Shown here piece by piece: positions 1-64,000 of a DNA stretch of 64,000 nucleotides. The first letter of the stretch is position 1. Each line of letters starts with the position of its first letter. Position numbers and translations under genes: made by a program. This DNA is from Ciborinia camelliae (taxonomy: Eukaryota > Ascomycota > Leotiomycetes > Helotiales > Sclerotiniaceae), in contig JANPYM010000004.1 in NCBI GenBank assembly GCA_025890175.1, positions 1,867,134 to 1,931,133 of the forward strand. The letters run 5' to 3'. The notes under the pieces are model-generated. The model was not told the DNA's origin and ran no database searches. It was given only the letters and a program-made list of their open reading frames with translations.

Positions 1-1530
1 AATGCATCCTCTAGGACCAATGCTAAAAGGACAGAATGCGCTTTGGGCGAGTGCTACCGATTCCTTTGTGACGTGAGGCAAAGAAGAAGGGATCCAGCGT
101 TCGGGGAGGAAGGTGAATGGGGAAGGGTAGTATGTGGGGTTGTGGTGTATGGCGTAGTGTGGAGTTCCAACTACGTAGCCTGCGGGGATGTGAAGTCCAT
201 CGATGTCAATGCCGCCGGGAAGGACCTCGCGGGGAAGGATGCCGCCGACAGGTGGAGAGAGACGCATTGACTCGTCAACTACAGCTCTTAGATATTCGCA
301 TCTGTTGAGTGTAGGACTGGAATGGATATCTTCGATATCAGAAAAGGTGGACAAGATTTCTTTGGTGAGAATCTCTAATTTATCCGGGTTGTGAACCAAG
401 TAGAAGAAAGCCGCCGCAAGAGCCGTGGAGGTGGTATCAGATCCAGCAATAATAAGCAAGTTACTCTCGCCCCAAAGCTCCGGAGTTGTAAATCCTTGTC
501 CAGTTTCTGCATCACGAGCATTGAGAAGATAGTAGAAGAAATCCTTTCGGTCAGTATCAAGTCCAATCTTTGTTCTTTCGGCAGCTTGAGCTCTGCTGTA
601 TGCCATGTACTTCATTCTCTGAGCATAAATTTTATGAAAGAGAATTTTACTCAAACCAATCGTTTTAATGATTGGGTATGTGCCAGTCTATAAAGTTAGC
701 AAGCGTGCTCCAGATGCATAGATCAAGCACTTACAATCAAGTGAGTGTGTGCAGCATTTCCAATCAAATCAATCACATGGTGATTCGATGCATTCTCCAA
801 CATCTCAAATGCTTTACCAAAACAAAGATCACCCATGACATCAAATGTCAGGTAATTACACCAATCAGACATGTTCTGAGCGACACTCCATCCACCAGTA
901 GATTTTTCTGCTGATGCTTGTGGTTGACCAAGGTTAGTACAGAAAGTTCTGACATTTGCCATGATATACTTCTCCATGGTCTTAATAGCACTGTCTGAGA
1001 ATGCATGGGATAGAACTCTTCTTTTTCTTGCATGACTTGCTTTATCAATGCTGCTGTGAGTATTGAATGTATCCTTGGTTGGAGGAAAGACTGAATAAAA
1101 TTGAGACTTCTTGACGTTCGATTTGTGGCCATATATCGTTTTCAATGCGGTGTTTGAATTGATCGAGAGACTATCAGGACCATATCGAAACACGGGACCT
1201 AGTCGATTAGTATCATCAAACCTTTACTGGGGCGGCAAATATTCACCATATTTCTCATGGCATCTATAAAACTCAAGATGTCTGTCACCTTTCCATGCAT
1301 GATATACCGAATACCAATCTGTAATCTTCGCAAGGAACGGACCAGGATATTTTGCGAAAGGATGAATTGTCAGTCGATAAATCGTAAGAATGGTAAGCTA
1401 CAATGTGGTCAGCAGAGATGACTTGCACCATGCAAGGAACACTCACGTATACCACGGAGATAGTTGTTGCAAATAGTAGAGCCCAAAGGGTTCCACTTAG
1501 GATAAAAGTCATCGTGAATGGATGTGCCAT
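1..1530 (-). CDS. Cytochrome P450 monooxygenase (partial, cut by left window edge)
   Basis: Heme-thiolate monooxygenase, probably ER-anchored. Exons read by eye: 1530-1447, 1397-1247, 1198-735 and 687 to the window edge; introns carry GTGAGT, GTGAAT and GTAAGT donors, and the frame stays open across all joins (462 residues visible). A hydrophobic N-terminal anchor (residues about 8-27) is followed by a proline-rich hinge ([10 protein letters not shown]), the I-helix oxygen-binding motif AGSDTTS, the K-helix ExxR (ESMRLSPP) and a PERW motif. The sequence ends at FSIGPRGCI, inside the heme-binding loop, so the axial Cys is the second-to-last residue seen and about 40-50 residues are missing. 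It resembles the fungal benzoate-hydroxylase/secondary-metabolism type, but the substrate cannot be told. The start was chosen because the ATG directly precedes the membrane anchor. Confidence 0.93.
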
Positions 1531-2332
1531 TATGGTCGAGAAATTGTATTGACAGATTGAAAAATTGCTCTCAGGAATATCGCGATAGAGGTTCTTAAGA
1601 GTTACTCGTATTTAGCTACGGCACTTCTTTTATGTAGGTCATGAGCTGTACTGAATTGTTTCAGATGCATTCGATACCATAGATGACATTCATTCATTCA
1701 CCAACTTTGGCCGTACGATTGATTTTCAGTGAATGCCGAGAATGCCAAAACACTTATGACGATGGAAATGAATGCATGTAACCAAGTTGAGAAGGTAACA
1801 GTAACACAAGAGGCAGAAGAAACGAAAAGCAATGCCTACTGCAGAGAACTTCCCAATTGAGATACGGTTGACCAAGATTTACTCGTGATGATGTAGCCTT
1901 TGTCCGACGGTAACCGAAAACCATATTCAGACAAAGGGGTAACCTTGATTTGAATCTACTTTAAATTTGTCGGTACCTACCATTGAGCACATGAACACGG
2001 ATACCTCCCGCACTGAATAGCGTAGCACAATGCCGAAGGAAGCCATACTGCGGGGATCCCGGGTTGAAGTTACATTGCAGGTAGATTGTCTTGTCCGTAG
2101 TAATAAAGAGCTGCTGGACTCATTGTAATGAATAACAATAGAGACCCTATCATTGACAACAGAACTTTATCAAGGCACAAGTCCGAATGTCAACAAATAT
2201 CTATAAGGTTGGAAGTATCCAAATAAAGTTCGAAAAGGATCGACGTGGGGAAATCGGAAATCAGAAATCGGAGAATTGATATCTTCTGCGGGGGGTCAGA
2301 TTAGTCAGCAACCATGCTTGTGGGAGCAACAG

Positions 2333-2466
2333 GATTGGATTTATCAAGTCACCTGCACATTAGACTAGCGTAGAGTTAGCTTAGGACCTGGCTTGTAAGC
2401 AGCCACACTTTAGATCTCAATCCATACCTACCCTTCATCTCCGAAAGTAACACTATTTCTGTGAAC
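2333..2466 (+). repeat. Dispersed ~130-bp repeat, copy A
   Basis: Begins near TGGATTTATCAAGTCACCTG, runs through GAGTTAGCTTAGGACCTGGC and ends near CTATTTCTGTGAAC. The same ordered blocks occur at 40908-41038 and 46120-46255 in the same orientation. There are no coding frames and no clear terminal inverted repeats. It could be a fragment of a solo LTR or a non-autonomous element; the family is not identified. Confidence 0.75.
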
Positions 2467-2690
2467 AAAAAGCGCAACCATCCCATACCAAATCATTTAT
2501 GAACGGAATGCCAAAAATATAGTTTTTGATCTCAACCTTGAAATCCTTACACTCCACCAAAAAACAAAAGAAAAAGAAAAAAAAATTTCTCGGTAACGCC
2601 CCTTCATCTCGAAAAAATCGATAGTCTTCGAGAATTCCACAACATATATTCCAGAAAACCCCCAAAAACACAGATACCAGAGATACAAGA

Positions 2691-2778
2691 GTTTTGTTGC
2701 ACATCTGCGACAGCTGTCAATCTTCGGAAAGTGGAGCTTACTGAGCTTACTGGGCCAGGTTGTGTTTTGTTGCACGTC
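2691..2778 (-). repeat. Two inverted copies of the GAYRTGCAACAAAA motif
   Basis: On the minus strand the motif reads GATGTGCAACAAAAC (2705-2691) and GACGTGCAACAAAAC (2778-2764), start to start 73 bp apart. Both are preceded on that strand by an AGCTGTC box. The same core is repeated many times at 24.4-28.9 kb on the plus strand. Confidence 0.7.
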
Positions 2779-3056
2779 TTGACAGCTGGCATGACAGGTG
2801 TCAAATATATAGTGGGGTTTGCGTAATGGGGATATGGATCTTTGGAGATCTAGAAACAATTGAAATTTTGAAAGTAAAGGTCTTCGATCTTCGGATGGAA
2901 GGGAATTAATACGCCTTGTTAGGTTGTTGAACCACAATGAACAACTTCTTGGTATGTTTTTGAACTGTCAATTGCATGCCGGGATAATGGTGCCTAGTCT
3001 ATACTAATATCCCTCAACCCAAAACACCTCATCAACCATTTATTGTCGATAATCAT

Positions 3057-4062
3057 TTATGGTAAACAGTAACCGCCATCACAAATGATATCAGTTCCGG
3101 TACAGTAACTTGAGGCGTCACTTGAGAGGAAAAGGAACACACCCTTCAACTCGTGAGCCTCTCCTTCTCTTCCCATTGGTATCTTATCCTTCCAAATAGC
3201 CTTTGTTTCGGGAGGGCAGAATTGGGAAATCTCAGTTGCGATATAACCCGGGGAAACGGTGTTGGAGCGTGCAAATCCTGCCCATTCTACTGCGAGAGAT
3301 TTACCTGTATATAATTAGTATGCCGTACAGAAAAGAGGGGTAAATGTACGAACATAGATGAATAACACCAGCTTTGGCAGCATTGTATGCAGCCTGCAAC
3401 TGTGGGATATTGACAATGTGCGCACTCATACTCGCGGTTGCCACAAAGCTTCCGTAACTGAATCCCTCCAATTGCTTTCCATCAATGGTGGTACCCTCTT
3501 TCTTCTGTCTTCTCCAGTGTCGACCGGCGGCACGAGCACAATAGAAAGTACCATCCAAATCTGTTGTTACAACCTTCTTGTAGTGATCAAGTTCTCCATC
3601 AAGGGCGGGACCTTGAATCCATGGAATTCCAGAATTTGCAATGAAGATGTCGAGACGACCATTGAGGTCAGTTACGGCAGTGTTGACAGCCTGTTCAACG
3701 GCTTCGAAGGAGGTAACGTTGACCTGGTATGCTTTGCCTGTTTGTTGGGGTGACAATTAGTTTTTGTCCCAAACGACTTCAGGTGGTTACAGTAAGCAGG
3801 AATACGAACAAATAACACCATATTCCTTCTCAATCTTTTCGGCCTCATGGATAGCCTTTTTGTTGCTATTATACCAAATAGCAACATTAGCACCAGCTTC
3901 AGCTAGCGCGTGGGCAACAGCGAGTCCGATTCCAGCCCCGGCACCAGATACAATGGCGGTTCGTCCTTTGAGTGAAAACATGGGCAACACCTTGGATGTG
4001 TAGGTGGGGGCCTCCGTGAGGTTATGTTTAAACTTTCCATCTTTCAATGCTTCGCCTGCCAT
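3057..4062 (-). CDS. Short-chain dehydrogenase/reductase (NADP-mannitol dehydrogenase / sorbose reductase-like)
   Basis: Cytosolic NAD(P)H-dependent carbonyl reductase of the classical SDR fold, 294 residues. Exons 4062-3810, 3737-3354 and 3304-3057. Visible motifs: cofactor loop GAGAGIG near residue 42, the active-site Ser in TASMSAH, the YxxxK pair in YNAAKAG, and the C-terminal SPGYIATEIS and GTDIICDGGY segments. Length and motif order fit fungal NADP-dependent mannitol dehydrogenases and sorbose/xylulose reductases; the exact sugar or polyol is an inference. The ATG at 4062 opens the usual short leader before the nucleotide-binding domain. In-frame ATGs upstream to 4251 would add a 63-residue Ser/His-rich extension that could only be a targeting peptide; I regard it as 5' leader. 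Confidence 0.93.
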
Positions 4063-5750
4063 TGTTGCGGTTTGATGTATTGATCGGTTGGAAAAGTAGG
4101 GAAATAATGGTTTGGGTTGAAGAAGAGTAGATTGGATGTGATGATGTTGATGTTGCGAATGGATAATGGAGGCAGGTATGGAGGTAGATATGGAGGAAGC
4201 TGTTCGCATCCGTAAGACGTAGTGGGGTCGCACGATGGACATCTTGTACAAGCATGTACAATGTCGGGATTGCGATTGTCAGGGTCGTCTGTAATATGAC
4301 TGGAGCGCTTCATGCATCACATATGCACAATAAGGCGTATTGGCCAATTATCATGTAGATGGAAGTGGAAGGAGATGTAATGAATGCCATCTTTGTCCGT
4401 CTAGGCCCGTTAATGAACAGTAGCTGATACATCCTGCCATTTTGGAAGGTCTTTTCATGAAAGAAAATTTGTCGGAAACCTTAATGTGGCAATTCCGACG
4501 GCGGTGACGAAGAAAGGAAGTTGACGTCGTATGTTTGTAAAGCCAAATGGGAATAGGAAGTCGGAGTTGCCCCTGAGCTAAAACCCCACATTGCTTATTT
4601 CCAACCTTGTGGGCTATTTCTTTAGCGTTATTTCGGAACCAAATACCCAGCAAATACTCCGCGTATCACTAAATATCCAGTTCAACAAACAACTACAATT
4701 ACAGTACTCGAGTATGGATAAGCTTATTATTTCGTACAACATACCATTGATAATGATTTTACCTTTATCTTCCTAAGATCCGTGAAGAGACGCGCGTGAA
4801 TTAAATATTTAGATTGGATCAACGATCTAGGAAAGTACAATACAATCGCAGAACCCGGTCGCTTCAATAAGGTTAAGGATATAACCATATGAATTCGTTG
4901 GCAAAAGAGAAGATTGATATAATGAAAATGGGTGTTTTCTGGCTTTGCGAGTAGCATGAATTAGAAATTGTTGGACTTCTGCTCCCATCTTGAGAGGCTA
5001 TAGGCTATCCCAGGAAGTGAGACTTTCTCCAAATTTCACACTCTATACACATATACCACAAGTGAGAGTCCTGGCAAAGGATCGATACCAACAGTCCGAT
5101 GATGTCTCCTAAAGAACTGTCTCGTAAAGAATAGCAAGTCGCAGCCGAGATGTCTACAGCGTAGCTTACCCACGGAATTTCACCAAGTTTCCATCAGCCC
5201 CAGGTTTTGCTACTATCTTTCGAAGTTCAGGATACTCAAGCTACATCTTCCTTATCAGACCCGCACCAGATTGCGGAACTTTCACACCACACACAATACT
5301 AATGCTACGCACATCTCTCCTATAAGCATTAATCGTGCAACCGCATACAAACACCTTCGAAGAGACAAAATCCACGGGAATCAACGGGAAAGATATATGA
5401 TTTTTCTTATTTGGCACCTTGAAATGCTTTTCCGTAGGTATAGAATCATGGTACCGTTGATAGTATCACAAGAGATGGAGCATTAGCAAAGAGAGATGGA
5501 TCAATCACCTGTTGAAGTCAATCTGAGAAACAAATTTATTCTGATATCTAGATGTTCTCTGGTTTACTAATCAGACCCTTCATTGTTTCAATCTTTCTTC
5601 GACATTCAACACTCTTATCTAGTTTACATGCCTAATTGTACTTTTCATCTCTTCAGATTTTTTTCAACAATATATTTATTCATCTAGATCTGAAACTTCC
5701 ACAATATCTTAAACAAACAATTAGACGATACTCTTGAAATCTAAAGATAG
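4063..5750. other. Intergenic region, no supported gene
   Basis: About 1.7 kb upstream of the SDR gene. Frames here are under about 100 codons, carry no recognisable domain and overlap one another. The stretch at 5560-5750 is pyrimidine-rich and AT-rich, as fungal promoters often are. Confidence 0.5.
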
Positions 5751-5754
5751 AAAT

Positions 5755-5985
5755 ATGGATCTATTTACAATACGGAATACTGGATACAGAACTCCGACCA
5801 TTGCCCCTTACATGTGCAATCTGTCCCCGCAACCCCGCCGAGTCCCACTCCCCCAAAATAAATCAGCGCGCTTTACCCAATGCAGTAGCTCCGACGCCGC
5901 TCAGCCCTACTATCGAATCCTCCGAACACTCCTCTCCCTCCGCTCCCATCAGAAGTTCCATGCCGGAAACCTGTACACCGCCTGA
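5755..5985 (+). other. Coding-like patch, possibly the start of a truncated gene
   Basis: From about 5805 to 5985 the frame that starts TCAICPRNP has strongly C-ending codons and a Pro/Ser-rich translation, unlike its AT-rich surroundings. It is followed by an A12 run (5988-5999). The ATG at 5755 is in a neighbouring frame, so a clean gene model is not possible. It may be the 5' end of a truncated gene or an exon whose partners I cannot place. Confidence 0.2.
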
Positions 5986-5999
5986 TAAAAAAAAAAAAT

Positions 6000-7203
6000 T
6001 GCATGATCACGGCCCGAATACATTCATTCTGCATACCTAGGTACCCTTCATCCATTTCATAGTCTGTATCCGCTTCATCTTTTCCATGCACTGCATCCTT
6101 CAATCCAGGCTGTTCGACTGGCTGCTGTTTGCTCTTGAATGGATCTTCCAACCTATTTTGAACATTTGGTCGACTTTCTAGAAAGTCTCTCGACGCGTCC
6201 CAATGTGCGAGATTCTGTTCTAGCTCCCAGCTATGACTTGTTGGACTGGTGTCTTTCCGATGTACCAAGTGGTTCCTCTTGTTGTCCCTAAACATAGAAT
6301 CTATGATTGTTTCTACTAATCATAAGGGACCTCTGGATAGATTGGCTGTAGTTCGGTTTACATCAAATAGTTCTTCCAGACTATCGTGAAATTACCCGTG
6401 TCGTCCAAATCAGGAGACACCATAAACTTAACTTCCCACATCTGAAACGTTTGGTTCGCGACCTCAAAGGATCGTCATAATATCGGCGTCATAATCTCTC
6501 CCCATACCTCTACCACTCCAGGTTGCCAAATAGGTGTTACAAACGATTACTAAAATCAGACCTGGAAACTCGGCAATCAAAAAGAATCCAAATACTGGGA
6601 AACGATTTGTGCGAGCATTTGTCCAGTACTACTTGTAAACCGCCTCGATCTAAATTCTTACGATATCTCCCTCTTGCTCCATAGTATTTGATAAACTCAG
6701 TGCACCATCTATCATAGCATCGATCCAGTTTCTATCAATATAAAAATAGCGGAACGACTCAGGTGGGAGGTTATTTTCATCAGTGAAGCGATAGAAGGAG
6801 TTATGGTCGGTTGGGATGTTTGAAAGAGTAGTTTATCCACAAAGGAATTGAAAAATTGCGGCCCAGTTCTGGGATAATGGGGAGTTGCTCCCGTTATAGA
6901 AGTTTCCGTCCAGACTTTGGGCGAAATTTGAACCCGTATTCCAAGCCGCCTGTTCAATCCCAGCCTGTGAAAGGTCTTGGGGTGTATCGTTGGTTCAGCT
7001 ATCATTTTGAGCACTGCATTGGTGTCGTCGAAAGTTTTTATTCTGACACGGTTGACTGCGAAACGGAAAGTCTCATCCATATCAGCCAGATCCCTATCGA
7101 AAAGCCAGGCTGACTTGTATGTAGCGTCCATTGGAACATCTGTTGATGTTGACAAAGACATTGATGATGGATGTAATGCATGTGAATCGTAACGGTCATT
7201 CAT
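6000..7203 (-). pseudogene. Broken hypothetical gene (unknown family)
   Basis: The minus frame 7203-6712 starts at an ATG and reads as ordinary protein (SAWLFDRDLADMDETFRFAV...). Around 6808-6800 the protein-like reading moves to another frame, where it continues with IPTDHNSFYRFTDENN, PPESFRYFYIDRNW and DAMIDGALSLSNTMEQ without any splice signal at the switch. Further protein-like pieces follow in changing frames (FPVFGFFLIAEFPG near 6560, and the charged frame 6295-6005). Together these suggest one long gene that lost its frame. I do not recognise the family. A heavily spliced living gene is the alternative. Confidence 0.4.
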
Positions 7204-8061
7204 AATTATAAGATCCTCAGCAAATGATAAATTTCGGAGGAGCTGTCAATGGAGGCAAGCGAGCGGGAGAACGTCGAATATGATTGTTGTTCTAGAGCAC
7301 AGACAATAAACGCCATATCCATCGGTTGGTATCACCTCGGTGGTATTGATACAGTTGATCAACTGGTATGTGCAAATAGAGTATTACAATATGGTTGTTG
7401 TATTGAAGGTATGGAAGCTAGGACTCCTAGGAGGGGCTTATATGCCCGAAAGTCGCGACACCATGCGATCTGAATGCAGCTGTTTTCATGTTGTGGGTTA
7501 CCATTGACGAGCGGACGAGAGACCGAAGATGAGTTGATATCCATATCTTCCGTCGATTCGGAATGTTGGTTTCAACATTGTGGACCAGTTAATCATAAAC
7601 TAGAAGATATTCAGTAGTGCTATTGTCCCAGTGAAGCTCAGATATTCAGATGCTATGTGCGGCAATGAATGTATCCAACGTTACGTCAGGTCTGAATATG
7701 CAATTGGTGAAGGTTGGGTTGAGTAGAAACGGAGGCAGGTGAAGTTTAGCTTGATTATCACATGGTCTTAATATGTAAGTTAGCCCCCTCGCCGTTTCCC
7801 AGACTTAGCAGCTGTAACATAACGCCACCGCTGGACGTGGAACTTCAGACGACTTATATAAGCTTTCGACGCAGTTGATAGATACCGTAGTAAGTTTCGA
7901 AATTCTTCCTGTAACGTTCTCATAATTAAACAGAGAAAGAGGTACGGACTGGACAATAATTTGCAAAACGCACGCGTGATTAGGAGTCGCTATCTTCCGG
8001 TAACTATGTAGCAACCTTGACATAAGTGATGGGCTGTATTGATACCATGACTCCATTGCCA
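7204..8061. other. Intergenic region, no supported gene
   Basis: About 0.85 kb between the broken gene and the assembly gap. Frames are short and overlapping. An upstream exon of the broken minus-strand gene (frame 7544-7359) is possible but unsupported. Confidence 0.4.
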
Positions 8062-8093
8062 NNNNNNNNNNCCCCCCCCCCCCCCCAAAAAAA
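8062..8093. other. Assembly gap with C15-A7 homopolymer
   Basis: Ten N (8062-8071), then fifteen C (8072-8086) and seven A (8087-8093). This marks an unresolved join; the homopolymer beside the Ns suggests a collapsed low-complexity tract, and the true gap length is unknown. Confidence 0.97.
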
Positions 8094-8106
8094 CCTGTGC
8101 GCTAGT

Positions 8107-9070
8107 CTATTTAGCAATCATCTGTTCTGGTGACATACCATCATCTCCTAGCACTTTAGCCTTCTGCAGAGTAGCCACAGTCTTCTGGATAACTGCCACA
8201 TCTACTTTCTTCGTGCTACTTGCAAACCTGACTGTCTTCAGCCATTCCTTTGCATCCTCCTCGCTATAATCCAGCGAGGTACTGATGTACTTCACAGCCT
8301 CGGCCTGATTCTTTTCGAAATACCTAACCCCCTTATCGATTTTCTCAAACATATCATCCAACCTCTTATCATCAGAGTTCTGCAGCACAGTAGTGCTTGC
8401 AACGATTTTCCAACTGCTCCATGGTGTGTATATCTCTCCGATCCTCTTGATCTCTCCATTATCGTAATATCGTTTGGAAGTAAAGTGTTCCCACATAAAG
8501 AAGTCCACTGTGCTGTCATTTACTCCATTGCGCAACTTCTCGAATGTCTGCAAAGGAACGACTTCGAATGGACCCTCTGATGCTGTGTTTTCGTTGAGCC
8601 AACCTTGCTCATCTGCAAGAACAAATCCCATAACGTAGCTCCCGCTTCCTATTCTCGAGACGCCGATTTTGCCGTTCTTGAGATGGGCGATGCTGTTCAG
8701 AGGTCTGTTTGCACCAGTGGAGATTGCCCAGCCTGTTTTCATTCAATCAATCTGCCATCATCACACTTGCAGTATATGCGCCTAAAGGATGCAAGGACAT
8801 ACACAATGGTGTTTCGACATAAGTCCCAACAATCTTATAGCCTCCATCACCTTCCACATCCGATTTGCCCAATCCAGCCACCCATCCTTCAGTAAGACCA
8901 ATACCTACATCAATTTCACCCGAGCGTATTGATGTAATCATATGCCCTGTGCCAGATGGGAATGGGATCAGCTCGGCGTCGAGTCCGAAATGCTTTTGCG
9001 CGAAGTGAAGAGGGGTAGAGAAATGCTCAGGGACATATCCGATTTTGAGGGGTGTTTCTGTAGTAGCCAT
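8107..9070 (-). CDS. Periplasmic-binding-like (PBP2, Ca3427-type) substrate-binding protein
   Basis: 297 residues, exons 9070-8803 and 8732-8107; the 70-bp intron has a GTATGT donor and joins ETPLC to WAISTG in frame. The opening (LKIGYVPEHFSTPLHFAQ), the central GEIDVGIGLTEGWVAG and the WAISTGANRPL segment match the type 2 periplasmic-binding fold found in fungal Ca3427-like proteins, homologues of bacterial ABC-importer substrate-binding proteins. There is no signal peptide and no membrane segment, so it is probably intracellular; ligand unknown. In fungi such proteins act without their bacterial permease, and some relatives make thiamine precursors, but nothing here shows that role. The start at 9070 was preferred over 9136 because family members begin just before the IGYVPEHF block. 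The 292-bp divergent promoter is shared with ubc7. Confidence 0.9.
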
Positions 9071-9362
9071 AATTTGCAGTCGGTTCTCGTCGTCTGATTG
9101 AGAATGAATATCAAAGAGTTCTTGATGAATCTTCAATTAAAATGTGAATATAATGACTTCCCTGAGGAGCTTTAAGCCGGGTATTCACCGGTATGGCGGG
9201 GTATATTATGGTGATACGCTAAAACTCAAGGAACTACTAGTTTTAGCGTGCTTTTTTCTATAAGATCTACGCGACTCCACCATCCTCAACTCCGACTCCA
9301 TCACTCCAACTCCATCCTCAACCCCAATCCCACAATTTATTCGGTATAACAACATAATCAAG

Positions 9363-9958
9363 ATGGCATCGGCTACTGCTCAACGACGTCTACTCCAAGA
9401 ATACCGTGCCCTCACCAACAACCCACCAGAAGGCATTACCGCAGGTCCGGTATCGGAAGATGACTTGTTTCACTGGGAAGCTTTAATCCAAGGACCAGAG
9501 GATACACCATTTGAAGGGGGGGTCTTTGCTGCCGAGTTGAAGTTCCCAAAGGATTATCCTCTTGCCCCGCCTAGTATGAGGTTTCTTGGGGAAGTTTGGC
9601 ATCCTAATGGTTTGTTCCCTTTGTCTACCTCTATTCTGCCACATATATCATTTGGAGCACATCACGATTTAGAGAACACAATGCTAATATGGCCAATAAT
9701 TCAGTCTACCCCAGCGGTCTCGTCTGTATATCTATTCTCCACCCACCCGGAGACGACCCAAACCATTACGAACACGCATCAGAGCGCTGGTCCCCTATAC
9801 AAAGTGTCGAGAAAATCTTAATCAGCGTGATGAGCATGTTGGCAGAACCAAATGATGAGAGCCCGGCAAATGTAGAAGCTGCCAAGCAATGGAGAGAGCA
9901 CAGATCGGAATACGAGCAGAAGGTTCGGGATGGGTGTAGAAGGATGCTTGGATTGTGA
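9363..9958 (+). CDS. ubc7: Ubiquitin-conjugating enzyme E2, Ubc7/UBE2G2 type
   Basis: E2 enzyme of ER-associated degradation: it accepts ubiquitin on its catalytic Cys and, with an ER-membrane ubiquitin ligase, marks misfolded ER proteins. Exons 9363-9609 and 9705-9958 give 166 residues, the usual Ubc7 length. Visible are the N-terminal helix ([12 protein letters not shown]), [14 protein letters not shown], the HPN motif cut by the intron, the catalytic Cys in [16 protein letters not shown], and the acidic-loop insert after it that separates Ubc7/UBE2G2 from most E2s. The intron uses GTTTGT...TTCAG. The ATG lies in a good context (CAAGATGGC). The gene is divergent from the PBP2-like gene; conserved housekeeping function is expected. 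Confidence 0.97.
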
Positions 9959-11151
9959 AGGGAGAAAATAGCCATGGGTGTCGTCTTCGATCCCAGGTTC
10001 AGTGATTCGAAATAGTACGGGTTATACTGGTACGACGTTCTACGAAACCACTTGAGGGAGAGGACTTACCGTTTAAGGATGCCTTTCATGACCGCATGAC
10101 TTGGAACAGAGTATTAGTAACAAAGAATTCAGATGTACATAATATGTTTAAACATGGACAGGGAGTTCAAGGGTCGCATGGAGCTGCGTGGTGTTTGGTG
10201 CTAGGGATTAGCATGTTAATATAGAGAAAGGAATATTAACTCGATATAAGATAATGTTACTAGTACGGACTCTAGTATGAGAATTAAAAGGCAAGTGCAG
10301 TATAAGCTTTTGTTTTCAATACAGCAAAACCCCGCTAAAAGGATATCTTTAGGTAGTATACAGATACTGTCTCTAATTGGCAGCGAAAGTTTAATATATA
10401 CAGTTGAATTTGTTTATACTGGACTTGTTTATACCTGATTTCAAATTTATACTCAATTAGCGGACAGTTTTTGGACAGACCCGGTTCAATTGGAGCGGTA
10501 TTATTGGAGGAAAAGTAATGCTAAGTAGCTACTAGGTATTTCGGAAAATATTGGTATAAGATTTATACAAACCTGGGTAGTTGTACAGGAAACGTCTCTA
10601 CACCAGATTTGACTGGTCAAATTTTTCGCTCTGACATAAACAAGTTCAACTCTAAACATAGACATCTATTTGTTTCATTTCCCGGTACACCTAGCAAGAA
10701 ATCCACCCTTTGTCTTTTTCTCTGCATTTTGCATTGCCTCGCTTCGTGGTGTTTATCGTGAAGTTCTATCTTCTATGTCTTGATTCCCTGAGCTCGTAAT
10801 ATCTTCAGTGGTTGAGGATAAAGATAGGGTGGCAGAATTTGTAAGTCAAAATTAGTTGACCCAATCGAAGTCGATGGATTACCTAAGCCGCAGAGTATCC
10901 TTGGGAGAATAGCCCCGCTGAACATCATCTTATATGCATAGCCCCCAACTTAGGCGGCAATATGCATCTTCAAGATCAAAAAATAGCCAATTGAAGTTAT
11001 ATATGCACTTCAACGTGTCTTATCAAAATCAGAATTTAGCCTAAATACGTAGCCTTATGATGTGTTTTCGATTATCTTTTATTCTCAAAGATCTTCTTGA
11101 TTATTTTCTACTTCTTCATAGAAGGCTGTCCGTGAATTACTTAATATCACG
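9959..11151. other. AT-rich intergenic region with possible MITE relic
   Basis: About 1.2 kb between ubc7 and the NLR gene, without a supported gene. Its middle (about 10322-10506) looks like a decayed small inverted-repeat transposon. The last 150 bp before 11152 should hold the NLR promoter; I see no specific site. Confidence 0.5.
10322..10506. mobile_element. Possible pogo/Tigger-like MITE relic
   Basis: The left end CAGCAAAACCCCGCTAAAAG follows a TA. The right end, read in reverse, is CAATAATACCGCTCCAATTG; the two match imperfectly over about 20 bp. CAG...CCGCTAA ends with a TA target are usual for pogo-type transposons. There is no transposase frame and the right-hand TA is not seen, so this is tentative. 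Confidence 0.3.
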
Positions 11152-14100
11152 ATGAGTTTTGGCTTTGGTATAGGCGACATCCTCGCGGTGATAGAGCTTG
11201 CCAAGAAGACACGAAAAGAATTTCTCGATGCACCAAGTCAGTTCAAAGATATTTCCGATGAGTAAGTTGTTCTAGTTGTATTTGAAATGACATTAACTTA
11301 TGAAACCATTTAGGGTGAGAAGCCTCAAGATTGCGCTTGAAGATATCGAAGACGAGCTATCAGTGCCAGAAATCGATGACAAACAGCAGAACGAACTAAA
11401 AGAAATCGTCGATGGCTGTCGTAATGTTCTCGAAAAACTACAGCAAACTCTAAACGCATATGGCGAGTTGAAATCAGACTCTAAGAGCTCGAGTTTGACG
11501 ATTCGGTCAACGGTCTCTTCTACAACTGCCTCTTCTACTTCAACGGTCTCTTCTACTTCAAGGGGCGTTCGGAAAAAGGTGAAAAGCATTTTGAAGAGGT
11601 TTGATTGGGATCCGGAGGATATCAAGGAACTTCGAAGTCGTATCGCGACAAATGTTGCCCTTCTGAATACTTTTCTTGGAAAAGTTACCCAGTAAGTATC
11701 ATCCCCTTGAGTAAGTTTTCGACTAATGTAATCTAGTAAAACATTACAAGAAATGAAGAACAGCGCGGATCAATTTTATGAGCGACAAGATATCAGAGTT
11801 CTCAATGAGGAATTTTCAACAATTCTTAATTGGCTTACCCCAATCGATTATGCTCCTCAACAGAACGACTTCATCAAGCGGCGACAAGAGGGAACAGGAC
11901 AGTGGCTTTTGGACTCTCCAGAATTCCATGAATGGGTAGAAATCGACAACCAGACATTGTTCTGTCAAGGCATTCCAGGAGCAGGCAAGACAATCCTTAC
12001 GTCAATCGTAGTAGAGGAGCTTACTACTCGGTTTCGAAACAACCCCAACATTGGTATTGCATATCTGTATTGCAATTTTCGACGCCAACAGGAGCAGCAA
12101 GTTGATGATTTACTATTAAGTCTTCTCAAACAGTTAGCTGAAGGTCAGCCTTCACCGCCAGACGCCGTGAAAAATCTTTATCAGCAGTACTCAGCCAATC
12201 GTTTACGACCATCATCAGATGAGATCTCGAAAACTCTCGAATCTGTATCGGCTATATATTCCAAAGTTTTTCTTATTGTTGATGCTCTTGATGAATGTCA
12301 AGCGACCGATGGTTGCCGAATGACATTTCTATCAGAAATTTTCAATCTTCAATCAAGATGCCAAATAAGCCTTTTGGTAACTTCAAGAGATATTCCAGAA
12401 ATCAACGAAAGATTCAATGAATCTATAAGTTTAGAAATCCGAGCAAGCAATGAAGATGTGGAGAGATACCTAGATGGACACATGTCCCAGCTACCTGGGC
12501 ATGTGCTTAAAAGTACGGAGCTGCAAGATGAAATCAAGACAGAAATCATTAAAGCAGTTGATGGAATGTATGTATCTCCTTATAAAGTTAGTGAGTTAAG
12601 CTTATATGTATATCTTCTAGGTTTCTGCTTGCAAAGCTTCATCTTGATTCTCTAAAAGGGAAACCCACCCGAAAGCGTACCCGGGAAGCTTTAAGAAAGC
12701 TCCCGACTGGATCCGATGCATACGATTTTGCATACAAAGACGCTATGGAGAGGATTGAAGGTCAACTTGAGGATGAAACAGATCTTGCGAAACAAGTTCT
12801 TTCGTGGATCACGTGTGCAAAAAGGCCTCTTACAACAGCAGAACTCCGGGAAGCGATTGCAGTGGAGATAAATGAATCAGAACTTGACGAAGAGAATTTC
12901 TCGGAAATCGACGCAATGGTTTCTGTATGTGCTGGATTGGTTACTGTTGATGATGAAAGTAATATCATCCGTTTAGTTCATTATACAACACAGGAATACT
13001 TTGATCGAACACAAAGCCATTGGTTCCCGAATGCAGAGACTGATATTACAACAATTTGCGTCACCTATCTCTCATTCGACGTTTTTGACGGATTTTGTCC
13101 AACAGAAGCCGAATTTAAGGAGAGATTACGATCAAATCGGTTCTTCGATTACGCCACAAATAATTGGGCTCATCATGCTCGTAAGGCTTCAGTTTCAAAT
13201 CAAGCATTAAAACAGGCGATCTTAAGATTTCTTGGAAGCAAAGCCAAGGTTGATGCCTCATCGGAAGGAATATCGGCCGAGGTCCAATATTATTCCCCCA
13301 CCCAGAACATTTCCAGCACGATAACAGGAGTACATCTAACAGCATACTTTGGAGCTGAAAATGTTTTGCAGCTACTACTCGATACAGGCGAATTCCAAGT
13401 AGATTCGAAAGATAATGAACGAAAAAATATGGATTATTATGGTTATTTTCATTATATCGGTTATCGTGGTCGAACGCCACTTTCGTATGCTGCGGAGAAT
13501 GGCCATGATACAATTGTCAAGCTTTTGCTTGATACAGGCAAAATCGATATCAATTCGATGGATTATAATCAGCGAACATCACTTTCGTATGCTGCGGAGA
13601 AAAGCCATTATACAATCGTGAAGCTTTTTCTTGATACAGGCAAAGTCGATATCGATTTACGTGATATTTATGGTCGAACGCCATTTTATTATGCTGCTAT
13701 GGATGGCCATGAAGGAATAGTGAAGTTTTTATTTGATACAGGCAAAATCGAGATCGATTCAGAGGATTCTGAAGGCAGAACACCTTTTTTATATGCAATT
13801 GAAGAAGGGCATAAAGAAATAGTGAAGTTTTTATTTGATACAGGCAAAATCGAGGTCGATTCAAAGGATTCCTATGGCAGAACACCTTTTTCATATGCAG
13901 CTGAACAAGGGCATGAAGGAATAGTGAAGTTTTTATTTGATACAGGCAAAATCGAGGTCGATTCAAAGGATTCTCATGACAGAACACCTTTTTTATATGT
14001 TGTCATGAATGGCTATAAGGAAATAGTGAAGTTTTTATTTGATACAGGCAAAATCGAGGTCGATTCGAAGGATTCTTTTGGCAGAACACCTCTTTCATTT

Positions 14101-14511
14101 GCTGCTAGATTGGGGGAGGAAGCAGTGGTGAGGTACTTGCTCGATATTTGTAAAGCTGAGATCGATTTGGCGGATTGCTATAATCAAACGCCACTCTTTT
14201 GGGCTGCTAAAAGGCGGTACAAGGGAGTAGTGGAGTTGTTAGTCGAGAAAGGCGCTAATCTAGATATTGTTCCTTTACGCAATGAAGATTGGGAGTACGA
14301 TCATCGCAGTATCCGGGAACTAATAGATGCAAATTATGATGAAGAAGATGATGAAGAGGATGATGAAGAGGATGATGAAGAGGATGATGGAGAGGATGAT
14401 GGAGAGGATGATGGAGAGGATGATGGAGAGGATGATGGAGAGGATGATGGAGAGGATGATGGAGAGGATGATGGAGAGGATGATGAAGAGGATGATGGAA
14501 TTATACATTAA
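11152..14511 (+). CDS. NACHT-ankyrin NLR (STAND) protein
   Basis: Fungal NOD-like receptor, probably a cytosolic non-self or heterokaryon-incompatibility sensor by family analogy. Exons 11152-11261, 11314-11691, 11737-12567 and 12621-14511 give 1069 residues. Order: a helical N-terminal signalling region ([19 protein letters not shown], residues 1-160) with a Ser/Thr-rich linker; NACHT NTPase with Walker A GIPGAGKT (about 240-247) and Walker [10 protein letters not shown] (about 340-348); a winged-helix-like stretch ([20 protein letters not shown]); ankyrin repeats (about 675-1000); and an acidic EEDD/GEDD tail. Four consecutive 102-bp ankyrin units share an almost identical core. I cannot name the N-terminal domain with certainty. 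The gene looks intact. Confidence 0.92.
13720..14127 (+). repeat. 102-bp near-identical ankyrin-coding units
   Basis: The string starting GTGAAGTTTTTATTTGATAC begins at 13720, 13822, 13924 and 14026, exactly 102 bp (34 codons) apart. The units are nearly identical at DNA level for about 50 bp and differ mostly in the codons just after GRTPF. Neighbouring ankyrin units upstream are much more diverged. Confidence 0.9.
14338..14500 (+). repeat. Coding 12-bp minisatellite (acidic tail)
   Basis: About 13.5 tandem copies of a 12-bp unit, GAGGATGATGGA or GAGGATGATGAA, in frame, encoding EEDD/GEDD. The copies fall into a block ending in GAA, then a uniform block ending in GGA, then one GAA copy, which suggests expansion by slippage. 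Confidence 0.95.
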
Positions 14512-15589
14512 TTATTTGAGATGCGTGGAGGTCGGTCTATGAAGAGGGGGTAAAAATTGGTTGAATGAGTGCCTTCTTGATATGCTTTGGCTTGGCTTGG
14601 GTGTTTACTGGGTGATTCTATTTGCTTCGTTATTAGTTAGGATATTCACACCCTCATGTGTTCTTCATTCTTGATCTCTTCATCTTTTCAGTTGCCGCGA
14701 GTTTATTATATGATATCATGGAAGATACTTCATTTTTGATCTTCAAATTTCAAACATCTTCGACTACTTGATGTAGTGTGGAATAAATACAATTCAGTGA
14801 TCTCCATGGACATGATGCATACTGATGAGAAGAGAGTCAAGATAGTCATGGAAGAACAACTCTTTGCCAGATAAGAACAGACAAGCTATAGTATCCAAAC
14901 ATAACAGCTTCACAGAAACCAAAGATGGATGGCCGGTAGTTCATATTGGTTAACTTGACTGTGTTTGTAGTTGTTGGATAAATCACGTGCCTACGGCACG
15001 CAAGCGCATGCGGCGCTACCGCGCTAGCGGGCTTATATAGTTGATCTGTAGCATAGTTTTTAGAACTTCGAGCCAAATACACTGCATACTATAGTACATT
15101 TGTTCTCCATCGCCCATGGTGATTCCAACAGTAGTTTTGATGGCTGTAGCCCGGCCCCATGGTGAAAAATTCCAACCGGGGAATATTTTACATACAAGCT
15201 TGAGTTGAGACAACAGAAATCATAACAGAGCATAAATATATTCTCCTTCAATCGACTCTTGGACCATGGTGATAGTTCATATTCAGACAATATTCAGTTA
15301 GTTTGTTTGGCATACCGTGTCCCAAAAAAAATCGAGTCAATATAGCTTACTAACAGATCAAAATTGAAGGAAATAAATGATCGCCTCCTATTGATAAAAA
15401 AGAAACCCATCATTCATAACTTCTTCCATGTAGAGCCATCATATGATCACTCTCGCCGCTTCTTTCACCACCCTAAATCCAACATAAAAAGCAGTATGAA
15501 ATCGAACCATTCCACTATATAATATCAGTCAGAAATATCCCATACCACGAATTCTGGGAATGGAATTGGTTACCTTGTCCCTCAATCAT
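14512..15589. other. Intergenic region with a small GC island
   Basis: No supported gene. About 14985-15032 is a GC-rich patch in AT-rich DNA, with GTGCC-TAC-GGCAC and CGCTAGCG dyads. The rest is AT-rich 3' flank of the NLR gene. Confidence 0.45.
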
Positions 15590-17224
15590 GAAGCTCGCAC
15601 ATCATTCCATAATAACACCAATTTCCCTGATATGGGGCCACTCTTCATCATCCAACTCGGTGTCTTCTTGCTCCTTTTTCATGTACATTACTTCTCTCGC
15701 ATCATGCCGCTTTCTTACGAATCTTGAAGCACGAGTGACTGGCAAACAGCCATCTAACGAACAAGCGCAAGGGCAGTATTCCTGGCAGTTTGGAAAGAAA
15801 TTTCTTGGTCATTTCCGCACATTCTTTTGACATGCTCATGAGCAAAAGCTCTGGTATTATGACCTTCTCGCGATATTACCATAGATATTTACACATAGTA
15901 TCTCCTACGACATGTGACAATCTTTGGTCGGTCTCATAGTGTGACATGGAATAATCTCAGCCTTTCTCAAACGATCATTGTGGCATTTTAGAACTTCCCA
16001 TGGGTCAAAAGCTCGTACCCAAAGTTGAGAATAGCGGCGCTTGGAAACAGACATGAAAAATATATCTACCAAATGGGCGTTGGCGTACGCATCAATGTGG
16101 AAAACCCCAGTCTGTCGTAAGATCTCTGCTGATTCTGAAGTCAAATTCTTATTATGATATACAGTATTTGACTGTGACTGTAGGCTTGGAAGTAACATGA
16201 GATCTTGTTTCTCACTGCATAACTACAGAAAAAAGCATAGGTGTGCAACATGAACATCAAGTTGTCGATCGGGTTCCAACAAGGCTAAGAAACGGGGTGA
16301 TTTGGTACCGAGTGATAAGACCAGTAAGCAAGAGTCATTCTCATCGGTCTACTAAAACATATCTTTTTGGGAGTGGGGCCCCGGGACAGCCCGGCATAAA
16401 ACTCTGAGAATAATTCTGGTCCGACTCGAAACATAGAATGCTATGATTTCCAAGAACTCTGACACACTCTAGGCATTTTCCCTTACTGCAAAAAAGATTG
16501 TGGCCCTGTTGAGATTTGCCCCTCCTCTCAGAAATATCAAAAGACTTTGTGAATATGCATAGGCTACATCCAGTTGATATTCTGTAATGACAAATTGAAG
16601 TTCTCTAACACTACATTCAGACCCTCTGCTTTGAGCTTAAACTGGACAATTTCCTTATTAAAGTTGTTGCATTCAAAACAATATGATATCATACCTTGTG
16701 AAATAGAAAAACCACACCGATGACATTGTTGGCGGTCGAGAATGGATGGCCCATCTTGGTCTGGGTGGTTAGTGTAACTCAGATTAAGAGCTTTCCATAG
16801 AAGACACAGAACAGTTTGTCTATCACAAGACACCATGACATACCAACTTCGAGTCTAGGATGGAATGGTGCTAGGTGTAAAACATGGGCAGAGCCCTGGC
16901 TAGTGAGTCCATGACTAAGATATTGCACTGCCTGATCCGTGCAACACTTGAGATGCGGCTTTCCGTACTCTGTAGCCATTAGACGCCCGACTGAAGTTGT
17001 GGGTTTCACCGAGAGCCTTCCTGTGCTTCAAGGCTATAGGCGTAGACTGCTTTAATCGCCCAATGGCAATTCTCCCAACAATGCAGATGAGATCCAAAAT
17101 CAGCAAAGCTTTGCCTATGAACATGATAGCACAACAGGAAGGAGCAGCAATTTTTCGAATACGCCATGCAATTTGGACCAAGAAAGATCTTAACCGTTGG
17201 ACGAAGAGACCGCAGCGCTTGCAT
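15590..17224 (-). pseudogene. Relic of a fungal Cys-motif ankyrin-family protein
   Basis: Minus-strand fragments in several frames. At about 15800-15610 the translation contains NCQEYCPCACSLDGCLP and then a basic/acidic helix ending DDEEWPHIREIGVIME and a stop; this CxCxCSxxGCLP signature is known to me from the C-terminal part of many fungal ankyrin proteins. Upstream are the frames 16198-15905 (ILRQTGVFHIDAYANAHL...) and 16836-16564 with a CHRCGF...YCFEC pair that could bind zinc, and 17181-16915. No single open frame or clean set of splice sites links them, so I read it as degraded. A multi-exon gene poorly resolved by eye remains possible. Confidence 0.4.
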
Positions 17225-17842
17225 TAACCTCAGAGCCAGAGCCCAATGGCTATTATTAATGTGTCACAGAACTTAACACTGCCTAGCAGCAAGGGTTGAG
17301 GCTTTAGACCCCCTCCGAGTTCCAGATATCATATGGTATCGATGGAAGGCAAGAAATATGCCGTACAACATTGCTAACTTGCAGAGTGCATGGAGTATCG
17401 TTATTGAGTATTGATGACAATGGGAAGCTGGAAAGGACCAGGTTCATTCTTCTACTCGTATCTCAGACGTTGAATTCGAGTAACACATCGCACCTATATT
17501 TTCCCATTGTGAGACGGTATAAACTTTCATGGATGAGGTCATAATAACTACTCACGCGGTGAGATATTGTAGTCGGGGGGTTACGATATTTAATAAGGGA
17601 GCATCAGCAATTAGTTTGATTTTTTTGGTGTAACAGCTCCCGGTGAGTATCACCAAACTTTTGCAACTCCGAAGAAAACCATACAATTAAACTGATCCAA
17701 TTTTAACTTTCAAATTCCTTTATCGCGATCAGGGGTAAAAGAACCCCTGATTACCCCACTTCGGGCTGTTTCCACACTAATTCTAGGACCCTGATCATCA
17801 TCAACCTCACCAAACAAATCAAACAACCACGACTTTCCTCCA
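17225..17842. other. Intergenic region, promoter side of GH18 gene
   Basis: About 0.6 kb with no gene seen. The last 100 bp are pyrimidine-rich and lead to the ATG at 17843. Confidence 0.45.
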
Positions 17843-18923
17843 ATGCCTCCTATTCCGATCCCTACAAGTCCTCGAATCGTCATTTATTATCAGACGCAAC
17901 ATCATCCCGATGGCAGATCATGTTCTATACTACCTATTATCACAAAGCCAAATATTGCGGTAACACATGTAAACGTCGCGGCAATCCATCTCAATGATCC
18001 CCCGGGAAATATAACTCTTGTATGTCTGCCACACTTCTCCCACAAGCATAGATGCTAACAAATGAAAGAACGACCATGTACCTCACAATGAACGATACGT
18101 TACCATGTGGGCGGAACTCCGAATCCTCCAAGCTTCCGGAATAAAAGTGATGGGGATGCTTGGTGGGGCCGCCAAAGGTTCATTTACTCGACTCGACCAA
18201 GACGACGCTACATTCGAACTCTACTACATTCCTCTGCGGAACCTCATTCGCGAACGCGGTCTTGATGGTTTAGATTTGGATGTTGAGGAAGAGATGTCTC
18301 TTGCTGGAATAATACGATTGATCGATCGATTGAAGGCGGATTTTGGTTCGGGATTTATCCTTACACTTGCGCCTGTGGCTGCGGCCCTGATATCTGATCG
18401 CCCGGAACATAATTTAAGTGGGTTTAATTATGAGGCGTTAGAGGTGATGAGAGGGAGTAGTATTGCTTGGTATAATACCCAATTTTACTGCGGATGGGGC
18501 GATATGAGTAAGACGGCCGGATATGATATGATGATGATGAGGGGATGGCCTGCACATAAAGTAGTGGTGGGTATGGTTACCAATCCGGGGAATGGTAATG
18601 GCTGGGTAGCTTTTGAGATACTGCGAGAGGTGCTTATCAGTCTGAAGCTAAGATACCCCACATTTGGCGGTGTTATGGGTTGGGAATACTTCAATTCTCT
18701 ACCAGGTGATCGAGATAGGCCGTGGGAGTGGGCAGCTTGGATGACCAGGGTTCTTGTTGATAAATTGCCTTTACCTGCATCTTCGGGTACAAGTACGAGT
18801 ACGAGTATTGTTGTCGAGAAGCAAAAACCGCTGGTGAGCAGGAGTGTGGATGATGACCTCAATGGGGATGCACCTCTACCTTCGGAATTTGAATATCATT
18901 CCGAGGGTCTTTTAGAAGATTAA
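17843..18923 (+). CDS. Glycoside hydrolase family 18 chitinase-like protein
   Basis: GH18 enzyme that would cleave beta-1,4-GlcNAc links in chitin or related glycans by substrate-assisted catalysis. Exons 17843-18019 and 18069-18923 (GTATGT donor, TGCTAACA branch site) give 343 residues. The DxxDxDxE catalytic strand is intact as DGLDLDVEE, with the acid Glu at about residue 132. Also seen: RIVIYYQTQH (first strand), MGMLGGAAKGSF, SIAWYNTQFYCGWG and GGVMGWEYFNS (last strand with the conserved Trp). There is no signal peptide, so it is likely intracellular or secreted by an unusual route. The C-terminal 60 residues after VLVDKLPLP are Ser/Thr-rich and look disordered. Confidence 0.92.
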
Positions 18924-19487
18924 TGATACCCTGTTTCTTGCCTACCTAGTCAGAATTCTAAAATAGATTTTACTTTCATGTTGCGGTATTTCACGCGGCG
19001 AAATCAATTGTCATAAGTATTGCAACCCCATGAAGGATTCATCAGTGTGCTCCTATATCTATACTTTCAATCTTTCTTCTGTCAATTTATCTATCAGAGG
19101 ATAGAATGCCAATGTATAAAATAGAGCTAGAGAAGAAGGTTCCTTGGTACCAGGCGATATGGTCAAATAGGTGAAGTATATTTGATGTTTACCAATTATC
19201 GGAACTAGTGGCTGTGGAGATGTTCGTCATCCATGTTGAGTTGAGAGTAAACCTGGTGAAGTTTTCAGGGATCTTGGTGATTTTTTGTTTGGGCAAGAGT
19301 GGACAGATTTCTTTTTTTGTTTTTGAGTCATTGATATTTAGAGTCATCAACGGTGCTGTCGTTACCATGTGGAACATTCCTCGATGGCCTGTCACCTATG
19401 TAGACCCGTGTTTTCATTCTACAACTTTCCATCACATCTTGAGGACAGTAGATAATTTATTGCAAACCTCGATCTACCGCATCAACA
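18924..19487. other. Intergenic region between GH18 and hypothetical gene
   Basis: Plus-strand frames (19208-19609, 19370 onward) overlap the start of the next gene out of frame and lack domains. An upstream exon of the next gene could hide here, but I cannot support one. Confidence 0.4.
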
Positions 19488-20558
19488 ATGTACTCAAGAC
19501 CCAGAGGACCGCTACCAATATTGGTAGAATACCAATCTATCCTATGGTATTTACGAGATTATGTTGTTTACGATGGTTACTCATGGCGAGGACTCATCAC
19601 CCAAGATGAATTCGATCAAGTGGTTTCAAGGATTCGATTCTCAGAACATCAGAGACTTGATAGGCATAAGGTTGTTGATGGACAGGTTGTGCGTGTCGCT
19701 GAGAATATGCCGGCTGCTCAGTTTGAGTATATCGTCGATCTGAGGGTTTGGGAATACTTTTGTGAGGAACTGATGCATCCTGTGGTGTCATATTACCCGT
19801 GTGCTAATATATGGAATTGTACAGTCTTGGATGATGGCACAGGGAGAGTGATCAATTTGCCGGGAGTGATTCTTGATAGAGGGTTTGGAGAGTGTTGGCA
19901 AGCACAGATTGATAGTAGGAGGGAGGCTGCTGGGGGTTTGAGTCCTTATCACCAAGGAATCCAGTTCGCAGCTGCTAGTCATCGAGAATCTTTGGCTCAA
20001 CAGCAACAGCATCAACGCCCATCTCGACAGCAAACACATCCAGTTCAACAACGCCCATCCCCACAGAAACAGTCACTTCATGTCCAACAACAACCACAAC
20101 TAGTTCAAGAACAGCAATTCCCAGCCCAGCAACAGCAACAGCAACTACAGAAGTTTCAAAAGATGATTGAAGTTATACGAAGGGAACCTTTCGTAACCAA
20201 GGACCAACATGCCTTGATCAAGAAGATCTACGAGCTTCAAAAGAAGGAGCAAGCTCCCATCGGACCTGAATACGCCCTAGTGAAGGCACAATTGGAGAAA
20301 GTGCAGTCAAGTATCATAAGCCAGGTAAGTCGTCGGATGAACAAAGCAAGCATATAAAATGCAGGCAGAGAGGGAATAGCAGGCGATTTGCGAAGTGATA
20401 CTAACTAATGTGAATAGACAAGAGAGGAAGAAGAAGCGCTCGAGATGAAGGTCAAACGATTGGAGGATGAGTTTCATGATGGTATTGCTGTTATTCGTGA
20501 TGAGATCATTACATTGCAGAAGAAGGTTTTGAGAATGAATGGGATTGTTATCAATTGA
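19488..20558 (+). CDS. Hypothetical protein with N-terminal shared domain and Gln-rich middle
   Basis: 325 residues, exons 19488-20324 and 20418-20558, joined through a GTAAGT...ATACTAACTAATGTGAATAG intron. I do not recognise a named family. The first ~110 residues (YQSIL...LITQDEFDQVV...FEYIVDLRVWEYFCEEL) are laid out like the start of the gene at 47147 (YQSVL...VTVDEF...YIQFLIDRETWETFC), so the two likely share a domain. Next comes a Gln/Pro/His-rich stretch with short polyQ runs (residues about 170-225), then a charged helical C-terminus (EEEEALEMKVKRLEDEFHDG) likely to form a coiled coil. The start is uncertain; the ATG at 19488 gives a length before the YQS block similar to the relative. 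Confidence 0.75.
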
Positions 20559-21203
20559 AATTGATTCACAGAAGAGTGAGAAAGGAATCAAAAGTTTGCC
20601 TCTTGTTTTATGCAAAGACATATACAATTTATGTTTTTGAACTATCATTTTTCTCTTTTTGTTGTACCTTGAGTTGTTGTTCGATGTATCAAAGCCCGGT
20701 CAAGGATGAAGAATGGGAGTTTTCATATATGAGGTATTGAGGTATCTATAGTTAAACAATCGGATCGGAGCTCAACGTTGAGTATCAAAACAATGTCGAT
20801 GATTAAAGTTTTAAGTTTGAAAAGAACCGCTGAAGAATTATGGCTCAGTGGTATTTTCTTGAGGATGGGGAGGATTGGATTGGATTGGCTGGCCATAACT
20901 TTCATCTGTTCCATGTGAGATCATTTATTGAGTCTCATGAGAAGAGAACATCTCCAAGAAAGATTGAGTGCTTACTAATAATTAGGCACCTAGGTATTCT
21001 CAATTGAATAGTCAATATCCCAACCGGTGAATTGACATCGATGCCTGCCCAGGTGGAGTTGGGATCGAGTTTTTCCTAATCGAGCTAGTCTGCAAGCACA
21101 TGTCCATCTTTTATTTCTTTCAATAAATATTCTTCTTCAATATTCTGTACAAGACTTCTATGTCAATACATCTCTATCTTGTTAAAAAACAAAATCAATC
21201 AAG
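20559..21203. other. Intergenic region
   Basis: About 0.65 kb, no gene seen. It is AT-rich, and the last 150 bp carry pyrimidine-rich promoter-like sequence before the ATG at 21204. Confidence 0.45.
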
Positions 21204-22247
21204 ATGGCGGTTCTGTCAGTTCCTACTTTGGATCCGGTAAAGATTGAGATGCTGGATCGTTATTTGAACATCATGTGTGAACAGTGGGTGTTCTTTTCAG
21301 CACTTTAGTATCGCATCTCTAACCCGTTCACTTTAGAAGAAATCAACTCGAGGCATCGACAGTATCTGCAATCGAAGTACCTGAACCAGAGCAAGATCAC
21401 GAAGAAACTTGTAAGTTCTTTTCCTTATGGACAATTCCTATGCGGAAAATAACTAACCTTGTATCCAGGGTCAAGCATTTTGGACGTCGAAGAAAATTAT
21501 TTAAAGACTCCAATCATACCAACAGAGTTCACCCGCTTCTCTGAGCTTCCAGGAAAGGTTCGTCGTCTCATCTGGCATTTCGCTCGTCCTGAGGCACGTT
21601 ACATCAAGATTCGAGAATCCAGATGGGGTGAGACGCTCTATTCGCGTGCACCAATTCCGGCTATGCTTCACACCTGTCAAGAGTCAAGAAAGGTGGCTTT
21701 GAAGTGGTACGATTTGTCATTTGCGAGGGATCCTTCAATGGGGTTCTGGGACAGGGCAACGCTGAAAAGGCTCACGGAAGAAGCATTGACTCGACCAAGC
21801 AAGCCAACGATTTACTTCGATTGGGAGCGCGATGGTGTATACTCCCAATGCACACGTTGTAATGGTAATAAAATGAGCTGTCGACATTCACCACTTTCGT
21901 TTGACTTCCTCAGAGTCAAACGCGTAGCATTTGAAGGGCCTCTTTCTGTCAAACCGTTTTACAAGATTTCCTTGTGTTTTCGCGCGGTGGAAAGTATTAT
22001 ACTTATCCGAGGAAGAAGTGCTATTAGACGCAGGGCAGTTTCACCTTCCGAATTCATACCTGTTGATAAGAAGTTTGAGTGGGAGGGTGAAGATTTATTG
22101 GAGACATGTCTGGAAGCGATTCGGAATAAAGCACCTGGCTCCGAGGCGATCAAAGGTATCAAGTCAGTCCAGAGAATGACATTGATGGATATCAACCCGA
22201 CAGAGGTTGTCGATAGAACTGGTAGAAGCACTTGGCCATGTCGCTGA
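21204..22247 (+). CDS. 2EXR-domain protein
   Basis: 310 residues from exons 21204-21283, 21337-21410 and 21469-22247; the frame is kept through both introns (joins CEQ-RNQLEAS and EETW-SSILDVEE). A short acidic N-terminus precedes a 2EXR domain, recognised from FTRFSELPGKVRRLIWHFA, the RYIKIRES strand, the IPAMLHTCQESRKVALKWY helix and the IYFDWERDGVY strand. A CTRCNGNKMSCRH segment (residues about 200-212) could bind a metal. 2EXR proteins are greatly expanded in fungi and of unknown function. It is a distant relative of the genes at 34.2 and 39.2 kb, but with a different gene structure. Confidence 0.88.
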
Positions 22248-22836
22248 TTATTTTCAAGCTAGCGGCAGTGGGAATATGGGTATAGGTACGGAGTATGGAT
22301 ATCGCAATGCGCGAATCGCGATATTCAAGGGGTTAACTCTCCTGGGAAACAATTGCTATCTGACAAGATTTGAAGGAATGGCTTTTTTCAATGATCAAAC
22401 ATAAACATCCAACTGATGATTAATTTGATATAATGAATTTATGACTTGCCATAGATTTGTAATTTTCTCGCCATTCGCTTTCATCGCTTATATAAACCCC
22501 GCGGCAATAAGACCTTGCTACATGTAAGAGGAGATGGATTTAAAATCTTCAATATCCGCGGAGAGTAAGAATTCAAAATAAAAGAGCCGAGAATATAAAC
22601 CTACCTTACATCCCATTCTTTTAAATCTTCAAGTTCAAGAATTTCTTCATTTCATCATTCTTCGAAGCATAACACTAACTCACGATCACAGTTTACTACT
22701 ACTCACGTTCTACTTCGGGCATTTAACTCTCTATCCCGATATATACCCTGTCTGACAGATATCACATTCCTACTCTATCTCACATCACACAAACATCGTT
22801 AAACATAACAAAAGACCATACAAACTAAACTCAAAA
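22248..22836. other. Intergenic region, promoter of hydrolase gene
   Basis: About 0.6 kb, no gene. 22600-22836 is pyrimidine-rich with CTCACATCACACAAAC-type sequence and ACATAAC/AAACTAAAC before the ATG, a typical fungal leader. Confidence 0.5.
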
Positions 22837-23937
22837 ATGACAGACCCCAAACTCGGCCCCTTTAACCTTCACACTATCTCTTACAAAACCATCCACGGCT
22901 TCTCTATCCCCGCACACATCTTAATCCCCAAATCCATCGCCTCGAATCCCGAAGCTGGGAAATATCCCGTGCTGGTGAGGTTTCATGGAGGATTCTTGGT
23001 ATATTCACTCTCACCAAAAACTCAAAAATGAAATACTAAATCCAAAATATAGGTAACAGGCTCAGCCCTCTTCACCGAATGGCTTTCCCCCTGGGTCATC
23101 AATCTCGTGACGTCCAATTCCGCCATCCTAATTATGCCAGATTATCGACTCCTGCCCGAAGCCACTGGGCAGGAAATCTTAGACGATTTGAGGGATTTCT
23201 GGGCTTGGTTTGAGGGGACTGGGGCGCATGGACTTTCACACTATTTAGCGTCAGTTAATGGGAATTTGAATGTTGATTTCGATAAGGTAACTGTATTTGG
23301 CGAGAGTGCTGGTGGTTATCTTGCTATTCGATCTTCCTTGCTTCCTTTCTCTTACAAGGCATCGGAGGGAGAAAATGTAAGTGGGGTGGGGTTTGAAGGT
23401 CCAAAAGCAGTAATCGCAGCATATCCTATGACGATGCTTAGAGGAAAATGGTATTCAGAAGCTAGTGGGACGAAATCTCCATTCGGATTTCCGCAGTTGG
23501 ATGAAGGGATTTTGGATACCCATATGGAAGGGAGCATGGGCAATGTAGTGATGAGTGCGGATCCGCCGGCGAGATTGGATATTGCGGTTGCGATGGTGCA
23601 GAGAGGGAGGTGGACGGGCATTTTTGAGAGAGCCGGGGCGGAGGGATTGTGGTTGGAGGATGTTATTGGAGAGGAGGGAAAGGGGATGGGGAAGGGGGAG
23701 AGGAAGAGTCCATATTTGTTTGCGTTTCATGGAATGGCGGATACAGCTGTTCCGTGGGAAGATACGAGGGAATGGGTGGGGATTTGGGGGAAGAGATTTG
23801 GGCGGGATAGAGTGAGGGCGGTTTGGAGAGTGGGTATGGAACATGGGTTTGATGGGGAGGTGGATGAGGAGAGTGGGGAGGGGAGGTGGTTGAAAGAGGG
23901 GTTGGAGGAGGTTAGGAGGGAGTGGTTGGGAAATTAG
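22837..23937 (+). CDS. Alpha/beta hydrolase (fold-3, esterase/lipase-like)
   Basis: 348 residues, exons 22837-22998 and 23053-23937. Visible: oxyanion-hole HGGFL right before the intron, the MPDYRLLPEA strand typical of the hormone-sensitive-lipase group, the nucleophile elbow GESAGG (Ser about residue 138), the acid in GMADTAVP and the catalytic His in MEHGFD. There is no signal peptide or membrane segment, so a cytosolic carboxylesterase-type enzyme is likely; the substrate is unknown. The C-terminal half is unusually G-rich in the third codon position and encodes many Glu/Gly/Arg codons compared with its neighbours. Fungal genomes hold many such esterases, and no adjoining gene points to a pathway. 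Confidence 0.92.
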
Positions 23938-24470
23938 ATGTTAAAGGTAAGGAGGATACAATTTATATATGATTATTAGAGAAAGGTTATTTGGACACCG
24001 TCAGATTGTAATAGAAAATAATATAGACGGATGATTGATACTATTTTCAACCGACTAAACACACCACGTCACCTTTCTCTAACCATATCTTCGCAGCAAA
24101 CATGTTTCGTATTTCCTATATACACCGCAGTAAAGCCTACAATCTTGCGCCTCATAATCCGTTCCTCAACATCCAAAATTCAAATTTCCAGATTTCTAGT
24201 TTAATGATTTAAGCACAGAGATGAATAATTTGAGCACATAGGTGAAGGGAGACTAAGTCCAATTTCCATGGGGACCCTGATACAACCCCAATATCACTGC
24301 ACGAAGGTACCTCAAAAACCATATCTTATTTCATATACATACTAGTTATGCACTAAACATCAAACTCCAGCACATCCACAAAGAATGTCACGCCACCCTG
24401 ACTCAGAAATCCAAGTATCCTACCTACCCACCTACCTACCACCCACTCTGAACCGCCGAATCTTCGGGGG
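23938..24470. other. 3' flank and spacer before the motif array
   Basis: No gene. It contains CTACCTACC-type short repeats at about 24415-24450 and otherwise AT-rich sequence. Confidence 0.45.
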
Positions 24471-26979
24471 AATCAGATATGCAACAAACTCTACCTTGGT
24501 ATATTTGAATTTCTATTTATATTTCTCATGTTCTTGATTGGTTTGATCCTCTCCGAGATCTCGGATTTTACTATTGAAGGTTAGATGTGCAACCAATCGT
24601 TCATTTCGATGTACCGGTATTCTTTTCTTGATTGGTATAGTAGGCTAGCCGGAGGGGAGATACCTTTGACTTCTTACTTTCTCCGTTGAGAGCAATGGAT
24701 ATATTTACCTATTTATAGATATACTTCCTCGTTGTCTTTTTCAATAGAGCAAAACACAAAATTCAATGTCAGATATGAAATCCGTCTATAAAAGTATCTG
24801 AGATCTCCGATTCCGCGGATATACAACCGTGACAACCCCTTCCATTCTAATTTCCCTATCCAGTTTCCCTATCCCATATCCCGAGGTCCTGATATACATT
24901 GATTATAGAGGAAAATGGAGATGGAGATACATACATAGGTATTCCTTAGGCCGGAGATATATGAATTATATATATACCTATGATATGGGCGGGTAGATAT
25001 TTATGTTGGGACTCGGATCGGAGGAAAGAGAGGTAGGTCATTACTTTCTTATGAAATAGATTACTGTATATGTATATAGATGGAACCGATGGAATTTATG
25101 AGTAAGATTCTGTTTATATCCATCCGATATGAACTATAAGTCTGGAACGGAAGATTTTATATTTGTATTTCTCTATTATGTAACCTATACGTAGGTATAT
25201 ACGGGTCTGTATTTATACACCGAGTTTTAGCGCGAATTGTAGGCTATTCGGAGACAAGCTACCCCGCTGTGACATATGTAACGCAGATCTCGCTGGTTCA
25301 ACAATAATAACAACATACTACGGACCTGACGGCGGAGCTTCGGGGCTTATGAGACGTGCAACATAAACATATTGGAGATGAGGATGAAGATGAGGATAGG
25401 GTATCATGGGTATCTTTACTAGGGATTTTATATGTTGTGATGAGTAATGTGTAATGTGTGAGGAGGGGAGAGAGAGATCCTACTTGTTGCCTCCGCGGAG
25501 GAAATGAGGAAATGTGAAAATGCAAAATCCGTGTTGGGTGATTAGTGATCAATAGAGAGTAACAGATATTCCAAAGACTCCATCCAATTGAGATTAAATA
25601 TTACGCACAACAGATATAAAAAACCGAAACAGGACGGCGGAATTCTAGCAGTTGAAAACCATAGGCATAGGTAGGCATAGGTAGTAATAGTATACCACAT
25701 CCAGAAACCACCCATTGGACCAATAACATCATCCCCGAACATAAAGACTTCGGACTTATAGTAGATATGCAACAAAACAAAATCAACTATCGAACTTATA
25801 TGATTCGGACTTATACAATATACAACAAGAGCACAATCCAGTGACCTCGAGCACGAAATTCCAATAGAATTCCATTTTAATAATGGATGTTTCGGGGATC
25901 TTATAGACCGTTTGTCTGGAAATGGATAAATAACACCGATATATCGGATTCGGCGTCGGACATGACATCGCCGAATCCTCAAATAGCATCTCCGAATCAG
26001 GGGGGGGCAAGGAAGACAGGAAAGAAGTAAAGTAAAGTATCTAATAAAATAAAGTGAATTAATCTCCGCCATTTTCGGATTTATATAGATATGCAACAAA
26101 AGAATTTCCCAAGTTCGGGAGTTTGGTTGCGTCCAATGATTTGAGTAGAAAGGGGGTTTGGTTGACATGTCGGAGGTTATGGCGCTGCAGGTAGACGGAG
26201 ATCTGAAGAAGCGAGACACTGAATTGACGGTGGTTCGGGTGTTATCATATACAGCGAAAGAGGGGCCAGATCCAAAGTCCTGCTGGAACACTGGAAAATT
26301 GATGTCCGATGGTATGGAAATGACGGATCCCGGAGTTTAGATAGACGTGCAACAAATATCAAAATGTTTTGGGGTGGGAAATGATTGGTTGAGATGGGTT
26401 GTACTTGAGGGGTTTGGTTAGCTGGATGTGTTGGTTCTTCAAGATGAATGAGGCGGGATTGAAACAATCGGAATTTCGGCCTATACAGAATATTCCGTGT
26501 GGAAAAGGTAGTTGCTTGCTGGCACCACAACAACTAAGTCAAACAGTTGGGTTAAGAGACCACTCCTCACCATTTATTACCAAGAAAATAGTCAGAAATC
26601 CATGATCGGTCCAATTCGGATATAATAGACATGCAACAAAAGTTCTTTCATTACCCCTCCCTCTCAATCAAAATCATTGAATTGCATATTCGGGGGTAGT
26701 ATTGACATATAAACCCCGATGGGTTGATTAAAGCATCGAATGTTCGGGTGTAGCGATTCATGTCTAGTACAACTTACCGGTCTACTGAGTGGGTAGATAG
26801 GTACCTTATGTACAGTACATATGGTAAATGATGTTTCGGAGGTAAAAAGAATTGGTTTTTTTGGGCTAGTAACTTAGCTGATTTCTTTCCTATAACAACT
26901 CAATCAGAAAGGATAATTGTGTAGTTTCGGCGATGATGTTAGATGTGCAACATTTGAGAAATTGTTTAGCGGTTATTGA

Positions 26980-27021
26980 TCGGTGATTTTTAGACCTCAG
27001 TCGGTGATTTTTAGACCTCAA
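26980..27021 (+). repeat. 21-bp tandem duplication
   Basis: TCGGTGATTTTTAGACCTCA followed by G/A occurs twice head to tail (26980-27000, 27001-27021), inside the motif array between two motif copies. Confidence 0.9.
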
Positions 27022-28691
27022 TCGCCGTCTTATGGCGTTGGTGCCACTGTGGTGATTTTGGCGAGATGAAGGAGGCCCGACAATATCCGAACTGTCGGAG
27101 TTACTGTGACATTCAGATCATACCAAGTACCTACTCTCCTCCTTAACAACAATACATATGAACCTCAATCTCCCAGCGTTCGGATTTTCGGATCCTTAAA
27201 GACATGCAACAAAAGAGTAAAAATTACCACTTTTGAAACCCTAAATATCTGGATTATTACTCCTAAGTTCCGAAACCCCGTTCGTTTCTAGATTCTATCT
27301 TGGATGGAGTACTGAACTACTTACTCATGCTACATACAACTCCACAAACAACACCACGAACAACACGGCTATGTGCTTTCGCTATCCTCCAACAGAATGC
27401 GGAATACGGAATACGAGACATTTGCGATATGCAACAAAATGAACAGAGGCGAGTTAATTCGCTCCTCTCAGCCTGATGAGTTGGCTTGTTTCCAGCGATT
27501 CAACCTCATACGCGGATTATGATCTTGACCAAATTCCGCTATCGTCAGTATCGCGATCGTCAGTTTCCATAACGAGATATCTGATATATATACATACCAC
27601 TTCTCAATCGCATTGGAAAACCCTCGGAATTGATAACGGAACATTGTATTTTACGATATGCAACAAAAGTTTTCATGAAAAGAATTTCATATCTAACGAG
27701 ATGGGCATTCTTTCCATCAAAATTCTACACTCCGCACAGTACCTATTTCCTCTTCTCAAGTCCCGAAGTCCCGTTCCGCTGTCATGTCATCCAACATTTG
27801 ACCCAACAACACATCCATCCTCCTTATTGTGGATATACTCTGGCATATCCTCACGAATGCAGCGGAATGTGGCGGTTTTACGACGTGCAACAAAAGCTTT
27901 CTGTCGGAAAGGTTTTGATAGAGTATTGATGTGGGTATTGGATTCTGGGCTAGAGCCGCCACAATGGGCTGTCCAAGAGTTTTCATCTGGCGTGGTTCCG
28001 CCATCAGCCAAGTTTTTATCTGGTGATACTTGTACCTTGCCTGATAACCTAACCTTACTTCATACCTAACCCTCATAACTAGGTAGGTAATTTGTAAAGC
28101 CCTGCCGCCACAACCCCATGGCTTTGGCTTTTCGGCGGATAATCACGGAATTGGGAAAATTGTAGATTTGCAACAAAAGCTTTTTGGTATTCTTTTTTAT
28201 AGGTGGAATTTGTTTGTTGGATGGATGGCTGGCGGGAGTTGCCAGATTATCTAGGTAGACCTTCCCAAGTTTGAGTCCGGAAGGGAAACTTTTTATCATA
28301 TTCCGCGACAGCGGAATATGGAACTTCTGAACAAAGCTACTATTTATAGCCCCCAAGAAGCACTTGATTGACTCTTTAAGGTACAGGAATCGCTATGCGG
28401 AATTGATAACCTTAATTGTTAACCTAGGCACTGTTTTCTTCCTATCTACATACCTCACCCCGGCATTCTCAAAATTAATATATACCACATTACAATCAGT
28501 ATAAATAGGCGGAAATATCAATGCTCAAGAATTTACAACATGCAACAAAAGAAGTTGACTCGTTGTTCTTTTCTTTGTAGAAGTAAGTCAGTCATACCTT
28601 CCTTACCTTTCAGTGCCTCCGCTAGATCAAGTCAGTTTCATGAAGGGGTTTCGAATCAATGGATTTATATGTATATTGTATTGTTGATATT

Positions 28692-28769
28692 ATTATTGTG
28701 TATCGAGCTAAGTTCTATAGAACTTAGCTCGATGACTAAGCTAGTTTATATAGAACTACTTTATATCAA
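28692..28769 (+). repeat. Dispersed hairpin element, copy 1
   Basis: It runs from ATTATTGTGT to CTTTATATCAA around a perfect 32-bp palindrome at 28702-28733 (ATCGAGCTAAGTTCTA and its complement). The same element, in reverse orientation and with a longer hairpin tip, is at 63406-63500. It has no coding capacity and looks like a small structured mobile or RNA element. Confidence 0.9.
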
Positions 28770-28928
28770 TATATTGTCTTTGTCTTTGTCGGGCTCGAAT
28801 AAGAACAAATACAAATAGAAACCAATCAATGTTTAAGCTTACTGTATTACAATATATACCTACCTTACCATGGTACTGGACTCAAGTATTTTGTCGGCAT
28901 CCGAAAAATTTCAGATATGCAACATTAC

Positions 28929-31900
28929 TTGAATTTCCATCACTGTCGGGTTCCGACCCCCGGGGCTCTTTTATCATTGGAGGAGGGGGGTGTTTATTTT
29001 TGTCGATATCCTTGCTTGTCGGGGGTTGGTTTGAAAAATATTGGAATACTACCTACCTCCTGTGGTATCAAAATGTAACATCTTATTTTGTTGATGGATT
29101 TTTATTGAAGTGAAGTGAGGTGAGGTGTGTCATGTCATGTAATGTCAAAAGTTAGGGTGAGTTAGGTGAGATATAGGAAGATGGATGTGTAGCCCTGAGG
29201 ATTAGTATTAGGACCGTCACGATTCATGATGTAACATCCAAGTACCGTAACCGTAACGCCTCCTGGTTGTTACACTCAGGGACCGTAACGCCCTAAAATC
29301 CATAGAGCAGGCTGAGAATAACGCTTTCAAATATACCCACCTAGGTACATAATGCCTTTATTACAGTAATATACAATTCTTAACTTTCAATATTAAGCTT
29401 TATTAGTATCCTTAGGTAGGTAATCTTACCTATCTTTGTATATCAATAAAATCGTTTAATAGGTACTAGTATATCTAAAAAAGAATGTAACGGAACCCCT
29501 TCTTTCCTACCACCACTGACTGATATATATATCATTCGGAGTACACACATCTCGACATTACCTAATTTATATACTGAACTGTTAGTTTGGGGAGCAGGTT
29601 ATATATATCATGACTGGCTGGCTGGCCGATAGCATGCAAGTGCATGCGGAGATCTGATCTATTTATTTTGATCAAATCGTATGCAAATAATCTCATATTG
29701 AATGGTGTTGGTTATTATATGGTAGGCGCGACCATCGTGTGTATATAGCCTCGGGATCGTACACTTAGCATTCATCAACCTCTATATATCCTGCATCAAG
29801 AATTCCACCCTCAATGGGAGGGATATATAGTTCATTTTCTCCTTTTGTTTACATTGTGAGGGTGACTCGTACAGTCTACGAGGTCTTCTACGTGGTCTTC
29901 TACGTGATCTCCATCGAGAATTTCATTGCGGTGCTGGAATGGCATTTGTAGATGTCAGAAATAAGACTCAAGATGAGATTCTTGAGACATGGGTATCTTG
30001 ACGATGAAGATAAATACTTGAGATTATTATCCAAACTTTCGTTGGGTTTCGGTGAGTGCCATCGCCACGAAGCAGGGTATTCGCGCTCGCTTTGTTTGAT
30101 GAGAACGATTGGTAGAGTATGTACGTATGTACCGGTGTCTCAATGTCATTTTGGGTGTATATATATTACCAGGTTGAACCGTCGATGACAGCAGATCTGC
30201 GATCAAGAACTTGTTTTTTGCCAAAGCGACGGCACATAGATATTGCTGGGACTAGTAGGGCATGAAATACTTGGCTGCTAAACCAGTACACGTTTATGAA
30301 TTGACCCAACAATTGCTGTCTGTACTGTACATATGTACATCATGTAGGTTAGCAGCATTATCAGCAATCATTCAAGCGAATAAGTCGATACCATATACAT
30401 GCAGAGTGTGTAGCTACCATCACAGCCTGCTAAGAATACAAATCATTTCATGATAACTCTCTCCCTTCTTGGATGTACCAACTTATTTCTCTGTCATAGA
30501 GCCATATTCATTGTATTTAACAAATATAGTACATTCGTATGTATTGCAGATCCTTAAACGCAGACTAACAACGAAGTCGAACCTCTCAGAATTCGCTGGA
30601 GCCCTGGCGGTAATACTTTCTATCTAGTTGATACACCCTGGGCAAGATTGAGAACAAGAAGCCAACAATTCGCGAAGCAGAATTGTCAAAATCTCTCCAG
30701 GAATAAAGTTCAAAGACCCGTCATTCACCATCGATCTCTTCCTGGCCAACATGCAGAATATAAAAAAAATACAAATTCCTTGACCATGAAACGAAGCGCG
30801 CTGACGAGCGTGGAAATACGTATACCTAAAATATGTTTGGCACCATCACTATCTTCACCATCGATCCTCAAAACTTGTAAATATATTATAGTTCCAAGTT
30901 TAGAGACTATGGATTCAGCATCTGAGAAGGAGACCTTTGTACCCATTCTTGGGACATGGTTCACGAAATGGTCGAGGAAACAGACAATGGACAAGAATTT
31001 CCAAATCAAATCTTACACGTTTTTTAGCGACTCATGAATCAACGGCTATAACAATTGGAAATGCAATTTGCTGATTGAGTAGCGATGAGAGGGATTGAAA
31101 AAGGTTGGCAAGAGAGCTGTTCGAAGCTGGGGAGATGGTGAAGGGAATGAGATATTTACTGGGGGCTGGATGAACATTTGGTGTTCTTTTTCTTATAATA
31201 ATTTTCCTCAATTTGGGGGTTGTATTGAGTGAATATCCCGATTCTAAGTTCTAACAAGTGTACTAGTTTTAAGACTAACCCTCGTCGCCCCCAAAGACGC
31301 ATTTTCCCTCGAGAAGGCAGTCTCGCGTATTCACCATCCAAGCCGGTACAATTATTAACCCCAATAACTATGCATTCCACCGAAGTTAGAACGGTGGGGG
31401 GCATTAAGACATATGATATTTCGTCTTGAAAGTAAAACTAGGGTATATGCGGGGAGACATCTGGGGTTAACGGAGTTGACATATTTACTTGCTAGATTGG
31501 TACAGTAGTGAAAGGGGGCAAGAGTTAAGGGATTACCTAGGTAAGGGAGAGGGTGGAGGAGATTAAATTGAGTGTGGAGAATTGGAATGGGGTGGGCTTA
31601 ATAAGTCTTTGAAAATTGTTACACTGAGTAGAAAGCTCATTGTAACGATCATATTTGGGAAAAAGGCATGAGGACTAAAGTTGGTAAGGCAAAGCACGAT
31701 TCGTATTGAATTAAGAATAATCATGCATGATCTGATGCATGACATCATCCATCATTAATAGCATTAATCAGAGGAAGTCACATAAGATATTTCGAAAAAC
31801 AAGCTACTACGTATCTAATATGTATTTGGTGAATTTTGGAAATACATTCATATGCCTACCTACTAGGTACTTTTATTTTGTCTATAACTTGATGATTGAT

Positions 31901-32420
31901 AATGATCCAATGATACCCCTATCTTACCCCGGAACCAAGATTAATAGGATTAGTAAGCACGAAGGTCTGAAAGTATACTAACCCACCGCCATTTACGAGT
32001 TGCCTTCACGAAGGTCCTTTTTCAATTCATTTCAAAGATCTTGATTCCTGAAGATCCATTTTTCGAATTTTGTGGGGTGCATATCAGATACGATCATATT
32101 GTACAAACCATTTGGCACTGGGCTTGGGTGGTTGCTCTTTTCCTTCGTTATCGTACGGAATTCTTACGCCTCACATATTTAGCAATCCTGTGAGTATCAA
32201 CATTTTGAGTATTTGCAACGGTGTTTCCATTGAATCATTTTTGTGTAAGTATCAATCTAACCATCAAAACTCCATACACTGACACAGATAGATAAATATC
32301 TCCTTGGTTTGAAATGCTCACGAGTCTTCGAGTTTCGATGTCCATCACGTGACATACAGTTTCTTCATTTTGGATATCATATTTCTTCATTTGTGGAAGC
32401 TCTTTTGAGATTGAATCAAT
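28929..32420. other. Long intergenic region, no supported gene
   Basis: About 3.5 kb. 29200-29560 is very AT-rich with repeated ACCGTAACGCC boxes (29240-29300) and may be a decayed transposon. Frames at 29952, 30648 (129 codons) and 31156-31429 overlap frames on the other strand, have no domain and I do not call them. The last 400 bp form the promoter side of the GT8 gene. Confidence 0.4.
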
Positions 32421-33743
32421 ATGTCCCATCAAGTGAGGCTAGATCTGCCCGATTTTCTCCACAACTCGCCTTATCTACCAGTCATGAATTTCAATATCCA
32501 TGAACCACCACCTCCTAAAGCAGCCAAACCAAGTATTGCACAAATCCTTCGGTCGAGACCAGTAAGAACAGCCATACCCATGGTCATCTGCGGGCTTATC
32601 ATACTGTTTCTACTTCCACACGGAGCACGAAAAGCGAAAGAGCTGCATCTTCAGTACAAAACTCCTGCGTGTCTGAGACAAGCTCCTATTGTTGTGGAGT
32701 CCTTGACGGGCGAGGAGACGGGAATTGAGTGGGGGAAATACGCATATATTACATATGCAACATCGACAGATTATTTGTGTAATGCGCTCATGTTATTTGA
32801 ATCGCTTGACGCATTTGAGAGTAAAGCTGAAAGGGTATTATTATATCCGCAGTTGTGGAAGGATGAATGGGCTGAGGATGCCAATGGGAAGGGTATGGAG
32901 GCTATCACTAAAATGTTAATTCGAGCCAGAGATGACTATAACGTGAAACTACAGAAGGTGGAGATTTTAAAGCATGGTCATTCTACAGCTGGTAACAGAT
33001 ATATCTCCTCGCCCAATCAATAAAATCATGAAAATGCTAATGTATAACAGAATGGGCGGAGAGTTACACCAAACTTTTGGCATTCAACCAAACCTCCCAT
33101 GAAAGGCTTCTCGTTCTTGACTCCGATTCCATTGTCCGTGGATCCATGGATGAATTATTCCTCGCCCCTATGTCGCACTCGACGCAGCTGCTCGCACCAC
33201 GAGCATACTGGCTCGATGCGCAAGGTGTCCCACAACTTACATCTCACATCATGCTTATCAAGCCTTCCGCCATTGAATTTAAACGACTTGAAGTCGAAGT
33301 GAAAAAGGCTGGTGTTGGCGAATACGACATGGATATAATAAACTCAGTTCTCACCCATCAGAAAGATTCTTGTGGGTTACTTGACCACAAAATCTATGCA
33401 CTTCTCACAGGAGAGTTTCGTCGCCCTATCACCAGCCATAGGAGCTTTTGGGGAAAAGGTCATGAGACAGATGTATGGGATCCGGAACGAGTATTGCGCA
33501 AATCTAAATTCGTGCATTTTAGCGACTGGCCAATGAGGAAACCATGGAAAATGAATGATGAGGAGTGGGTGGGAAAGGGTCCACAGTGTGTGCCAGTGGA
33601 AGAGGGAGACGATTGTAGAGGGAGGGATATTTGGGAGACTTTCTACAAGAATTTCAGAGAGAGGAGAGTTGTAAGTTATCCTTGAGATTTAAAGTATTTG
33701 ATGGCTGACTTGATTTATGTAGGCAACCTGCGGATTAGATTAA
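32421..33743 (+). CDS. GT8-family alpha-N-acetylglucosaminyl/glycosyltransferase, type II membrane protein
   Basis: Golgi-type glycosyltransferase, 403 residues if started at 32421; the ATG at 32484 is an alternative that removes 21 residues and keeps everything else. Exons 32421-32991, 33051-33670 and a short last exon 33723-33743. A short cytosolic tail, one membrane anchor (TAIPMVICGLIILFLLPHG, about residues 53-71), then a luminal catalytic domain starting at YAYITYATSTDYLCNALMLF. The metal-binding DxD is LVLDSDSIV; also LTSHIMLIKPS, DMDIINSVL and KFVHFSDWPMRKPW, typical of the fungal GNT1-like GT8 branch that adds GlcNAc to glycans. The exact acceptor is inferred only. Convergent with the 2EXR/RGG gene. 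Confidence 0.88.
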
Positions 33744-34244
33744 TGCATATTTCTATAGATATGTGCAAATGTATAGAAATTTTGGATATAGAATGTGTTA
33801 GGCGTTCAATAAGCATCGTGTGCTTTGGATATATAAATGAATGTATAGGAATGGAGTCAAATTTCACATGCCCAGCAGGTCTGCCAAGGCTCTATGGAAC
33901 GTGCCTCTGCTGTTCAAATGATCAAGCGATGGCAAACGGCAGACGGGAGTTTCAGTTTTCCAAGATGAGAATTAGGGTAAGTTCATGTCACATTTTTCAC
34001 TTCATGCTCAAAATGGATGAATTGCAGATTGCTGATATGATGATATGATATTTCATGCTATTTTTAGCATAAAGGTACTGTGCCATTCACATAAATGGTT
34101 CATTGTCACCACAAACTAATGAATACCTAATATATCATACCCCATAAATAGAAAAGAAGTACTTGCAACAATGTTATAGAAGTATTGGAGATCGTCCCAG
34201 TCTCAACACCTTTATACATATCACTCATTCTTCCGCCAATTAGT
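33744..34244. other. Spacer between convergent genes
   Basis: 0.5 kb of 3' flank from both sides. A plus frame 33698-34048 has no domain and overlaps the GT8 end; not called. Confidence 0.5.
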
Positions 34245-36118
34245 CTATTGGCCGCGAACGCCACGACCACCTCGTCCATCACGTCCACCACGTCCACCAT
34301 GACCTCCACGTCCACCGCCACCACGAGCTTGGCCAGCACCTTGATGGTTCGGGCCACGACGAACGGTCTCGAAATCTATAAGCTACATTACATATCAGCA
34401 ACACAATTCTCTATGGGTTAAAATATGAACCAACATACCAACTGCTTCTTGATCTCCTCTTTGGCCTTCTCAATGCCCTCTTCAGTGCCATTGTACAAGC
34501 CAATTTCTCTGAACTTCTGGCCTGTGTATGCCTTTTCGCTCGGGATAATATCAACTTTGACCTTGGGGCCCAAGTCGTTGAGAAACTCACTGTTGCGATA
34601 GATCAACTTGCCGATATCCTGGGTAGGAACCATGATGGCGTCATGCTTTAGAGCCTTGCCTCTACCATTCTTCAATGGGGGAGCCAAAGACATGAAGCTA
34701 AACTCTGGATAGTTGCCCTTATCCCACCTATTCTCGCCACAACCATACACACCCTGTCCACTACGAACCTGTTGAATGTTGTTTTCAAGATTAATCCTGT
34801 TTTTTTCCTGGCCAGGCGTGAGTCCGTTGTGAATTGCACGACGAAAGGTCAGGTTGCTAGGCATAGCTCCAACATTGAACTTCATGCACTCAGTCTTGAC
34901 AACGAAGAATACCTCCTCCACATTAGGAGCTCCAGGTACCATTTTATTCATAGCAATCTCTTCGTCTTTTCCATGAAGGACTCCCATGATGCCGACGCCA
35001 CCACCGCCAATACCTGCTCCGATACTGCAAGAGTATTGGTCATCACCGAACGGATACTCCCAGGTGTCAAAGTCGCATTTGTTCTTGCAGGTACCAATCA
35101 TATTTCCACAACGGAAGGCAACTTTAGGATATTTTTCTTCGGCTTTACACAAGAAGAAATCCACAACTGTACGGATACAGGTTGCCTCGCCGAAGAGAAT
35201 GATGTCGTTGTAGGGGTTATACCAAGTCCACGGACGCACATCATGATTGGGTACTTCTCTGTCACGCGGATAGAAGTTGATATGACGCTTCTCGAACACG
35301 AGCTTGCTCTCTCGACGAGACTCGCTATTAGCTTGCATAACGCCGGGAACCACTTGGCCTTGGGAAGATACTTCGAAGACACGGTGATTATCGTATGTGC
35401 AAACTAGCTCAAGGATGCGGGATTCGGCGCGGGCGGCGAGGTTCCAGATATTGAAGCGGATCTCGGGGGCAAGGTCGGTGAAGATAGGGAACTCAGTCAA
35501 TAGTTTGCTGGATGTTTGTTAGTATTTCCTTCATGTAATAGTATGTTGATGATGATGATGAACATGAAGTAGGATATAACCGCTAAAATATGCGATCTGA
35601 GGGGCTTTGAACTTACCTGGCCTCTTCTAACTGGAATCTCTTAAGACGATCAGCGATTTCATCAAGTGATTCACCATCAACATTGACACCACGATGCGGA
35701 CCTTCATGACGACGGGGACGGAATGGTGGTTGAGCATTACCCTTGCCCTTTGATTGGACTGGGGGGTCGAAGGAGGTAGCCATGGGAGCAATGTCGGCGA
35801 GGTCTACCTTGGCCCATTTGTTTTTACCCTTGCCCTTTCGACTAGTTGTGGTTTTGGCAGGAGGATCATTTGCAGGTGCATGTGATGGGGTATTCTGCGA
35901 TAGAAAACAATTAGTGTTGTTCGATGAACATGTGAAAGAGGGGTTGGGATGCAACATACTTCTGATGTATCACCACCATTAGCAGTAATGTGTGTGGAAT
36001 CAGGTTGTCTCTGATCTACCACACGTCTAATTTCTTGTGTACCCTGATCTCCCAAACCTCCCCAAGTTCTATAGGGGGGTATATACCTAGAAGACGATGA
36101 ACTGTTGTTGCTAAACAT
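34245..36118 (-). CDS. 2EXR-domain protein with C-terminal RGG box
   Basis: 547 residues from exons 36118-35960, 35894-35617, 35507-34439 and 34382-34245. The N-terminus (residues 1-145) is Ser/Asn- and Lys/Gly-rich, probably disordered, ending in a helix (LDEIADRLKRFQLEEA). The 2EXR domain follows: FPIFTDLAPEIRFNIWNLAA, then VVPGVMQANSESRRESKLVF and the YNPYNDIILFG strand. A long conserved region ends in IGLYNGTEEGIEKAKEEIKK. The last exon, entered at the acceptor ending at 34383, encodes a Gly-rich tail with about eight RGG/GRGG-like triplets, the kind found in RNA-binding proteins; the other acceptor (ending 34379) would give a non-RGG frame, but the RGG reading is far more protein-like. 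Paralogue of the gene at 39198-40623. Confidence 0.85.
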
Positions 36119-37787
36119 ATTGTCCGAGTGTGAACGAGTTTATTTACAAAGTAAGTATTGAGAATGGAAGTGTCAACAAGGAATTGTTGAAAAGGAAGTT
36201 GTTGAGGAAAGACAGGCTTGTCGGTTTATTAGATAGACTATCTTAAAAAGTTGGAGATAGTTTTGTATATGATTCAGAAAGGAAGAGGGTATTCAGAAAT
36301 TTTTAAAGTCCTTCTTTTGAATGTTCTTGGAAGACGAAAGATGTGGAGAGGCCTAGAAGGATGGAGCTCCAAAGATATAATGGAATCCGGTAGAAGTACG
36401 CTAGTGTGGTACACAAAATCTTAATGGGACATCTATACGGCTTGGTTTCTAAACATGTTAATACGGCTTGGTTGTATTGGGGCTAGTAGTTCAATTTTGA
36501 AGTGGTTTTTTTCCTGTCGGTGAATAATTGTGAGAGCCATAAAGCGAACTGGCGGTATTGGATATTGTAGTGATACGATTAGCGTAATGATATCATTAGT
36601 GCAGTGATATCATTAGCGTAGTCATAAACTGATATAGGACAGCAACGTTTGATCTGATGGTTTTGTTATTTGATGTAGGACAGAAAAGTCAGATCTCATG
36701 GTCTTGGTATTTGGTCATGGGTGGGTGAAATGAGGAGGGTCGGCCGATTCATGCACCTTTGGGAATCGGGTGCTCTATTGACGGATACTTGCTTGTGAAG
36801 TATCCTTGTTCATGCTGATGTTCATCATTTTCAGATAGTTAGCCTTTTTCTCATTCATTGCTGAGTATTTGGAATGCTAACATAGAAGTTTCATTGCGTC
36901 CTATCTTCATCTGACTAGAAGAGCTTTCTGTGCCGAATTCAGTAGCAAAGCTGCCCTTTGAGATAAATCTACTCATAATTGCGATCTTTTAGATATTACT
37001 ACGCAGCCTCAGAACTAGTATGATGATAGAAATAAGCTACTAGCTACAAGCTTCATTAGGTACTACGAGTAGAACTGGGATTGTAGACATGAGTTGACCG
37101 TTAACGCGTGATTTGATCAATTACCACAAGAAGGATAAATCTATCGTTCTGACTAAAAATCCAGAACTTACAATTGATTCTATTGTTTTCTTTATAATCT
37201 TTTTCTAACAAGTCCGTACTTGGATTTTGAGGGGAAAATCTACACCATCCACTTATATTAAGCGAAAGTCCCTCATTCATATCGGCGCTGCAAATCCATA
37301 TCCAGAAACATGAAAAGAAAATTCTATCCATCGTTTCCCCCGTACTCCTGCCGTTATTGCTCTTTTAATCGCCAATCAATATACGTCTACCCCTCATTAC
37401 CTCTATTTCATTGCAGTACAAAGCCCGTATTGAGAGCATTTGTTGTTTTCTTTTCGATGGGTTACGCATAGTTCTGGTTTTCTATTTCTAATAAAGAAAT
37501 CCACCATTTCTGTTTTGTCTGGAATGTATATGCTTTGATTTACTGGGTAATGATTAGACGAATTTCCGCTGCATGAGAATCTCAATGGGAAACCAGACGA
37601 ATGAATACAGCTCGTAATAAATCCTTACTATATATTAATCGTATGTACCTGGGATGACCAGTAATACGGTAGGAAGGAAGTACAGGGTAGAATTATGGTA
37701 GATTGATTTGACTGAAGGAGTATGTATTTGGTGGCAGCCCAGCTGCCCTTATATGCTACTCCCCCATACCCTATACGGTATAGCTTA
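36119..37787. other. Intergenic region upstream of the RGG gene, with tandem repeats
   Basis: No gene seen in 1.7 kb. It holds short tandem repeats at 36568-36712 (listed separately). The frames at 37101-37331 and 37403-37585 are unsupported. Confidence 0.45.
36568..36712 (+). repeat. 17-bp and 41-bp tandem repeats
   Basis: About three units of a 17-bp repeat with core TGATATCATTAGYG (36568-36620), directly followed by two units of a 41-bp repeat starting GATRTAGGACAG and ending GTTATTT/GGTATTT (36631-36671, 36672-36712). The repeats lie 450-600 bp upstream of the RGG gene start. Confidence 0.75.
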
Positions 37788-37832
37788 CCACGTGATCCCT
37801 GATCATGTGACCGGAAACCATGTGACCTGATT
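37788..37832 (+). promoter_or_regulatory. Three phased E-box-like sites (15-bp period)
   Basis: CCACGTGATCCCTGA, TCATGTGACCGGAAA and CCATGTGACCTGATT lie head to tail, giving CACGTG, CATGTG and CATGTG at 15-bp steps (37789, 37804, 37819). CACGTG-type sites bind bHLH regulators in fungi. No start codon is close, so the target gene is unclear; it lies at the border of the AT-rich block. Confidence 0.4.
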
Positions 37833-39197
37833 CCCCAACACTATAGTATTTTTTCAGAAAAATTCTAAATAAATACATTTGAAAATTACAAGTTATAGAT
37901 TGTATATTATAGATATACAATTGCATTTTATAATCCAATGAAGTAAGTATCTTGCTTCATTAAGCTTTTAGCTTGAAAAAAGCCTTTAGCTCTAACGAAT
38001 GTTAAGATTCTTAGGTTTTAAAAGAGTATACGAGTACGAAGAACGCCTGGTAAAGAGATGCGATTATAGGGCCTTACAAGATATAAGAGCTATTATTGGC
38101 CCTGTAATTTATGTACTTGGACTTAAATTAAGGCTAAGCGACCTTATAAAAATGGATTCTAATCTCGATCAAGTAAAATTACAGGCACCATTAGCCTGTT
38201 CGAGTACTAGTTTACAGGACTTAATTTGAAGAGGCTAAATTAGCTTGAATTATAGCGTATATACCCTGTAAGGCCCTATAGTTGCTTCTCTTTTCGATGC
38301 GTCCTTCGGTTATTTTTGCGCCGCAATCGCGCGTACCCCTATATATCATATCAACTGGATATATTTTATTGCAAGTCTTTATTTTATATCATAAGTTATA
38401 ATCTTAAGTTATAGATTGTAGATCGGGTATGTATGATGTATTTTTAGGACAATCCTAGACATATGGGTTCATTTCATCCATAGGTCGTGATTTTAGATTG
38501 TGGATGTAAATCGCAAATCACATCGATAAAGGTTAGAAACTTTTCTTCACTCCTTCCTACAGAAGCTTTCCCTTTCCATTTTTTTTCTTTCCTTCCTTTC
38601 CTTTTTTCCCCGTTTTTCAGCCTTTCCATTTTCAAACTTCTGATTTGACCAAACTTTTGTAGATTGGTGCTAATTCTATTAGGGTATGAATCACGAAGTG
38701 CGATTTATAACCCATAAAATTTAAAATATATAGTGAAGCTATTCTCAGAATCGATATTCAAGGAATCTATAACTATTTTATGTTTAGGTGGCTATTCGTA
38801 TGTTAATATTGAATTAATCTTATTTGACTATATGATTTGATTTGACTATTAATTGACATGTCTTAATGAGATTATATTGATGCATATTGACGATTTGATG
38901 GTGTAATTTGAAACTAATTCATATTTATATGGTTAACTCTGTCTTGTATTACTATGATCCTCCTGCAGATTTCTTCCTACACGGTAAGACTAAATTGTAA
39001 GAGACGTGATCGGCATTGCTACAGAATCCGCTCCGATGAAAGTTTTCGATACCGTACGATCTTCCCCGAACGAAGGAAAAAGGTCAGAGATTACCCGATC
39101 CCTATACAGCGCAAAGCCCAAACTCTCTGCAGTAGCAACAAAATCATGCAAATCAGAAATGTAAGTAAGTCCATGTCAACGGTGTGTCACAGTTGTA
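37833..39197. other. AT-rich block, RIP-like, with decayed inverted repeat
   Basis: Very AT-rich DNA (especially 37850-38980) with many TA steps and no gene, as left by repeat-induced point mutation of transposons. It contains a degenerate inverted repeat (38037-38310, listed separately). A frame at 37999-38229 lies within the repeat and is not called. Confidence 0.5.
38037..38310. mobile_element. Degenerate inverted-repeat element
   Basis: The left arm (about 38037-38100) contains CGATTATAGGGCCTTACA. The right arm (about 38245-38310), read on the minus strand, contains CAACTATAGGGCCTTACA and continues to match for about 60 bp with C/T- and G/A-type differences. The arms frame about 145 bp of AT-rich DNA. 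It is likely a RIP-mutated MITE or transposon end pair. Confidence 0.55.
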
Positions 39198-40623
39198 CTA
39201 CTCGCGATTTTGGATCTCGTTGCGAATCTCCTCACATGACACATGCTAAAAGATGAAAGTCAGCGGAAATTAATTGAGTATATGCTTGTTCTACTTACCA
39301 ATCTCGCCATGATAGCCTCCTTGCATTTATTGATTCCTTCATCGGTACCATTGAATAAGCCGATTTCGACCTCTCTTTCAAAGATGGGACGCAACTGGAT
39401 ATCAACGCCGGTTTGGAGCTTCAAGCTGTCAATGAACTTTCCATTGTCCATAGTAAATTTGTCGAAATATTGAAATGGAACCATGATTCCGTCATGTCTG
39501 AGCTTCTTTCCTTTGCCATCCTTAATTTTGGGAGCTAGAAAAACGAATTTGAACTCAGGCATTTTGCCATTTGCCCATCGGTTTGGCCCGCATCCGATAT
39601 CGAGGCCAAGCCCAGCACAGTAGATCTCGGTCTCCCACTGCCCCTTTCTCCTCAAATCATCATGATCAAGGCCATCGTGAATGGCGGGGCGGAAGGTGAG
39701 TGTATTTGGCATTTCACCCCCTGCGTATTCGTCAAACGGAGATTTGACTACAAGAAAAACTTCTCTGGTGGTCTCTGAACCTGGCACAAGGTCATTCAAT
39801 GCAATCTTTTCAGGTTTACCATGTAGAGCTTGAATGTTCGAACAACCTCCAGCAATGGCATGGTGCTTCAAACACATGGATCTATTGTCGCCAGGTAAAA
39901 TACTGCCGAAACTCTTCCAGCTACATCTTCCGCGAACATTCTCGGTGCATAAGAAAGCTACCTTAGGGAACTTCATTTTTCCACACAAATAGAAGAATTT
40001 AACAACTGTCCAGATACATGTCTTTTCCCCAAAATATATAATGTCGAGATCGGGGTTGAACCATGTATACGGAACAGGAGGTTCAAGATATTGAGATAAA
40101 AAAAACTGACGTGGCTTGCGGTAAGTGTTGATAACTCTCTTTTCAAAAATTCGCATTCCCTCTTCACGAGATTCCTTGTTGACTTGCATCATTGCCGGTA
40201 CACGATTGGTTCGTCTCGAGACATAGAAGCGGTCGTGGTGATGTAGCGGCCCGGTACGATCCCACGGGTAGCAGTGCCATAGCAGCTCGAAAATTCGCGC
40301 GTCAGATCGAGCTGCGAATGACCAGATCTTGATCCTAATCTCCGGAGCGAGGTTGGGGAAGAGAGTAAACTCTTCGAGTGGTCCCCTAGGATAGTGTTAG
40401 TAGTCCCATTAAGGCAAAATGAGGAAGAAGATAAGGTAAGGACCGTAAGGTAGGAAAAGAATATTTGAATTTACCTAGCGTTCGGATTTAAAGCAATTGC
40501 TTCAACACCAGCTGCAATCTCTCCGAGAGATTGGCCAATATTGGATGGACTAGCACCTGATGCAGTAGTACGTAATATGTTTGTTCGACTACCTTCGATA
40601 TGATGACTCTGAAGGTTCCCCAT
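39198..40623 (-). CDS. 2EXR-domain protein, paralogue of the RGG gene
   Basis: 427 residues from exons 40623-40475, 40385-39299 and 39245-39198. After a short N-terminus (MGNLQSHHIEG... ending in GEIAAGVEAIALNPNA) comes the 2EXR domain: FTLFPNLAPEIRIKIWSFAA, VPAMMQVNKESREEGMRIF and FNPDLDIIYFG. Shared blocks with the gene 3 kb upstream include the ALHGK(P/D)E segment, CGPNRW/CGENRW, KLRHDGIMVP/ALKHDAIMVP and EIGLFNGTDEGI/EIGLYNGTEEGI. Both also have a phase-0 intron right after the last shared helix, but here the last exon encodes only 15 residues (HVSCEEIRNEIQNRE) and no RGG tail. A local duplication is likely. Confidence 0.87.
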
Positions 40624-41605
40624 AGTGGAATAGCAACACGAGATGGATGCTTGTTAGATATCTTGGCCAGCCTAGATATTTGGAAGAGAAGATTCTGGTA
40701 AGTTGTCTAATTTGGGAAGATTTGGCTAGAACCAGACTTTTTTGTATTGCGAGGAAAATAGAAGTTGATAAGATATCCACAAGATGTTATTGTTGGTATC
40801 AACCTGGCGATGGTTCAAAATGTGAAGTACTTTATGCTATGTATGTGTATGATGATTCTTGATTCCTATGCTAAGGTGGATCTCTTATATAGAGGATGTA
40901 GTAACAGGGGTGGATTTATCAGGTCACATGGGGACTAGACTAGTGTAGTATTAGCTTAGGATCTGGCTTATAAGCAGCCATAATTTAGATCTTGAATCCA
41001 TATCCCTTCCCACCAAAGCTATCCTATTTTCTGTAACCACCGGTCTGCCATGAGACAAAAAAATAAGCGAATGAAATATGTGACTGTAGGACAAATCCTG
41101 GTTTAACACGCTTCAATTTGAAGTTTTAATAAATGCGAATACCTAGCTATCAATGAGACGATGCAGATAGCCGAGTACTTGGGTATGAGATTGGTTTGAG
41201 AGGATAGAACACTGGTAACGGCCTGGCTTTTATGGCGTTTCTTTTCCTTCCAGTCTTCAAACTACTTTTACTTGACACTCTATACATACGTCCTATATCA
41301 TTCTGTATCTACCCCAGGAGGAGAGCTAATTCCCCCAATAGAGTTCAGTAGATGTTTGCAATGCTAATTGGATACGAATCGACAGCTCAAAGACGGCTTT
41401 GATTCTTTGAACTCAAAAGCTCTGTTTCGTTGCTTTGTGTGCAGGAAAGGTTCTCGTATCTTATTTTTTATGGTTCCCTTTTCGAGAAGTTGCTAATTCT
41501 TTCCACAAAGACTTTGCTTCCTGTTGGGTACTATAAAAATGTCATCTTTCACCACACAAAATTAATAGCTCAATTCCATACCCAAGAATTTTCTAAAGGC
41601 CCGCC
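40624..41605. other. Intergenic region with dispersed repeat copy B
   Basis: Promoter side of the 2EXR gene, then the dispersed repeat at 40908-41038, then AT-rich sequence up to the coiled-coil gene. No other gene seen. Confidence 0.5.
40908..41038 (+). repeat. Dispersed ~130-bp repeat, copy B
   Basis: Starts GGTGGATTTATCAGGTCACA, passes TATTAGCTTAGGATCTGGCT and ends CTATTTTCTGTAACC. Closest to copy A at 2333; same strand. Confidence 0.8.
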
Positions 41606-42247
41606 TTGGACAATAATATCGAAATGTCTTTCCCAGAGTCAAACTTGTCTACCAGCCTTGGCGAATCTCCACCTGCGAAGCTCCCAATCAAAACCGGAGG
41701 GGTAATTACAACTCAAGAGGAAGTAGACCAAGAAGAATCTACTGCCAGACTCGATGAAGATTCCGAGGGAACGGTGGACTTTGACTACGATACTGTTGAG
41801 AGTTGGGGTCGTTCTACTCTGCGAAGGAAATGGGAGTTCGCAAGCAAGAATGGTCTCACTGTAAGGATTGCCGATCTGGACTTGAATTCTAGTAAGCTAG
41901 ACGTAGAGACAGATGATATGGATGAGTCTGCCAGAAGACAAGACGTAGCAGAAAGATCTTCCAGAGAGGAAAAAGCCAAGTATCAAGCCGGACCGGAAGG
42001 ATTGGAAAAAGAAGTGGACGATGTTGAAGAGGAAATTCAACTTATTGAGGAGTTTCGATGCAATTTAGACACCAAGATTCTTTCGCTGATAGCTCAAAAG
42101 CTTGTATTGGAGGATCTTGCTGATGAGGACGACGAAAGACGGGAATTGGAGAAGGATATTTACTATGCTCAGGACTTCAAACGAATGGCAGAGGAAAAAG
42201 TCAGATGGTTGAGGGGGAGGGCTGAACAACATTTTTCGATGAGTTAA
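41606..42247 (+). CDS. Acidic coiled-coil hypothetical protein
   Basis: Single-exon frame of 213 residues; the ATG at 41624 (MSFPESNLS) is an equally likely start giving 207. The N-terminus is Ser/Pro- and Glu-rich, then YDTVESWGRSTLRRKWEF, then a long highly charged region (residues about 100-205, EKEVDDVEEEIQLIEEF ... ELEKDIYYAQDFKRMAEE) predicted by eye to form a coiled coil. Family and function not recognised. Two broken stretches downstream (43.6-44.3 and 45.8-46.05 kb) carry coiled-coil remnants and GRSTL segments, so it may be the surviving member of a small local family. Continuous frame and sensible composition support a real gene. Confidence 0.65.
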   Translation: MDNNIEMSFPESNLSTSLGESPPAKLPIKTGGVITTQEEVDQEESTARLDEDSEGTVDFDYDTVESWGRSTLRRKWEFASKNGLTVRIADLDLNSSKLDVETDDMDESARRQDVAERSSREEKAKYQAGPEGLEKEVDDVEEEIQLIEEFRCNLDTKILSLIAQKLVLEDLADEDDERRELEKDIYYAQDFKRMAEEKVRWLRGRAEQHFSMS

Positions 42248-43642
42248 TACTGAGATTTGCGGGTTGAGTTGATGACATAGCAGCTGATGGATGTTAATTG
42301 GGATGATTCATATGCCATTAAGAAAGCATTTGTATTTAGGATAAGTGCCATAGCATGATTGGTGCAATCTCCAGTAAGAGCGGCCAGTATCAATAGAATG
42401 ATGATATTTTTAAGTATCATACTGAGGAGACTTATCTATTGCTTGTGTGTACTTCAGGTCTTGTGTTTCTGGACCCAAAATACAGATTTTGTTCTCTGGC
42501 GTGAATTCCCTTTATATCTGTCAGAGCTACCAGATCACTAGAAGCCTCAGTCTTCCAAGCTATGAAAGCTTGGGATTTTGATTTCAAGGTTCAAATTGAA
42601 TGGATTCTTTATTCGGCAAATACCTGAAATAGCATGTTTTTCAACTTTGATACCCCAACTAGCACAATATGCTATTCGAGGTCTAGCATATGCTATTTGA
42701 GGTCGATTTTCTTTTAGTTTTGTGATATTCTGGTCCTAAAATATAATAGCAAATACCTGAAATAGCACGTTTTTCAATTTTAATACCTCAAATAGCATAT
42801 GAATTAGGACTGAAATATTTTACCACATGGTTGTAGCATCACATGATTGGATGCTAACCGAGCTAGTCAGGGGAGATGATTCAACCCATCCCTTACTAGG
42901 CTACATCTTTGTTCCAGCTACATATCACATTCAACTTAAAAGTGAATTTTAAATCTGAAAGGATGGCAGGGCTTACCTATAGGCTTATATAGGCTAGCTT
43001 CGGCTGAAATGACGGGCCTTTGTCGAGGTGACCAAAAGAAATTTTTCTTTTCAATTAGATTTTCCCCACTCACAACCACAACTTCGCTACAAAGAATTTC
43101 CAGAACGGCTTATCGGTCGGTCATAAATGAGCTCTGGGGCATGATTGTCAAAGAGACAATATCCTATTGTGGACTCTCCACCGGTGCATTATTTGAAAAA
43201 TCCTTGAAAGAAATTGAGCGGGGCGTAGGCTGCATTGACATCAGTAGCATTAAGGGAACTCGGGGTTCGATTTTCAACCCAGACTAAATCAAGGCCGTTC
43301 AGCACACTTAATTAAAAAGTGGCCATGGGACTACTATTGTATGTGTATTTCGATTCGTCCCATGGATACAATCATGATTGAACATGTTGTAATAATCATG
43401 TGACATAGAATGCGGTCTTACCGTAGTACTAGCATATGCGCTAGTGCTTCGGTATAGGTACTCATATATATGCTTCCACTCATACCATATTTCTAGTTAG
43501 CAACAATCAACATATACATACTTCTGAGGACTACTATAGTACGGTGAGTATCACCACCAAAATGATACCAACAGAACTAATATCTTTTGAAGTTACCTTT
43601 TCCTGGTGTAGCACCACGATTTAACCAACCCAAGAAGCAATC
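42248..43642. other. Intergenic region with nested repeats
   Basis: Holds the nested repeat at 42615-42800. A plus frame 43009-43287 (92 codons) is the only longer ORF; it has no domain and I do not call it. The remainder is AT-rich. Confidence 0.45.
42615..42800. repeat. Nested direct and inverted repeat (MITE-like)
   Basis: GCAAATACCTGAAATAGCA followed by YGTTTTTCAAYTTTRATACC occurs at 42616 and 42749 (133 bp apart). Between them GCTATTYGAGGTC occurs twice, the inverse of the ACCTCAAATAGC that ends the second copy. So direct and inverted copies of one ~13-bp core alternate. Confidence 0.75.
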
Positions 43643-44270
43643 ATGAAAGAAGAAATCGAGCAAAGGGGATCTAGCAATACCAACTCTGATTCCAGTCCTG
43701 CAGCAGTTTCTAAGATTGAAGAAGAAATCAGAGAAGGATAACAGGAATCTCTCACCCAGAAACGAGAGAGGTTGACTGCAAAAATTACTGAGATGCAGGG
43801 AAAGGCAGATGCTCTATCCGTGGATGCCAGACTTGGACGGAATAAAAAAAAAAGATGCTTATGTCGAATATCAGAGATTGGTACAGAAAGCTCGGGCCGA
43901 GGAAACTAAATTGATGCATAAAGCTGCCACAATAGTTTCTGAGGTCCAAAGACTCCAGCGAGTAGTGAGAAGGATAGATGTTGTAGAGGCAGAGAGGGGG
44001 AGAGCAAACGAGGAACTACTTATAGCGAAAAAGAAATGTGAAGATATTGAGCGGGAGGTCGAACGCAAGAATATTTATAAGTGTTCATGTTCAAGCTTCT
44101 AGCGCAATGGAAATTCTGGCCGGCAGTTCTTTTTTCTTGAAGTTCTACTTGCTCAATATGGTAATAAATGATTCTTTTGGTCGAACCGGATCATGGGGCA
44201 GGAGCACATTGGTAGCTTATAGATATGTCAATGAGCCTGATATTCGATCACTCCTACCTGTTTCCTAGAA
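43643..44270 (+). pseudogene. Decayed coiled-coil gene
   Basis: An ATG at 43643 opens MKEEIEQRGSSNTNSDSS..., stopped by TAA at 43739-43741; the frame continues as QESLTQKRERLTAKITEMQ. At an A10 run (about 43846-43856) the protein-like reading moves by one base and continues as a long charged coiled coil (EETKLMHKAATIVSEVQRLQ ... VEAERGRANEELL) to a stop at 44100. A further frame around 44160-44268 contains GSWGRSTL, like the SWGRSTL of the intact gene at 41.6 kb. Two separate disruptions make a pseudogene likely; sequencing error at the A-run could explain one of them. Confidence 0.5.
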
Positions 44271-44503
44271 CAATGATGGTGTAGTTATTGAACATAATCC
44301 AAGCATATCAAAGAACACTTACGTCAATTAGGTATTCTGGCATTCGTAATACACATTCAACCTGTCTGATTTGATTGCGAAGTGATATAATTACTAATAT
44401 TTTCTATCCCTTTATCTGATATATTATCGCTTTCCGACTTTCAGTCTTGAATTTTCATTGTCTATGCTATAGGTAGTCACATAGAATAAGCTTCTATCAC
44501 AAG

Positions 44504-44923
44504 ATGAGATCCCAGCAACAAACCTCCTTCTGGGAGTACAGAATCGCCTACCAACATCTTTTTGAAACTGTTCGAGACCTGGCCGTGGGGGGAAATTGCT
44601 GGTGTCAAGAGGGAAAAATGGCAGTCAGTGATCAAGAGTTCTATACCCGTTTTGAAACGATCGCCAATGTTGTCTGGGGACATAAATTCTTTCGGAAGCT
44701 CGAACGTCTTGATTTCTCGACCTATACTATTGCCAATCTTATCTGGAAGGAATTTTGTAGGCTTGTCACTGCAGCCATCGAGAAACTTATGAGAAATAGA
44801 CTGTCTATTTTTTTAGTTACATCCGGAAGCGGCCCTGAGATTGAAACCACCCCAAGAACCGTGAAATTTGATTTTAGGGATCCATCTATCGATCGCCCAT
44901 TGACTCATATTGACGTGCAATAG
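44504..44923 (+). CDS. Hypothetical protein
   Basis: Open frame of 139 residues from ATG 44504. No recognised domain. Composition is ordinary for a soluble protein, with aromatic-rich helices (SFWEYRIAYQHLFETV, IANLIWKEFCRLVTAAIEKL) and an acidic end (FDFRDPSIDR). It lies between relics, so it could itself be a fragment. No intron signals are needed. I cannot assign a role. Confidence 0.35.
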   Translation: MRSQQQTSFWEYRIAYQHLFETVRDLAVGGNCWCQEGKMAVSDQEFYTRFETIANVVWGHKFFRKLERLDFSTYTIANLIWKEFCRLVTAAIEKLMRNRLSIFLVTSGSGPEIETTPRTVKFDFRDPSIDRPLTHIDVQ

Positions 44924-45374
44924 CACGGTGAAAACCCGTTTCCAGTTCCAGCCTACCGTTCGCTTTCTTCAAATCCCCTCTTTTGGACCTTGAACATATT
45001 ATCGGAGAGCACCTGCATCTACAAATGAACAGGGGGTCGGGATGACATTCTTCATCCATCTCCTACGCCTTTTTACCATCCTCGCCCTCAAAAGAAATTC
45101 ACTGGGATAGATAGTCTGAAGTCGGTGTCCAGTAAAAGTTTCTGGAGTTTACGTGATCTGACTATGAGGTCATCGAACTACATAACTTGGAGTGGGATAT
45201 TGCAAGGATGGGAATGAAAGTAAAGGGCTCAAAATGAAGAGAGTTTGCGGAAGGGTGAATATTGCCCACAGCGAGAATAGAGATGTATTATCAATCCTCT
45301 CATAAGTATAATAGGAATACTCAATATAGCGTACAAAAGATCACGAGTATCAAGCTCAGCGACGTTTCTCTGGC

Positions 45375-45533
45375 TTGACGGCTGTTTGTATTATTTTTCT
45401 TGATCTGAGGCGTATTATTTCCTTGGATTTGTGATCATTCTTCTTCTCTAGCTGTCGGTTATGAAACCAAAAGAGAGAAGAGAAAACAGATCAATTTCTT
45501 TTAATTCAGTTTGGTTTTTTTGGCAGCCGTCAA
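45375..45533. mobile_element. Possible 159-bp MITE
   Basis: TTGACGGCTG at 45375-45384 and its exact complement CAGCCGTCAA at 45524-45533 bound an AT-rich 159-bp segment. No target-site duplication is obvious. Confidence 0.25.
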
Positions 45534-45839
45534 TCCATTGCTCACTCTTCACTTATTTTTCCTCTCTTGGCGGCAATTGATTTTTCGGTGTACTCGGTGT
45601 GCTGGAATTTCTCGAGATTCCATTCACATCCCAAATTGTATCGTTTTATAGTAGGAACTTGGGTCGGTGCCCTTTCATCATTGAATTTTAGGAGAGGAAA
45701 ACAACGGGAAATCTGCTTGATGAGAAGTGAGAGACATCAATCTCACTACATGGCCAATGGGCGAGGGTCAAATAAACAAGGAAAGAAGCCAAAAGACTAG
45801 AAGATAGGGCTCATCATTATAACAACAGAGATAGGTATG

Positions 45840-46049
45840 GAGCTGATGGGAGAAGCACATTGACTCGAACTAAGATTGATGGAGATAAATGACGAAGAAC
45901 GTGTATCCGCAGCTGAAGAAAGATTCTCACGGTTTCAGAATGAATATTACATTCTCCGTAACGAATCAAAGGTCTTTGAAAAATATACAGGAAGGTGTTG
46001 TCAGAAAATGGGTATTGATAATGGTGCTCAGGTCATCATCACGAATTAG
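45840..46049 (+). pseudogene. Short coiled-coil relic
   Basis: A frame near 45842-45895 reads DGRSTLTRTKIDGD, recalling SWGRSTLRRKWEF of the gene at 41.6 kb. An overlapping frame from ATG 45879 to TAG 46049 gives a 56-residue charged helix (EERVSAAEERFSRFQNEYY). It looks like the third, shortest remnant of the local coiled-coil family, but similarity is short and the call is tentative. Confidence 0.25.
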
Positions 46050-46119
46050 GTAATTCAGTGTTACTCAATATGTCCACATCCTTTAGTTATGGAAATCTAT
46101 TACAGTCCGACTCAGTAAT

Positions 46120-46255
46120 AGGGTGGCTTTATCAAGTTACATGAGCACTAGCTTAGTGTAGAATTAGCTTAGAAAGTGGCTTTATAAACAACCGAACTTG
46201 AGATCTTCAATCCGGGGCCATATCCTTCATCTCCGAAACAAGTCTGTTTCTGACT
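46120..46255 (+). repeat. Dispersed ~130-bp repeat, copy C
   Basis: Starts GGGTGGCTTTATCAAGTTAC, passes GAATTAGCTTAGAAAGTGGC and ends GTCTGTTTCTGACTCC. It is the most diverged of the three copies, with several C-to-T differences from the others. Confidence 0.75.
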
Positions 46256-47146
46256 CCGACTATAGCTTAATTCTACCAGGTGTACAATGAATAAAATTAT
46301 ACGACCATTGACGACATAGATACTTTTATACTTAGAAGTGTCTATCTAGTAGATACTTCATAGTGAACTGTTCACTGCACAAGTGTTTTGGTCTTCTATT
46401 GATGTTGGTTGTCCATGTTCGAAGCTGCTCCGTGAACATTCTCGTCTCGTTTTTGGAGGAGATCCAATAGGCGAGAGATAATTTCTAAACAAATATCGGA
46501 TACGGCTATACAGCTCTCCGGGCTATTGATTTTCAAGGTTAAAATCAAGAGGCTGATTTGATGTTAGATACCCATTCACCTTGTTGCTGCGGAGTATGTC
46601 GGAAGAAGATACTGACCATTGGTCGATCTATGCGTTGATTTCGAGACTCGCGATATATTATAAAATAATCTCAAAATAACGAATAACTAAATAATCTAAT
46701 TTCAAATCTGTTTTCGAATAAATATTAAGAGTTGAAAATGAATAGTTAGGCATAATACGTGAATGTTGCTTTACGCGAAACGCCTACTGGACAGTGTCCT
46801 CCGCGGAGATGCGGCTACTATCCGGTGAGACCGTTAAGTCCTCGAATGAAACCCTGTAGACTGAGATCAATATTCACTTGGAGACAATAAAGATGAAGGG
46901 CGTAGCGAATGCGAGAACGTACGTCTTACGTAGGATATTGATTTCTATTACTCAAACTATCTCATGTTGCAGGTCATCTGGGGGACTCTTGTTATAGTCT
47001 TGATGATTTTTATGGATATTTATAACATCTTCTATCTAGGTCATAGATTCATCTTATTAACACAGCCACCCCACAAATTCATCTTACAAAGCACCACCAC
47101 AACCATCGACTGCTTTTACTACCAGAAATAGCAACAACTTTTCAAC

Positions 47147-47995
47147 ATGTCCGATCCAGCTGTATCCCCAAAAGGTGGACAAGAAGCTTCAAGACCATAT
47201 CAGTCGGTGCTGCCAGAGCTTGGACGTCGACTTCTTAGTCAACACTTGCTATCCGTTGATGGAAAGGTTGTTACAGTCGATGAGTTTGCCGCCGCTGTCG
47301 AGAAGTCTACCAGGCTTATCCAAAGCAAAAAGGTCTTTCGCCAACTCCAGATATTGCGACCAGATTACATCCAGTTTCTGATAGACCGGGAAACTTGGGA
47401 GACATTCTGTGAGTATCTAATGTAACATTTCGCATTCTAAGAAACAACATCAAGTTAACATTTCCTATCTATAGGCGGAGGACCAACCCAAAAGGAAAAC
47501 CCAAACTACCGACCCTTCCCTGCGAAAGATCCTCGGAGAGATGATCCTATCCCTCAATACTTTGACCCCGGTACTCTCACCCCAGATAGCTACGGCCTTA
47601 TGTTCCGAGACAACGTGCACCCCGACTGTCCCAGCTGCAGCTGCACTGCCACTCAAGCCAATGTTAACAACCAAAGCGTGAACGACGATGGTGGTATTCG
47701 TATATCCACCCCTCAACAGGAATATGCTGGCTTTCAGGAGAGACTGGAAGAACAATCTCGAAAGCTGGGCTTCAGGGACTCGGATGAGCGATGGGAGAAG
47801 GAGTGTGAGATTGAACAGGCAAAAGAAGATCAGCTGGAGCAAGAGCTTGCTACGAAAACACAGGCCGAATTGGAGGCAAAGAAACAAGTTGAGTCGAAGG
47901 AGGTAATGCCGGCAGAGCGGAATATGGCATCGATGAGGAAAAGGGCGAAGAAGGGGAGGATCCATTCGCATTCATCTCGTTGTTCCACCATGTAA
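47147..47995 (+). CDS. Hypothetical protein sharing an N-terminal domain with the 19.5-kb gene
   Basis: 260 residues, exons 47147-47408 and 47475-47995 (donor GTGAGT, acceptor CTATAG, frame kept as ETFC-GGPTQK). The N-terminal ~88 residues have the layout YQSVLPELG...VDGKVVTVDEFAAAVEK...RPDYIQFLIDRETWETFC, parallel to the gene at 19488. Next comes a Pro/Asp-rich loop with a HPDCPSCSC cluster (residues about 130-140), then a Glu/Lys/Gln-rich helix (residues about 175-235) likely to be a coiled coil, and a basic tail (RKRAKKGRIHSH). Family unknown. The start ATG follows a pyrimidine/CAAC-rich leader and a well-placed AACATGTC context. Confidence 0.75.
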
Positions 47996-49551
47996 TATCG
48001 ACGGAGGTGAATTGGATTGTGGGATGCCGCTGGCGCTACGGGGTTTTGCCGCTACCTTCATGATATTTGGCGAAGGTTTCTGAGTCGTTTGTAATGATGC
48101 TTTACCATACGTTTCTTTTCCTTCTCATGATGTCTGCCGGATATGATGATATCAAACTTTTGATATCTAATCCTGGTAGTAGTCAATGAGACTGTTGCAG
48201 AAACTTCTCTTGTTTCCTCTTACTCGTTTTTATTCACAAGCTTCCTATCATTTCAAGTGCAATTGCACAAGTGGAGATGATAATCTAAGGCTAAGGTTTC
48301 TTTATAGGAATCGACGACTCTACAATGGAAGCTATAGCCTTTCTCTTGGCTGCTAAATATCAGCACAAAAAGCGTTTTGGGGCATGTTGCCTTCAATAGT
48401 CTAGATTTATAAATTAGGATTATACTTCTTTCGTGCCTTGGAGATGTCAACTGTAAGTTTCTCCTGCACAGCATTATATTTTTGAGATATATAAGGGTAA
48501 GACATGGGGTGATTCCAGTTTACAATGATAGAACACACGAGGAAAGGAGTGTTATATGTGCCATAAGTTACAAAGAATATACGAACTTAGGTCTATCCGT
48601 AAAAGGGGTAAGTATTCCCAAGCCCATCTCACAAATATATCAGTCAATTAACGGAGAATACATCATCGCGGTGTACAAGATCCACCTCCCAAGTCACCTA
48701 CCTAATTATCTCCATCTGCATACCCCAGTATCTTATATCGCCCCGTAAAACATAACCAGCATTCAACTCAAGTGAGTTGGTCGGTACGAAGTAGTTTTGA
48801 GAGGGTGCATGAAAAGCGGTCGATGACAACAAAAGAGACAAAATACGAAAATTCTGCATACGATGAAATCCGCCCTTCTCCATTGGTGACAAAATCTTGT
48901 GAGGAATTTTCATACCTTATAATGGGGCATGTCTCTTGAAGTTTTGTTCGCTGGTTTGGGAGATGTTTGGGAGATGTTTGGGAGATGTTTGGGAGATGTT
49001 TGGGCTTTGTAGGGTATGGGGCTATGAGAATGTGGTGCGGTAGCTGGAGAAATGAAGTGGGGTGTCAATGCAGTGAGTTTGTCCCATACTTCCAAGTCCA
49101 GCGATTCATTGAAATGTGCAATTGGCTCCAATAGGATTCTAATCAGAAATAGCTGGGTGGATAACACGCGACTATCAATAGGTAGGTAGATACAGCAAAA
49201 CTCATATATTTAATTGTCAAAATTTACTACATTCTCATTATCCAAGCATCGAAGAGTGATATATCCAAAGAAATTAGATAATAAGCTCGTTATGTGTCAA
49301 AAAGGTAAGGCCTGGTAATTGTATCGTACAGAAAGTGCGCGTTCTCACTTTCTACTCTTTAAAGCGAGATAGACGCGGGTGATTGAACATTACTGAAATT
49401 TAACTACAGCTAGACTTGCCTATTCCATCCTCAAGACCTAATGTGAAGGTCTAGCAATTGCTTTCGCAGACTATCCAGCGTTTTTCTCTAGTCAATCCAG
49501 TCCCGCATGGAGAGATTCGCTGGATTTTTCGTCTGTCAACATTTATGGACT
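47996..49551. other. Intergenic region with minisatellite
   Basis: No supported gene in 1.55 kb. It contains an 11-bp minisatellite at 48955-49004. Minus frames at 48910-49167 and 48253-48474 are produced by low-complexity sequence or are too short to support. Confidence 0.5.
48955..49004 (+). repeat. 11-bp minisatellite
   Basis: Four perfect copies of TTTGGGAGATG in tandem, plus a partial fifth copy. Confidence 0.95.
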
Positions 49552-52259
49552 CTAGATACGGATTTCACTAACGAGTTTTAACTCGTGAACACTTGCAATA
49601 TGAAGGTCTAGCTCCGAAGCTCTCCATTGCAACGCACACATGGGCCTGTAGTTGCAGTAAGGACATTTTATCTCTTTGGGTGTTATTGATTCAACCAACA
49701 CATTCTCGTCCCCGAACATAGGCTCCGGTTCATCCTCTTCCATGAGAGTCGGTAAGGCTTGCGAAGCCAGATGGTTCTGAGGTGCCAATGATTCTGCGGG
49801 ATCAAAAGACCAAACCCCAGCCGAATATTCCGATGAAAATATTACAGGCGTGGGAGCTTGTAAAGAAATGGACGAATCTTTCGACATAGATGCCAGAGGA
49901 TGAGGATCAGATATAAAAGAGTTTGATGTTTTTTCGATATTGCCAAACATGTCATGTTGAGCCGCAATCTCTGTGCCATAAGCTGGCCCACAAAAGTCGG
50001 CACCCGCCCCCAGTGCTCGTACTTTAGGGCCTTCAATTTCAGAACTAGAATCGATAGCGCTGTGGCAGCAGTGACTTTGTGTTCCTTTACAATTAGTCAA
50101 TTGGGAATCGCCCCAAACATGGGTTTCCACCGCGTGATCATTCTGCAACATATGAGATGAAGACCACCGAGGAATCACTTTAGCTGCGGCATGTGTCACA
50201 AGTGACTTGAGCCTTTTCGTTTTGCCCTTGCCGGAGGTGATTTTATTCTGCTCTGAGATTGATGATGGACTAATGGAGGAGGTGAATACATCCTTTTTCG
50301 GCCATTGTGAGGTATAATATTCGTCAGTTTCAGTAGGGTGTAGCTTTGCACCGGCGTCAGCCAAGGCCATTGCGCAAGATAAAATCTGCGCATGCAGCGT
50401 ATCGTTTGAATGAGTTTTCGCTTGGTCTAAGTGAATTATCACGTCAAGATATACACTCCGTCCACTATCACTTCTGGTATTAGGGTTCGCTCCAAAACGA
50501 AGTAGAGCAACAACTATCTGCCTCAGACCTTGACGAGCTGCTACTGCCAGGCCTGTGTAGCCATATGAGTCTCTCAAATATATGTGATCTTTTGTGGTAG
50601 CTATGGCAATCTCATATTCTTTCTCGATCGAGTTGCATGCCTCAAGGTTATGAAACCATTGACGCCGTGCATCATTGTGCCTTTCGCTGTCAATCTCATC
50701 TTCGAGCTTGCTGTTCTCCAATATTTTGTGTATGCATGTCCTTCCACGAAAGTCACTCGTTTTGTGTTTCAGGGTGAGCAAGATCTCTTCGTGTGCCGGG
50801 TAAGACTTGCTGAAAACGTTTATGGGCCGTGCGAGAACATGCAAGAAAGTCTCTCCAGAAGTATTTTGATAGCTTATAAACGAGACAGTAGATGGCTTGA
50901 TAGCCATGAGTACAGAATGGATATATCCTACGTTGCCAACTGCTGCAGCATGGTGTAAAGCTGCGTTCCCAAATTTGTCCTGGATAGCAACATCCTCAAT
51001 GGGCCATCCAAAGGAATGATACAGGTCATTGCGTGCAATAGCGTGTGGTGAAGCAAAACCACAAACATCACAAGGCACACCCGTAGGTGAAAGTTGAAGC
51101 CCACAACACGGTCGAGTGAGTAAAGATCTGGTAGATGTTCTATAATTAGTCCCTGATAAAGAATCTAATTCCATATTAGATTCATCCACGGCCATATGCC
51201 ACCACTCCTGGTCACTTTCAGCCAGAGACAGGTTCCCTGATATGATCGAGCCTAAAGAGGAGCGGTTGATCGCAGAAATTCGACTCGACCTAAAAGAATT
51301 TGTAGCCGAGAAGACTGAATGAGCAAATCGGGCTGAGCCCGATAAGATTGAAGATATGCGAGTGCCTATTGTTTTGACGCTGGCACGAGATGACTGACTG
51401 TCAAATGGTACAAACCCTCCCTGAATACAAGGGTTTGGAGAGTCAAGTGCTTGTTTGAATATGGAAAAGCCGGGTTCCGATTGGCAAGTTCCTGAAGTGT
51501 CCTCACTGTCACGAGCCAATTGAAGGTCTATTTCGGGAACAAAATGCTTAGGAAGAGATTCGACTTTTTCGGGCAGTAAATTGTTGACAGTGATAGGCAG
51601 AAAACCGCCTAGATCTACCCAATCAAAAGAAGAAAGGCCCTGGACGGGCCGACAGTTGGGTTCCGAGTCGTGGGTTGCTGAATTGTCTTCAAGATTATTG
51701 CTACTCGCCCCACCAGAAATCAACTCCCTATTGTTGCTAGCACTATCAATGCTTAGAAACTCTTGAATAGGTGAGGCATTCAATTCCGAAGACCATTTTT
51801 GACTTATCTCGGACATTGAAACATGTGTTGGAATTCCTTCCGGTAATGTGATCTCGTAATTCCAATGGGCTAATGCATTATAATAAATGTTTTGAGGGTC
51901 TGGGGGTTCCACAGACATAGAATTTGCTTCACATTGAGCCTTTTCGGATACTAGAGATGAAGAGCCTCGATTTCGCCGTTTCTCTAAGTACTTCAATTTG
52001 AGACGAGTGTGTGACGAAATTAAATGCATCGTGCATCTCTTCCACATCTCGACTCGAATTTTGCTCTGGCCTTTCCTTGAAGGTCTGTAACTTTCATGGC
52101 CCTTATCTCTGTTTGGCAGCAACTTGCTCAATTGAGTTTGCACATCTCTGAGACTACCACGTCAATTATTTAGTATGTACTCGCCATAAATGCAATCGAA
52201 TGACTTACTTACCATGGCTTGAAATCGGCAGTAGCCAAAAATTGGCAGATTTTTGGCAT
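49552..52259 (-). CDS. Large ankyrin-repeat protein with C-terminal zinc-finger-like motif
   Basis: 882 residues from a short first exon (52259-52213, MPKICQFLATADFKP) and a long second exon (52153-49552). The N-terminal ~80 residues are basic and conserved-looking (LLPNRDKGHESYRPSR, KWKRCTMHL-like). A long Ser-rich, probably disordered segment follows, then a CCGLQLSPTGVPCDVCG cluster, then ankyrin repeats (about residues 395-590; FGNAALHHAAAVGNVGYI, YGYTGLAVAARQGLRQIVVA). A second disordered stretch ends with CPYCNYRPMC...HIASVH, spaced like a C2H2-type finger. A scaffold or nuclear regulator is a guess only. The first exon was chosen because it ends at GTAAGTAAG and supplies an ATG; the long frame itself has none at its upstream end. 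Confidence 0.85.
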
Positions 52260-53058
52260 CTTGAAAGAAGTCATTAGATACAGTCGAACAAGCTTCCTTT
52301 TCCTTGAAGGATTCCAAGCATTTTTTGGTCGGCCTCCAGCTCTCTGTCGTGCAATATTTGGGGTTTTGTCTTTTTTGTGCCCCATCTTATCGTCACAATG
52401 ATAAAGAACTCGCGAATTTGCCTCGGAAACGGAAGCTAAATGGACTTCATCAAATTAAGCAGCCGTGTTCCGAATTGAATATTTTGTATTCCATTGAAAG
52501 TTAAGGGAGGCAGTCAAGATTTGTACCGCTGGGGTCATAAGGCTGGCACATATCCAGCCCCCGTAAATTTTATGTCCATCTGTGGTGTAACTTACAAGTT
52601 ATGAATCCATGTTTTTGCAGACAACGGGTAGCCAACGGTTCTCATAAGCGAATGTACAACAATTGAAGGACCTGCAGCTTACTTTGATGTCGTAGGGGCA
52701 GTGCCACAGTGCAAAAACCTCAATCGGAAAATAAAACTTCAAGGTGTAGCAAGAAAGACGCTTTGTAAGTCAGCATTTGACAATGAGAAATACCTTGATT
52801 TGACTTAAACATACTTGGTACCACAATAAAATGAGTGTGCAAAAACTACTGATTGGCTTGTGTTAACTAGCGGATACTGACTAGACTACAAAGATGTCAA
52901 CATTGCTATTCTATTCATGGTTACTGAAACTATGAACAGCTTGCAGAGACCATATATATTGCTCATATATCCTGTATGAAGAGTCTTTGATTTATAGCAT
53001 TTCAGTACCTCACACATTCTACCACGGAGCCGAAGATGTACCTTCAAAACCAAACCTT
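52260..53058. other. Intergenic region
   Basis: Promoter side of the ankyrin gene. No gene seen. A possible acceptor (ATTTCAG at 52998-53004) could belong to an upstream exon of the small ORF that follows. Confidence 0.4.
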
Positions 53059-53316
53059 ATGTATAGTCAAATATATAGCCCCCAGCAGAACAATTTACTG
53101 ACCAATTCACAAGCCGCGATCTTAAAATCGCCCATCAAGGCATTATCATTGCAGGATCAAAGCTTCTTAATGAGCCCACCTAGCGGCCTGACTTATAGCA
53201 ACGTCCTTACAATTGTTTTTGGTATTATCGCCATTACTATGACAGCAATAATTCTATGGCAGAACCATAGGTCTTACCAGCAGTCGGTGGCAAATACCTC
53301 GCAAGAGGACCATTGA
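53059..53316 (+). CDS. Small single-pass membrane protein (hypothetical)
   Basis: 85 residues from the first ATG of an open frame that extends upstream without another ATG, so the true 5' end may be a spliced exon. A hydrophilic N-terminus is followed by one membrane segment (VLTIVFGIIAITMTAIIL) and a short polar tail (WQNHRSYQQSVANTSQEDH). The plan, with a Pro/Gly-rich segment, TM helix and basic stop, resembles the N-terminus of the large gene at 54496. It may be a small gene or a fragment duplicated from it. Confidence 0.3.
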   Translation: MYSQIYSPQQNNLLTNSQAAILKSPIKALSLQDQSFLMSPPSGLTYSNVLTIVFGIIAITMTAIILWQNHRSYQQSVANTSQEDH

Positions 53317-54495
53317 TGCAGTCAGTAAGCTCGATTAAACTTTGAAGTTGCACTCTTATTAGAGCTTCGCTAAAACGCGATTAGGATTAAATGCCATAGT
53401 GCTTAGTGTGAGGGTGTCGACAGCGGGGTGGGACGCAAGTAAAGGATGTTAAGAACCTCTATTTGCAAGATCCTCTGGCCCCAATTGAATTCCGACATTT
53501 TTTACTCGTGTGGTCTATTTGATCTCAAGACTTGGGCGTAGGATGAATCGTTAGATTAATATGGCGGTGCTATGTCGCTTTTGTGGAGCGTTGTGAAATC
53601 GTTGGAGAAATGAGAAGATGCTCGAGGTGCATCCTTCTATTCCCATGGATATATGCCTCTTTGCAATATTAGAGCATAAATTGAATACTTATCTCATTAA
53701 GAACCCCGATAATATTGAGCTTGTCTAACGTGAGTGATGCTGTTGATCTTGTCTAGTTAAATGAAGCTATTTGTGCCCAGATCGTGGGGTTATGCTAGGG
53801 TGTGGGAGTAGAGGCTGATTTAAGCTTTTATAGTCACCGATGATCATATTTATAGCCTGTTATTACTAGAATCATCCACTCGATCACTAAAGACATTCAT
53901 TCCTTAGGTAAGCTCTTTTCACCCTTCATCATTTGCCTTTTTTTTTAACCATCTCAATGCCAGGTGGAATACCCTCATCTCATCCCACCTCACCTTACTT
54001 GAATAATCGAGGGACTATACAGACATAATGGATTCAATCTTATTGGATGAAAATTTTCCTCCTATATGTATTTATTGATGACCTAAGGGCTGTCAATATT
54101 CCATTTGGAGATATCGGTACATTCCATCTGCTCTTTAGTGTAAGGGAGAATTTTTCAAATGCCAATGAGATATCTAGGAGATATCAATCTCCCTACAAGT
54201 AGGAATGTATTCTCGCATTCCTTTTCAGAAGTACCATGACAACTTCTACATCTTGGCAAGCTGTTTGTTGTTTCTCTTTTTCTTATCTTTACTCAAACTG
54301 TCTTTACAATTATACCCCAACAAAACAATATCGCAAGTGCAGATATCATGCCAACAGATGGGAAAGCTTTCCTTGCGATTATAGTATTATCCACATTCAT
54401 TTAGATTCTATCATAGAGCAAGGGCGACGAAGGCATAAAGTTTGGAATTTCACGGCACATTCAATTCATTATCTTGGACGATTCGATATTTCAAC
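53317..54495. other. Intergenic region, promoter of the large membrane protein gene
   Basis: 1.2 kb without a supported gene. A plus frame 54236-54514 overlaps the next start out of frame and is Cys/Tyr-rich; not called. Confidence 0.45.
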
Positions 54496-57400
54496 ATGCC
54501 TCCTCCGTCTATAGGGGCAGAAGTTCCAATCGGTTCGACAACTTTGTCACTAGGAGGGATTATTGGTATTGCCATTGGCGGTGCTATCGTGTTAGTTGTG
54601 TTTGGCGTCACAGCGGTTACATATGTCAAACGGAACCATCAAAATGCACTCAAGCTTCATGAAAACGAAGTTCGAGACGATAAGGATACAAGTTTGGCTG
54701 TTCGAGCCAACTCATTGCCATATTCTCTTCCTTTATTTGCGACTCCTTATCATTATCTACCTCCTAGACATGTCCCGCGACGACACGCCACATCGGTGCA
54801 TACAGGATTTATTGATGAAGATGACGATGAGGAAGATGATAATGTAGTCAGACCGGGTACAAAAAGATCATCGGGACACAAGGGGTTCTTTCAGAAACAA
54901 AGGTCCAGCATTAGAGATTCGTGGCCATTGGCATCTAGAGTTCAAATGCCCACAGCAACGCTCCCACATGTTCAGTCAGAGAGAAACATACGAATCAATT
55001 GCGTTGCTCCACCAGGATATGTCCTCTCCGAGCCACAACGCCCGAAGAGAACCTTTTCTAGGAAGTCTCATGTCAAGAATTCAGATTCCGTGGAGGATAT
55101 CACGATCGTGGATGGAGAACCGACAATTTATCATGGGAGACATCAGTCCAACTCAGAGAACCAATTATCTTCGATTTTAAAATCAACGTCTCAGCGTCTT
55201 AGGGATACCCACAGACAATCAGTGAGGAGGAGTTGGAATAATCTCGGCAAATTTCCTGGTTCACCGCCCAAACAGAGATTACCGAGCCCTCCTTTAAACA
55301 AGGCCACAGAAAGCAGAGAGGTTCTTCTCGCCTCTGAATGTTCTACGCCAGATTATGATTCTCTTCACGACAGACAGTCTCTACGTACGCCAAGTCCAGG
55401 GAAAAAAGTTCCAAGAACCGCTGGTAGAGCATTCAAGAAACGAGGGCGATCACCAACACCTTCTGGGGGGTCTGATGATAGTCTGTGCGGGATCGATACC
55501 CCCGATCTTGTCATTCCTGCACAGCTCACATCTCCGAGCAAAAGTGGACGAAGGTTTGAACAGAGACATCGAATGAACCTTTCCCCAACAAAGGGTTCTG
55601 ATGCCGCCACAAAGCCAAATCGTACCTCTAAAGCATCAATCATAAGCGACCCTTTCTTCTCCTCTGTGAAGAGTGCGAAGGTCGTTCCGTCTACTACGAT
55701 ATACGAACCACAACCTCGTTATATGAGAAAGGCTACATTTGGGCAAGAAGAAACACGAGAGGAACCAACCAACCACGGTGATTTACCACTGAAAGATATC
55801 TCAGGCAATCAGTTGGGACCACTGGTCAAGGAGCCTCGATCTCCACCCCAACTATCAGAAGTTAATCCATTTCAATGGTCACCAAAAGAGGCTATGCAAT
55901 CCCGACCTAGCTCGGCAAGTCCTAACAAGATTATATCTAAAAGGAAAGGTCATAAGCGATCCAATGTTGTTCGAATGTCCGGATTGTCCAGACCCACAAG
56001 TGTCAGTGTAGTTCATGAAGAATCGGAAGGCGACTCTCCTGGGATGATGGCAATAATATCTAGGCCAACTCTGCGTGTAGTAGAGCCAAGTCCTTCATGT
56101 ACTTCACTCGCCAGTCGACAATCTAGTGCGCTTATGGTCCGGCCACCATCTGTGTCTACCTTCAATCCAAGCATCTCCATACCATCTTTGAAGCCGGGGT
56201 CACGACAGACATCATTGACTCATGAAGGATCCCCGACGCCACCTCCACTGAAAATAAATCCCACCTTTAATATTCCACCACTTAAGCCAGTAGAAAGGCA
56301 GAAATCCCCGAAGCCGGAGGAGTACTCTCCCACGCCACCATCTTTGAAAGTCAATCCAATTCTCAGTGTTCCACCCCTCAAACCCATAGAACGAGATATA
56401 TCCGAGTCACCAGATTCGGAAGAATACTCGCCGACATTATCAGTTTGTAATTACTATGCCGAGAACATAAATTCCGAAGTTGAATTCTTTAAACACGCTC
56501 GATCATCACTTGCAATGAAGTCCCAGGTTCTTCGGCATTGTCAAAACATCGATGAGGAAATTATTAGCCCAGACACTCCAACTGAGACCTTGGTATCTTT
56601 CCCATCAGAACCTGCAACTGAATTAGCAGGCCCCAGAAACGATTCGGATCTTCCAGAAACTTTGAGATCGGGACGACCGGTATCACGAACTGCCAACCCA
56701 TCAAGTCTCGCCCGAATCTCGAACACCAACACAACTAATATCAGAGCACCGAGTCCTAAACGAGTGTCTTTCAGCGATATACCTGATACCAGGCCATCCA
56801 GCCCAAGCCGTCTCTCTCAATCCTTCACAAGCACTGTCAATAATGCATTGGCACTCGGTCCCAGGCCACTCTCCCGCGCCAATTCCCCATCACCCATAAC
56901 CATCCTATCTACATCTCTGCCTGCTCCACCACTTCTCAGCACACCCCTCCCCATTCCTGTTCATCTCACCGGACCCCGTCCAGAGCCCCAAAAGTCTACT
57001 TCTTACAGTACCGCAATGACTAGTTTTACATCCCACACATCTAACTCTACGCGCGACTCAATCGCCACAAGCATTGGTCTCTTGCGTCGAATGAACTCCG
57101 AGATTTCCTGTATTAGTGTTGGAGATACCGATTCCTCACCAATGGTGCCTGGCATCGGTCTCGACTGGGGTGATCGTCGCCGTATGAGTCGTGCATCTCG
57201 CTTCTACCTCTCCATTGGATCGCCTATAGATGGTGCAGCTGTCCCAAATCATCGATCATCTCTCAGCATGCTCTATCCTAACTCCTATGCTGCCTATTCT
57301 AGTTCGTATTTCCCACAAGGCAATGATTCAAGTACTAGTGTCAACAGTATTAGTGAAAGACGACAGTCGAGGAGTGATTTGATGAATCCTAATTATGGAA

Positions 57401-58050
57401 ATTTGCAGGAGATTCTCGAGGATATCAATGCTAGTCGTGAGGGGAGCCGAGGGGCAAGTACTGGAGGAAGTAGTCCGGTGGCTATGGGAAGGCACGGTTT
57501 AAATATTAAGGAGAAGAAGTTATCCTTAACAAACCTTACTATTCTCCCCGATGGAGGAATCGGATACATGATGGACTACGAGGATGAAGATGATCAGGTG
57601 ATTGAACCCTTATCTTTATCCAAATCAAATGCAAATGTAGAAAAAGAAACAAAAGCAAGCAAGAATGGGATAGAAACAAGATGGTCCGATGCAATGATTA
57701 AACCTCTCACCAAAAATACTCGCCGAGAAAGTAAAATGGAGCATCCGAGCCCGAAAACACCACCGAAATGGGGATGGAGTCAAGCGGTCAATGTGGCAAA
57801 GGAAAGGTTGAGTAGGAGTCCGACGAGAGATAAAGAGAACGTGATGGAGCATGGATGGGATAAGGGGAGAGATAGTCCCGAGAGCTTGGGATTGTATGAT
57901 CAAGATGGATTCTTGAGGAGTTCGCCGGAACGAACGAAGTTGGATGAGGAGAATAGGGGGAGATCGAGAAGAGCGACAGTTAATGGGTCGAGTATGGACG
58001 TAATGGAAGAGAAGAGAAGGGAGCGATTATCTGCGCATATCATTATATAA
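54496..58050 (+). CDS. Large single-pass membrane protein with disordered Ser/Pro-rich cytoplasmic region
   Basis: Intronless frame of 1184 residues from ATG 54496 (MPPPSIGAEVPIG). One membrane helix at residues 22-44 (IIGIAIGGAIVLVVFGVTAV) ends in a basic stop (KRNHQ), giving a short outside N-terminus and a very long cytoplasmic region; there is no cleavable signal peptide. The rest is Ser/Pro/Arg-rich with many SP/TP sites and two copies of a Pro-rich unit (SPTPPPLKINP / SPTPPSLKVNP, each followed by VPPLKP or IPPLKP), which could bind SH3 domains. More ordered short blocks lie near the end (LTNLTILPDGGIGYMMDYED). Function unknown; a plasma-membrane scaffold is conceivable. An open frame exists upstream of 54496 but without ATG. 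Confidence 0.88.
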   Translation: MPPPSIGAEVPIGSTTLSLGGIIGIAIGGAIVLVVFGVTAVTYVKRNHQNALKLHENEVRDDKDTSLAVRANSLPYSLPLFATPYHYLPPRHVPRRHATSVHTGFIDEDDDEEDDNVVRPGTKRSSGHKGFFQKQRSSIRDSWPLASRVQMPTATLPHVQSERNIRINCVAPPGYVLSEPQRPKRTFSRKSHVKNSDSVEDITIVDGEPTIYHGRHQSNSENQLSSILKSTSQRLRDTHRQSVRRSWNNLGKFPGSPPKQRLPSPPLNKATESREVLLASECSTPDYDSLHDRQSLRTPSPGKKVPRTAGRAFKKRGRSPTPSGGSDDSLCGIDTPDLVIPAQLTSPSKSGRRFEQRHRMNLSPTKGSDAATKPNRTSKASIISDPFFSSVKSAKVVPSTTIYEPQPRYMRKATFGQEETREEPTNHGDLPLKDISGNQLGPLVKEPRSPPQLSEVNPFQWSPKEAMQSRPSSASPNKIISKRKGHKRSNVVRMSGLSRPTSVSVVHEESEGDSPGMMAIISRPTLRVVEPSPSCTSLASRQSSALMVRPPSVSTFNPSISIPSLKPGSRQTSLTHEGSPTPPPLKINPTFNIPPLKPVERQKSPKPEEYSPTPPSLKVNPILSVPPLKPIERDISESPDSEEYSPTLSVCNYYAENINSEVEFFKHARSSLAMKSQVLRHCQNIDEEIISPDTPTETLVSFPSEPATELAGPRNDSDLPETLRSGRPVSRTANPSSLARISNTNTTNIRAPSPKRVSFSDIPDTRPSSPSRLSQSFTSTVNNALALGPRPLSRANSPSPITILSTSLPAPPLLSTPLPIPVHLTGPRPEPQKSTSYSTAMTSFTSHTSNSTRDSIATSIGLLRRMNSEISCISVGDTDSSPMVPGIGLDWGDRRRMSRASRFYLSIGSPIDGAAVPNHRSSLSMLYPNSYAAYSSSYFPQGNDSSTSVNSISERRQSRSDLMNPNYGNLQEILEDINASREGSRGASTGGSSPVAMGRHGLNIKEKKLSLTNLTILPDGGIGYMMDYEDEDDQVIEPLSLSKSNANVEKETKASKNGIETRWSDAMIKPLTKNTRRESKMEHPSPKTPPKWGWSQAVNVAKERLSRSPTRDKENVMEHGWDKGRDSPESLGLYDQDGFLRSSPERTKLDEENRGRSRRATVNGSSMDVMEEKRRERLSAHIII

Positions 58051-58868
58051 TAGATCTTAAACGCGATGGGCCTCGGTTTATGAAAAACGAAGGCTGGGGG
58101 ATCACATTGGTGGAAAGGGAGGAGAAAAATCTATTCGTTTTATTTGTGAGTTTTGCAACGTACAAGATTATAGTTAATCTTTATCCATCTGGCATGGGGG
58201 GAAATGGGGGTGTTCATGTTCTGATATCGAATAACCTATTTAATATTAGCAGTGCTGGTAATTCTCGTTCGTATACTTTTAGTTCACGCATTCAATAAAG
58301 TTCGTTTTCTTGTGGCAGAATTGTTGCATTGTAGAGTTTGTGCGGAACTACTTTGGGGGGTGTTAACCCTACAAATGCAGAACTCCACGATGTTCATCAA
58401 TTCAAATGGTTCATATGATACATATACGCAAATTCAATACTATCACACACCTATCTCACACCACCGCCCTTCCGGCACACCAGCCTAGTCCCTTACTTTC
58501 TCACCACCCCCTCGCCTTGGACCTTTTCCAAATCCATTACTCTGAACCGCAATCGTCTATTCCTTTTTTCGTCTTCGTCTTTAGGGATCTCTATCAGAGA
58601 GTTTTAGGGTGTAGTAGAGTTATTTGGGGCAGACCAAATCATTATACCACAGGGACTCTCATGACTGGATTTGACCAAGGCTCTAGAACTTAATAAGCCT
58701 TATATGATGACAAGAATATGAAATTGAGTTGATATCTTTGCGTGGACTCCTTAAGCTGCTGTTATCTTTTTCACGTCACATTTCTCGCTCCCTTTAATAT
58801 ATTCCATATTTATCAACTCAGACATCCCAAAAGTCCCCTCCTGGCAAAAACCACTCATATCCAACAGC
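58051..58868. other. Spacer between convergent genes
   Basis: 0.8 kb of 3' flank on both sides; no gene seen. Confidence 0.5.
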
Positions 58869-61217
58869 TTATTCCAAAACAAACATGCCCCCATGCCAAC
58901 CATAGACTCTTCTAAACCTTCCACCCAGTCTCCTAGCCATGACATAGGAAATTTTGGAAGTAGATCCCGGAGAGTGTGGTTGGTGGATCTGCATTCCTCT
59001 CGTGATATCTCCCGACGTCGGTGTGAACTGCCACTTCGACCCCATCAACTTCTCGATCTCGAATCCAACAGTATTCATGGCATAAAGAAAATCTGTCCAA
59101 GTGATTTCTCCAGGGAGGTCAGTTTGGTTAGGTTGGAAAAATATAAACTTGAAGACCCTGTGAGCCCGGGCTTTGAGCTTAAAGATTTTTTCATGGGTTG
59201 CGAGCGTGTCAGGAGGTAGGGGTAGCTCAGGTGGCTGGTCAAGGACCGGTGGATCTGCTTTTCCCCGTGTCTTATTCTTCACTTTTGGTTGTGGAGCTTT
59301 GAAGCTTTCGCTTGGCTCCGCAGACGAAAATTGTGGCAACGCCACTTGCTGTGAGTTGTCCATCTTCTTGGGCCTATTCGGTACTCTAATAGGTGGAGTC
59401 CATTCGGGTGTTCGTTCGGGTTCTCGAGCATTCTGCAAGATATGCTCCACTGATTTTTTCAACGTCTTCCCGTGTCGCTGATATTCATAATCGACTCTCT
59501 TCCAAAATTGGTCGAGGTTTCGTTCGGCTGCTCGCATTGCGTCCGTATTCTTTTTTGTTCGGCGTTGGTCGGATGGGTAATAGAATCGATCTGCAACCGT
59601 TGGATTTCCTAACCTACCCATAGATTGAAACCCCATGGCAAGAGTACCGTACACATCGTTTTGCACCTTGAACCTTAAGGGAATTTCTTTCATGAGCTTC
59701 TCTTTGCGAGCCTGGGGGTCATAATCATGTATTGCAGTCCATGGTAGAGATATATCTATCTCTCGTTGAATGGCTGCAATCAAAGCTAAATCCGAAAATT
59801 CCCTAGACATATAGGGAGACAGCTTTCCTTTTAGATTGGGATCGTGTTCAAGCATATGCTCAATCTCATCAACAATGTTTGGAAGACCGATAATGCTTTG
59901 CTCCTGCTGGTTCCAAATCGATTCGAATAGCCAGAGCATATCATCGTCCCAACTCCTAGCCTCTTGCTTGAAGCTCACTACCATTTCGTTTGTTACCCGC
60001 TCATTTGGCTGTGGAACTCGTACACAGCTAGAACGATACGCTGGTGATGGAGGGATTCCCGATTGTAAATTTTTAATTGCATCCCAGCTCGCAAATCGAA
60101 CGGTTTCTCTAAGGTCCAGGAGCCCCTTTGAATACTCCTCCGGTAAAGGCTGGCCGGGCGACATCGATGCAGATAGCTTTTCTTGTATAGAAGTGAGTTT
60201 GTCTAGCGCTTTGCAAATTATATCCCACACACACAAAGCCGAATATGCGTCCTGAACAGCAAGACCGACAACAGTCTCCCAAAACAGAGGTGTATCCACC
60301 ATTTCATGTTGCTTGCCAGCCGCGTCTGGTACCAATTCTGGGCGGTGTTCACGTCTTTCGTTGATTGTCTCCGCGAAATATCCAGGGTCCTCTCGTAGAT
60401 CATGAATATGATCCTCTGCACTGGATCGCTTGGCAGCTACTATCGCTTGAAGTCTCTTGAAGTTAACGCTAGATGGTAGACGGTAAGGGGCCTCTGCCGC
60501 TATTGAAGCGAGACTAGTCCACTCTGTACTATCTTCAATTAAGGGGGGCTCAGGTAAGATTGGGAGTTGAATAAACTTGGGTCCCAAGTCGACATCTTGG
60601 AGCATTACTTCCGCCAATTTTACTAGGAACCGCAATACCTTCTCCTGTATTTCTAAAACCAAGAGTCCCAGACTTGGTATATATCCAACCCCTGCTTGTG
60701 TTTTCTTTGCGAGATCTGGATCATTAATCAAAGCTACGAGTCGACCATACTGTTCAGCATTTTCTCCCTCGAGCAGAAAGATATAATCTTCCAAAAACCG
60801 GGGGGTGATCGCATTAATGATTTGACCCAGATTCGTAGCCTTGAGATCCGTGAAGGTAAATATTCGTGGTGGGAATCGACCTCTGGAATTAAGAAGTAGT
60901 AGTATAGCTTTCCCCTTGATGAGATCTTCAACATTCATATATGGATGCATAAAGAATTCTCGGTATGCCGTGCTGTGGTGTAAGCCTTCGTATCGTTTCT
61001 TAAAGAAAATATCAAAATCCGGGCGATGTTTGAGAGGCAATTCAGGCCAGCATTTTAGAACAATGCTAGTCCTCTGTATCTTGGTCTTCTTGCCCCATCG
61101 CTTTCGAATCGTCTCTTCCTCTCTGTCCAAGATCTCGCGTAGCCTGCTAAAGTCCTTGAAGAGTTGCGTTGATCTTTCTTGTGCCTGACGTTGTACTTCA
61201 CCTGGTGTATGGGACAT
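58869..61217 (-). CDS. Fungal-specific large protein with possible HicA-like C-terminus
   Basis: Intronless, 782 residues; ATG at 61217. The N-terminus is helical and charged (MSHTPGEVQRQAQERSTQLF...). Several conserved-looking blocks (FKKRYEGLHHSTAYREFFMH, ITPRFLEDYIFLLEGENAE) fit a widespread uncharacterised family of filamentous ascomycetes with long alpha-helical regions. A Pro/Lys-rich linker (residues about 615-680) leads to a compact C-terminal ~90 residues: ITWTDFLYAMNTVGFEIEK, GSKWQFTP, IQ-like MQIHQPHSPG, then MARRLGGRFRRVYGWHG. The arrangement helix, SxWxF, HxPH, R-rich helix, GW recalls the HicA/dsRNA-binding-like fold; that is inference and needs structure prediction. The degenerate repeats in its leader (61300-61400) are odd. 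Confidence 0.85.
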   Translation of the reverse strand: MSHTPGEVQRQAQERSTQLFKDFSRLREILDREEETIRKRWGKKTKIQRTSIVLKCWPELPLKHRPDFDIFFKKRYEGLHHSTAYREFFMHPYMNVEDLIKGKAILLLLNSRGRFPPRIFTFTDLKATNLGQIINAITPRFLEDYIFLLEGENAEQYGRLVALINDPDLAKKTQAGVGYIPSLGLLVLEIQEKVLRFLVKLAEVMLQDVDLGPKFIQLPILPEPPLIEDSTEWTSLASIAAEAPYRLPSSVNFKRLQAIVAAKRSSAEDHIHDLREDPGYFAETINERREHRPELVPDAAGKQHEMVDTPLFWETVVGLAVQDAYSALCVWDIICKALDKLTSIQEKLSASMSPGQPLPEEYSKGLLDLRETVRFASWDAIKNLQSGIPPSPAYRSSCVRVPQPNERVTNEMVVSFKQEARSWDDDMLWLFESIWNQQEQSIIGLPNIVDEIEHMLEHDPNLKGKLSPYMSREFSDLALIAAIQREIDISLPWTAIHDYDPQARKEKLMKEIPLRFKVQNDVYGTLAMGFQSMGRLGNPTVADRFYYPSDQRRTKKNTDAMRAAERNLDQFWKRVDYEYQRHGKTLKKSVEHILQNAREPERTPEWTPPIRVPNRPKKMDNSQQVALPQFSSAEPSESFKAPQPKVKNKTRGKADPPVLDQPPELPLPPDTLATHEKIFKLKARAHRVFKFIFFQPNQTDLPGEITWTDFLYAMNTVGFEIEKLMGSKWQFTPTSGDITRGMQIHQPHSPGSTSKISYVMARRLGGRFRRVYGWHGGMFVLE

Positions 61218-62650
61218 TTTGATTAAACAAGATCCAAATTTACTGTCAGAAAAGCTTGGATGTATTTAAATGGAAGTTTTAGAGAAGGCTCTAAATGAGT
61301 TTGTTTGTAAGAAAGTCTGGTTGTAAAGAAGTTTGGCTGTAAAGTAGTCTGGCTGCAAAAGAGGCTAGTTGTAAAGACGTTTGACTGGTTGTAAAGAGGA
61401 AGTTGTAGAAATGAAAGTACAAACAGTATATGGTAAACAATAGAAGAGTGTATGTTTTTAACCATGATAGTTTATCCTGAGCATAGTTTGGATACTGTTG
61501 TAATGAACTGCACGGACCTCCGAGTGTATTTATTAATACTACAGCAAACTCCGCCCCAATAAAAGATATTTTCCTTGATATGTATATAGGCAGCTGTACT
61601 AATAATAGGATATGGCATATGCCAATGACAAGTAGTTGTATGTTTCCAATTATAAGATATGGGGTGAAGTATTCTCCACTCTCATTATCCTTTCCTCCCC
61701 CCTCCTCCCTCCCCTCTTTCTCAATTTGTTCCCTTCACTTGTCCCAAGTTGTTTTCCACTCTCTTTTCAAATCAATTTAATGACTGGTTCAGTTTGATTC
61801 CATTGAAAAGATGCCAGCATTTCTTTGATGGAGAAGGAGGGGGAGGCGGGGGGTTGTGTTTACCCCTTACCATTTTCTCCAACTTCCCTATCCCATCATG
61901 TAACTTGATTCCACAATACCAGTCACAATACTGTAATATTTTCCAAAGAGCAACCCAATATATATACCTTAAACCTCATACATACTACTAATGAATGAAA
62001 GCAACATTCAAAAAAATCATTCCTTTGACTAACGATTGGCCAGATTAACGAATAAATTGAGCTAGGCGCAGTACATGAACGCGTAATTCTAGAATCCTCA
62101 GACTATTCACCCGTGATATAATATGGATGACTTAATTTCCTAGAATTATAAGTATGGGGATTAAACAATTTATTTGAGTTGATACATCATATCAAGGTCC
62201 TGGGTATAATGATATATAAGTACAGTAAGAAGAATGGAAGTCAAAGTGAGAGGAATGGCTACTAAAGTACTTCTATATACTGGCTCAAAGTTCCTCTTAG
62301 CTTGGATTTCCTATTGCAAACTGGGTAGATGCATATAACAATTACAATATATACACGTGTCTGTTTGTATGATCTAGGAAACATACGCACTGGAAAACAA
62401 GTTTGGTGTCACTCAAACCCTATTATTCATCACTGGTTTAATTTACGAACAGATTCTCCTGCTTGAAATTTAAAATTCCGGCTCCAAAAATCATTTTGGA
62501 TACGGAATGGAATTCTAAGATTGATATTTGATCTGTTGGTGTTATGGTCTGTATTCTTCATATTTGATATATCCTTCTTTGAATTGGTTGTTACCTTACT
62601 TTAGAGACTTTATCTTTCTTAGCATCCTTGTCTAATATGAGAATATAAAG
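61218..62650. other. Intergenic region, leader repeats and AT-rich DNA
   Basis: Holds the tandem repeats at 61300-61400 just upstream of the minus-strand gene; then 61.5-62.6 kb is AT-rich with no gene. A polypyrimidine tract lies at about 61688-61730. Confidence 0.5.
61300..61400 (-). repeat. Degenerate ~17-bp tandem repeats in 5' leader
   Basis: Five to six imperfect units of the form CTGGTTGTAAAGAAGT (variants TTGGCTGTAAAGTAGT, CTAGTTGTAAAGACGT) lie 80-180 bp upstream of the start of the 58869-61217 gene, so in its promoter or 5' UTR. Confidence 0.75.
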
Positions 62651-62656
62651 AAGATT

Positions 62657-62818
62657 TGGCATATTTTCGAAGGAAACCGTTTATTCAATCCCTTGCAAAA
62701 CGGTCAATTCGGAAACGAACTCCATCTCGCTCAAATGGTATCACTCATGCATCCACCACCCCGATCCTTCCTAGGGCGAAGCCGAAGTCACATGTCTATT
62801 CCTCGGAATTCAAGATGA
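62657..62818 (+). pseudogene. Fragment of an SRPK-like protein kinase
   Basis: One open stretch reads WHIFEGNRLFNPLQ, then GNELHLAQMVSLMHPPPRSF and stops at TGA 62816-62818. The order W-x-x-FEG-x-x-LF, HLAQMV-x-LM-x-PPP is the end of the kinase C-lobe as found in fungal SRPK-type kinases. No catalytic loop, DFG or ATP site lies upstream in any frame I can read, so only a ~50-codon remnant survives. Confidence 0.55.
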
Positions 62819-64000
62819 AGAGATGGCTAATGACTTCTTGGAGCTTTATGGAGACTTGGGTATCGGGAATACTGTCCACGGTACTCCAGGACTAGGTTTG
62901 GTAAGAGGATACTCCCGATTCAGCATCACTGACCCCTCCCGCTCTTTTCTCTTTTCGGTTGGTTGCATCTTAAAAGGATTAAGTTCTTGTGCCATGGTAT
63001 GCAAAGATGAACGAGCGAGCCAGAGAATCTTGATATCATATCAAGCGTATCTAGAATTCGAACTTGAATAATAGATATCGAATTGTTATACCACGCCCTT
63101 TTCCGAGATTGCCTCCTACGGGGAGGGAGTTTGTGTGAGGTAGCAGATTTGGTATGGAATGTTGAGGTTAATATAACGGGTAAAGTTTAGATTAGTATGG
63201 TATTCAACCTTGTTTCCAATTGGGTAACTTTCTCATAGCGTGACTACGGTCCATCGGATAAGTTATAAAATGGGAGATTTAAGATGCAGAATGACCACGA
63301 CCACGAAATCCTTTGCTGGATTGTGAGATACTGGAACTGGAACCACTATTTTCTGAAGGGGAGGGGGGTGGGGAATAATATGATCATAATAATGTAGTAC
63401 CTTTGTTGATATAAAGTAGTTCTACATACACTAGCTTAGTCATCGAGCTAAGTTATATGGAATCTCCGATTCCATATAACTTAGCTCGATACACAATAAT
63501 ATAATGCTTAATAACCTTGAAGGCGTGGGGTAAAGGGAAAGGGAAGAAGGGATAGAGAGAGACGGGGAGATATGGTATACCATGTTCAATCGGCCACCCT
63601 TTCATTTCTGCCTACTAGTTATAGTACTGAGGTACGAAGTACTTAAATATTTGTTTCACCATGTCTCAAACAATAAAGTGCCGTTCGGTAGCCTGCAGAC
63701 TTTGGAACTTTAGTGCTGGAGTTCTTGCTCTTGTCAACAAGTCTAAATTTATCTTATTGGATAAACCTGGTGTATCCAATATTCAGAACTGCTGTTTAAT
63801 AACCTTATATAAAACCCTTTGTTTCCTTCCTTTGAAAGATCGAAATTCTTGAAATGCTCGAAATGCTCGAAGTATTCTTAAGGGTTTATAAAACGGATTG
63901 ATACAAAAAGCCTTCCAAATACTAAAGGCTTAGAGATTTGGTCTACTAGTCCGAATTATGATAGACCATGGGTATACAAATACTACAATATAATCAAGTA
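62819..64000. other. Terminal region of window, no supported gene
   Basis: Frames at 62823-63071 and 63661-63852 have no domain. It holds hairpin element copy 2 (63406-63500). The last few hundred bases are AT-rich. Confidence 0.4.
63406..63500 (-). repeat. Dispersed hairpin element, copy 2
   Basis: Reverse-orientation copy of the element at 28692-28769. Its hairpin (63442-63490) has 23-bp perfect arms, ATCGAGCTAAGTTATATGGA and on, with a 3-nt TCC loop. Both flanks (ATTATTGTGT on one side, GACTAAGCTAGT and AACTACTTTATATCAA on the other) match copy 1 almost exactly. Confidence 0.9.

Follow-up and report, generated by a model that had tools for sequence, protein, structure and literature searches.

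In animal enhancers, homotypic clusters of transcription factor sites repeat one short motif among free spacers, with partner motifs nearby. The CENP-B box is a short protein-binding box shared by otherwise unrelated centromeric satellites. The pairing centres of Caenorhabditis elegans are chromosome-specific arrays of short motifs, while the type-1 piRNA genes of this nematode are clustered and carry an upstream Ruby motif. To our knowledge, fungi have no piRNA pathway, and we know of no fungal equivalent of the pairing centres and of no fungal system that combines an anchor with an address.

The arrays described here, from the camellia-blight fungus Ciborinia camelliae, resemble homotypic clusters in their many motif copies, changeable spacers and neighbouring partner motifs. 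As in such clusters, clustering is far above chance and the motif is better conserved than the spacers, the latter among paralogues within one genome. Unlike them, the arrays reach 4-5 kb, lie mostly on one strand and occur by the dozen over a fungal genome; the scored arrays mainly face gene 3' ends, and both the factor and its target gene are putative. As with the CENP-B box, one short box, here a putative protein site, is retained in unrelated repeats, but the CENP-B box differs in sequence from our core and there is no long satellite among the loci read here. In addition, since contig C1 alone has seven clusters, the arrays do not occupy one location per chromosome, as a centromere-type array would. 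The likeness to pairing centres lies in short-motif clusters along a chromosome with unconstrained spacers, and that to piRNA genes in a clustered, short conserved motif with unique DNA between copies; unlike piRNA genes, some arrays retain extra array-specific blocks, and any transcripts of the arrays are putative. In the titles and abstract openings of the papers listed by our searches of open PMC literature, we found no such arrays, no anchor-plus-address system and no description of a trans-acting factor of the kind considered below. The 18 open PMC papers containing the 11-mer TGCAACAAAAC all appear unrelated by title, and none also contained any of five 15-mers; the main text of PMC10544508, on small RNAs of Sclerotinia sclerotiorum, has neither GCAACA nor TTGTTGC.

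The window, the 64-kb stretch of C. camelliae DNA analysed, holds one such array (Table 1). Allowing up to three mismatches, 16 sites start on the plus strand between 24476 and 28914, with none on the minus strand inside the block; the whole window has 25 matches at this threshold, compared with 6.7 expected in shuffles. Exact TGCAACAAA is present in 11 of the 16, and successive sites from 26088 to 28165 are 225-314 bp apart. These values agree with those of an earlier sequence-only reading, which also described a bipartite unit with an upstream CGGA/TTCGG box. The box is borne out in this block: 15 of the 16 sites have TCGG or CGGA at -26 to -6, whereas random anchors in the block gave a mean of 3.16 and none of 5000 draws reached 15. 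Within 30 nt, every site has one. From 25201 to 28950 CGGA reaches a density of 8.8 per kb, whereas the remaining window has 2.3 per kb, and CGGA is biased to the motif strand over the block (33 CGGA, 16 TCCG); this excess extends beyond motif-adjacent positions. The description of the block as gene-free holds as far as examined. For its two longest ATG open reading frames (208 and 197 aa), no Pfam family passes the curated cut-off, and there is no homologue at E <= 0.001 among ~5.8 billion proteins. C. camelliae itself is represented in that database, by at least one annotated protein. Two extra core copies lie on the minus strand outside the block.

Table 1. Core copies and neighbouring boxes in the window
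Feature	Core sequence	Position	Strand	Box or remark
Core copy 1	GATATGCAACAAACT	24476..24490	+	TTCGG box at 24463
Core copy 2	GATGTGCAACCAATC	24584..24598	+	TCGGA box at 24561
Core copy 3	GACGTGCAACATAAA	25353..25367	+	TTCGG box at 25339
Core copy 4	GATATGCAACAAAAC	25764..25778	+	TTCGGA box at 25749
Core copy 5 (degenerate)	AATATACAACAAGAG	25817..25831	+	TTCGGA box at 25804
Core copy 6	GATATGCAACAAAAG	26088..26102	+	TTCGGA box at 26074
Core copy 7	GACGTGCAACAAATA	26344..26358	+	CCGGA box at 26330
Core copy 8	GACATGCAACAAAAG	26628..26642	+	TTCGGA box at 26615
Core copy 9	GATGTGCAACATTTG	26942..26956	+	TTCGG box at 26926
Core copy 10	GACATGCAACAAAAG	27201..27215	+	TTCGGA boxes at 27179, 27187
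Core copy 11	GATATGCAACAAAAT	27426..27440	+	CGGA boxes at 27400, 27407
Core copy 12	GATATGCAACAAAAG	27655..27669	+	CGGA boxes at 27625, 27637
Core copy 13	GACGTGCAACAAAAG	27882..27896	+	CGGA box at 27863
Core copy 14	GATTTGCAACAAAAG	28165..28179	+	CGGA boxes at 28136, 28146
Core copy 15	AACATGCAACAAAAG	28537..28551	+	CGGA box at 28510, 27 nt upstream (outside the -26..-6 test range)
Core copy 16	GATATGCAACATTAC	28914..28928	+	TCGG box at 28894
Whole array		24476..28928	+	Gene-free block, 16 co-oriented cores, CGGA excess on motif strand
Two-copy cluster		2691..2778	-	Same core (2691-2705, 2764-2778); CAGCTGTC just upstream of both

The window block is one case of a genome-wide pattern, and the motif is not private to it. 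With at most one mismatch, GAYRTGCAACAAAAG occurs at 435 sites in the C. camelliae genome, as opposed to 11 for the reversed control; this check is equivalent to the comparison with shuffled DNA that the sequence-only reading had proposed, and its claim came through unrefuted. Motif variants ending in H occur 109, 51 and 99 times, against 0, 0 and 0. Clustering was evaluated on the 313 of 322 exact sites listed with positions. Neighbours within 1 kb number 102, where about 2 are expected by chance, and 85 of the 102 are on the same strand. There are 28 clusters of at least three exact sites (seven on C1 and three each on C23, C24 and C26), nine of which mix both orientations, and the core is found in dozens of comparable non-coding clusters genome-wide. 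The remaining picture includes solitary sites: 153 of the 313 lie more than 2 kb from the next exact site, and six of eight such places inspected lack a second core (<=1 mismatch) in the 0.6-0.9 kb around them. A TIR element of ~2.5 kb also carries the core.

A family-weighted profile built from 174 sites in 30 array families or single loci, with TE copies excluded, confines strong sharing to positions -1 to +14, that is, to the 16-bp M-GAYRTGCAACAAAA-S. Position -1 is A in 0.78, C in 0.16, G in 0.00 and T in 0.06. Unrelated arrays have this core in common and little else. Partner boxes are not universal, because only 6 of the 21 array/strand sets showed an over-represented upstream 5-mer (one reached in <=12 of 400 random draws), and one of these six, L048, is inflated by duplicated units. 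Downstream, ATTGG is over-represented in L011 (0/400) and L030 (8/400) and TGAAT in L048 (3/400); the other 18 sets gave no downstream 5-mer at that level. CCAAT, which neighbours the core in F1, F2 and L016, appeared promising as a general partner when pooled, but with equal family weighting it is not generally enriched (0.24 versus 0.12-0.21 in other sequence windows). The search for a second common motif within 150 bp returned core fragments as the strongest shared 6-mers, and a fixed-distance CGGA box had just two exact matches genome-wide, both inside the window block. A single spacing or nucleosome phase for all arrays was likewise rejected, as there is no one peak and spacing is array-specific.

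Conservation was assessed in two families of paralogous arrays, F1, found at six clustered places and as two lone matches, and F2, found at two places. When the upstream box, and not the core, served as the query for F2 (L029 and L030), all 14 box matches with 1-3 mismatches led to a perfect core at a distance of 63-64 nt; at four mismatches, one of three did. Searching F1 by its upstream block gave 41 matches, including four copies within a recent duplication in L048; 29 have a core with at most two mismatches and 12 a core with three or more. Both box patterns were derived from units originally found by the core. Within this genome, the core is better conserved than the spacers in both families, which supports the earlier claim that the motif, and not the spacers, is under selection.

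These families also bear on a reading of the arrays as decayed tandem repeats without function, derived from old satellites or elements, in which gene conversion or biased duplication, not selection, would keep the core and its close flank alike. Recent local duplications are visible, as a 53-bp repeat in L024 and a segment of ~1.74 kb in L048, and the occurrence of F1 and F2 at several places and of the core in the TIR element fit this account. We nevertheless consider it unlikely: unrelated arrays share little beyond the 16-bp core, many sites are solitary, and F1 is conserved in separate blocks with flat divergence outside them, with no smooth decay away from the core. The DNA between the motif copies of the block had been called unique and not a tandem satellite, a description that calls for qualification. 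Apart from the core and the CGG box, we recognised no whole repeat unit in this array. Tandem duplication is evident in the sister arrays L024, L029-L032 and L048, the L029/L030 unit being alignable over ~110 of its ~240-300 bp; spacers elsewhere are therefore at least partly diverged repeat units, and those of the window array may be so too.

Among the three explanations offered by the sequence-only reading, the best fit is a platform with many sites for a DNA-binding protein, since the mixed orientations in nine of the 28 clusters speak for recognition of double-stranded DNA. In the other two, tandem small RNA genes or a long non-coding RNA with repeats, the core would act as a promoter, as a 3' or processing box, or as a site bound by a protein or guide, and the array boxes would be parts of the RNA. 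Co-orientation is strong, genome-wide and in the block (16 of 16), and at the degenerate core positions, Y and R, G-U pairs would let the variants bind a single guide RNA; upstream of the F1 core lies an inverted repeat, paired in 97.8% of 182 cells. Set against this are the mixed clusters, a preferred -1 base (A or C) that falls outside the wobble pair class, and the Rfam comparison, in which neither the window nor any of eight array loci had a match that reached the gathering score. RNA structure is not supported by covariation in the two families tested: F2 has no consensus structure (0 pairs), and in F1 none of the 7 pairs is changed on both sides, with shuffles equal to the observed values. 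No tRNA fold was found in the window. Neither Rfam nor covariation thus gives support to small RNA genes, and an RNA reading as a whole appears rather unlikely. The same-strand excess is explained in our account by tandem duplication; an RNA reading predicts it as well.

A further candidate, remnants of protein-coding repeats, would read the core as GAY RTG CAA CAA AAS, encoding D-[MV]-Q-Q-[KN], and F1 units as a cysteine-rich peptide. In L048-L050, the motif frame is free of stops in 8 of 16 F1 units and the other two frames in 3 and 1, and F1 peptides such as TCKDEACKKRTVDVQHKSF resemble protein. However, F1 difference rates are near equal across codon positions (0.396, 0.390, 0.416 and 0.411, 0.387, 0.402). 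Outside F1 and F2, stops in the three frames number 84, 95 and 104 of 1708 at -45 to -1, and 104/1830, 105/1708 and 97/1708 at +15 to +60. The motif frame of F2 is richer in stops than the other two at -45 to -1 (17 versus 9 and 9, of 224). With its last base left free, the would-be third codon is CAA in 186 cases and CAG in 2. In the genome, the F1 peptide gave 18 matches (20 candidates were scored), all at F1 places and in open frames of 28-74 aa. Stop codons, the CAA/CAG counts and the rates by codon position mostly refute a coding function, as the earlier reading had concluded, and we regard this origin as very improbable; neither coding nor covarying RNA structure left any sign. A viral or phage origin was also rejected. 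The F1 block has no match in viral contigs, and the core GATATGCAACAAAAC occurs in at least 120 viral stretches (a raw count), with one match each in the 80 listed and no cluster among those.

The explanation we favour, at roughly even confidence and from sequence patterns, is that a single sequence-specific DNA-binding factor recognises the core, in some arrays alongside partners particular to that array, and that local tandem duplication has multiplied the sites. A putative factor of C. camelliae would read M-GAYRTGCAACAAAA-S at sites gathered into non-coding arrays of 3 to 16 copies each. In some arrays every site would be paired with an array-specific neighbouring box (CGGA in the window block, others elsewhere), which is probably where a second factor would bind; core and partner could then form a cooperative bipartite platform. 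Arrays would grow by local tandem duplication, and the spacers would diverge as the core and any partner box are retained. Binding may affect chromatin or transcription over the intergenic block. By a manual tally, 17 of the 21 flanks that could be scored have a gene whose 3' end faces the array, so the arrays do not resemble ordinary gene promoters. The similar-sized neighbours of L009 and L011 turned out to be unrelated, and common flanking genes were rejected. A more specific and, in our judgement, improbable version holds that the arrays are locus-identity platforms: a genome-wide anchor protein would read the core, and partner boxes would give each array or small group its address, which could serve homologue pairing, silencing or the insulation of chromatin between convergent genes, to name examples.

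The hundreds of exact 16-bp copies, concentrated in conserved non-coding arrays, imply a major, putative trans-acting factor. The arrays also form a natural series in which to follow the multiplication of a functional site by tandem duplication as spacers decay. If the factor binds DNA, it would offer an abundant and easily assayed entry to long-range or chromatin-level regulation in the Sclerotiniaceae.

All 16 motif sites that the sequence-only reading had placed in the array block of the window were recovered, every one on the plus strand and none on the minus strand (up to three mismatches allowed). TGCAACAAA is present in 11 of them, and the site spacing quoted earlier is correct. The proposed upstream box is likewise borne out, with TCGG or CGGA lying at -26 to -6 in 15 sites; random anchors in the same block gave a mean of 3.16, and 0 of 5000 draws reached 15. 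The opposite-orientation box (CCGA or TCCG) is found upstream of 3/16 sites, and TCGG or CGGA at a comparable downstream distance in 3/16. CGGA density is raised across the whole block (8.8 vs 2.3 per kb). The description of the block as gene-free holds by three tests; coding scores are low, and its two longest ORFs contain no Pfam families above cut-off and returned no homologues.

Coordinates of the window array and of accompanying features in the window and at other loci (L-numbers) of the genome
Feature	Position	Strand	Description
Core array	window 24476-28928	+	16 sites
Second core cluster	window 2691-2778	-	two copies, both preceded by CAGCTGTC
Adjacent ORFs; second ORF	window 11753-14511; 49552-52047	+; -	NPHP3_N/NACHT and winged-helix domain plus ankyrin repeats (NLR-like architecture); second ORF, weak ankyrin match
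Dispersed ~100-130 bp repeat	window 40900-41032; 2325-2426; 46111-46213; L009:4993-5128		copies in the window and at an F1 array locus; 78-88% identity
~2.5 kb repeat	L014:2723-5193; L018:4526-7060; L022:3152-5408		~350 bp inverted terminal repeats; AT-rich loci (GC 0.30-0.37)
Palindromic AAAAGTACTTTT	L034:1000-3000		whole or in part, precedes several cores

The 46.2 Mb assembly (27 contigs), in which the window is C22:1867134-1931133, was searched with the motif. With at most one mismatch there were 435 matches, and 11 for the reversed pattern. Exact GAYRTGCAACAAAA occurs 322 times: 63 copies are followed by G, and those followed by another base have the GATATG (109), GATGTG (51) or GACRTG (99) form, the reversed forms of these last three patterns having no matches genome-wide. 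Placement, analyzed for the 313 of 322 exact sites with listed positions, is far from random. Neighbours at most 1 kb apart number 102 pairs vs ~2 expected, of which 85 are on the same strand and 17 on opposite strands. Clusters of at least three exact sites number 28 and together contain 124 sites; 19 are on one strand only and 9 are mixed. Another 153 sites have no second exact site inside 2 kb, and extra cores with at most one mismatch lay near two of eight such single places read (L055 and L058). Local duplication as the way in which arrays grow would account for the same-strand excess; such duplication can be seen directly as a 53-bp repeat at L024 and a 1.74-kb duplicated segment at L048.

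We read 20 regions of ~8.5-10 kb each, and later smaller ones, in the same genome. In a profile counting each array family once, strong sharing between arrays is restricted to -1 to +14 (A or C, GAYRTGCAACAAAA, C or G), positions 0 to 10 being fixed by site choice and only the remaining ones informative. A weak T preference is seen at -4/-3 and +16 to +18.

Beyond the core, individual arrays carry their own words, of which the CGGA box is that of the window array. Family F2 (L029 and L030, on two contigs, unit length ~240-300 bp) has the block TGAAGCTTTT beginning 63-64 nt upstream of the core, with TATCT and AGATC closer to it at nearly fixed distances. Family F1, located by pattern at six clustered places and two lone matches, has the block CTTGTTRGGATNNRCCTTGCAAAA, which ends 10-11 nt upstream of the core in most units, and many units show a GATTGG-like stretch near +30. 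The F1 block is also an imperfect inverted repeat, TTGYWRGG-N5-CCYTGYAA (units of L032, L011, L009, L048, L049 and L050), with 97.8% of cells paired and no double changes; it may be the site of a dimer or else form a hairpin. A scan of 21 array/strand sets for any over-represented upstream 5-mer (at most 12 of 400 random draws) was positive in six: the window array, L011, L029, L032, the plus strand of L034 (AAAGT, 5/400 draws) and L048, the last inflated by recent duplication there. The other 15 sets, including L009 of F1, gave none. Array-specific partners thus exist, and since the scan was positive in 6/21 sets, they are not universal or not all detectable by a simple 5-mer scan.

Because the sites were found by their core, its conservation among them proves nothing; units were therefore searched for by private block alone, using patterns themselves derived from core-bearing units. 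F2 box matches with 1-3 mismatches over 17 specified bases had a perfect core in 14/14 cases. At four mismatches (n = 3) one had the core and two had nothing core-like, and the pattern missed one known unit, L029:656. The F1 block gave 41 matches, including four copies within a large recent duplication, whose cores had no mismatch in 6 cases, one in 8, two in 15, three in 5, four in 4, five in 2 and seven in 1. Many of these mismatches fall at the last four positions, often CAT or CAC instead of CAA.

As the core can be read as codons, D-[MV]-Q-Q-[KN], and F1 as a Cys-rich peptide, coding was tested directly, and the evidence is against it. Difference rates are flat across codon positions. Outside F1 and F2, stop codons in the three frames number 84, 95 and 104 of 1708 at -45 to -1, and 104/1830, 105/1708 and 97/1708 at +15 to +60. 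The third core codon is CAA in 186 cases and CAG in 2. The F1 peptide had 18 matches in the genome, at F1 places only, in open frames of 28-74 aa. In favor of coding, 8/16 F1 units of L048-L050 lack a stop in the peptide frame vs 3/16 and 1/16 in the other frames, a count over non-independent units. RNA structure was unsupported in both families tested (F1 and F2), and known RNA families gave no support in the window or in eight array loci; RNA-level alternatives are the less probable reading.

The arrays sit in gene-poor intergenic stretches. A Pfam family was assigned to seven of ten neighbouring proteins searched, a different one each time (RAI16-like, Rap1/ARID, pyruvate carboxylase, ubiquitin hydrolase, ELMO, Rrn11 and sodium/hydrogen exchanger); the Rap1/ARID protein adjoining the L017 array is 100% identical to Ciborinia camelliae NHQ30_000627. 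Gene 3' ends face the array at 17/21 flanks (binomial one-sided P 0.004), in a small hand tally of 12 arrays of at least three sites, eight from contig C1, that took the nearest segment per side with coding score at least 20 (a threshold picked after the table was seen) and left out L016 and L026, which lack such a segment. As a lead, this suggests that arrays keep clear of gene promoters or are tolerated at a distance from them, and a role as ordinary gene promoters fits poorly with such a setting. Each copy of the ~2.5 kb repeat contains one exact core (3/3), not far inside one end, followed in the printed flanks by CACGTG and TATATAAG.

A short invariant word in both orientations, as in the mixed clusters, with no support for coding or RNA structure, is best explained as a putative DNA recognition site. 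Some arrays pair it with a second word whose distance from it varies little or not at all, which suggests a protein working with partners. Such a protein would read the core in DNA, and might silence, insulate, pair or activate; partners would read the neighbouring words in some arrays. Among the papers listed by searches of the open PMC literature, none described this motif or fungal arrays of this kind. An anchor-plus-address reading of the arrays would be more striking than one of clustered binding sites, and is less likely. We rate the arrays as predicted clustered protein-binding sites, a known kind of element.
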